35,966 nt of DNA from Myxococcales bacterium (GTDB lineage: Bacteria; Myxococcota_A; Polyangia; Haliangiales; Haliangiaceae), in assembly GCA_005779305.1 (NCBI GenBank), contig SXJR01000398.1, positions 1 through 35,966 of the forward strand, read 5' to 3'. The position numbers and the translations under genes are program-made. The notes below the pieces were generated by a model that was not told where the DNA came from, did not search any database, and worked only from the letters and a program-made list of their open reading frames with translations. The first letter of the stretch is position 1. Every line of letters begins with the position of its first letter. Of this stretch, positions 1-35,966 are shown in pieces.

Positions 1-493
1 CGAGCGCCGCCGCGGACGTGTCGGTGGCTCGGACCCGGGCGGCGCGCGCGCCGGCGTGGAGCGGCGCCACCGCCGCGCCGGTGCCGACGTCCAGCCACGC
101 GCCGATCGTGCCGGCCGGCAGACAGCCGGCCAGGTGGACGCTCGAGTCGTCGGGCCAGGGCACGCGATCGGGGCCGGTGGCGTCGAGGCGATCGAACACG
201 AGGATGCCGGCACCGAGGACGGCGATCGCCGCGGTGGCGTGGAGCGCGCCGGCTTCTGCGACGACGAGGCCGGCCTCGGCCAGCGGCGGCAGCGCAGCGC
301 CGAGCGCGCGGGTGGCGGCCGCGGCGTCGACGTCCTTGCCCGCGACCAGGAGCCAGATGGGCAGCGCCGCCGGCGGACACGGCGACGGCATGGTGCGCGC
401 GGCCACGGCAGCCGGCACCGCGCTCGCGGCGCTGGCGCCCAGGCACGCCCGCACGGCGCGTTCGCTCAGCAGCGAGGCCAGCGCCGCGCTCAT
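1..493 (-). CDS. SAM-dependent methyltransferase, N-terminal part (runs off the window)
   Basis: Reading the minus strand from ATG at 493 gives an open frame to the window edge, at least 164 residues. It begins MSAALASLLSERAVRACLG and near residue 142 has WLDVGTG followed by a hydrophobic stretch and ATDTSAAAL. That matches motif I (LDxGxG) and motif II (acidic residue ending strand 2) of class I SAM-dependent methyltransferases of the small/HemK-like kind. The region before it resembles the poorly characterised N-terminal domain of some PrmC-like enzymes. The catalytic (N/D)PP(Y/F) motif lies outside the window, so the substrate cannot be named. The start codon overlaps the stop of the upstream TPR lipoprotein gene as ATGA (490-493), which implies translational coupling. 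Confidence 0.7.
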   Translation of the reverse strand, partial: MSAALASLLSERAVRACLGASAASAVPAAVAARTMPSPCPPAALPIWLLVAGKDVDAAAATRALGAALPPLAEAGLVVAEAGALHATAAIAVLGAGILVFDRLDATGPDRVPWPDDSSVHLAGCLPAGTIGAWLDVGTGAAVAPLHAGARAARVRATDTSAAAL

Positions 494-2616
494 CGCTGGA
501 GATGACGGCGGGCCATGTCGTATTCGAAGAAGAGCACCATGTCGGTGCGGACCACGTCCTCGAGCAGGTGCCGCACCTCGTCCCTGGATTGACCGGGCGG
601 ACCCAGCACGGCGCGGTAGTAGGTGAGCTCGGCCCGGCGGGCGCGTGTGGTGGCGCGGGCGTCGAGCTGCTCGACGGTCGTGCGACCGGTGGCGAGGCGG
701 GCGACGTCGTCGTACCAGAGCGGGCCGTCGCGGCTGCCCAGGTACTCGGTGGCCAGGCGGTCGTCGGCGCGGCCTTCGCGCCGGTCCTCGGCGAGGATCC
801 ACAGGCACAGGTAGACCTTGTGATAGTCGCTCACCTGATCGGAGCCGAGCGCGTCGTAGAAGACGTCGCGTGCGCGATCGATCTCGTCGTGCATGATGAG
901 GTGCGCGATCACCTGCACGTGGCTCTCGGCGGTCTCGACGTCGGCCTCGATGGCGCGGCTGAAGTTCTCGAGCGCCTCGTCGCGCATGTCTAGGCCCCAG
1001 AACAGCTTGCCGATCTCGGCGAAGCGCTCGCCCGCAAGCGGAGGCGGTAGCTCCACGGTCTCTCCGAGCTGGGCCCAGATGGCGAGGGCGTCGCGCCAGC
1101 GCCGCAACGCGACAGTGTCGTCGCCCGCGGCGGCGGCGGCGTCGCCGGCCAGGCGCAGGAGCTTGGCGCGGGCATAGAGCTCGGCCGGGGCATCACCGCC
1201 CAGGGCGACGCCGCGCTCGAGGTGGCGGCGGGCCTCCTGGTACTGGCCGAGCTTGAGCGCGATCGTGCCCAGCGTCTCGAGGGCATCGACAGTGGGCTCG
1301 GCCGCGACCGAGCGGTCGAGCTGGCTGCGCGCGTCCTTCAGCTCGCCGACCGAGACCAGGCCCTTGCCGTAGGTGGCGAGGGCCTCGGCCCACGTCGACG
1401 ACCAGCGATGGTCGGGGAAGGCCTTGTCGATCTGCTGGTGGAAGCGGCGCAGCTCCTCGAGGCGGGCGCGGGCGGCCTGAGGCCGATCGCCGTGGATGAG
1501 GCGGGCCAGGCGATCGCGGTAGAGCGACGTCAGCCGATCGGCCAGCTCGGCGTCGTGGGGCGCGGCGGCCCGGGCTCGTTCGAGGAGCGAGATGGGCTGG
1601 GCCACGCGATCGAGATCGGCGGCGTGGCCTGCGGCAGCGCCCAGCAAGATCGCGTCGTCCGGGAAACGGACGAGTGCGTCCAGGCAGACCGCCAGCGCGG
1701 CGCGGGCGCCGTCGGGATCATCGTCTTTGCCGTCGGGGCCGGCGCGCAGGGTGTGGGCGAAGCCGGCCCATTCCACGGCCTCGACCTCGGGCAGGAACAG
1801 CGCGCGCGCGCCCTCGGCGAGAGCCCGGTTGCGGCCGACGCCGACCAGCCCGGCCAGGGTCCGGCCGATCTCGTCGGTGCGGTGGGCGAGGGCGAGGGTG
1901 ACCGCGAGGTCGCGACCGGCGCGGAACGCGGCGCGGATCACCGGCGAGTCGGGCAGCTTGCCGCTGGCGGCGGCCGCGGTGAGCGCGGCGTCGGCGAGGT
2001 TGGCGCGGGCGACCAGCGCGCTGATGTAGCGATCGGTGAGAGCCGGCGTCGGCACGCGCTCGACCACCGGTCCGAGCACGCTGATGGTGCCGCTGCCCAG
2101 CCCGAGCGGCCCCATACGGGCCACGCCGAGATCCTCGGCGAACTGCAGCACCTGCTCGAGCTCGTCGCGGTGGGCGGCGGCGTGGGTCGGATCGGCGACG
2201 GCGAGCAGCGCGAGGACCAACGCGATCTCGCGATCGAGGCCGGCGCGGGCCAGCGCGGCCCGGGCCCGGGTCAGCGCCGGGACGTGGGGCGCGAGCTCGG
2301 CCGCCATCGCCGCCGGCTCGTCGTTCCACAAGAGCGCGAGCTCGCGTACCACGGTGTCGACGCGATCGAGGCGACCGCCATCGAGGTAGCCGGTGAGCCG
2401 CCGCATCATGGCCGCGGCGACCGAGCGGCGCAGCTCGCTGCGTTCGGGGCCTGGTGCCAGCGCGATGATCTGGTCGACGCGATCGCCGAGATCGAGATCG
2501 TCATCGAGCTCGAAGGGCGCGTCGACGAGCTCAGCCCGCGGCCCCTGGGCGCGCGGGTGCGGGCACCCGGCGGCGGCGAGGGCAAGCGCGGTCGCGAACA
2601 GGATGCTGAGTCGCAC
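490..2616 (-). CDS. TPR-repeat lipoprotein
   Basis: This 708-residue protein begins MRLSILFATALALAAAGC, a lipoprotein signal peptide with lipobox AAGC and lipidated Cys18. It should be anchored in a membrane and face the periplasm or the cell surface. The rest is almost all helical. TPR-like helix pairs are clearest around residues 435-475 (ALETLGTIALKLGQYQEARRHLE) and 530-565 (FAEIGKLFWGLDMRDEALENF), with more degenerate repeats elsewhere. No enzymatic motif is visible, so a scaffolding or protein-interaction role is the most that can be said. The start is GTG with no Shine-Dalgarno, but TACCCT lies 6 nt before it, so the message may be leaderless. The 3' end overlaps the methyltransferase gene. 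A copy of the dispersed 50-bp repeat lies about 90 bp upstream. Confidence 0.85.
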   Translation of the reverse strand: MRLSILFATALALAAAGCPHPRAQGPRAELVDAPFELDDDLDLGDRVDQIIALAPGPERSELRRSVAAAMMRRLTGYLDGGRLDRVDTVVRELALLWNDEPAAMAAELAPHVPALTRARAALARAGLDREIALVLALLAVADPTHAAAHRDELEQVLQFAEDLGVARMGPLGLGSGTISVLGPVVERVPTPALTDRYISALVARANLADAALTAAAASGKLPDSPVIRAAFRAGRDLAVTLALAHRTDEIGRTLAGLVGVGRNRALAEGARALFLPEVEAVEWAGFAHTLRAGPDGKDDDPDGARAALAVCLDALVRFPDDAILLGAAAGHAADLDRVAQPISLLERARAAAPHDAELADRLTSLYRDRLARLIHGDRPQAARARLEELRRFHQQIDKAFPDHRWSSTWAEALATYGKGLVSVGELKDARSQLDRSVAAEPTVDALETLGTIALKLGQYQEARRHLERGVALGGDAPAELYARAKLLRLAGDAAAAAGDDTVALRRWRDALAIWAQLGETVELPPPLAGERFAEIGKLFWGLDMRDEALENFSRAIEADVETAESHVQVIAHLIMHDEIDRARDVFYDALGSDQVSDYHKVYLCLWILAEDRREGRADDRLATEYLGSRDGPLWYDDVARLATGRTTVEQLDARATTRARRAELTYYRAVLGPPGQSRDEVRHLLEDVVRTDMVLFFEYDMARRHLQR

Positions 2617-2622
2617 CGTCAG

Positions 2623-2628
2623 AGGGTA
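2623..2628 (-). promoter_or_regulatory. putative -10 element of a leaderless promoter
   Basis: TACCCT on the minus strand with a 6-nt spacer to the GTG start at 2616. No Shine-Dalgarno is visible. It fits the TANNNT pattern seen before several other genes in the window. Confidence 0.4.
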
Positions 2629-2704
2629 GCAGCACTGGCGTCACCAGGAGACCGTAGGGCGTTGCGCCCGTTCGACCCGTCCCAACAGCCCCGAACCCAC
2701 CCGG

Positions 2705-2755
2705 TGACCCCGTACACCGGAGGCACTGTTGATCGCTCGCTAGTCGCTCGCTGGG
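2705..2755 (+). repeat. dispersed 50-bp repeat, copy A
   Basis: On the plus strand it reads GACCCCGTACACC, 5 nt, CACTGTTGATC, then a tandem octamer with core CGCTCGCTAGTCGCTCGCT and GGG. It shares the same block order with copies at 12838, 16129 and 35620. It covers the last codons and the TAG stop of the PDZ-like lipoprotein gene, so that protein ends in ASD encoded by the repeat. Confidence 0.8.
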
Positions 2756-3282
2756 GGCGTCGTCGCCGGCGCAGTGACGGTGTACCGGAGCTGGAACGGG
2801 GCCGGTCCGCGGCGGAGCTCGGCGACGATCACGTCGGCCGTGTACAGGTCCTTCCACAGGTCGCCCAGGTCGGTCGGTTTGACCAGGACGCGGCCGTTCA
2901 CGCTCACCAGAACGTCGCCGACCAGCAGGTCGACGCCGTCGAAGCGGTTGCAGCCGCTGACGAACCGCACCAGGCGCCAGCCGGCGAACTTGCCGGCATC
3001 CTCGACCGCGGCGACCTCGAAACAGCGCAGGAGCTCCCCGGGCTGGGCGTCGAGGGTCGCGGTCAGGACCGAGCGTGCGATCGTGCCTTCGCGCACGACC
3101 GGGCCGGCGAAGGCGGGCGGCGGCGCGACCGGTTCGTCGGCCACGACCGGGGTGGCGGCCTCGGACTGGCCGGCGTGCCCGGCGCGCGGATCGTCCTCGT
3201 CGAAGGGAGACTGCGGATCGACCTTGGGGCCGCAGGCCGCGACGGCGACCAGGGCGGAGACGCAGAGGGACACCAGACGCAT
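2740..3282 (-). CDS. PDZ-like lipoprotein
   Basis: From ATG at 3282 the protein has 180 residues. It starts with a short lipoprotein signal [17 protein letters not shown] (lipidated Cys17), then a Pro/Asp/Ala-rich linker. Residues about 105-175 contain [27 protein letters not shown], the DxxxxVNGxxV pattern of a PDZ domain as in type II secretion GspC or DegS-like proteins. No protease domain is present, so it probably binds a partner C-terminus or acts as an adaptor. An alternative GTG at 3354 overlaps the upstream stop (GTGA) and would add 24 residues before the signal; the internal ATG is preferred because it gives a compact lipoprotein signal. The last codons and the stop lie inside dispersed repeat copy A. 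Confidence 0.75.
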
Positions 3283-3350
3283 CGAGAGACGCTGACGCGG
3301 GAAGGCCACCTGGGCAAGTTTCGAGGCGGGGAGAAGGGAAAGGGCGAGGC

Positions 3351-4760
3351 TCACTGGGCGTCGAGCGTGGCCTGGATCGCGGACTCGGCGACGGCGCCCC
3401 AGCGGGCGCGGGCCGCGGCGTCGAAGCGGGTGGTATAGGGCAGGTGGATGAAGCCTGCCTTGCCGCCGCCGATGGCGCCGGTGGTGGTGAAGAAGACGTT
3501 GTTGCAGATGTAGCGGCCGGGGTCATCGCTGCGGGCCGGCGTCTCACCGAGCGCGCGCAGGGCGCGGTCGATGGCGGCCAGCGGCAGCGAGGTCGAACGC
3601 TCGGCCGGCGCCGCCGTGTCGATGGGCAGCGCCGCCGCGATCACGCCGCGGTTGTCGGGGACGCCACCCGAGACCTCGCCGGTGTCCTTCAGGTTGTAGG
3701 CGGTCTCCTCGAGGGCGATGGCGCCGCCGCCCTGCCCGAAGCTGATGACCACCGCCGGCGCGCACCGCGCCATCACCTCGCGCACCGCCGCGGCGGCGCG
3801 GTCGTACTCGACGGGCAGGATCAGCCGCATGACCCGCGCGCCGCGCAGGGCCGACGGGCGGAGGGCGCGCACCGCGACCTCGGAGACGTTGTCGTGCCAC
3901 CCGTCGGCGGGGAACGGCTGGAAGCCGGTGACCAGCACCGGCACGCCGCCGGGCGCGCCCTCGTACTGGCAGGGCGCGGGGGTTCGCCGCAGCTCCATGC
4001 GCGCGGTCTCGCTGCCGGCGCTGATGCGGAGCTGCGTGACCTCGCCGCGATCGGCGACCAGCGCGCCCGCGGCCACCCGGTGGAGCGTGCGGAAGCCGGT
4101 GTCCACCTCCGTGATCGCGCCGGTCGCCGCCAGCGCGCGCCAGCGCTCGCTGACGTCGGCACCGTCGATCTCGACCCGCTCGATCGCATCACCGGGCGCG
4201 GTCTCCACCGTGATCACCTCGCCATCGGCGACCACGCCCGATCCCGGCGAAAGCACCAGGCGGAAGCGGCGCGGAAAGACCTCGACGTAGGCCAGCTCGA
4301 TCTCGGCGCCGTCGGCGGGCACCACCGCCACCGTCCGCGGCTGTCCATCGCTCCAGTACGCGACCGACACATCGATCCATGCGCCGCGCTCGCGCAGGCG
4401 CTCCGCCGTCAGCGTGTCCTCGACCGTGACCGTCCCGTTCTCCTCCGCGACTCGCACCGTCACCACCTCACCCTCACCGGCACCGATCACACGCAGCCGC
4501 GCGCTCACTGCCAGCTCGCCCCGCTGCGCCGCGCCGTCGAGCGGTCCCTCGCACCACGCCACCCGCACCCCATCCTCGGTCCGCTCTCCCCAGCAGAGAT
4601 CCCCGGCGCTCGTCACCCGCGCGTTGAACGGATGCCCCGCGCTGTCGACCTTGCCGTCGACGAAGTCCTTGAACATGCCGTCGTTCGGCCGTGCCGCGTC
4701 ATCCGCGGGCGCCGCCGAGCACCCCGCCAGGACGACCGCGATGGCCACACGCGCGCGCAT
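3351..4760 (-). CDS. lipoprotein with C-terminal pyroglutamyl-peptidase (C15) domain
   Basis: This 469-residue protein begins [18 protein letters not shown], a lipoprotein signal with Cys14. Residues about 30-265 are beta-rich and unrecognised. From about residue 272 it resembles pyrrolidone-carboxylate peptidase: [14 protein letters not shown] with a downstream N-x-[28 protein letters not shown] and GFIHLPY. The catalytic triad of the C15 family can be matched to Glu351 or Glu352, Cys419 and His439. Typical Pcp is a cytosolic enzyme of about 215 residues; here the domain is exported and carries a long N-terminal extension. The start has GGAGG close upstream (GGAGGGGATG). A start further upstream would spoil the signal peptide. 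It may release pyroglutamate from extracellular peptides, but this is inference. Confidence 0.8.
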
Positions 4761-4871
4761 CCCCTCCACCAGAGCACCCTCCGTGCCACTCCAACCCCGC
4801 GCACCTCCACCACCCTCCACCCCTCACTGGCCACCCGAGTTGCCGCCCTGGTCTCCCACGCCCTCGCCCTT

Positions 4872-5654
4872 CTACGTCTTCCCCTCCTCCAGCACCGCGA
4901 TCGCCGCCTTCGGATCATTCGCAAACACCCCGTCCACCCCCGCCGCCGCCAGCTCGCGCAACCGCCCTGGATCGTCGACGGTCCAGGCGTTGACCGCCAG
5001 CCCGCGCGTCCGCCAGGCGGCGACCTGCTCGGGCGTACACAACCCGTGCTCGGGATGCACCGCGCTGGCGCCCACCAGCGCCGCCGCCGCCGGAGACCGC
5101 AAAGCCCGCGGCAGCAGGGCGTCGAACAGGTACGCGAGCGGCAGGTGAGGCGCCACCACGTGGAGCTGCCACAAGGCCGCCGGATCGAACGACGAGATCA
5201 CGACGCGGTCGTCGGCGCCCACGGCGTGGATCGCGCGCGCCACCCGTGCCGGCAGCGGGCCCGCACGCCCCGGCCGCAGCGATTTGATCTCGACGTTCAC
5301 CGGCAGGTCGCCGCACGCCACCAGCGCATCCTCGAGGGTCGGGATCCGCTGGCCGCCGACGAGCGTGACCCCACGCAGCTCGGTCCACGGCAGGGCATCG
5401 ATGCGATCAGGACGTCCGGCCAGGCGGGCCAGATCGTCGTCATGGAAGACCACCACCTCGCCGCTCGCGCACAGGAGCACGTCGAGCTCGACGCCGTCGG
5501 CGCCGTGGGCGCGGGCCAGCTCGAACGCCGCCACGGTATTCTCGGTGGCGTGGGCGCTGGCGCCGCGGTGGGCCCACACCCGCGGCCGGGTCTGGCGGGT
5601 GAGCCAGCGGCCGCGCTGGCGCCGGCCCCAGGCCGGGAACAGGCGGACGATCAC
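4872..5654 (-). CDS. glycerophosphodiester phosphodiesterase
   Basis: This 260-residue protein is of normal length for the GDPD family, which hydrolyses glycerophosphodiesters to glycerol-3-phosphate and an alcohol. The conserved landmarks are present in order: HRG at 29-31, ENT at 38-40, ELD at 56-58, FHDD at 70-73, VEIKS at 121-125, and a C-terminal [11 protein letters not shown] and [10 protein letters not shown]. His29 and His71 correspond to the catalytic histidines, and Glu56/Asp58/Glu122 to metal ligands. No signal peptide is evident, so a cytosolic UgpQ-like enzyme is likely. The start is GTG with GGGGAAG upstream. It lies 18 bp after lysC in the same direction, so it is probably co-transcribed. 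Confidence 0.9.
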
Positions 5655-5672
5655 GTTTCGATCACTTCCCCG

Positions 5673-6866
5673 TCACGACTCGACGAAGACCCGGTGCAGC
5701 GCCCGGGTCAGCTCGTCGACGTGCTGGCGATCGCACCACAGCGTGATGCGCAGCGGCGAGACGCTCACCGCGTTGAGCGGTACGCCGGCGCCGATCGCGG
5801 TCTGCCGCGCGCGCACGATGATGCCGGGGTTGCCGCCGATGCCATGGCCGACGATGGTGACCGCGCCCTCCTCGCCGATCTCGAGCGAGCCGGCGAGGAC
5901 GTTCTCGAGCTTGCCCTTCACCGCGGTCCAGTCCGGCACATCGGCGATGGTGAACCAGGCCCGCAGCTCCTTGCCCTCGAGATCGAGGTGGGTCAGCGGG
6001 ATCGACGCCGCCTCCAGGATCTGCAGGCAGTTCTCGACGCTGGCGCCGCCAGTGGTCTTGACCCTCACCAGGTTGCCCTGGCCGGTGACCGCAGCGACCT
6101 GGCGCTCGCGCTCGGGGCTCCAGTCGATGCGGGTGCCGCCACCGTCCTTGCCGGTGGCGCGGGCGTAGACGGCGATGCCGCTCTTGCGCGCGAACTCGAC
6201 CGACGCGTCGTGCAGCACCTTGGCGCCCTGCGCCGCAAGCTCGAGCATCTCGTCGTGGCTGATGGCGTCGAGCAACTGGGCCGCGCTCACGATGCGTGGA
6301 TCGGCGGTGTAGACGCCGTCCACGTCGGAGCAGATCTCGCAGTAGTCGGCGCGCAGCGCCGCGGCCAGCGCGACCGCGGTGGTGTCGGAGCCGCCGCGGC
6401 CCAGGGTGGTGACCTCGCGCTTGTACGAGACGCCCTGGAAGCCGGCAACGATGACCACCTTGCCGCGCTCGAGCTCGTCCTCGATGCGGAACGGCCGCAC
6501 CTCGACGATGCGCGCGCCCGAGTGGCGGTCGTTGGTCATGATGCCGGCCTGGGAGCCGGTGAACGAGATGGCCTCGAGGCCTTCCTCGGTGACCGCCATC
6601 GACAAGAGCGCCATGGCCTCGCGTTCGCCGCAGGTCAGCAGCATGTCGAGCTCGCGCCGCGACGGCGACGGGCTGACCGCCTTGGCCTTGTCGATGAGGG
6701 CGTTGGTGGTCTTGCCCATGGCCGAGACCACCACCACGACCTTCTTGCCGGCGGCCTTGGTGCGGGCCACGCGCTTGGCCACCAGCCGGAGCTTGTCGAC
6801 ATCGGCGACCGAGGAGCCGCCGTACTTCTGGACCACGATGCCGGATTGCGTCGTCACGACGCGCAT
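5673..6866 (-). CDS. lysC: aspartate kinase
   Basis: This 397-residue enzyme phosphorylates aspartate, the first step to lysine, threonine and methionine. The N-terminus has the signature KYGGSS (14-19), followed by [18 protein letters not shown] and [19 protein letters not shown] of the amino-acid-kinase fold. The C-terminal 130 residues hold two ACT domains ([15 protein letters not shown] and [14 protein letters not shown]), the usual feedback-binding site. The length agrees with class II lysine- or threonine-sensitive enzymes. The ATG at 6866 follows the tmk stop after a single base, so it is translationally coupled to tmk. The pairing of tmk and lysC is not a known functional unit. Confidence 0.93.
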
Positions 6867-6867
6867 C

Positions 6868-7482
6868 CTACAGCAGGGTCGAGACCGCGGCCACGATCGC
6901 TCGCGTCACGTCGTCGAGCGGCTGCTCGCCGTCGAGGACGGTGATGGCCTCGCCCTCGGCGGCCAGCTCGGCGAGGACGGCGTCGTAGCCGCCCGCGACC
7001 CGCTGTTGCATGGGCAGATCCTCGAACAGCTCCTGGGCGCGGCCGGCGGCGACGCGGCGCTCGGCGGCGACCTCGGCCCGCACTCGAAGGAACACGGTCA
7101 GATCGGGGCGGCGGGCCCGGCGGTTGAGCTCGCGGATCCACGCCCGCTCGGCGCCGGTGCCCTGGTAGGCCAGCGACGAGTGGTACCAGCGGTCGGAGAT
7201 GACGATCGTGCCGGCGGCCAGCGCCGGCTCGACCTCGCGCTGGAGGTGATCCATGCGATCGGCGGCGAACAGCAGGCTGAACGTGGTCTGGTCGAGGCGT
7301 GCGCCGGCGATGGCGTGACCGCCGGTGAGCATCTCGCGGATGAGGCGGCCGATGGGGCCGTCCGACGGCTCGCGGGTGACGTGGGCGGCGTGGCCGGCGG
7401 CGGCGAGCGCGTCGGCCAGGCGCCGGGTCTGGGTGGTGGTGCCGGCTCCGTCGAGCCCCTCGAGGACGATCAGCTTGCTCAC
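6868..7482 (-). CDS. tmk: thymidylate kinase with altered P-loop
   Basis: This 204-residue protein matches dTMP kinase, which makes dTDP for DNA synthesis. It has [13 protein letters not shown] at residues 6-18, TREP at 36-39, [13 protein letters not shown] around 96-108 (DR[YW] motif) and an Arg-rich lid region near 145-160. The Walker A lysine of GxxGxGK[ST] is replaced by Thr15 ([10 protein letters not shown]). The rest of the family signature is intact, so it is probably functional; lineage variants with this change may exist, but I cannot verify that here. It starts at GTG, one base after the stop of the upstream ChaN-like gene, and ends one base before lysC. Confidence 0.9.
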
Positions 7483-7483
7483 G

Positions 7484-8452
7484 TCAGGACCTGGGTAGCA
7501 CGGCGATCCAGCTGTGTGGTGCGCGCTCGACCAGGAGCACCTTGCCGGGCGGCGTCCGGGCCACCAGCGGGTACCAGTCCTCGCTCTCGTACAGCGGCTG
7601 GCCCTCGATCAGCTCGGGCAGGTAGAGGTCGACCTCGACGAAGCGCCCGGCGGTGGCCTCGTCGACGCCCTTGGCGTAGCTCCAGTGGGCGGTGCTCTCG
7701 AACGGATACAGATCGTTGTGGAGCGCGCCGCCGTAGACCACGATCAGCGGCCTGACCTCGGCGTGCTCCTCGCGGTAGCGCACGGCGCTCTTGGCGATGC
7801 GGCCGAGCTCGCGGGTCACGATGCCGAGCAGCTTCTCGGCGTCGACGCCGGTGGGCGGCGCGACCGCGGTCAGGTCGTCACAGGTCAGCCGCATCACGTG
7901 GGCCTTGATGCCGTTCTGCCTGATGATGCCGATGAGCCCGCCGATCTCACCCTTGGTCGACTCGGGGCGCTTCATCGCGCTCTCGACCCGCTGGGTGGCC
8001 GCGCCGCCGGTCTTGCACGTCGGATCGACGACCCAGGTCTCGATCACCAGGTCCGACACCTTGGGGCCGAGCGCGGGCATCACCTCGGCGGTGAAGCGGG
8101 CCAGCGCCGACATCGTCGGGCCGGTCTTGTCGGTGCGCAGGTGCAGCTCGCCGATGCCGACCACGCGCGGGTTGTCGCGCAAGATCTCGGCGAACGCCGT
8201 GCTCAGATCGGGGAACACGTCGCGGCGGAGCTCGCGGGGGCCACCGTCGCTTCCGCCGCTGTCACCGCCGGTGGCCGTGGCGTCGGTGGTGGCCTGGGCC
8301 AGCGCCGCCGCGTCGCGCGTCGGTTTCGGCGAATCGTCGCCGGCGCGCCTGGCGCCGTCGCACGCGATGAGCACCAGCGCGACCGTGCCGATCGCGCCGA
8401 TCGCAGTGTAGAGCGTCCACGCGGCCACCGGCGACCGTCGGGCGGAGTGCAT
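7484..8452 (-). CDS. ChaN/Tiki-like (GELH motif) membrane-anchored protein
   Basis: This 322-residue protein begins with a basic segment and a hydrophobic stretch ending in LVLIAC (Cys31), consistent with a lipoprotein or signal anchor. A Gly/Asp/Ala linker follows. The mature part has VVGIGELHLRTDKT (GELH at 101-104), SDLVIETW, and later LIVVYGGALHND. The GExH start and a late His-containing motif are characteristic of the Tiki/TraB/EreA/ChaN superfamily, which includes haem-binding ChaN and metal-dependent hydrolases. The substrate is unknown. The ATG at 8452 is preferred over an upstream GTG at 8479 because TATCGT lies 6 nt before it. It heads the minus-strand run toward tmk. Confidence 0.65.
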   Translation of the reverse strand: MHSARRSPVAAWTLYTAIGAIGTVALVLIACDGARRAGDDSPKPTRDAAALAQATTDATATGGDSGGSDGGPRELRRDVFPDLSTAFAEILRDNPRVVGIGELHLRTDKTGPTMSALARFTAEVMPALGPKVSDLVIETWVVDPTCKTGGAATQRVESAMKRPESTKGEIGGLIGIIRQNGIKAHVMRLTCDDLTAVAPPTGVDAEKLLGIVTRELGRIAKSAVRYREEHAEVRPLIVVYGGALHNDLYPFESTAHWSYAKGVDEATAGRFVEVDLYLPELIEGQPLYESEDWYPLVARTPPGKVLLVERAPHSWIAVLPRS

Positions 8453-8458
8453 GGCGCG

Positions 8459-8464
8459 ACGATA
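8459..8464 (-). promoter_or_regulatory. putative -10 element of a leaderless promoter
   Basis: TATCGT on the minus strand, 6-nt spacer to the ATG at 8452, no Shine-Dalgarno. It would drive the ChaN-like, tmk, lysC run. Confidence 0.45.
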
Positions 8465-8543
8465 CCAGGGACGCAGCACGAGAGTTCGACACCCCCCGCT
8501 GCGTCTGGTTGCGGGCGATGGTCATCGAGATGTGCTCTTGAGG

Positions 8544-8549
8544 TATGGT
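8544..8549 (+). promoter_or_regulatory. putative -10 element of a leaderless promoter
   Basis: TATGGT followed by a 6-nt spacer and the ATG at 8556. The same hexamer and spacing occur before the phospholipase C-like gene on the other strand. GAGG lies 13 nt before the ATG and is a poor Shine-Dalgarno position. Confidence 0.45.
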
Positions 8550-8555
8550 CCCCAC

Positions 8556-9425
8556 ATGGCGCCTCGGCTGGAACACTTGCGATTGATCCAGCTGTTCCGT
8601 GGATTCACCGACGAGGAGCTGGGCGAGATCGCCGCGCTGTTCGTGCCGGCCGAGGCTCGACCGGACGCTTCCTTGTTCGAGACCGGCGAGCAGGGCACCG
8701 ACATCTACCTGCTCTCGGCCGGCGAGGTGACGCTGGTCCGTCCCGCCGACGACACCTATCGCCTGCGTCCGCCGGCCTTGATCGGCGAGCTGGGAGGGCT
8801 GACCGCGCTGCCGCGCTCGTGTCGCGCCGTGGCCTCGCCCGACGCCGAGTTGTGGCGCCTCGACGCCCGCAGGCTCCAGGCCTACTTCGCCGAGAACCAG
8901 GAGCTGGGGGTTCGCTTTCTGGCCAACCTGCTCGAGATCGTCGCCGACAAGGTCCATCGCGATCAGCGGCGGATCGGCGACATGCGCCAGAACATCGTGC
9001 GCACGCAGAAGGCGCTCAAGCAGATCCGCGAGCTTATCCTCGAGAGCCCGGAGACGCCGGTGTCGGCGCCGATCCACGACACGGTCGAGAAGCTGATCAC
9101 CCACAACCGCCGCGTCAACTACCGGGTCGAGCCGCCGGCCGCGCTGCGTGCCCGTTTCCGTCTCGACAGCGGGCTCGCCGACGTGATCGAGCTGTCGCGT
9201 ACTCACCTCTCGGTCGAGTGGCCCGACGCCGCAGCGGTGCCCGTCGCCGGCGCCTGGCTGGCCGGCGTGCTCGATCTCGCCGGCACCGAGCTGCCGGCGA
9301 GCGGCAAGGTCGTCCGCGTCGACGGCAAGCGCGTGCTCTTCGAGCTCGATCTGTTCATCGACGAGTACGCCGCGACGCTCGAGGGCTACCTCACCCGCGT
9401 GCAGCTGCTCGACATCCTGGTCTGA
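8556..9425 (+). CDS. cyclic-nucleotide-binding domain protein with PilZ-like C-terminus
   Basis: This 289-residue cytosolic protein opens with a cyclic-nucleotide-binding fold: LIQLFRGFTDEELGEIAALF, a GEQGTDIYLLSAGEVTL strand, LIGELGGLTALPRSCRAVA (phosphate-binding cassette position) and LWRLDARRLQAYF. Residues about 110-165 form a helical, probably coiled-coil linker (IVADKVHRDQRRIGDMRQN). The C-terminal third begins NRRVNYRVEPP, resembling the RxxxR c-di-GMP motif of PilZ, but the following (D/N)xSxxG motif is not intact (IELSRTHLS), so ligand binding is uncertain. An in-frame ATG at 8451 overlaps the divergent gene and was not chosen. It may be a nucleotide-responsive regulator with no DNA-binding domain. 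Confidence 0.75.
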   Translation: MAPRLEHLRLIQLFRGFTDEELGEIAALFVPAEARPDASLFETGEQGTDIYLLSAGEVTLVRPADDTYRLRPPALIGELGGLTALPRSCRAVASPDAELWRLDARRLQAYFAENQELGVRFLANLLEIVADKVHRDQRRIGDMRQNIVRTQKALKQIRELILESPETPVSAPIHDTVEKLITHNRRVNYRVEPPAALRARFRLDSGLADVIELSRTHLSVEWPDAAAVPVAGAWLAGVLDLAGTELPASGKVVRVDGKRVLFELDLFIDEYAATLEGYLTRVQLLDILV

Positions 9426-9457
9426 GCGGCGAAGGCAGAGGACGCCGAAAACAAAGA

Positions 9458-9480
9458 CGCGGAGCTCGTCGAGCTCCGCG
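9458..9480 (-). terminator. rho-independent terminator for the small repeat protein gene
   Basis: A perfect 10-bp GC-rich stem (9458-9467 with 9471-9480) with a 3-nt loop. On the minus strand it is followed by TCTTTGTTTT, a U-rich tail. It lies between convergent genes, so it may also impede plus-strand transcripts, but the tail favours the minus strand. Confidence 0.7.
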
Positions 9481-9490
9481 CTTCGCGACA

Positions 9491-9509
9491 CCACGGGGTC
9501 ATCCCGTGG
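9491..9509. terminator. second hairpin between convergent genes
   Basis: CCACGGG (9491-9497) pairs with CCCGTGG (9503-9509) around a 5-nt loop. No T-run follows on the plus strand. It may support termination together with the neighbouring 10-bp hairpin. Confidence 0.35.
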
Positions 9510-9518
9510 CCGTCGGAG

Positions 9519-9743
9519 TTACTTCTGGGAGACCTTGCCCGAGTCGGCGGTCTTGGGAGCCTCTTTCTTGGGCTCGGCCTTCTTGGGCGCCGCGGTCTTG
9601 GGAGCGGCCTTCTTGGGCTCCTCCTTCTTGGGCGGCTGAGCGACCTTCTCCTGCGCACCCTTCTCGGCGTGGGGACACGCGAACGCGGGGGCAGCGAAGG
9701 CGAGGGTCATGGCGGCGGCGAGGACGGTCGCGAGCTTCTTCAT
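9519..9743 (-). CDS. small exported Lys/Pro/Ala pentapeptide-repeat protein
   Basis: From the second of two adjacent ATGs (9743) the product has 74 residues: a signal peptide MKKLATVLAAAMTLAFAAPAFA, then CPHAEKG and a basic low-complexity tail. AAGGAG lies 6 nt before this ATG and only 3 nt before the first, which decides the start. The tail is a chain of pentapeptides (KKEEP, KKAAP, KTAAP, KKAEP, KKEAP, KTADS) encoded by a 15-bp tandem repeat. The Cys after the signal is poor as a lipobox (Phe at -2), so a soluble periplasmic protein is more likely. Similar Lys/Pro/Ala tails occur in histone H1-like and envelope proteins, but no function can be assigned. Confidence 0.75.
   Translation of the reverse strand: MKKLATVLAAAMTLAFAAPAFACPHAEKGAQEKVAQPPKKEEPKKAAPKTAAPKKAEPKKEAPKTADSGKVSQK
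9551..9635 (-). repeat. 15-bp tandem repeat inside a coding region
   Basis: Five full 15-bp units, each beginning TCTTGGG on the plus strand (at 9551, 9566, 9581, 9596, 9611), and a partial unit at 9626. They encode the pentapeptide repeat of the small exported protein. Confidence 0.85.
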
Positions 9744-9854
9744 CATGGTCTCCTTGGTCGAAGAGTCTGGCACAACCAACCGGGGCTGCCAAGCCGATCT
9801 TCCCCACGGAAGTTCGACAGTTGGCGTGTCGCAGGTGTCGCAGCGGTCCGCCGG

Positions 9855-11231
9855 CTACCTGCCGCGGATGATGCGGCCGGCGTTCACGCTCTCGAGGAAG
9901 TCGCCGATCAGGTACGCGCTGTCGACGATCTGATCGCGGCGATCCCAGCGCTTGAACAGGCGCGGGTGCTCGTCGGCCATGCGCAAGACGTCGTGATCGA
10001 GCTGGGCGGCCAGGCGGCACTCGGACCGGATGCGGGACTCGTCGATCTCGATGGCCGCGATGGTGACCGGCGCCCGCGGCGTGCCGGCGGCCAGGGCGTC
10101 GAGGTCGAGGACGTCGGACAGATCGTTGGCGGCGGTCACGCGCTGATTGAGCGGGGCCAGGCCGAAGTGGTTCTGGATGTGCTTGAGCACCGAGCAGTGA
10201 TCCATGACCACGCTGGAGACGTGGCCCTGCTTCACGTAGGGGCCGGCGATGAGCGTGGGCACGCGGAAGCCCATCTGATCGAAGCCGGTGGCGGCGAAAT
10301 CGTCGACGGTGGTAGGCGGCGCGACGTGATCGTAGAAGCCGCCGTGTTCGTCGTAGGTGACGACCAGGAGGCAGTGTTCCCACAGCGGCCCGGCGGCGAG
10401 CGCGTTGTAGATGCTCGAGATGAACTGCTGGCCGTAGATGGGGTGGTGGGGCGGGTGATCGTCGTTGTACGAGAAGCCGGGATCGACGTACGTGACCGGC
10501 GCCAGGTCGCCGTTCATGGCGTCGCGGAGGAAGTCCTCGACGTAGAAGACGCGGCCCTCGGTCTCGAGCGTGTCGACGATCGCCAGCACCGGGATGTCGA
10601 TGTAGTAGTACTTCCAGGGCACGCCACCCTCGTCGAGGCGGTGGTGGATGCTCGGCCAGTTGAAGCCGCCGGCCGGGAAGTCGTTCGACATGATTCCGTT
10701 CGAGCTGCCCGAGTGCCAGTACATGCGATTGGGCCAGGTCGGGCCCATCACCGAGCAGAAGTAGCGGTCGCACGACGCGAAGCCGTCGGCGAGGCCCCAC
10801 GACACCGGGACCAGGTCGCGGGTGAGGAACTGCATGGGCTGGGTGGCGCCGGCGCCGTGTCGGCGTTCGTGCTCGGTCACGAAGCCGCTGTTGCTCCCAC
10901 CGCCGAACTGGCTGTGCGACGAGGCCCATCCGTGAGGCGGATCGGGCACGCACACGTTGTCGAAGCTGGCCTCGAAGGGCCGGATGGTCGCGCCCGACAG
11001 ATCGGGGTTGCCCATGGCGCTGGTCAGCCCGTCGCCGGAGAGGCCCATGAGCTTGCGCGCGCCGAGCAGGTGGTCGTACGAGCGGTTCTCCATCATCACC
11101 ACCACGAGGTGGTGGATTCCGGGCGGCTGGCTCGACCCGCCGTCGTCGCAGCCAGGCAGCACCCTGGCCGCCCCCGCAGCCCCTGCCATGGCTCCCATCG
11201 TCTTGAGGGCGTCGCGCCGCTTCATGGTCAT
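9855..11231 (-). CDS. phospholipase C-like phosphoesterase, Tat-exported
   Basis: This 458-residue protein belongs by motif to the bacterial phosphatidylcholine phospholipase C / acid phosphatase AcpA family. It has HHLVVVMMENRSYDHLLG (40-57), GPTWPNRMYWHSG (163-175) and LVVTYDEHGGFYDHVAPP (289-306), which carry family metal- and phosphate-binding residues such as Glu48-Asn49 and Asp294-Glu295-His296. The N-terminus MKRRDALKTMGAMAG has a twin-arginine motif, and LPGC at 25-28 suggests it is also lipidated. It probably acts in the periplasm or outside the cell on phosphoesters. The ATG at 11231 rather than 11225 is chosen because TATGGT lies exactly 6 nt upstream with no Shine-Dalgarno. Confidence 0.88.
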   Translation of the reverse strand: MTMKRRDALKTMGAMAGAAGAARVLPGCDDGGSSQPPGIHHLVVVMMENRSYDHLLGARKLMGLSGDGLTSAMGNPDLSGATIRPFEASFDNVCVPDPPHGWASSHSQFGGGSNSGFVTEHERRHGAGATQPMQFLTRDLVPVSWGLADGFASCDRYFCSVMGPTWPNRMYWHSGSSNGIMSNDFPAGGFNWPSIHHRLDEGGVPWKYYYIDIPVLAIVDTLETEGRVFYVEDFLRDAMNGDLAPVTYVDPGFSYNDDHPPHHPIYGQQFISSIYNALAAGPLWEHCLLVVTYDEHGGFYDHVAPPTTVDDFAATGFDQMGFRVPTLIAGPYVKQGHVSSVVMDHCSVLKHIQNHFGLAPLNQRVTAANDLSDVLDLDALAAGTPRAPVTIAAIEIDESRIRSECRLAAQLDHDVLRMADEHPRLFKRWDRRDQIVDSAYLIGDFLESVNAGRIIRGR

Positions 11232-11237
11232 GGTCCG

Positions 11238-11243
11238 ACCATA
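11238..11243 (-). promoter_or_regulatory. putative -10 element of a leaderless promoter
   Basis: TATGGT on the minus strand with a 6-nt spacer to the ATG at 11231. Identical in hexamer and spacing to the element before the gene at 8556. Confidence 0.5.
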
Positions 11244-11256
11244 TACTCCGGTTCAG

Positions 11257-12474
11257 TCACAGGAGCGTGACGATCCAGGCAGCGCCGAGCCACATTCCGA
11301 CCGCGGTGCCGACTCCGGACAGGATCGCCACCAGGAGGATGTGCGAGACCGGATTTCGGAAGAATCCTCGCAGGGTAGTGATGTCATCGGGCAGCCGTTC
11401 GCAGTCCACGACCGTGGGTTTGCGACGCCAGGCCTCGACCACGCCGACCACCATCCCGGTACCGAGTAGCGGATGGATGGCCGCGATCGGAGCGACGACG
11501 ATGGCAGTGAGGACCGAGAGCGGCTTGCCACCGCCCAGCAGGGTGAGCGCGCCCGCGCCGATCGACGTCGGCAGCACCAGCGCCATGACCACGTCCTGCG
11601 CCGACACGTTGTCGGAGTGGAACGCGCCCCAGACCAGGCCGACAACGAGCAGGAGCGGCACCGCCCATTTCACGATCGTCCACAGGAGCGACGGCGGCGG
11701 GATGCGCGCCAGCGCTTCGCGATCGACGGCCTGACCGAAGCGCTGCCGCATGCCGGGCACGTGGGCGGCGCCGACCACCGCCACCACGGCACGGGCACCG
11801 TGCGCTGACTGCTCCATGCCGCTGACCAGGAAGGCGTCGCGCTCGTCGATGAGCGGTTTCTTCACCTCGGGCAGCGCGCGCGACAGCTCGTCGAGCATCT
11901 CGGAGAGGGCCTTGCCTTCCTTCAGCTGCTCGATATCGTCGGCGGTGAGCTCGCGCTTGCCGCCCTTGCCGGGCTTCTTGTCGTCGTCGTCGTCGCTGTC
12001 GTCGCTGTCGTCGCCGAAGCCGACCATGAGCGACGACAGCAGCATCGAGCGCTTCCACAGACCCAGGTTGGACCACGTGCGCTTGAGCGTGGTGTGGATG
12101 TCGCGATCGATCAGCTCGACCCGGGCGCCGACCCGCTTGGCGGCCTCGACCGCGGCCAGGAGCTCCGAGCCGGGCTTCACGCCCAGGGCCTGGCCCATCT
12201 TGCGCTGGTAGCTGGACAGCGCGAGGTGGGCGAGCAGGTAGAGAGTCTTGCCCTCGCGCACCACCTTGAACACGTCGAGGTTGCGGAACGAGTTCTCCTG
12301 GGTGAGCGCGTCGTAGCGGCCCTGGCACAGCTCGACGCAAACCACCTCGGGGCGCAGCTCCTCGATGACCTGCACCACCTCTTCCACCGAGCGACGCGAC
12401 ACGTGGGCCGTGCCGATCACGTGGAACGTGGTGCCGTCCTTCTCGAGCTGGGTCACCGACGACGGGGCGGTCAC
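11257..12474 (-). CDS. TraB/PrgY family membrane protein
   Basis: This 405-residue protein has the TraB signature: FHVIGTAHVSRRSVEEV (GTAH at 21-24), VVCVELCQGRYDAL (44-57), a central LIDRDIHTTLKRTW and VVAVVGAAHVPGM. These conserved Glu/His motifs are shared with the Tiki/TraB metal-dependent superfamily; PrgY limits pheromone activity in Enterococcus. An acidic tract of Asp and Ser lies at about 155-165. The C-terminal 140 residues contain about four membrane segments, as in the bacterial and archaeal PrgY group. The start is GTG with no Shine-Dalgarno and TAGAAC 6 nt upstream. The divergent neighbour starts only 32 bp away. Confidence 0.88.
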   Translation of the reverse strand: MTAPSSVTQLEKDGTTFHVIGTAHVSRRSVEEVVQVIEELRPEVVCVELCQGRYDALTQENSFRNLDVFKVVREGKTLYLLAHLALSSYQRKMGQALGVKPGSELLAAVEAAKRVGARVELIDRDIHTTLKRTWSNLGLWKRSMLLSSLMVGFGDDSDDSDDDDDKKPGKGGKRELTADDIEQLKEGKALSEMLDELSRALPEVKKPLIDERDAFLVSGMEQSAHGARAVVAVVGAAHVPGMRQRFGQAVDREALARIPPPSLLWTIVKWAVPLLLVVGLVWGAFHSDNVSAQDVVMALVLPTSIGAGALTLLGGGKPLSVLTAIVVAPIAAIHPLLGTGMVVGVVEAWRRKPTVVDCERLPDDITTLRGFFRNPVSHILLVAILSGVGTAVGMWLGAAWIVTLL

Positions 12475-12506
12475 CGCGGGGTTCTAGCACAGTGATAGCC
12501 TTCGCC
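12475..12506. promoter_or_regulatory. 32-bp bidirectional promoter region, two putative leaderless -10 elements
   Basis: Only 32 bp separate the GTG at 12474 (minus) from the ATG at 12507 (plus). TAGAAC at 12481-12486 on the minus strand is 6 nt from its GTG. TAGCCT at 12496-12501 on the plus strand is 5 nt from its ATG. No Shine-Dalgarno is visible on either side, and each -35 would lie inside the opposing gene. Confidence 0.45.
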
Positions 12507-12770
12507 ATGGCCGAGATCCCATCGCTCGACGATGCCACCCGCACCCAGCTCGAGGCCGCCGCCTTCCGGCGCCTGGTCGAGCACTTCCGGTCGCGCACTG
12601 ACGTCCAGAACGTGGACGTGATGACCCTGGCCGGCGTCTGCCGCAACTGCCTGGCCAAGTGGTACCGGGCCGCCGCCGAGGAGCGGGGCGTGGCGCTCAC
12701 CGACGAGGCGGCGCGCGAGATCATCTACGGCATGCCGTACGCCGAGTGGAAGGCGACCCACCAGAAGTAG
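12507..12770 (+). CDS. DUF1244 family protein
   Basis: This 87-residue protein has the whole conserved core of the DUF1244 family: DVQNVDVMTLAGVCRNCLA, KWYRAA and REIIYGMPYAEWKA near the C-terminus. The family is made of small cytosolic helical proteins of about 90-100 residues whose role is not established; the paired cysteines Cys45 and Cys48 in CRNC are conserved and could bind metal or be redox active. The ATG at 12507 is preferred to a GTG at 12492 because the core begins soon after it and TAGCCT sits 5 nt upstream. Confidence 0.9.
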   Translation: MAEIPSLDDATRTQLEAAAFRRLVEHFRSRTDVQNVDVMTLAGVCRNCLAKWYRAAAEERGVALTDEAAREIIYGMPYAEWKATHQK

Positions 12771-12837
12771 CGGCGCTCCGGGTTCGATGGCGACGAGAGG
12801 GATCTTCCGGAGGAAGGCAGACCCCGGACCTCCTCAT

Positions 12838-12889
12838 TGACCCCGTATACCCAGCATCACTGTTGAACGCTCGCTAATCGCTCGCTGGG
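12838..12889 (+). repeat. dispersed 50-bp repeat, copy B
   Basis: The best-preserved copy: GACCCCGTATACC, 6 nt, CACTGTTGAA, then the tandem octamer CGCTCGCTAATCGCTCGCT and GGG. It lies between convergent genes and supplies the last codons (Ala-Ser-Asp) and TAG stop of the epimerase gene. A 9-bp inverted repeat GATCTTCCG / CGGAAGATC (12801-12809, 12899-12907) brackets it, possibly by chance. Confidence 0.8.
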
Positions 12890-13929
12890 CGGCGCTTGCG
12901 GAAGATCAGCTTGGCCAGGCCAAGTGCGCCTTGCTTCCACGGCACCCGGTGGGTGACGCCGGCGCCGCCGAGCTGGTCGGCGTGGGCGAGGTACCAGCGG
13001 TAGTTGCGGAGGAGCGCGTCGCGGTTGGAGAAGCGCGGCGTCCAGCCCAGCCTCGTCACCGCGCGATCGATCGCCACGAACGAGTCCTCGGTGACGGTCT
13101 CGTAGATCCACGGGTAGAGGGGCGACAGCTTGGCTCGCTCGAGCGCGCGCAGCGCCCAGATCGCCGGCGCCACCGGGATCGAGCGGATGCGGCCGCCGTG
13201 GCCGGCCTCGTCGAGCACGGCCTGGAAGTCGCGGCGCAACGTGGTGAACTCGGCGGCGCCGAGGTTGTAGGTGTCGTTGGCGAGGTCGGCGGGGGCGGTC
13301 GCGGCCAGGCTGATCGCCGTGCACAGGTCCTCGACGTCGAGGAGCTGGTAACGGTTGTCGCCGCGGCCCAGGATGGGGAAGTCGCGGCCCTCGCGGGCCC
13401 ACTCGTAGAGCAGCGCGAACACGCCGAGGCGCTCGGGCCCGACAAACGACTTGGGGCGCAGGATGGTCACGCACTGGCCGGCGGCGCGGGCGACCTCGCA
13501 CACTCGCTCGGCTTCGACCTTGGCGATGCCGTAGGGCCCGACGCCGTACATGCGATCGTCCTCGACCAGGGGATGGTGATCGGGCACGCCGTAGACCGCG
13601 GTCGACGAGATGTGGACGACGCGAGCCGCGCCGGCGGCGCGTGCGGCCGCAAGCACGGTGCGGGTTCCGTCGACGTCAATGGTATGGATCTCGGCCGGCG
13701 CGTAGAGGGGCAGGGCGGCGGCGGCGTGGACCACGACCTCGCAGCCGGCGGCGGCGCGGTCGACATCCTCACGGCGGCGGATGTCGCCGCGGATCTCGGT
13801 GATGCGGCCGCGCTCGGGGTAGTCGAAGGGCTCGCGATCGAGCGAGACCACGGCGTCGCCGCGCGCGAGCAGGTGGCGGACCAGGTTGATGCCGAGGCAG
13901 CCGGCGCCGCCGGTGACGAGCACGCGCAT
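12874..13929 (-). CDS. NAD-dependent epimerase/dehydratase (extended SDR)
   Basis: This 351-residue protein begins [17 protein letters not shown], the Rossmann TGxxGxxG dinucleotide motif at 6-13. Asp31 after strand 2 suggests NAD preference. The catalytic set is Ser109/Thr110 and YGIAK (Tyr133, Lys137). [11 protein letters not shown] corresponds to the NNAG-like strand and [14 protein letters not shown] to the substrate region. Such enzymes act on nucleotide sugars or sterol-like substrates; the long C-terminus (about 70 residues beyond the core) resembles 3-beta-hydroxysteroid dehydrogenase-type members, but the substrate is not decidable. TATAAC lies 8 nt before the ATG. The C-terminal ASD and the stop are encoded by dispersed repeat copy B. 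Confidence 0.88.
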
Positions 13930-13937
13930 GTCGGCGC

Positions 13938-13943
13938 GTTATA
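13938..13943 (-). promoter_or_regulatory. putative -10 element of a leaderless promoter
   Basis: TATAAC on the minus strand, 8 nt before the ATG at 13929; TAACGC at 6 nt is an alternative register. No Shine-Dalgarno is visible. Confidence 0.4.
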
Positions 13944-13950
13944 GCTCGAC

Positions 13951-14949
13951 TCAGTAGATCGAGAGCCCGACGGTGGCGTCCTGCGCGATCTCGTCGTAGG
14001 CGCGGGTGATGCCGAAGCGGCCGGTGATCGCCAGCCGGGTGGTGAGCTCGAGCTGGAGCTTGGCGCCGGCGCCGGTGAAGGCGGCCTCGTCGGTGCCGTC
14101 GCGATCGGAACGCCAGCCCAGCGAGCCGTTGACGTAGCCGCCGCCGTGGAGCTTGCCGGCGTCGAGGGGCAGGAAGTCGAGCTCGAGGCCGACCCGCAGA
14201 TCGAGGATGGTGTCGCCGGCGACGTCGTCGCGCCACGCCGGTGTCCAGGCCAGCTGGATGCCGAACTCGTGCGCAGGGTAGTAGCCGAGCTGGACGTGGA
14301 ACTGCGGTCCCAGCCCGCGCCCGTCCCATCCGTCGATCTGTCCGGCGCCGCCGAGCACGCTGTAGCTCCAGCCCTGCCGATCGAGTGGCGCGCGGGCCAG
14401 CTTGAGCCACGGCCCCTCGACGTCGCGGATGACCGCCTTGGTCGCCACCGCGGCGGTGCCGGGGTCGAGCTGGGCCAGCGGCACCACGCCGTAGCCCCAC
14501 GGTCCCCACAGGTGGACCGGGTGCATCGGGTGCAGGCGCACCCAGCCGTCGAAGCGCTGGCCCTCGGTGGCGGCGAGCGCGATGCCGGCGCCGGCCGCGA
14601 GAGCGACCAGCAAGATCACCGCGCCCTTACCGTCGCCGCCGCCGCCGCCGCCGCCGAGCTTGCCGCCACCGCCGCGACCGCCGCTGCCGCCGCGGCCGCC
14701 GTGGTGATGGCGACCGTCACCGACCACGATCACCGTGCGTGGCACGAAGATCACTTCGGTCTCGCCGCTGACGCGAGCCTGCGACGGCGGGCTGTCGCCC
14801 TCGAACTCCTGCACCACGCGCACGCTCTGGCTGCGGGCCTCTGGCGGCGTCGCCGCCAGGCGCTGGAGCTCGGAGCGCGAGATGTTGTAGGTGTTGGTCA
14901 AGCAGCCGCCGAGCAGTGCAGCTGCGGCGACGACGGCGATGACGCGCAT
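13951..14949 (-). CDS. lipoprotein with Gly-rich linker and C-terminal barrel-like domain
   Basis: From ATG at 14949 (AGGA 9 nt upstream) the product has 332 residues. MRVIAVVAAAALLGGC is a lipoprotein signal with Cys16. Next come a polar region, a His/Gly/Arg segment and a run of seven glycines, then one hydrophobic stretch (AVILLVALAAGAGIALAA). The C-terminal 200 residues alternate hydrophobic and polar residues with aromatic girdles (FHVQLGYYPAHEFGIQLAWTP, LDLRVGLELDFLPL, TTRLAITGRFGITRAY) and end in Tyr, as outer-membrane beta-barrels do. The combination of a lipid anchor and barrel-like strands is unusual. TACACT lies upstream as a possible -10. No family was recognised. Confidence 0.75.
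   Translation of the reverse strand: MRVIAVVAAAALLGGCLTNTYNISRSELQRLAATPPEARSQSVRVVQEFEGDSPPSQARVSGETEVIFVPRTVIVVGDGRHHHGGRGGSGGRGGGGKLGGGGGGGDGKGAVILLVALAAGAGIALAATEGQRFDGWVRLHPMHPVHLWGPWGYGVVPLAQLDPGTAAVATKAVIRDVEGPWLKLARAPLDRQGWSYSVLGGAGQIDGWDGRGLGPQFHVQLGYYPAHEFGIQLAWTPAWRDDVAGDTILDLRVGLELDFLPLDAGKLHGGGYVNGSLGWRSDRDGTDEAAFTGAGAKLQLELTTRLAITGRFGITRAYDEIAQDATVGLSIY
14635..14655 (+). repeat. GCC triplet repeat in coding sequence
   Basis: Seven GCC units on the plus strand encode a seven-glycine run in the minus-strand lipoprotein gene. It is embedded in a longer GCC/GCG-rich stretch to about 14700. Confidence 0.8.
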
Positions 14950-15096
14950 ACGGTTCCTGACGCGAGACGGTCGGCCCCTCCAGTGTACTGCACCCGGCGG
15001 GGGGCGCGGGCCGCCATCGCCGGTCCCGGTCCCGGCTTCCGTGCGGTCCCCCACGGCGAACGGCATCACGTCGTGCGCGCTATCATGGCGTGGCCG

Positions 15097-16068
15097 ATGC
15101 GATCGGTCGGACTCGACGAGCTGCGCGCCTCGGCCGGCGACTTCGACGACGCGGTCGCGGTCACGGCCGAGATCGATCTGTTCTGCTCGTCGTCGGCGTG
15201 GGTGCTGCCCGCGCACGACGCACTCATGGGACCGCGCTCGCCATGGATCCTGCGCGGCGAGGCTGGCTGGGCCGCGACCGCGATCGCCGAGCGCGGCGGC
15301 GCGCGTTACGTCGAGCCGCTCGAGCTGTCGTGGGGCCTGTCCTGTCCGCTGGTCGGCGCCGATCCCGCCGCGCTGGCCGAGGCCTTCATCGCCGCTGCCG
15401 CCGCCCGCACCGGCTGGGACGGGATGCTGCTCGCCGGGATGACGCCGGGCGGCCCGCTCGAGCGGGCGCTCCTGCGCGCGGTGCCGCCTTCGTGGCGCCG
15501 TGGGCACGGCGCCGAGAGCGGCCGCAACGTCGCCCGGCTCGACGGAGGTCTCGACGGCTTCCTGGCCCGGCGCAGCCGCAACTTCCGCAAGGCGCTGCGC
15601 GCGTCGGAGCGCGACGCCGCCCGCGCCGGCGTCACCTTCGACGAGATCGTCGCCCACGACGCGGCCGCCGCCGACGCCGCCATGGCCCGCATCCTGGCCG
15701 TCGAGGCGCGCAGCTGGAAGGGCCGGGCCGGGGTCGGGGTCGACGCCGGACCCATGCGCGACTTCTACGCCCACATGGTGCGCCTCCTGGCGCCCGCCGG
15801 CCGGCTGCGCCTGGTCATGGCCCGCCGCCACGACGCCGACGTCGGCTTCGTGCTGGGCGGCGTGTTCGCCGGCACCTACCGTGGCCTCCAGTTCTCCCAT
15901 GACGTCGAGCTGCGCCACCTGTCGCTGGGCAACGTGCTGCAACGACAGCAGATCGAGCGCCTCTGCGCCGAGGGCGTGACCCGGTACGACCTCGGGAGTG
16001 CCATGGAGTACAAGGAGCGCTGGGCCGACGAGACGTTCGTGACCCGCCTGCTCGTCGTCCTCCGATGA
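15097..16068 (+). CDS. CelD/FemAB-type GNAT acetyltransferase
   Basis: From ATG at 15097 the protein has 323 residues and no signal peptide. The centre holds LARRSRNFRKALRASERDAARAGV, the [KR]xRxxxRR helix typical of the CelD/BcsL and FemAB-like acetyltransferase group. Later come ARSWKGRAGVG, a GNAT strand RLRLVMARRHDADVGFVLGG, and the C-terminal YDLGSAMEYKERWAD. Members transfer acyl or aminoacyl groups in exopolysaccharide or envelope pathways; the substrate here is unknown. An in-frame ATG at 15085 would add four residues. TATCAT at 15081-15086 overlaps that ATG and looks like a -10 element, which favours 15097. It is divergent from the Gly-rich lipoprotein gene. Confidence 0.82.
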   Translation: MRSVGLDELRASAGDFDDAVAVTAEIDLFCSSSAWVLPAHDALMGPRSPWILRGEAGWAATAIAERGGARYVEPLELSWGLSCPLVGADPAALAEAFIAAAAARTGWDGMLLAGMTPGGPLERALLRAVPPSWRRGHGAESGRNVARLDGGLDGFLARRSRNFRKALRASERDAARAGVTFDEIVAHDAAAADAAMARILAVEARSWKGRAGVGVDAGPMRDFYAHMVRLLAPAGRLRLVMARRHDADVGFVLGGVFAGTYRGLQFSHDVELRHLSLGNVLQRQQIERLCAEGVTRYDLGSAMEYKERWADETFVTRLLVVLR

Positions 16069-16128
16069 GCGCGCCACGAGGGAGATCGCGAGTCTTTGCG
16101 GTAAGAAAGCAGACCGCGTGCGTCGCCA

Positions 16129-16167
16129 GTGACCCCGCACCCTGAACGCTCGCTGATCGCTCGCGGG
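16129..16167 (+). repeat. dispersed 50-bp repeat, copy C (shortened)
   Basis: GTGACCCCGCACC joins directly to CTGAACGCTCGCTGATCGCTCGC and GGG, so about 12 bp of the middle block seen in copies A, B and D are missing. It lies between the acetyltransferase and the following plus-strand gene, 40 bp before the latter's start. Confidence 0.7.
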
Positions 16168-16207
16168 GGGTGAAAGCAACCGAGACCGGCGGCGTTTGTC
16201 AGGCGTA

Positions 16208-16834
16208 ATGGGACAGATGCCGCGCGCCGTGTGGATCTCGAGCTTGCTGGTCGCTGCGGGCGCGAGCACCGTGGCCGCCAAGCCGGCGCCTCCCGACTAC
16301 TGGGTCGAGCGACCCATCGTCATCGCGGGCGATCCCCAGCCACCGCCGCCCGATCCGGAACCCGAGCCGCCACCGCCGCCGCGTCACGCCAGCATCGCGC
16401 TGGTGTCGGGCGGCACCACCTTCGCATCGGACGCCCAGACCGCGCTCGAGCGTTTCGGTCCGAGCGGCACCATGGGCTTCGTCCACCTCTCGCACCGCGA
16501 CGAGCCCGGCGTCGAGGTCCTGGCCGGCGCCACCGGCGGCGATCGCGGCCGCAGCTACGCCGCGTCGGTGCGCCTGGTCATCACCCCGCGCGTGCGTCGC
16601 AAGGACGCGATCGCGCCGTTTCTGGCGCTCGGCCCTGCCTTCGCCATCGCGCGTCTCGACGAGGGTGACATGAAGGGCTCCGGAGCCGGCCTCGGCCTGG
16701 GTCCGTCGGGCGCCATCGGCCTGCACGGTTTCCTCTCCCACCGCGTGTACTGGCGCGCCTCCGCCGGCTTCACCGGCGCGGGCATCGGCACGTTCAACAC
16801 CGACCTCGGCCTCGGCTGGGTGATCGACAAGTAG
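16208..16834 (+). CDS. exported protein with Pro-rich linker and barrel-like domain
   Basis: From ATG at 16208 the product has 208 residues; ATG at 16217 is an alternative that gives MPRAVWISSLLVAAGASTVAA as signal peptide. After cleavage a Pro-rich linker (QPPPPDPEPEPPPPP) precedes a domain of about 140 residues with alternating strands: SGTMGFVHLSHRD, SYAASVRLVITPRV, APFLALGPAFAIARL and GTFNTDLGLGWVI. This is typical of an 8-stranded outer-membrane barrel. No family was recognised. The next gene follows after 6 bp and is also exported and barrel-like, so the two probably form an operon. Confidence 0.7.
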   Translation: MGQMPRAVWISSLLVAAGASTVAAKPAPPDYWVERPIVIAGDPQPPPPDPEPEPPPPPRHASIALVSGGTTFASDAQTALERFGPSGTMGFVHLSHRDEPGVEVLAGATGGDRGRSYAASVRLVITPRVRRKDAIAPFLALGPAFAIARLDEGDMKGSGAGLGLGPSGAIGLHGFLSHRVYWRASAGFTGAGIGTFNTDLGLGWVIDK

Positions 16835-16840
16835 GCCACC

Positions 16841-17383
16841 ATGCGCACGTCGTTCCACACCATCACGTCGCTGCTCTCGCTCGCCGCGCTGGCCACGCTC
16901 GCCGGCACCGCCTCCGCCGACGACGATCTCGCACTCATGGCCACCGGCGCGTGGATGATGCCCAGCGGCGAGATCGGCGAGTCCTACGGCGGTGGCGCCG
17001 AGGCCCGCATGGCCGACGATCACCTCACGATCGGCTTCGGCGCCAAGGGCCTGGTAGGTCGCACGCCGGCGCTGCGCCGCCGCGACATCATGGACGTCAG
17101 CTTCGACGTCGGCCTCATGCTGTGCGAGCGCTGCGAGTCGATCACGCCCTACACCGCCGTCGGCCTCGACATCCTCCACATCACCACCCACGAGCCCACC
17201 CGCAGCGTGCGTGGCTCGACCCTGGGCCTCTCCGGCCACGTCGGCCTCATGGGCCGCCTCGGCGACGACGAGTGGATCTGGCGGGCGAGCGCGTCCTACC
17301 TGGGCGCCATCGTGCCCGGCACCGGCGAGGATCTCGGCGGCGTGACCCTGTCGATCGCGGTCGGCAAGCAGATCATGGACTGA
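16841..17383 (+). CDS. small outer-membrane barrel-like protein
   Basis: This 180-residue protein has a clear signal peptide MRTSFHTITSLLSLAALATLAGTASA followed by DDD. The mature part is strand-rich with frequent Gly and aromatic residues (LMATGAWMMPSGEIG, LTIGFGAKGLVG, ISFDVGLMLCERCE-like segment, GLSGHVGLMGRLG, VTLSIAVGKQIM). A CxxC-like pair (LCERCES) is present in the middle. It begins 6 bp after the preceding exported-protein gene with AGG in that gene's stop region. It looks like a paralogous or functionally linked barrel, but no named family was recognised. Confidence 0.72.
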   Translation: MRTSFHTITSLLSLAALATLAGTASADDDLALMATGAWMMPSGEIGESYGGGAEARMADDHLTIGFGAKGLVGRTPALRRRDIMDVSFDVGLMLCERCESITPYTAVGLDILHITTHEPTRSVRGSTLGLSGHVGLMGRLGDDEWIWRASASYLGAIVPGTGEDLGGVTLSIAVGKQIMD

Positions 17384-17403
17384 CGCCCGCGCCGCCCGCG
17401 CCG

Positions 17404-18162
17404 TCAGCGCACGATGATCGCGACCCCCATCGCGATCACCGCGCCCACCACCACCACGCGCGTGATCAGCAAGCCGCGCGGGCTCATCGCGACCCGGGCG
17501 GCTCCCCACGCGCCGATCACCGAGCCCAGGCTCGTGAACGCGGCCGGCACCCAGTTGACCAGGCCCGCGGCCGCGAACACCGCGACCGTGGCCGCGATGT
17601 AGACCAGCATCACCAGCGCCTTGAGGGCGTTGGCGCGCACCAGATCGAAGCGCAGCCCGCCGGCCAGGATGGCCAGGAACACCAGGCCAGCGCCGGCCTG
17701 CAGCACGCCGCCGTACAACCCGGCCACGAACAACCCGGCCATGGCTGCCGCTCCGCTCACCTGGCGCGGCTCCGCGCCAGGCGGCGGCGCGAAGCGTGCG
17801 GGGTTGATCAGCATCGCCAGCGCCATCACGCCGAGCGTGCCGATCAGGAGCGGCTCGAACACGCGATCGGGGAGCCGGGTCGCCAGCCACGCGCCGAGCA
17901 AGGCGCCCACCAGCGTCGGTGGCACGATCCGCTTCGCGGCCGCCACCGGCGTGACGCCGCCGCGCGCGAACGTCGCGGCCCCGGCCACGCACTGGGCCAG
18001 GATCGCGACCCGGCTCGATGCGTTGGCCTGGGCGGCGGACATGCCGCCGCCCAGAAGCATCAAGGCCGGCACCAGCAGCAAGGATCCGCCGCCGGCGAGC
18101 GTGTTGAGCGCGCTGGCGACGACGCCAACCCCGGCGAGCGCCGCGGCGTGGAGCGGATCCAA
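17404..18162 (-). CDS. TSUP family permease (TauE/SafE-like)
   Basis: This 252-residue integral membrane protein has about eight hydrophobic segments in two halves. The first half starts VGVVASALNTLAGGGSLLLVPALMLLG and the second MAGLFVAGLYGGVLQAGAGLVFLAIL, the two copies of the TSUP signature (NxxAGGGS and GxYGGxxGxGxG). The family moves sulfite, sulfoacetate or related anions. The only plausible starts are TTG at 18162 or an upstream CTG, since a TGA blocks the frame just beyond; the N-terminus at TTG fits the family well. It converges on the barrel-protein gene with 20 bp between stops. The substrate is not determined. Confidence 0.85.
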   Translation of the reverse strand: MDPLHAAALAGVGVVASALNTLAGGGSLLLVPALMLLGGGMSAAQANASSRVAILAQCVAGAATFARGGVTPVAAAKRIVPPTLVGALLGAWLATRLPDRVFEPLLIGTLGVMALAMLINPARFAPPPGAEPRQVSGAAAMAGLFVAGLYGGVLQAGAGLVFLAILAGGLRFDLVRANALKALVMLVYIAATVAVFAAAGLVNWVPAAFTSLGSVIGAWGAARVAMSPRGLLITRVVVVGAVIAMGVAIIVR

Positions 18163-18263
18163 GGCTGCCAGTCTTCACTAACGTTCAGTTGTCGCCAAGC
18201 CGGCTTCGCCGTCTTCGTCCGCTTTGCGTCCGGGGCCACGTCGTGGCCGGCTCGAAGTCCACG

Positions 18264-21200
18264 TCACGGGACCGTCAATGACGTGACCATGCGCGACCGG
18301 GCCCAGAAGCCGTCGCGGACCTCGATCACCGCGTTCGGGTACGTGCCCGGCGGCTGACCGCCGATCTCGGCCTCGCCCGTCCACAGCCCGCCCTCGCCCA
18401 GGCCCATGAAGGCCCAGTCGGTGTCGAACGAGCCGTCACCGTCGAAGTCGACGCGTGCGAACAAGGTCGGATCCCAGCTCGCGCCGTTGTCGCCGTCGCT
18501 GGCGCCGATCTTCACCCGCCACGGTTGGGCGTCATCCTTGCGGAACATCGACGCCGACAGAACCGTGGGCGCGTGGTCGTACGGGATGACATGCACCGTG
18601 CGCGAGGCCCGGGTCACGCCGCCGGTGGCGCTGCGGGCCTCGACGGTGATGCGGTAGACGCGCGACAGGATGCTCTGCTCGTCGCCGAGCCGCGCGATCC
18701 GCGCCATCGGCGAGTAGTCGAACAGCATCACCTCGGGCAGGCGCAGCTTGATCAGGTGCGCGGTCCACGTCCGCGGGTAGCTCTTGAGCACCCGCAGGTC
18801 GCCGGGCACGCTGACGTCGAGTTGCTCGAGGTAGCCCGAGTGGTTGGTGGTCCACAGCGCGCGCGCGTCGCCCAGTGCGTGGCGGTCGATGCGCCGAGGC
18901 GTCGTGGCCAGCTTCCAGCTCAGGTTGCGGGCGAAGCGACCGGCGTCGCCGACGATGGTGAACGGCTCGCTCGAGCACCCCTCCTCCTTGTTGCAGTCCG
19001 GCTGCACACCCTCGTACAGGCGGCCGCCGATCACCGCGAGCTCGCCCGGGCTGCCGCCCAGGTTGGCGTCGCAGCGGATCACGCGGGGCAGCAGCGAGCC
19101 CAGGTCGACCGCGCACAGCCCGCGCAGGCGCGGGTTGGCGATCAGGGCGCCGTCCTTGTCCTTGGCCTCGAGGGTCATCGAGACGATGGCGGTGTCCCCC
19201 ACCATGGTCGCGCCCTGGGTAGCGGTACCGGTCACGCGCGACAAGGGCGTGATCCACTGCGGCAGCGCGACGTCGAAGGTCTCGAGGCCGGCGCCGGCCA
19301 CGACCAGGTCGCCCCACGAGTTCACGCCCGCGATCTCGCCGGCGTTGTGGAGCACCTCGACCGCGCGGGCGCTGGTGCGGAACTCCACCTTCGACGAGAC
19401 CAGGCGGCCGGTCTGGCTGTTGCCGACGTCGTCGGTGACCTCGACGCTCCAGTAGTCGTCGGCGAACTGGCCGATGACCGCGCGCAGGTTGGCGTTGCTG
19501 CTGGTGGTGAACGTGAACGTGCGCAGGCCGCCGGTGCCGCCGACGTGATCGCGCAGCACCACCGGCTCGATGCCCGAGCCCTTGCCGGGCAGGAGGCGGA
19601 TGAGCAGGTCGGCCGGGCGCGGGTGATCGATCGTCACCGTCACCTTGGCCGAGGTGATCTTGGCGCCGAAGCCGAACCCGTAGAAGTGGGCGATGCCCCA
19701 GCCCTGGGCCTCGGGGATGTCCTGGAGCTCGGCGCTCTCCTGCACCACCGTGTCGGTGACGCTGAAGAGCTGCTTCCACTCGCGGGGCGACGACAGGTCG
19801 CGGATGTCGATCACGGTGAGGTACGTGCCCAGCACGTAGAGGCGGTTGCCGTGCTTGAAGAGGCGGTTGGCCGAGGTCTCGAGCACCAGCTTCGACATCA
19901 CCCGCGGCGCGCGCCGGTCGGTGATGTCGACGAACCACACGCCCTTCGAGCCCGACGCCACCGCCACGTGATCGGCGTCGAGCGCCGTCACGTCGCGGAT
20001 CCAGCCGTTGAGCAGCGTGGTGTCACCGGCGGTGAGGTCGAGCTTCTGGGTCTTGAGCCCGATCGGGGTGGGCAGGGTGGCGGCGATGGTGCCGCCGGCG
20101 CCGGCCGAGCCGGTCACGACGTAGCGGTCGTCATCGGTGGCGAGCTCGGTGATGGTGCCCAGCGTCGCGCCCGGGGCGGTCGCGGTCATGGTCACGCTGG
20201 CCGGGGTCACGCCGTGGACCAGGCTGGGCAGGTTGGTCAATGACAGCAGCGGCGCCATGGCGCCGCTCACCACCGGCAGCTCGGCGGTGACGATGCGGGT
20301 CGCGCCCTGCGGGTCCTTGGCCTGGGCGCGGATGGTACGGAGGCCGGCCGACGCGGTGAAGCTGTAGGCGCCGAGCGCGCGGTAGGCGGTGTCCCACGAA
20401 CCGTTGCCGTCGAGGTCGTAGCGGACCTGGACCGTGCCGCCCTCGAGATCCTGGGCGGTGGTGGTGATGGTCACCGGCGCGGCGCTGCCGGCGCGGGTGG
20501 GCACCTCGAGGCGCAGGTTGGGCGGCGTGTTGCCGGTCGCGGTCGTGGTCACGCGCAGCTCCTGGGCCCGCGGCTCGACGTTGCCGACCGAGTTGAGACC
20601 GCGCACGAAGATCGTGCGGGTGCCGGCCGGCACCTGAGTCAGCTCGACGTCGACCTGCTGGCGGCCGCGGGTGTCACCGGGGAGGGTGACCGGGAACCAC
20701 GGGCCGGAGGCCGAGAAGCCGTACTCGAGGCCGACGATGCGGTTGGCGCTGTAGCGGATGTTGCCGAACGTGCGGCTGTCACCGCGGTCGTAGATCGTGC
20801 CCAGCACGCGCACGCGGTTGCCGCTCACGGTCGCCTCGAGCGCGCTCTTGGGCAGCGTGTCGCGGACCTCGACGATGCCATCACCGTCGGTGTCGAGCCA
20901 GCCCCACGAGCCGCGGGTGTAGCCATTGACCGCGCCGGGCTGGTTGTACTGCATGAGCGACGCCGCGCCCTCGCCCTTGCCGTCGTCGATGCCGGGGCCG
21001 CCCTCCTGGTACTGGGCGTTGGCGTTGTAGATGCCGAGGTAGCCCATGATCGAGGTCGGCGGCGCGCACGCGTCCGGGCAGTACTCGTCGTAGGCGCCGA
21101 AGATGTGGCCGAACTCGTGGGCGAAGACCTCGTGGCCGTAGCTCGAGTCGAGCACGGTCAGCGGGCCGCCGATCCAGGCGTGGGCGCGCAGGCCGGCGGT

Positions 21201-22166
21201 GTAGTTGCCGTTGCCGGCGACGAGCACCATGAACGCCGCGTCGGCGCCGTAGCGGCGCTTGAGGTCCGCGGTGTACTCGACCGACGCGTTCCACACGTCG
21301 TTCTCGGTCACGGTGCGGCCGAGGATCGAGCTCATGATGTCGGCGGTGGCGAGGCCCTCGGTGGTCGAGCCCCACTGCGCGCGCTGGCCGAACTCGTAGT
21401 CGGTGTCGACGGTGCCGGCCAGAGCGCCGGCGGCGGGCGCCGACTCGTAGTGGAGGACGAACTTGAGGTCGGCGTTGGGCTCGCTGGCGGCGATCTTGTC
21501 GAGCGCGGCCTGGACCTTGAGGTAGGTCTCGCGCACCAGGGTCTCGTTCCAGTCCTCGGTCGAGACGTCGATGACGCCGTTGGACTCGGGGAGGACGATC
21601 GACACCACCACGGTGCCCGAGGCGAAGGGCACGGCCTGCATGTCCTCGGGATCGATCACCGGCGCGTTGATCGCACCGTCGGGCAGCCTCGCAGGCGGGG
21701 CCTCTGCCTCGCCGGCCGGGTGGGCGATGCGCGTCGGTTGCAGGCGATTGGCCTCGGGCACCTCGGCGGGGAACCAGCGCGCGGCGTGGACGGAGAGGAA
21801 GCGCTCCTCGAACACGGTCGGCGCGAGCAGGTCGGAAGCGGTGACGGCGCGGTCGAAGCGCGCCACCACGCCGAGGGCGGTGAGGGCGGCGTCGGCGCCG
21901 GCCGGCACCTGCGCGATCACGAGGCGCGGCGCGTGGGTCTCGAGCACTGCGCCGCCGAGGCGGACCAGGCCGCGCTCGAGGCGCTGGCGCTGGGCCACCG
22001 TGGCGGTCGGCGCGAGCACGAGCAGGGACGCCGGGCGCTCGGCGAGGCCGATGACGTCGAGGTCGCTGGTGGTGGAGCTGGTGGAAGGAGGCGCGCCGTC
22101 ATCGGCGCAGGCGGCGAGGCCTGCAGCGACGAGCAACGCGGCGGTTGACGTGCGTAGGATCGACAT
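18264..22166 (-). CDS. secreted multidomain zinc metalloprotease lipoprotein
   Basis: This 1300-residue protein begins MSILRTSTAALLVAAGLAAC, a lipoprotein signal. Residues about 35-130 may be a propeptide. The catalytic motif is HEFGHIFGAYDEY (His350, Glu351, His354), a metzincin-like HExxHxxGxxDEY most like peptidase family M64. Downstream are three DxDxDG calcium-type loops (LDTDGDGIVEV, DLDGNGSWD, DFDGDGSFD), Ig/PKD-like segments, LVIVD-like beta-propeller repeats (VWFVDITDRRAPR, LTVIDIRDLSSPREW) and a P-domain-like segment (VTIDHPRPADLLIRLLPG through WSVEVTDD). It is probably a surface or secreted protease for extracellular protein degradation. The ATG at 22166 is preferred over a start 60 nt upstream because it gives a compact lipoprotein signal. 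Confidence 0.85.
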   Translation of the reverse strand: MSILRTSTAALLVAAGLAACADDGAPPSTSSTTSDLDVIGLAERPASLLVLAPTATVAQRQRLERGLVRLGGAVLETHAPRLVIAQVPAGADAALTALGVVARFDRAVTASDLLAPTVFEERFLSVHAARWFPAEVPEANRLQPTRIAHPAGEAEAPPARLPDGAINAPVIDPEDMQAVPFASGTVVVSIVLPESNGVIDVSTEDWNETLVRETYLKVQAALDKIAASEPNADLKFVLHYESAPAAGALAGTVDTDYEFGQRAQWGSTTEGLATADIMSSILGRTVTENDVWNASVEYTADLKRRYGADAAFMVLVAGNGNYTAGLRAHAWIGGPLTVLDSSYGHEVFAHEFGHIFGAYDEYCPDACAPPTSIMGYLGIYNANAQYQEGGPGIDDGKGEGAASLMQYNQPGAVNGYTRGSWGWLDTDGDGIVEVRDTLPKSALEATVSGNRVRVLGTIYDRGDSRTFGNIRYSANRIVGLEYGFSASGPWFPVTLPGDTRGRQQVDVELTQVPAGTRTIFVRGLNSVGNVEPRAQELRVTTTATGNTPPNLRLEVPTRAGSAAPVTITTTAQDLEGGTVQVRYDLDGNGSWDTAYRALGAYSFTASAGLRTIRAQAKDPQGATRIVTAELPVVSGAMAPLLSLTNLPSLVHGVTPASVTMTATAPGATLGTITELATDDDRYVVTGSAGAGGTIAATLPTPIGLKTQKLDLTAGDTTLLNGWIRDVTALDADHVAVASGSKGVWFVDITDRRAPRVMSKLVLETSANRLFKHGNRLYVLGTYLTVIDIRDLSSPREWKQLFSVTDTVVQESAELQDIPEAQGWGIAHFYGFGFGAKITSAKVTVTIDHPRPADLLIRLLPGKGSGIEPVVLRDHVGGTGGLRTFTFTTSSNANLRAVIGQFADDYWSVEVTDDVGNSQTGRLVSSKVEFRTSARAVEVLHNAGEIAGVNSWGDLVVAGAGLETFDVALPQWITPLSRVTGTATQGATMVGDTAIVSMTLEAKDKDGALIANPRLRGLCAVDLGSLLPRVIRCDANLGGSPGELAVIGGRLYEGVQPDCNKEEGCSSEPFTIVGDAGRFARNLSWKLATTPRRIDRHALGDARALWTTNHSGYLEQLDVSVPGDLRVLKSYPRTWTAHLIKLRLPEVMLFDYSPMARIARLGDEQSILSRVYRITVEARSATGGVTRASRTVHVIPYDHAPTVLSASMFRKDDAQPWRVKIGASDGDNGASWDPTLFARVDFDGDGSFDTDWAFMGLGEGGLWTGEAEIGGQPPGTYPNAVIEVRDGFWARSRMVTSLTVP

Positions 22167-22510
22167 GGCGGTCGCGGGGCTTCTAGCGCACCGACGTTCG
22201 GGGAGTGAAGCTCCGTCCCGCGACATTTCGGATGGCTACTCGAGACGCCATCGTCGACGAGCACGTCGAGGTGCGCGGTCGACACGTGCGACAGCCTCCG
22301 AGGTGTTGCGTCGCTCACCAGTCGACAGGGCAACTCCACGTGCGCGCGTCGAACGGTGTGCAGTCGCCCATGCGCAGTGGCCACGGGAGTTGCCGTGTGG
22401 CACCTGGTCGCGCCGATCCCTCGAAAGGCTGCGTGTCAGCTTGACGCAGGGGCGCCACAGGTCGAACCTCCGTTGGCACAACCCGTAAACCGGATTCGGA
22501 GGAACCCCAA
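22167..22510. other. 344-bp divergent intergenic region
   Basis: No coding sequence was recognised. It holds a 9-bp inverted repeat GGCAACTCC / GGAGTTGCC (22329-22337, 22386-22394) that extends by four more pairs inward past a bulged A. TTGACG at 22441 is a possible -35 for the plus-strand gene at 22511, but the matching -10 is weak. CCTCCG at 22467-22472 could pair with CGGAGG at 22497-22502, which overlaps the Shine-Dalgarno of that gene. Confidence 0.5.
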
Positions 22511-22843
22511 ATGCAAAAGCGGTCGGTCATAGCTGTGATCCTGTTGAGCCTCGTGACGTTCGGCATCTATGCACTGGTGTGGATGGTCAAGACCAAGAAC
22601 GAGATGAACTCGCAGGGAGCCAGCATCCCAACTGCGTGGCTGCTCATCGTCCCGGTCGTGAGCATCTGGTGGATGTGGAAGTACGCCGGCGGCGTGGAGC
22701 ACGTGACCCGCGGCAAGCAGTCGCAGGTCATCGCGTTCATTCTGATCTGGGTCCTCAGCATCATCGGCATGGGGATCATTCAGGACGCCTTCAACAAGGT
22801 CGCCGATCAGGGCGCCCTCCCGAACGCGCGCGCGATGGGCTGA
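22511..22843 (+). CDS. small DUF4234-like membrane protein
   Basis: This 110-residue protein has hydrophobic segments at about 5-25 (VIAVILLSLVTFGIYALVWMV), 42-60 (AWLLIVPVVSIWWMWKYAG) and 70-92 (IAFILIWVLSIIGMGIIQ). The order of a first helix with TFGIY.LVW, a polar loop, WMWKYAGGVE and a last helix followed by Q..FNK matches the DUF4234 family of small inner-membrane proteins of unknown function. GGAGG lies 9 nt before the ATG, one of the clear Shine-Dalgarno sequences in the window. A strong hairpin follows the gene. Confidence 0.82.
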   Translation: MQKRSVIAVILLSLVTFGIYALVWMVKTKNEMNSQGASIPTAWLLIVPVVSIWWMWKYAGGVEHVTRGKQSQVIAFILIWVLSIIGMGIIQDAFNKVADQGALPNARAMG

Positions 22844-22884
22844 GAGCCAGCGCGTCGTCGAGGATCGACGGATCCGGACAACGT

Positions 22885-24147
22885 TCAGACGGATGGGGCG
22901 GCTTCGGCCGCCCCTTCGTCGTTTCGGGGCAGGGCCGGGGCCATGCGTCGAACCCGCCGCTCGACCCGCCACATCAGGAAGGGGACGGTGGCGCCGACCG
23001 TGGCCGCGACGGCCACCGCGATCGGCATGTGCAGGAGCCGCTTGGTGACCGGCTCGCTGCGCAAGATCTGAGCCGCGCCGATGGCGCCGATCGACGAGGC
23101 GATGTGCTGGACCGCCGACTGCATCGACATGTACTGGGCGCGCTCGTGGGGCGCGGGCAGCTTGGAGGCCAGGGTCGAGATGGGCACGCCGCGCAACGAC
23201 GCCGTGCTCATGTAGGCCACGAAGACCAGCATCACCGGCACCAGCGGATGAGCGGGCAAGAAGCCGACCAGGAGGCATGCGGTCACCAGCAGGGTGCCGA
23301 GGGTCGCCACCGGCGTCGAGCCCAGGCGGTCGACCGCGCGGCCGGTGAACTGCACCACCAGGAAGCTGCCGACGCCGCCGGCCAGGTAGAGGTAGAGGAT
23401 CTCGTCGTCGGGGTAGCCGTGGTTGTTGACCAGGAAGCTGCGCACGTAGGGCACGATCATGAAGATCGAGAAGGTCATCGCGCCGGCCGAGCCCAGCATC
23501 ATCTGCATCTCGGGGCGGCGCAGCAGCGCCATCGTCGGCGTCGAGAGGCGCCGTTCGCCTTCCAGGTGGAGCCGCATCGAGGGCAGCTGCGACACGGCGT
23601 AGGCGGTGACGCCCAGGCCGAACACGGCCAGGGCGAAGAACGGCGTGCGCCACGAGCCGGCCTGGGCCGCGGCCAGCCCGGCGGGGACGCCGATGACCGA
23701 GGCGACCGAGAACGCGGCCATCACCACTCCCATGGCCTTGCCGCGCCGCTCGGCCGGGACCACGTCGGCGACGATGGCCAGCGCCAGCGACGTCGCCGGA
23801 CCGCCGAACATGCCCGCGGCGACTCGCGCCACCATCATCGAGGGCAGGCCCTGGGCCATCCCGCCAGCAGCGGTGGCGGCGACCAGGCCGAGCATGGCGA
23901 CGGCGAGCGCGCTGCGGCGATCGAAGCGATCGAGGAAGCGGGCGCTGATCAGGCCCGCCACCGCCGCCGAGAGCGTGTAGCTGCCGCCGATCCAGCCCAG
24001 CTGCGACTCGTCGATGGCGAGGGCGCGGGCGAAGTCCTGCCCGAGCGGCATCACCATCACGAAGTCCAGCACGTTGACGAACTGGACCAGCGCCACAAGG
24101 ATGATCACCCTCCGCTCGGCGTCACGCGGCAGCGGCGGGGACGGCAC
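22885..24147 (-). CDS. MFS transporter
   Basis: This 420-residue protein has twelve predicted membrane segments. The first helix reads VIILVALVQFVNVLDFVMVMPLG, the MFS drug/H+ antiporter-like N-terminus with a DF motif. The loop 2-3 motif A is LDRFDRRSALAV, and motif C-like GVPAGLAAA lies in helix 5. The central loop around LRRPEMQMMLGSAGAM separates two six-helix halves. The substrate cannot be told from sequence; such proteins export drugs, sugars or metabolites. The start is GTG 5 bp after the modA-like gene, suggesting co-transcription. The last residues (GAAEAAP) are encoded by a terminator hairpin for the convergent gene. Confidence 0.88.
   Translation of the reverse strand: MPSPPLPRDAERRVIILVALVQFVNVLDFVMVMPLGQDFARALAIDESQLGWIGGSYTLSAAVAGLISARFLDRFDRRSALAVAMLGLVAATAAGGMAQGLPSMMVARVAAGMFGGPATSLALAIVADVVPAERRGKAMGVVMAAFSVASVIGVPAGLAAAQAGSWRTPFFALAVFGLGVTAYAVSQLPSMRLHLEGERRLSTPTMALLRRPEMQMMLGSAGAMTFSIFMIVPYVRSFLVNNHGYPDDEILYLYLAGGVGSFLVVQFTGRAVDRLGSTPVATLGTLLVTACLLVGFLPAHPLVPVMLVFVAYMSTASLRGVPISTLASKLPAPHERAQYMSMQSAVQHIASSIGAIGAAQILRSEPVTKRLLHMPIAVAVAATVGATVPFLMWRVERRVRRMAPALPRNDEGAAEAAPSV
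22895..22914 (+). terminator. UUCG-capped hairpin terminator
   Basis: A perfect 8-bp GC stem (22895-22902 with 22907-22914) closed by a TTCG tetraloop and followed by TTCGTCGTTT. It ends the DUF4234 gene and overlaps the last codons of the convergent MFS gene, so it is also part of that coding sequence. Confidence 0.65.
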
Positions 24148-24152
24148 CGCCG

Positions 24153-24962
24153 CTACTGTGGCGGAGAATCAGGCAAAGAGAAGCCGTAGCGCTTCATGAT
24201 CTCCGTGCCTTCGGGCGAGGTCAGGAAATCGACGAACTGCTGGCCCTTGATCCTGGCGCCGCCGTTCTTGCAGACCGCCAGCGCCTGCACCAGCGGGTTG
24301 TGGAGCTTCTCGTCGATCGTGAACGAGCGCCCGCCCTCGGCGACCGGGGCCAGCGACAGCGACACGATGGCGGCGTCGGCGCTGCCGTCCTGGGCCCATT
24401 GCAGGGTCTGGCGGATGTTCTCGGCCAGCACCAGCTTGCGCTCGACCTGCGGCCACACGCCAGCGGCCTGGAGCGCCTCCTTGCCGGCCTTGCCGTAGGG
24501 CGCGTGATCGGGGTGGGCGATGGCGACCTTGACGAAGCGGGGATCGGCGAGGTCGGCCAGCGATCCGATCTTCTGCGCCTTGCTCCACGCCACGATGCGG
24601 CCCCGGGCGTAGGGCTTCTTGCTGGCGCCGTCACACGCGCCGGCGGCGACGACCTCGTCGACGTAGTTGATGTTGGCGGCTGCGTAGACATCGAACGGCG
24701 CGCCCTCGGCGATCTGCTTGGCCAGGAGCCCCGACGAGCCGAAGGTGAACGACGGCTTGATGCCGGTCTTCCTGGTGAAGGCGCGTCCGACCTCGTCGAA
24801 GGCCTTGGCCAGGTCGGCGGCGGCGGCGACCCGGACGTGGCCAGCGCTGCGGCGGCAGCCGGCCGCGAGCACGAGGGCGAGGGCGACGGCGACCGCCATG
24901 GCGATGGTCGTGCGCGGACGAACAGCTGACATCGCACCAGCGTCACCGAGCGGCGGGATCAT
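24153..24962 (-). CDS. modA: molybdate/tungstate-type ABC substrate-binding lipoprotein
   Basis: This 269-residue protein has a signal region ending ALVLAAGC (lipoprotein) and the ModA fold signature: VRVAAAADLAKAFDEVGRAFTRKTGI, PSFTFGSSGLLAKQIAEGAPFDVYAAAN, VKVAIAHPDHAPYGKAGKEAL and ENIRQTLQWAQDGSADAAIVSLS. The Ser in FGSSG, the aligned Ala-Asp pairs and the Pro-Tyr-Gly segment are oxyanion-binding positions in ModA. GAGGAG lies 9 nt before the ATG at 24962, which decides the start. No modB or modC permease or ATPase follows; an MFS gene does instead. The binding specificity is therefore inferred only from the protein itself. Confidence 0.85.
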   Translation of the reverse strand: MIPPLGDAGAMSAVRPRTTIAMAVAVALALVLAAGCRRSAGHVRVAAAADLAKAFDEVGRAFTRKTGIKPSFTFGSSGLLAKQIAEGAPFDVYAAANINYVDEVVAAGACDGASKKPYARGRIVAWSKAQKIGSLADLADPRFVKVAIAHPDHAPYGKAGKEALQAAGVWPQVERKLVLAENIRQTLQWAQDGSADAAIVSLSLAPVAEGGRSFTIDEKLHNPLVQALAVCKNGGARIKGQQFVDFLTSPEGTEIMKRYGFSLPDSPPQ

Positions 24963-25014
24963 CGGTGTTACTCCTCGGTTACAGCAGGGGACCTACTGGT
25001 ATCATCCGATGATG
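24963..25014. other. residual upstream region of modA, 5' exon side of the intron
   Basis: These 52 bp lie between the modA start and the intron. They hold the modA Shine-Dalgarno, AGGGG (24986-24990), a palindrome ATCATCCGATGAT (25001-25013) and TATCAT at 25000-25005. CCGATG at 25006-25011 is repeated at 25617-25622 on the far side of the intron. Confidence 0.45.
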
Positions 25015-25230
25015 GTGCGTCGTCACGACGACGGAGGTCCCGCCGGGCAACCGGACGGTAACCCGCTGTCATGCCGTGAGGATCCAGGTGCAAGTCCCGT
25101 CTCGGTAAGCGCCAGAGCGCCGAGTAGCAGGCCCGCAGCAGAGGGGGAGACCCCGACGGCTGAAGCCGGGCGTCGAAGGCGAGCGAGTCAGCGCGAGCTG
25201 ATCAGCGAGGAGCGAGTACGCGAGCCGCAA

Positions 25231-25235
25231 CATCA
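25231..25235 (+). other. candidate EBS1 of the intron
   Basis: CATCA is perfectly complementary to TGATG, the last five nucleotides of the 5' exon (25010-25014). A pairing of this kind (EBS1-IBS1) defines the target in group II introns. Five bases alone could match by chance. Confidence 0.35.
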
Positions 25236-25538
25236 AGTGAAGCCTGCAGCCTTGACAGATGAACCATCCGGGGGCCGAGCCGCTCATTTCACGGGCAAGG
25301 CAACATCGACGTCGGGAGTTCTGGAGCACGGCGTCGACTCCGGCGGGGTACGGGGAGCAGCGCGCGTACAAGGATCACCACGGAAGCGCGTCGTGCTGTA
25401 CGACGGCGAACAAGGCTTCGCGACCGTCGCCAAGACCTGGACGCGGGACTACGTCTGGAGCCGCGGGCTACATCGCCTCAAAGGCAGCGTCCAGTATCCG
25501 GAGACCGTCCAGTACCGCTGGCACGAGAGCCCTCCCGC

Positions 25539-25571
25539 AAGCCGTGTGCGGGAAAACCGCACGCACGGTTT
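25539..25571 (+). ncRNA. group II intron domain V
   Basis: AAGCCGT pairs with ACGGTTT (7 bp, one G-U); GTGCGG pairs with CCGCAC (6 bp) under a GAAAA loop; a 2-nt GC bulge separates the two helices on the 3' side. The AGC catalytic triad, the stem lengths, the loop and the 2-nt bulge are the defining features of domain V. Confidence 0.88.
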
Positions 25572-25619
25572 CTACGGGGGTCGTACGGAAACTCGTAACG
25601 AGGGAAAGTAGATCTACCG

Positions 25620-26366
25620 ATGGCCAAGCGGCTCCTGCTCGTCGAGGACGAGCCCGACGTCGCGCGACTCCTGGTCTACAACCTGGAAGCGGCGGGCTGG
25701 ACCGTGACTCACTGCGTGCGCGGCCTCGACGCGCTGGCCCGGGCCCGTGTCGAGGAACCGGTGGTGGTGCTGCTCGACGTGATGCTGCCCGACATGTCCG
25801 GCTTCGACGTGTGCCGGAAGCTGCGCCAGACCCCGGAGTCGGCCGACGTCGGCGTGCTCATGCTCACCGCCCGCGGCGATCCCGACGATCGCATCACCGG
25901 CCGCGAGGTCGGCGCCGACGACTACGTGGTCAAGCCCTTCGTGGTGCGCGAGGTCATCCTGCGCGTGGCGGCCCTGGCCGGCCGCATCGCCGAGCGTAAG
26001 GCCCGCGTGGTCTTGCCCGGCGCTGGTGCTGGCGCCGCGCTGCGGCTGGGGCCGCTGACCATCGACACCTCGGCCCACGAGGTCACTCTCGGCGGCGCGG
26101 CGCTGGCGCTGCGCCCGCTCGAGTACAAGCTGCTCCTGACCCTGGCCGCCGCGCCGGGCCGCGTATTCTCGCGCGAGGATCTGCTGGCCGAGGTCTGGGA
26201 CATCAAGGGCAGCGTCTCGACCCGCACCGTCGACGTGCACGTCCGTCGCCTGCGGGTCAGCCTGGGCGCGGCCGCCGACTGGGTCGAGACCGTGCACGGC
26301 TTCGGATACCGCGCGCGCCGCGACGACGCGCCGCCGGACGAGGCTCCGGCCGCCGGCGGCGATTGA
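25620..26366 (+). CDS. PhoB-type (OmpR family) response regulator
   Basis: This 248-residue protein has an N-terminal receiver domain (1-120) with acidic pocket Glu9-Asp10, phospho-acceptor Asp53 in LLDVMLPDMSG, Thr83 and Lys105 in DYVVKPF. A winged-helix DNA-binding domain follows (about 145-235): LRPLEYKLLLTLAAAPGRVFSREDLLAEVWD, then SVSTRTVDVHVRRLR and HGFGYRAR. It closely follows the PhoB layout, but no pst or phoU genes are near, so phosphate control is only a suggestion. The ATG is 3 bp beyond the proposed intron end. GAGGGA is 14 nt upstream, a long distance; TAGATC 5 nt upstream could be a leaderless -10. It overlaps the kinase gene by one base (TGATG). Confidence 0.92.
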   Translation: MAKRLLLVEDEPDVARLLVYNLEAAGWTVTHCVRGLDALARARVEEPVVVLLDVMLPDMSGFDVCRKLRQTPESADVGVLMLTARGDPDDRITGREVGADDYVVKPFVVREVILRVAALAGRIAERKARVVLPGAGAGAALRLGPLTIDTSAHEVTLGGAALALRPLEYKLLLTLAAAPGRVFSREDLLAEVWDIKGSVSTRTVDVHVRRLRVSLGAAADWVETVHGFGYRARRDDAPPDEAPAAGGD

Positions 26367-28021
26367 TGTCCATCGGTGCGCGTCTCCTGGCCAGCTTCGT
26401 CGCCATCGTCGCGGTGCTCGGCGCGACGACGTTCCTGTTGCTCGATCGCACGCTGGGCGAGGACCTGACCGGCGATCTCGACGCGCGGCTGGTGGCGCAG
26501 GCCGACGGTGTCGCCAAGTGGATGGAGGGCGGCGGTGGTCACCCCGAGCGTCTGGCCACGCGCCTGTCCGGCGTGGTCGGCGCCCGCGTCACCTTCATCG
26601 ACGCCGACGGCATGGTGCTGGGCGACTCCGATCGCTGGGCCGATCTGGGCCGACCCATCGGCGACGCACCCGAGGTGATGGCGGCGCGCCAGGGTGCCAT
26701 CGGGCGCGCCACCCGGCGGCTGATCGACAACGGGCCGCAGGTGTACCTGGTCGCGACGCCGACCAAGGACGGCCGCGTGATCCGGCTTGCGGTCCCGACC
26801 GCGCGCCTGGCCGCGACGCGGCGCGAGCTGCGCCTGCGGCTGCTGGCCGCCACTGCCGTGGGCATGGCGGTGGCGCTGGTGCTCGGCCTGATCGCGATCC
26901 GCGCCATCGTGAGACCGTTGCGCGACATGACCCGCGCCGCGGAGCGGGTGACCCGCGGTGACTACGCGATCGGTCCGCCCAGCGCGCGCGCCGACGAGCT
27001 GGGCGTGCTGTCGCGGGCGCTGGTCGGCCTCGCCGACGAGGTCGGCCGACAGGTCGCGGCGCTGACCAGCGAGCGAGACCTGTCGCTGGCGGTGATCGGC
27101 GCCATGGTCGAGGGCGTGATCGTCGTCGACGGCCTCGGCCATCGCGTCCTGGCCAATCCCGCCGCCGAGTTGCTGTGCGGCAAGGAGGTCCCGCCCGGCC
27201 TCGCCGCCCACCTCGATCGGGCTCGCGGAGGCGTCGCCAGCGACGGCGAGCTGGCCGTGCGCGATCGCGCCGTGGTGGTGAGCGCGCGACCGTTGCCCGA
27301 GACCCGCGGCGCGGTGGCGGTCATGCACGACGTCACCCGGTTGCGTGCGCTCGAGGCGGTGCGGCGCGAGTTCCTCGCCGACGCGGCCCACGAGCTGCGC
27401 ACGCCGGTGACGGCGATCGCCGGTTTCGCCGAGACCCTGGCCGACGAGGACCTGGCGCCGGCGGCGCGGGCCGAGTTCGTTGCCACGATCCGCCGCAACG
27501 CCGAGCGCATCGCCCGCGTGGTCACCGGGCTGCTCGAGCTCGAGCGGCTGGAGGCGCGGGCCGAGGCGACAGCGGCGCCCGACGCCGTCGCGCTCCGGCC
27601 GGTGGTCGAGGCCGCAGTGCAGTCGGCCGCCGCGGCCCGGCCCAACGCGCCGGCGGTGGAGCTCGACGTGCCAGCCGGGCTCGCGGTGCGGGCCGAGCGC
27701 GACGGCCTCGATCACGTGGTCCAGAATCTGGTCGACAACGCCCAGCTCCACGGTGCACCGCCGGTGCGGGTGCGCGCGATCGTCGATGGCGGGCGCGTGC
27801 GGCTGGTGGTGAGCGACGGCGGCAAGGGCATCGCCGGCGAGCACCAGGCACGGATCTTCGATCGCTTCTATCGCGTCGACGGCGGCGGCCGTCCAGGATC
27901 CGGACTCGGCCTCGCGATCGCGCGTTCGCACGCCCGCGCCATGGGTGGCGATCTGAGCGTCACCAGTCCGGGCCCGGACGGGGCGGGCACCGCGTTCACC
28001 CTCGAACTCGAAGAGGCCTGA
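26366..28021 (+). CDS. PhoR-type membrane sensor histidine kinase
   Basis: This 551-residue protein has a first membrane helix at about 5-27, a periplasmic sensor region (about 28-155), a second helix (about 157-180: LLAATAVGMAVALVLGLIAI) and a HAMP linker (RPLRDMTRAAERVTRGDY). A PAS-like domain follows (VIGAMVEGVIVVDGLGHRVLANPAA), then the dimerisation helix with phospho-acceptor His342 in DAAHELRTPVTAIAGF. The ATPase has the N box QNLVDNAQLHG, G1 VSDGGKGI, F box FDRFYRVD and G2 GSGLGLAI. It is the partner of the adjacent response regulator, whose stop overlaps this ATG by one base. The periplasmic domain resembles that of PhoR proteins that sense through partners, but the signal is unknown. 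Confidence 0.93.
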   Translation: MSIGARLLASFVAIVAVLGATTFLLLDRTLGEDLTGDLDARLVAQADGVAKWMEGGGGHPERLATRLSGVVGARVTFIDADGMVLGDSDRWADLGRPIGDAPEVMAARQGAIGRATRRLIDNGPQVYLVATPTKDGRVIRLAVPTARLAATRRELRLRLLAATAVGMAVALVLGLIAIRAIVRPLRDMTRAAERVTRGDYAIGPPSARADELGVLSRALVGLADEVGRQVAALTSERDLSLAVIGAMVEGVIVVDGLGHRVLANPAAELLCGKEVPPGLAAHLDRARGGVASDGELAVRDRAVVVSARPLPETRGAVAVMHDVTRLRALEAVRREFLADAAHELRTPVTAIAGFAETLADEDLAPAARAEFVATIRRNAERIARVVTGLLELERLEARAEATAAPDAVALRPVVEAAVQSAAAARPNAPAVELDVPAGLAVRAERDGLDHVVQNLVDNAQLHGAPPVRVRAIVDGGRVRLVVSDGGKGIAGEHQARIFDRFYRVDGGGRPGSGLGLAIARSHARAMGGDLSVTSPGPDGAGTAFTLELEEA

Positions 28022-28034
28022 ATGGCTTGCGGCT

Positions 28035-29543
28035 TCAGCGATGCACGCGGCGGCGCTGCAATCCGGCGATCAGAAACCCGATCGCGAACATCGCGCCGGC
28101 GGCGGCGGCCCACAGGAGCCATGGCTGCTTCGCGTCGTCCGCGCCGACCGCGGCGCGGGCCGGCGCGTAATCGGGCTTGAGCTCGATGGCGCGGCGGAAG
28201 TTGGCGCTGCCGTCCTTGCCGGCGGCCTCGAGCGCCTTGCCGAGCGCGTACTCGCGACCGGCCTGGGCGTCGACGGCCGACGGGCCGTCGGGCGCGATGC
28301 CGTAGGCCTTGCCGTACGCGGCGGCCGCCTCGTTCCAGGCCTGGGCCTTCTGGTGGCTCCTGGCCAGCTCGAGGTAGACCGGCGCCGCGTCGGCGCGCTG
28401 GGCCAGCTCGGGGTTGGCGGCGAGCAGACGATCGAGCGCGGCGCCCGCCGCCGGCAGATCGCCGCTGCCCGCGGCCTTCATGGCCCAGTCGAACGCGGCG
28501 CCGTCGCGCTTGGCGCGCTCGCCGTCGTAGAACGCGAACAGCTCGTTCGAGACCGTGACCAGATCGGCGTCGGGGACCGCGGTCGCGTCGGTCGCGAACA
28601 CGCTGCCCAGCACCTCCTCGGCCGAACGCTTGAGCTCGATGGCTGCCAGCTCGCGCCACGTCAGCCACAGCGGCGTCGGCTTGTCGGCGAGCCTGCCGCC
28701 CGGCAACGCCAGCCGCTTCTTGGGCGCCGGCTTGGGCGGGGGACCGCTGACGTACGACAGCCAGGCCGCGCGGGCGGCTTTGCGAACGCGGGGCGCGTCG
28801 TCGTCGATGGCCCGGAGCACGGCCGGCACCGCCTCGCGGTGGTGCGCGGTGCCGAAGGCCTCGAGCAGCGCGACCCGCAGATCCTCGTCGCCGGTGGTGG
28901 CCGACATGGCCTTGCCCGGCTCCTGGCGATCCTGGCGCTCGAGCTGGTAGGTGGCGTAGCGGGCCAGGGCCTTGTTGTCGGACTGCGACGCGACGTGGAG
29001 CGCCGGCAGCGAGTAAGGCGCCATGCCGCGCAGGCGGCGGCCGCACTCGTCGCGGTAGATCATGGTCGCCTCGGCGAATCCGACGTCGAGGATGACCTGG
29101 GCGGCGTCCATGCGGCGGGTGCTGGCCAGGGCGCGCAGCGCGATCACGTCGGCGATGGTCTCGGCGCGGCCGGGCAGGGCGGCGTCGGCCTGCTGCAGCC
29201 CGGCCAGCCAGTCGAGGTCGTCGTCGGCCTTGACCTCCTGATCCTTCTGGCGCGGCGGCGTCTCGAACTTGCCGTCCTTGTTCGGCACCGAGGCCTTGAT
29301 CGCCTTGAGCAACGCACGGCGCTCGTCGACCGTCGAGCCGTGGGGCCGGGCCAGGAACTCGGCGAAGGCCGGCACCGCGCGCGGCGCGAGCGCGGTCAGC
29401 TCCTCGAGCGCCTTGCCGGGATCGGTGGTGCCGCTGTTGATGACGGCGAGCCGGGCGCGGACGTCCTCGACCTCGGTCTCGGCGCGCGCGGACGTCGCCG
29501 CGAAGGCGACGAAGCTGACGATCAGAAGCCCAGACGGGCGCAT
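28035..29543 (-). CDS. exported HEAT/TPR protein with C-terminal membrane anchor
   Basis: From ATG at 29543 (AGGA 9 nt upstream) the protein has 502 residues. MRPSGLLIVSFVAFAATSARA is a signal peptide. The first 300 residues look like HEAT-type helical repeats (EAVPAVLRAIDDDAPRVRKAARAAWLSYV). Later a TPR-like section (PVYLELARSHQKAQAWNEAAAAYGKAYGI and NFRRAIELKPDYAPARAA) leads to a membrane helix at about 472-493 (PWLLWAAAAGAMFAIGFLIAG) and a basic tail. The bulk therefore sits in the periplasm, tethered at the C-terminus. No catalytic motif is visible. It converges on the histidine kinase gene with 13 bp between stops. Confidence 0.8.
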   Translation of the reverse strand: MRPSGLLIVSFVAFAATSARAETEVEDVRARLAVINSGTTDPGKALEELTALAPRAVPAFAEFLARPHGSTVDERRALLKAIKASVPNKDGKFETPPRQKDQEVKADDDLDWLAGLQQADAALPGRAETIADVIALRALASTRRMDAAQVILDVGFAEATMIYRDECGRRLRGMAPYSLPALHVASQSDNKALARYATYQLERQDRQEPGKAMSATTGDEDLRVALLEAFGTAHHREAVPAVLRAIDDDAPRVRKAARAAWLSYVSGPPPKPAPKKRLALPGGRLADKPTPLWLTWRELAAIELKRSAEEVLGSVFATDATAVPDADLVTVSNELFAFYDGERAKRDGAAFDWAMKAAGSGDLPAAGAALDRLLAANPELAQRADAAPVYLELARSHQKAQAWNEAAAAYGKAYGIAPDGPSAVDAQAGREYALGKALEAAGKDGSANFRRAIELKPDYAPARAAVGADDAKQPWLLWAAAAGAMFAIGFLIAGLQRRRVHR

Positions 29544-29602
29544 CGCGGGGTTCCTACCACGCTGGAACGACGCGCGGCACGGGGCCAGTATTTCCGTCGT
29601 CG

Positions 29603-30010
29603 TCAGTGCATGACCCGGCTGCCCGGGAGCGACAGCGGGAGGTTGTCGTCGAAGTCGATGAAGCGCAGGCCCATGCCGCGGACGCTGCGGGGCTCCTCGC
29701 CTTCGCCGGCACCGACGTTCAGGCACATGTGATGTTTCACCTCGGCCCGGGCGACGATCTCGTCATCGGAGTCGCCGATCTGGAAGTGCACCGTGACGAC
29801 GCTGCCCAGCGGCAGGATGTCGGCGCACTGGACCAGCATCCCGCCGGCGGAGATGTTGCGGGCCACGGCCACGGTCTCGCCGTAGATCTCGCTGCCGAGG
29901 AGGACGGAGAAGATCTTGTCGAAGCGCAGGTGAACGCGCTTGTCAGCGGCCGTCGAGGCGGTCGTCGACGGCGAGGACGTCGGCGCCGGAGCAGGCGCGG
30001 TGGACTTCAT
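29603..30010 (-). CDS. PilZ domain protein
   Basis: From ATG at 30010 the protein has 135 residues. After a Pro/Ser/Thr/Ala-rich N-terminus of about 25 residues comes a PilZ fold: RVHLRFDKIFSV, then VAVARNISAGGMLVQ, ILPLGSVVTVHFQIG and GMGLRFIDFDDN. The NxSxxG c-di-GMP motif is intact (NISAGG), and an upstream Arg pair could serve the RxxxR position, although the spacing is not canonical. It is a stand-alone domain, the second PilZ-like protein in the window, and may regulate motility or exopolysaccharide output in response to c-di-GMP. No clear Shine-Dalgarno is visible at this start. Confidence 0.82.
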   Translation of the reverse strand: MKSTAPAPAPTSSPSTTASTAADKRVHLRFDKIFSVLLGSEIYGETVAVARNISAGGMLVQCADILPLGSVVTVHFQIGDSDDEIVARAEVKHHMCLNVGAGEGEEPRSVRGMGLRFIDFDDNLPLSLPGSRVMH

Positions 30011-30101
30011 GGTTCGAGAATGGTCGCACCCTGTGCGATATGGAGTCAAAGAAGCGACATGTAGGATATAGATGTGGGTATCGAAGACGGGAGAAGTAGA
30101 A

Positions 30102-30137
30102 GGGCGAGGGCAAGGGCAAGGGCACGGGCAAGGGCAG
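30102..30137 (+). repeat. GGGCAA-type hexanucleotide tandem repeat
   Basis: Six hexamers in a row: GGGCGA, GGGCAA, GGGCAA, GGGCAC, GGGCAA, GGGCAG. The array ends 9 nt before the GTG start of the epimerase gene and is purine rich, so its last unit could act as the Shine-Dalgarno (AGGGCAG). Confidence 0.85.
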
Positions 30138-30146
30138 AATCACGGC

Positions 30147-31127
30147 GTGAAGACGCTGGTAACCGGCGGTGCAGGCTTCATCGGCTCTGCGGTGGTGCGG
30201 CAGCTGCTCGCTCGCGGGCGCGAGGTGCGCGTGATGCTCGCGCCCAGGGAGCCTGACGACAACGTGCGCGGCCTCGAGGTCGAGCTGGTGCGGGCCGATC
30301 TGCTCGATCGCGCCGCGGTCACCGCCGCGGTCGCCGGTTGCGACGTGGTCTATCACCTGGCCGCGATCTACAGCCTGTGGCTGCCCGACGAGTCGATCAT
30401 CTACAAGGTCAACGTCCTCGGCACCCAGCACGTGCTGGCCGCCGCCCGTGCCGCCGGCGTGAAGAAGGTCGTCCACACCAGCTCGATCGCCGCCATCGGC
30501 GTTCCGGCGCCCGGCGAGCTCGCCGACGAGCAGTTCCGCTTCAACCACTGGGACGGCGGCAACGCCTACATCCGATCGAAGTACCTCTCGGATCTCGACG
30601 CCCAGCGTGCCGCCGCCCAGGGTGTGCCGGTGACCATCGTCTGTCCCGGTTTCCCGTTCGGCGAGCGCGACCGCGGGCCGACGCCGACCGGCCGCTTCAT
30701 CGTCGAGGCGCTGCACCGGCGCGTGCCCGGCTACACCAGCGGCGGGTTCTGCGCCGTCGACGTCGACGACGTCGCCGCCTGCCATGTGCTGGCGGAGGAG
30801 AAGGGCACGATCGGCGCGCGCTACATCGCCGGGGGCCACAACCTCACCTACCGGGAGTTCTTCGAGACCGTCACCCGCGTCGCCGCGCTGCCGCCGCTGC
30901 GCCGCCGCATCCCCGACGTCGCGGTGATGGGCCTCGCCCACGTCTCCGAGGCCCGCGCCCGCCACGGCGGTCCGCCGCCGCGCATCACCGTCAAGGCCGC
31001 GCGCTACGCGCTGTCCACCGTCTGGTACGACTGTTCCAGGGCGCGCCACGAGCTGGGCATGCCACTCACACCCCTCGACACGACGATCGCCAAGGCCGTC
31101 CGGTGGTTCAGAGACAACAAGAGCTGA
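30147..31127 (+). CDS. HpnA-like NAD-dependent epimerase (extended SDR)
   Basis: From GTG at 30147 the protein has 326 residues and starts VKTLVTGGAGFIGSAVV, the TGxxGxxG nucleotide-binding motif. It continues with DVVYHLAAIYSLW, HTSSIAAIG and YIRSK (Tyr141, Lys145). These blocks, especially YHLAA.Y.LW and the Pro-Gly-Pro-like segment after the Lys, are typical of the dihydroflavonol-reductase/HpnA group that includes hopanoid-associated sugar epimerases. No hopanoid gene is near, so the role is not fixed. An in-frame ATG at 30072 would add 25 residues, including a GQGQGHGQGQ tract read from the hexamer repeat; the GTG gives a standard Rossmann N-terminus. It is divergent from the PilZ gene. 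Confidence 0.85.
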   Translation: MKTLVTGGAGFIGSAVVRQLLARGREVRVMLAPREPDDNVRGLEVELVRADLLDRAAVTAAVAGCDVVYHLAAIYSLWLPDESIIYKVNVLGTQHVLAAARAAGVKKVVHTSSIAAIGVPAPGELADEQFRFNHWDGGNAYIRSKYLSDLDAQRAAAQGVPVTIVCPGFPFGERDRGPTPTGRFIVEALHRRVPGYTSGGFCAVDVDDVAACHVLAEEKGTIGARYIAGGHNLTYREFFETVTRVAALPPLRRRIPDVAVMGLAHVSEARARHGGPPPRITVKAARYALSTVWYDCSRARHELGMPLTPLDTTIAKAVRWFRDNKS

Positions 31128-31139
31128 ATTCGGAAACAG

Positions 31140-31247
31140 CCGTTCACGTCGCCGTCGCCGCCGACGTTTCGCGACCACGTCGACGTCAACGGGTGCGGTC
31201 GACGTGATCGTGGACGTGGTCGTTGACGGCGACGGCGACGTGAACGG
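31140..31247. repeat. 108-bp large inverted repeat (palindrome)
   Basis: Perfect 21-bp arms (31140-31160 and 31227-31247), beginning CCGTTCACGTCG and ending CGACGTGAACGG, enclose a second pair CGACCACGTC (31172-31181) and GACGTGGTCG (31213-31222). Both are built from GTCGCC/GACGTC-like units. It follows the epimerase gene, and on the plus strand GGTTGCTTTCTC comes next, so it may terminate transcription. Confidence 0.75.
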
Positions 31248-31281
31248 GTTGCTTTCTCTGGCTCCCCACCCGCCTCCGCGT

Positions 31282-31287
31282 TAGCCT
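31282..31287 (+). promoter_or_regulatory. putative -10 element of a leaderless promoter
   Basis: TAGCCT with a 7-nt spacer to the ATG at 31295. No Shine-Dalgarno is visible. The same hexamer precedes the DUF1244 gene. Confidence 0.45.
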
Positions 31288-31294
31288 CCACCCG

Positions 31295-32146
31295 ATGCGC
31301 TCTCTCGGCCTGCTCACGCTGGCGCTCGCTGCGGCCCTCGCCGCGACGCCCGCTCGCGCCGAGTCTCCGGTCGCGCCGCCCACGGTCTGGCTGGGCATCG
31401 GCTTTCAGGGCGACGCCGGCATCGCGCACGTGACCGAGGTCCATCCTGGCACCGGCGCCGCCGCCGCCGGCATCCTGCCCGACGACGAGATCATCGCCAT
31501 CAACGGCATCCCGCTGTCGGCCGCGCCCAACGGCTTGCCCGAGCTGGTCTCGGCCCACCACATCGGCCAGCGCATCGTGGTGACGCTTCTGCGCCAGGGT
31601 CGCGACGGGCTGCGCCCTCTGCGGGTGACGCCACGCCTGACCGCCAAGCCGTCCACCGACGAGATGGTCTATCAGCGCCTGATCGATCGCGCGTTGCCGG
31701 CGCTGGCGCTCCACGATCGCCACGGCGCGCCGGTGCCGGCCAGCGAGTGGGCGCGTCGCCCGCAGGTGTGGATGGTCTTCGACGCGGGCTGCGATCCGTG
31801 CGCCGCCGCCGCCACCACCCTGCGCGCGCACATGATGGCGTCGGACGACGAGGCCGCCGCGACGCCGCTGCGCGTGGTCGTGCTCGGCCCGAAGGTCGAG
31901 CTCGACGCGTACCTGGCGCGGGTCCCGCTGCTGGGCACGATCTGGCGCGCCGATCGAGGCGAAGAGTCGCGCCTCGGCATCGTGCGCTACTTCCTGTCCG
32001 GCCTCGACATCAAGAACGACGGCGTCCTGCTCGTCGTCGATCATCGGGGCGTGGTGCGCTTCGCGACCGCCGTCTCGGCGGGCGAGCCAGCGCACGCCGG
32101 CGCCTGCGCCGCCGCGGCGCGCGCGACCCGGGCGTGGCGACCCTGA
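31295..32146 (+). CDS. exported PDZ-thioredoxin-like protein
   Basis: This 283-residue protein has a signal peptide MRSLGLLTLALAAALAATPARA. A PDZ domain fills about 30-105: VWLGIGFQG, AHVTEVHPGTGAAAAGILPDDEIIAINGIPL, QRIVVTLLR. The C-terminal half is thioredoxin-like: a strand VWMVFDAGCDPCAAAATTLRAHM with a CxxC pair (Cys166, Cys169; active site CDPC), and later GVLLVVDHRGVVRFATAVSAGEPAH in place of the cis-Pro region. The expected role is a periplasmic redox factor steered to partners by its PDZ domain; that is inference. It overlaps the VanZ gene by 13 bp. Confidence 0.82.
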   Translation: MRSLGLLTLALAAALAATPARAESPVAPPTVWLGIGFQGDAGIAHVTEVHPGTGAAAAGILPDDEIIAINGIPLSAAPNGLPELVSAHHIGQRIVVTLLRQGRDGLRPLRVTPRLTAKPSTDEMVYQRLIDRALPALALHDRHGAPVPASEWARRPQVWMVFDAGCDPCAAAATTLRAHMMASDDEAAATPLRVVVLGPKVELDAYLARVPLLGTIWRADRGEESRLGIVRYFLSGLDIKNDGVLLVVDHRGVVRFATAVSAGEPAHAGACAAAARATRAWRP

Positions 32147-32571
32147 CCCGCCGCGGACTCGCCGCCGCCGGCGCGTTCGTGCTGATGCTCCTGCAGACGT
32201 ACCTGTCGTCGCAGACGATGCCCGATCTGCCCGACGGGCCGTGGGAGGGCCGCGACAAGCTGATGCACGGTGCCTACTGGGCGCTGATCGGCGGCCTGCT
32301 CGCGCTCGCCGCCGCGCGTCCGAGCTGGCGCAGTGCCGCCGTCGCGGTCGCGATCGCGGCAGGCTTCGGCGTCAGCGACGAGTGGCACCAGTCGTACGTG
32401 CCCGGCCGCGACGCGTCGTGGCTCGATCTGGTCGCCGACACCGTCGGGGCCGTCGCCGGAGCCGGCGCGGTCACATGGTACATTGCGCGCAAATGGCGGT
32501 CGTCCACAGCTTCCGCGGCCTCCGGCCCACCATCGCCGACGACGTCTTCCTGGCCGACCTCTCCGCCGTGA
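32134..32571 (+). CDS. VanZ-like membrane protein
   Basis: From GTG at 32134 the product has 145 residues. The conserved VanZ core is SDEWHQSYVPGRDASWLDLVADTVGAVAGA, preceded by DKLMHGAYWALIGGLLALAAA, with about four hydrophobic segments in all. VanZ in Enterococcus gives low-level teicoplanin resistance; most chromosomal VanZ-like proteins are of unknown function. The GTG overlaps the end of the PDZ-thioredoxin gene. The last 25 or so residues (low-complexity Ser/Pro/Ala) overlap the next gene by 79 bp in another frame, so the natural C-terminus looks read through the neighbour's start. Confidence 0.8.
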   Translation: MATLTRRGLAAAGAFVLMLLQTYLSSQTMPDLPDGPWEGRDKLMHGAYWALIGGLLALAAARPSWRSAAVAVAIAAGFGVSDEWHQSYVPGRDASWLDLVADTVGAVAGAGAVTWYIARKWRSSTASAASGPPSPTTSSWPTSPP

Positions 32572-33017
32572 TCGGCGACGTCGTGATCGGCGCCGGCAGC
32601 TCGATCTGGTACGGCACGGTCATCCGCGGCGACGTCGAGCCGATCCGCATCGGCCAGGCCACCTCGATCCAGGACAACTCGGTCATCCACGTCACCCACG
32701 GCGTCTCCGGGACCAGGGTCGGTGATCGCGTCACCGTCGGCCACAACGTCATCCTCCACGCCTGCAGCGTCGAGGACGAGTGCATCATCGGCATGGGCTC
32801 GATCATCCTCGATCGCGCGCGCATCGGTCGCGGGAGCATCGTGGGTGCGGGTGCGCTGGTGACACCGGGCACCGACATTCCTCCCGGGAGCATGGTGATG
32901 GGCTCGCCGGCCCGGGTGAAACGCACGCTGACCGACGACGAGCGGGCGCGCATCGCCTCGAGCGCCGAGCACTACGTGGAGCTGGCCCGCACCTACCGCG
33001 CCGCCGCCGCGCCTTGA
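32493..33017 (+). CDS. gamma-carbonic anhydrase-like hexapeptide protein
   Basis: This 174-residue protein is a left-handed beta-helix of the YrdA/PaaY/gamma-carbonic-anhydrase type. It has repeated hexapeptides (VIGDVVIGAGSSIWYG, IRIGQATSIQDNSVIHV, VTVGHNVILHACSVEDECIIGMG, RIGRGSIVGAGALV) and the three zinc-binding histidines His66, His84 and His89 with the 18/5 spacing of the YrdA group. The C-terminus has the usual helix PARVKRTLTDDERARI. Activity as carbonic anhydrase is not guaranteed in this group. The ATG at 32493 is chosen because the family begins close to it; an in-frame ATG at 32475 is possible. It overlaps the VanZ gene. Confidence 0.9.
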   Translation: MAVVHSFRGLRPTIADDVFLADLSAVIGDVVIGAGSSIWYGTVIRGDVEPIRIGQATSIQDNSVIHVTHGVSGTRVGDRVTVGHNVILHACSVEDECIIGMGSIILDRARIGRGSIVGAGALVTPGTDIPPGSMVMGSPARVKRTLTDDERARIASSAEHYVELARTYRAAAAP

Positions 33018-33120
33018 TTTCAGGCGCTCCTCTCCAGTAGCGTCATGGGGCGGGGTGAAGAGCGCGGCTGGTCGCGCGTCCAACAACGAGCATGACCCAA
33101 GTCTGCGGGAGCCTTCGTCA

Positions 33121-33993
33121 GTGAATCTCCGCGCGTCCAGCGCGTTCGGACGCGTCGTGGTCGTGGCGCTGGCGCTCGCGCTGGTGGCGATCTCGGCCGC
33201 GCCCGCGCGGGCCGACAAGGTCGACACCCTGATCAGCGACCTCAAGAGCGGCGGCGACTACAAGATCCGCCTGTCGGCGGCCCTGTCGCTGGCCAAGCTG
33301 GGCGACAAGCGCGCCATCCCCGCCTTCGTGGTGGCCCTGTCCGACAGTGACAAGACAGTGCGCGGCGCCGCGGCGGTCGCGCTCGGCAAGCTGGTCGACG
33401 CCAGCACCTCGGCGGCCGAGAAGACCAAGGTCACCAAGGCGCTGACCGCCATGATCGCGAAGGAGTCGAGCGACTCGGTCAAGAAGCAGGCCGAGAAGTC
33501 CCTGGCCGCCATCAACGCGATGGGGGCCACGGCGATTGCCGCCGGCAGCGTCTACATCGACGTCGGGCCCATGTCGTCCAAGCCGGCCGGGGCCAACAAC
33601 GAGAAGATGCGCGCGCTCATGAAGAGCACGGTCGAGAAGGTCTTCAAGGCCAAGGGCACCTCCATGACCATGAGCTGGCCCACGGGCAAGGCCCCCACCA
33701 GGAAGGACCTGGACGCCAAGAAGGTCCAGGGGTTCCACGTCGACGGGACCCTGGTCACCTTGACCGTGAAAGAAAAGGGGTCGAGCGCCACGGTGTCCTG
33801 TAAAGTCAGCATGTTGATCGCCACGTTCCCCGAGAAGAGCGTGTTCGGATTCCTCGACGGTGGCGCGAGCGTCACGGCGTCGGCCGACGCCCGTGACATC
33901 GAGCTGGCCAGCCAGGACTGCCTGGCCGCCGTGGTCGAGGACCTCACGGCCAAGAAGATCATCTCCACCATCAAGATCAAGGCGGGGCTGTGA
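33121..33993 (+). CDS. exported HEAT-repeat protein
   Basis: From GTG at 33121 (GGGAG 9 nt upstream) the protein has 290 residues with a signal peptide ending VAISAAPARA. Residues about 40-130 contain HEAT/PBS-lyase-type repeats: KIRLSAALSLAKLGDKRAIPAFVVAL and DKTVRGAAAVALGKLVD. The C-terminal half, from GSVYIDVGPMSSKPAG, is a mixed alpha/beta domain with VQGFHVDGTLVTLTVKEKGSSATVSCKVSMLIATFP that I do not recognise. A GTG at 33055 would put the signal peptide out of place. Its stop overlaps the next gene as GTGA, so the three genes 33121-35544 form one coupled unit. Confidence 0.8.
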   Translation: MNLRASSAFGRVVVVALALALVAISAAPARADKVDTLISDLKSGGDYKIRLSAALSLAKLGDKRAIPAFVVALSDSDKTVRGAAAVALGKLVDASTSAAEKTKVTKALTAMIAKESSDSVKKQAEKSLAAINAMGATAIAAGSVYIDVGPMSSKPAGANNEKMRALMKSTVEKVFKAKGTSMTMSWPTGKAPTRKDLDAKKVQGFHVDGTLVTLTVKEKGSSATVSCKVSMLIATFPEKSVFGFLDGGASVTASADARDIELASQDCLAAVVEDLTAKKIISTIKIKAGL

Positions 33994-34853
33994 GCGCGCA
34001 GCGAGGCTACAAGCGCAGCTGGAGGAACCTCTTGATCAACAAGAGGTACCAGCTTCGCTTCACCTTGTTCATGGCGGGCCTGGCCGCGGTCCTCATGACG
34101 CTGCTCGGCTGGTGGGTGACCCGGGTCGCCGGTGAGGCGACCAACGTGGCCAAGAGCCGGCAACGCGGCCGCATCTGCGCCACGGTGCCTGACGAGAAGC
34201 CGGCGGAGGCGGCGAAGCCACCGACCCCGGTGCCGCCGGTTCCCGATCCCGTCGACCCGGACGTCAAGGTCGACGTCGGCGAGATGCAGGAAGAGGCACC
34301 CGAGCATCACCGCGGTGTGGTGCTCGACGAGAGCTCGATGCGCATCGATCCGGATGTCGCACCGGTGACGCCGCCGACCGTGCCCACGATGAGCGCCGAG
34401 GAGCGGGCCAAGCTCATCGCGGAGCGCGATGAGTGCGAGCGCGACATCGCGCGCGAGATCGCCAGGATCGACGCAACCAATCGCAACATCGTGTTCGTGC
34501 TGGTCGGGTCGGGGCTCCTGCTCACGCTGGGCCTGGCGGTGTTCGGCATCAAGATGACCCACAGGGTCGCGGGCCCGCTGCACAAGGTCACGCTCTACCT
34601 GGGCAAGATGCGCGACGGTCGCTACGACAAGGTCTACGACCTGCGCAAGGGCGACCAGCTGGTCGAGTTCTACGAGCACTTCAAGCACGCCCACGCCGGC
34701 GTGGTGGCCCACGAGCACGACGACGTGAATCGCATCAAGGCGGTGCTCGATGCGCTCGAGGCCGACGGCGTGCTGGCCCGTTCGGCCGAAGCCCGGGCCG
34801 CCGCCGACGCGTTGCGCGCGATCCTCGAGCGCAAGGAGAAGTCCTTTGTCTGA
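33990..34853 (+). CDS. membrane HAMP-like protein, paralogue 1
   Basis: This 287-residue protein starts at GTG within the previous gene's stop (GTGA). It has a basic N-terminus (YKRSWRNLLINKRYQLRF), a membrane helix at about 24-46, a Pro/Asp/Val-rich periplasmic segment of about 90 residues, a short coiled-coil-like helix (AKLIAERDECERDIAREIARI), a second membrane helix at about 167-188 and a HAMP-like module: MTHRVAGPLHKVTLYLGKMRDGRYDKVYDLRKGDQL. No kinase, cyclase or methyl-accepting output follows, only about 60 helical residues. The domain order is shared with the next gene, so it is a paralogue with a longer periplasmic part. It may pass a signal by partner contact. Confidence 0.8.
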   Translation: MSAQRGYKRSWRNLLINKRYQLRFTLFMAGLAAVLMTLLGWWVTRVAGEATNVAKSRQRGRICATVPDEKPAEAAKPPTPVPPVPDPVDPDVKVDVGEMQEEAPEHHRGVVLDESSMRIDPDVAPVTPPTVPTMSAEERAKLIAERDECERDIAREIARIDATNRNIVFVLVGSGLLLTLGLAVFGIKMTHRVAGPLHKVTLYLGKMRDGRYDKVYDLRKGDQLVEFYEHFKHAHAGVVAHEHDDVNRIKAVLDALEADGVLARSAEARAAADALRAILERKEKSFV

Positions 34854-35544
34854 GAAGGAGATTCCTCCGGCCGTGGTGGTTCAGGGCGGCAAGGTCCCGG
34901 GCGACGTCCCGTCGAAGTCGAGCGGTGGTGGCAAGCCTCCGAAGTTCAAGCGGCGGCTGTCGAACTACCTGCTCGACAAGCAGATGCAGCTCCGCTACGT
35001 CATCGCCGTCACGGCGGTGTCGATGGTGATCGCCGGGGCGCTCGGCTGGTTGATCTACCGCCAGGAGCATCGCGCGTCGGAGGACCTGGTCGCCGGCCTG
35101 GCCGACCTCACCGGCGACGACGCGTCCCTGGCCGAGTACCAGCGCGACACCGAGAAGGACATCGCGTCGCGCGATCGCGAACTGGTCTTCCAGATGGTGG
35201 GCGTGGGGCTAGGCCTGACGCTGATCCTGTCCGGGTACCTGATCATCATGACCCACAAGGTGGCCGGCCCGCTGTTCAAGGTCGGCATCTACATGGAGCA
35301 GATGGCCGAGGGCCGGATGGGCAACACCACGCCGCTGCGCAAGGGCGACATGCTGCGCGAGTTCTACGACGCGTTCTGCGAGGCCCACGGCGCGATCCGG
35401 ACCCGCATGAAGAGCGACACCGAGGCCATGTCGGCCCTCGTCAAGGCCGTCAGCGCCACCAGCGGCGAGCTCGGCGCCGCCGCCAGCGACGAGCTCGAAG
35501 AGCTGCGTCGCCATGTCGAGCAGCGCGAGAAATCCCTGGCCTGA
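34846..35544 (+). CDS. membrane HAMP-like protein, paralogue 2
   Basis: The start is TTG at 34846, 7 nt after AAGGAG, and overlaps the previous gene by 8 bp; this Shine-Dalgarno decides the start. The 232-residue product has FKRRLSNYLLDKQMQLRYVIAV (matching NLLINKRYQLRF of paralogue 1), a first helix at about 45-65, a periplasmic segment of about 45 residues, a second helix (about 108-130) and MTHKVAGPLFKVGIYMEQMAEGRMGNTTPLRKGDML, again HAMP-like, then EFYDAFCEAH (EFYEHFKHAH in paralogue 1). A helical tail of about 60 residues ends the protein. No output domain is present. The two proteins may form a hetero-oligomer. Confidence 0.8.
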   Translation: MSEKEIPPAVVVQGGKVPGDVPSKSSGGGKPPKFKRRLSNYLLDKQMQLRYVIAVTAVSMVIAGALGWLIYRQEHRASEDLVAGLADLTGDDASLAEYQRDTEKDIASRDRELVFQMVGVGLGLTLILSGYLIIMTHKVAGPLFKVGIYMEQMAEGRMGNTTPLRKGDMLREFYDAFCEAHGAIRTRMKSDTEAMSALVKAVSATSGELGAAASDELEELRRHVEQREKSLA

Positions 35545-35556
35545 CCTGCCACCGGT

Positions 35557-35606
35557 CGTCCTTCACGGGGTCGTCCGAGCGAGCCGCCGCGGGGAGTCGA
35601 AGGACG
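35557..35606 (+). terminator. possible hairpin after the HAMP operon
   Basis: CGTCCTTC (35557-35564) and GAAGGACG (35599-35606) can pair around a 34-nt loop, followed by CATTGTGTT. The long loop and weak T-run make this a low-confidence terminator. Confidence 0.3.
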
Positions 35607-35619
35607 CATTGTGTTAGCG

Positions 35620-35668
35620 CCAGCGAGCGATGAGCGAGCGTTCAAACGTGACTCAGGTGTTCGGGGTC
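35620..35668 (-). repeat. dispersed 50-bp repeat, copy D
   Basis: On the minus strand: GACCCCGAACACC, 5 nt, CACGTTTGAA, then CGCTCGCTCATCGCTCGCT and GG. It lies in the 216-bp gap between the HAMP operon and the next TPR gene. Confidence 0.8.
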
Positions 35669-35748
35669 GCTGGTGGCGCCCGGGGCCAGCTCTTCTGCGT
35701 TGCAGCGCGCCAACGACCACCTCAACGTCAACGACCTCGTCGGTATGT

Positions 35749-35754
35749 TAGCGT
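35749..35754 (+). promoter_or_regulatory. putative -10 element of a leaderless promoter
   Basis: TAGCGT with a 6-nt spacer to the GTG at 35761; no Shine-Dalgarno. TATGTT at 35744-35749 is an alternative -10. Confidence 0.45.
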
Positions 35755-35760
35755 CGTCTC

Positions 35761-35966
35761 GTGACGACGCTGGTCGAGCTGGGTGACCGTTACTGGGCCC
35801 TTGGCTTGCCCGCCGCGGCCAAGAGCGTGTTCTCTCGCGCGCTGGCGGCCGCCGGTCCTCATGACGCGGTGCCAGCGCGCCGGCTGGCCGAGCTGGCCCT
35901 GGCCGTCGGCGACACCGCCGGCGCCCGCCGCCATGCCGCCGAGGTCGCCCGCCGCGAGCCCGGCCC
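35761..35966 (+). CDS. TPR-repeat protein, N-terminal part (runs off the window)
   Basis: The open frame from GTG at 35761 to the window end gives at least 68 residues: LVELGDRYWALGLPAAAKSVF and RRLAELALAVGDTAGARRHA are two TPR-like helix pairs (xxLGDxYxxLGxxxxAxxxF). No signal peptide is present, so the product is probably cytosolic. The start has a leaderless-type -10 (TAGCGT) 6 nt upstream. The function cannot be assessed from this fragment. Confidence 0.6.
   Translation, partial: MTTLVELGDRYWALGLPAAAKSVFSRALAAAGPHDAVPARRLAELALAVGDTAGARRHAAEVARREPG

Follow-up and report, generated by a model that had tools for sequence, protein, structure and literature searches.

Group II introns at the start codons of apparently leaderless genes: an IEP-deleted copy in a myxobacterial contig and its relatives

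Among group II introns, those of class C have a short IBS1. Another variant is represented by the yeast mitochondrial introns of the aI1/aI2 type, in which the IEP frame is continuous with the upstream exon, a long coding sequence. The available part of one account distinguishes three types of bacterial group II target, namely homing sites, terminators and attC sites (PMC4424553). Group IIC introns prefer transcription terminators, according to the accessible portions of two papers (PMC8919778, PMC4424553). The lineage found in the groEL gene of Azotobacter vinelandii is described, in the part of the source available, as inserted at the stop codon of the host gene, and a large insertion at the 5' extremity is reportedly common to its members (PMC4465626, which cites Michel 2007). 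For C.te.I1 of Clostridium tetani and other bacterial introns that are ORF-less, a trans-acting IEP or self-splicing is assumed in the available text (PMC4424553).

The window, that is, the whole 35,966-nt stretch of DNA that was analysed, is contig C359 of assembly G000, which measures 8.08 Mb and is 75% complete. It probably contains an IEP-deleted copy of an intron lineage specialised for the start codons of apparently leaderless genes. The features concerned are collected in Table 1.

Table 1. Features of the intron, its insertion site and its host gene in the window.
Feature	Position	Strand	Basis or remark
GTTAC-N6-GTTAC direct repeat upstream of host promoter, outside intron	24967..24982	+	possible response-regulator operator (function inferred)
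-10-like hexamer TATCAT, 6 nt before start codon	25000..25005	+	TAnnnT scoring
IBS1 GATG, last 4 nt of 5' exon, ending in host ATG 25012-25014	25011..25014	+	pairs with EBS1 CAUU, including one G-U
199-codon frame open from exon ATG through intron	25012..25611	+	stop TAG 25609-25611 in domain VI, 8 nt before host ATG
Group II intron, inserted unit GUGCG...CUACCGAUG	25015..25622	+	608 nt; 3' boundary by homology with Nannocystis empty sites
Domain I region, Rfam group-II-D1D4-4 (RF02003)	25082..25235	+	71 bits, E 8.7e-14, model 1-138 of 138, above curated score
EBS1 CAUU in hairpin loop GCCG-CUCAUUUCA-CGG	25285..25288	+	pairing with IBS1
Remnant of IEP C-terminus (WTRDYVWSRGLHRLKGSVQYPE) in 199-codon frame	25438..25503	+	query residues 143-164, E 6e-7 (single comparison)
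Domain V and domain VI, single bulged A (25616)	25537..25621	+	Rfam RF00029, 42.1 bits (gathering 40)
Host gene, OmpR/PhoB-type response regulator	25620..26366	+	frame intact from ATG at intron 3' end

The window element is confirmed as a real group II intron. The preliminary description of this DNA had claimed a GUGCG-type 5' end, conserved blocks of domains I-III and a correct domain V, and had suggested a covariance-model search. The three features are all present. GUGCG, a form of the GUGYG expected at the 5' end, is present at 25015, and the search with Rfam matched both RF02003, for the domain I-IV core, and RF00029, for the catalytic stem-loop of domain V. Some relatives carry a relaxed 5' terminus (GAGCG, UUGCG, UCGCG or GAGUG). 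In minimum-energy folding, domains V and VI of the window beat 200 of 200 dinucleotide shuffles (z -2.99), and domain VI has a single bulged A, which lies three pairs up from the base of the domain. A single bulged A was obtained in three of five folded domain VI sequences (window, L129 and L155). The A of L147 lies opposite a G within a 1x1 loop, and L016 adopts a different fold.

At its 3' end the inserted unit terminates in ...AUG or ...GUG, where group II introns have a terminal AY. This may be read as a variant boundary, not as exclusion from the group II introns, because the NTG is shared and other boundaries, cyclically shifted within it, would fit as well.

The boundaries can be seen by comparison with empty sites. 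All three intron-less Nannocystis loci (L228, L229 and L231) show precise insertion. In L130, for instance, the intron lies between ...ggtacccttggccgcATG and CCGTTTCGC, and in the intron-less L228 and L229 a -10-like taccct and an ATG lead directly into CCGTTTCGC. Likewise, the intron of L127 lies between ...gctatactggcggGGTG and CGGGTCC, and in the intron-less L231 gctatactgccggaGTG is joined to CGGGTCC. The host gene of L124 was not found in the two other Nannocystis genomes searched for it. Judged from these alignments, the inserted unit is GUGCG...CUACCARUG after NTG, up to a cyclic shift within the repeated NTG. This shift is narrowed because the EBS1 pairing runs to the G before GUGCG. 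Homology with the intron-less loci makes the ATG at 25620-25622 the last three bases of the window intron, which therefore ends at 25622 and not at 25617, as given earlier. The intron ends in CTACCGATG, and this ATG opens the response-regulator gene. Domain VI offers a second measure of the boundary: the bulged A is followed by six nucleotides both in [A]CCAAUG and in [A]CUCUAC of Firmicutes relatives, the latter paired by eye. With its own AUG end, the intron departs from the AY rule.

The preliminary description had thus found the intron itself and missed its site, which is directly after the ATG at 25012-25014 and not in an anonymous spacer. The three closest intron-less relatives of the host gene start at the corresponding ATG, 8-9 nt after a hexamer (TATGAT in L089 and L090, TACCAT in L091). 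Similar GTTAC repeats lie upstream of L089 and L091. The repeat in the window looks like a putative autoregulatory operator of a response-regulator gene.

The same kind of site recurs across the family. Seventy 5' sites were catalogued, and 69 were scored after L058, with an 8-nt flank, had been left out. At many loci the 5' end was assigned by eye to whichever GTGYG candidate lay at the offset expected for it. The triplet before the intron is ATG in 46 of the 69 sites, GTG in 20 and another in 3, which gives an NTG in 66/69; four sites (L054, L056, L057 and L060) were located by a pattern that includes ATG. A TAnnnT hexamer ends 6-9 nt before the codon in 63/69 sites, with a gap of 6 in 40, of 7 in 18, of 8 in 4 and of 9 in 1. 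Each of the remaining gaps between 0 and 29 is represented by at most one of the 69 sites. Four of the six sites without strict TAnnnT still have TAnnn at the right place. By way of control, the hexamer was found at 215 of 15,559 ATG/GTG triplets in the same loci. A rougher control, the first starts of ORFs 250 aa or longer, gave 30 of 327, counting unverified starts and intron frames. Ten further sites, found by eye and then scored (L143 is not among them), have ATG in 10/10 and TAnnnT in 9/10.

A spacing of 6-9 nt between hexamer and codon is that of leaderless promoters. The host genes appear to be leaderless, with a -10-like element touching the start codon, and transcription would begin at the codon itself. 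Host frames that open at the 3' NTG include members of the EPSP-synthase family, aminotransferase class IV, MTHFR, a protein kinase and an ABC ATPase cut by a contig end. No Shine-Dalgarno-like stretch was seen beside the ATG of the Actinomadura EPSP-synthase-family host gene, and its expression may for this reason depend on splicing.

The hexamer could also be read directly by the IEP or RNP as a DNA motif, in which case its overlap with promoters would only make sites common and RNA polymerase would be uninvolved. Such reading can be likened to that of other introns, which read the distal 5' exon. The highest information in the flank falls on the hexamer's T, A and T and on the NTG, with position -4 next, and no -35 signal was seen in the flank information profile. 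Furthermore, the frame after the 3' NTG is shorter than 60 codons in 5 of 41 loci (L128, L135, L144, L147 and L152; one locus cut by a contig end is uncounted). All of these except L135 keep a strict TAnnnT, so a DNA-level motif may suffice. At these loci the motif may be enough without a gene, or the gene may have decayed. On the other hand, the gap is not constant, with values of 6 to 9 nt. This variation is usual for the spacing of a -10 element to a start site and would be loose for a rigid RNP contact. Direct reading of the motif is a serious possibility, which we nevertheless hold to be less probable than not.

Another explanation for the pattern is survivorship. In this case EBS1 pairing would let the intron enter a large number of NTG triplets, and copies would persist only at leaderless starts, where the host gene stays expressible. 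EBS1 alone specifies just about 4 nt, and the host gene is not destroyed, because the 3' ATG is encoded by the intron. However, an NTG in expendable DNA or at a leadered start should be about equally harmless, and yet the hexamer is present at 63/69 sites, including those of 14 near-identical copies in a single genome. Survivorship is therefore quite improbable as the source of the pattern.

Duplication of the start codon as a target site was considered as a general rule and rejected, for the 5' and 3' codons differ in several copies. In L050, L128 and L148 a GTG stands before the intron and an ATG after it. In the genome G021, 5/5 seen 5' ends follow GTG and 7/7 seen 3' ends are ATG, the ends lying on different contigs and being assumed to belong to one subfamily.

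How the codon is recognised can be studied through EBS1, which is readable in 49 of the 70 introns; the remainder are mostly cut by contig ends. Its third base pairs with position -3 in 49/49 introns, counting G-U pairs and one intron without an NTG (L144). Its fourth base pairs with position -4 in 45/49. When the copies of N. poenicansa are collapsed, position -4 is paired in 34/38, and 0 of 20,000 permutations, which ignore relatedness, were as good. The genome of N. poenicansa FL3 contains the 14 near-identical copies, all matching the full length of the 620-nt query, four at cATG and ten at gGTG. They differ, among other things, in one hairpin loop, which is CUCAUGCCA or CUCAUGUCA versus AUCACUUCG. 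The combination of a CAC EBS1 with a GTG target is found in N. poenicansa and, separately, in Actinomadura L148. On these comparisons, the predicted EBS1, 5'-CAU(N), is complementary to the start codon, and its sequence varies together with position -4.

A different candidate for EBS1, GTCATGC near intron position 55, was rejected: it is identical in ATG and GTG copies. The expected difference between them is seen in the loop at about 254-262. The four GTG-targeting N. poenicansa copies whose 3' ends were read (L123, L124, L126 and L127) end in CCAGTG, and their terminal codon therefore matches their own EBS1. Actinomadura L148, with its EBS1 CAC, nonetheless ends in CCAATG. The anticodon of the initiator tRNA has the same letters as the EBS1 CAU (25285-25287 in the window, for example). 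Any sequence complementary to AUG would be expected to share them.

When 95 genomes, counting that of the window, were searched at the DNA level, 24 matched, several of them by short matches that may be due to chance. Relatives with an IEP are present in the same genus (G001) and in the same family (G009, G018 and others). The IEP of G001 is identical to that of L118, from Kofleriaceae bacterium MAG_26. In G021, seven 3' and five 5' ends of a subfamily near to the window (L061, L062, L082-L085, L198, L205-L209) all lie close to contig ends. As far as the ends are seen, this subfamily has a GTG as 5' codon, a GAGCG 5' terminus and a 3' ATG.

The relatives with this target form one group. In a quick IEP tree with midpoint root, covering 63 of 80 loci (those omitted are mainly extra copies from genomes already included), 42 of the 63 rows make up one clade with an SH-aLRT of 99. 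A 3' NTG end is found by pattern in 41/42 rows of the clade and in 0/21 of the others. The remaining clade row, L119 (the locus of L050), ends in CCCAATG. Records of the clade come from Nannocystis and other Myxococcota, from Actinomycetota (Mycobacterium, Actinomadura and others), Planctomycetota, Acidobacteriota, Pseudomonadota and a few more, with MAG labels that may be wrong. A copy on an Embleya plasmid fits the start-codon pattern; the Embleya record annotates no genes at this place that could have supplied gene starts as a control. In the Streptomyces plasmid introns H3 and H5 (about 50% IEP identity), no start-codon 3' end was found by pattern.

Three tested IEPs match TIGR04416, RVT_1 and GIIM, and the domain search reported no endonuclease domain. 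The best match to an RT of solved structure is 7uim, which we take to be a group IIC intron, and the second is GsI-IIC (6ar1). These matches would suit an ordinary group IIC intron beside a terminator. The 21 rows outside the clade are mostly from Firmicutes, and several of these sister copies show, by eye, T-run hairpins just 5' of the intron. It is nevertheless very improbable that the window holds such an intron, as the 42-row clade has on its 5' side an NTG after a -10-like element. Six Firmicutes introns (L166, L173, L174, L185, L186 and L189) were seen by eye to follow terminator-like sequences of a hairpin plus T's.

The position directly after a start codon has a further consequence for members with an IEP. 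In most of those tested outside Actinomycetota, the captured codon opens a frame that continues across domains I-III as far as the maturase/RT. The frame from host NTG to RT was scored in 34 loci and then in eleven more, including L060. Of the first 34, 22 have a stop-free frame 0 with a length divisible by 3, and frames 1 and 2 hold 3-13 stops. Five of the eleven further loci are open (L060, L131, L132, L154 and L175), for a total of 27/45; the others are out of frame or contain stops. Arranged by phylum, the frame is open in 26/34 non-actinobacterial loci, of which seven are copies within a single genome, and in 1/11 actinobacterial loci. The 8 and 10 loci without an open frame count against this part of the explanation.

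The one actinobacterial locus with a frame open from the host ATG is L154, a MAG copy, and the idea that frame capture is absent from Actinomycetota was dropped on its account. L154 is the deepest actinobacterial branch, so the capture may be old and may have been lost later in Actinomycetota. A conserved protein domain encoded by domains I-III was also considered and set aside. No clear excess at third codon positions was found in the domain I-III extension before the RT region, and the extension is therefore not conserved as a protein. For this reason the frame is read as probably held open so that translation can begin at the host codon. Domain IV contains an internal ATG, however, which may serve equally or be the actual start of the IEP. 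The frame is not kept in all deletion copies: L054, L057 and L051 shift frame in the RT.

The window copy itself derives by deletion from a group II intron that has no endonuclease. Its frame matches first the extension of a full IEP (E 1e-22) and, beyond the deletion, the last residues of the IEP (E 3e-6 and 6e-7). The 22 residues of the C-terminus that are kept are 61% identical to the IEP end of contig C224 (E 6e-7, a single comparison). An autonomous mobile intron has its own IEP with RT and maturase domains; here a C-terminal remnant only was found. A Pfam search of the 199-aa frame (25012-25608) gave 0 families at E 0.001, which agrees with the earlier claim that no frame carries RT motifs. 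The label "ORF-less" is correct in that respect and overlooks the 22-residue maturase/IEP tail.

Three further places in the assembly carry related copies. The one on C266 is about 745 nt long, with most of the IEP missing. The one at the end of C224 encodes the C-terminal 117 aa of an IEP, with a GIIM domain. On C91 (L018:1958-2116, minus strand) there is a remnant of about 160 nt, in which the first 25 nt of the intron are joined to its end. The frame of this remnant still reads MVRRDDDGSPEAV-stop, ahead of a response-regulator-like gene. All four copies of the assembly end in CCAATG or CCGATG, and the three with a 5' end present follow ATG.

The genome search for full-length IEP copies proposed in the preliminary description yielded related copies and a GIIM tail; a group II RT domain did not turn up in this assembly, which is 75% complete. 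The single RVT_1 hit, on C140 (L019:1633-2976), was rejected as a helper IEP: it is retron-like by profile match (retron_St85_RT, E 6e-59, 199.6 bits, below the family cut-off of 235). The suggestion that the intron depends on a maturase made elsewhere fits the presence of related copies, and lacks a helper RT domain in this assembly.

On this evidence one might suppose that the window copy is a dead remnant that does not splice, its open frame being a chance event in GC-rich DNA. The IEP is largely deleted, the missing RT domain points the same way, and the C91 copy is clearly a remnant. In addition, the 3' side of the EBS1 hairpin is CGGGC, compared with CGGCG in relatives. Against this, the copy has kept GUGCG, a full-length RF02003, the EBS1-IBS1 pairing, domain V, the bulged A and the 3' end. 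Its 199 codons are free of stops, and the other two frames have 4 and 6 per 600 nt. A dead remnant is a serious possibility, although we lean against it. We judge the copy to be non-autonomous, and it could splice with an IEP supplied in trans.

The explanation proposed for the lineage as a whole is as follows. The intron RNA would recognise the codon with a 4-nt EBS1, 5'-CAU(N)-3', or CAC for GTG. A -10-like element just upstream would be required, which we interpret as promoter DNA. Reverse splicing would then place the intron after the codon, between NTG and GUGCG, and precise splicing would restore NTG-codon 2. Whether spliced or not, the downstream gene keeps a start codon, because the last bases of the intron are ...CUACCAAUG. 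Where the frame is captured, an unspliced leaderless message could therefore make the IEP, and a spliced one the host protein. The window copy would need the IEP of another copy, having retained the ribozyme parts and the open frame. The intron seems to borrow the host gene's own promoter and start signal, since relatives nearly always sit exactly after a start codon that touches a promoter. One difficulty is that a 5' exon of 3-4 nt would be very short for splicing.

A more specific version holds that the introns home to leaderless promoters melted by RNA polymerase. EBS1 would pair with the exposed codon, and the 3-4 nt 5' exon would drive first the IEP and then the host protein. This version is rather unlikely.

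The preliminary interpretation is supported in part; the start-codon and promoter-like target, the open frame and the occurrence of this target throughout a clade had all escaped it. A promoter/start-codon target would be a fourth type beside homing sites, terminators and attC. No description of it was met in titles or abstract openings among the matches listed in the open literature, and Michel 2007 may have partly anticipated it. Such introns would raise the questions of how splicing proceeds when the 5' exon is nothing but a start codon, and how ribosomes translate through a ribozyme in bacteria. Another would be how an ancestor possibly of the terminator type moved to the opposite end of the gene. 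They might also offer a sequence-only marker of leaderless promoters in phyla with few transcript maps.

Group IIC introns resemble the clade in having no endonuclease domain and a short IBS1, and in preferring a gene-boundary element over a long homing sequence. They differ in that the target of the clade is a promoter/start-codon junction, its EBS1 is an anti-start-codon CAU or CAC, and its end is its own AUG or GUG. In the yeast aI1/aI2-type introns, as with the captured start codon, a frame runs from the exon into the intron; here that exon would be a single bacterial start codon. C.te.I1 and the ORF-less introns are like the window copy in carrying no IEP within the intron, and the window copy additionally retains an IEP tail. 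The available part of the account of these introns (PMC4424553) mentions no intron that sits at a start codon and keeps the frame open.

The nearest known case, as far as the accessible portion of its description goes, is the Azotobacter groEL lineage. The branch to which the window belongs has about 45 nt more near its 5' end than most actinobacterial members, which may be compared with the 5' insertion described for that lineage in the part available. Both are inserted at a translation signal of the host: on the same partial account, the stop codon in Azotobacter, and the start codon here.
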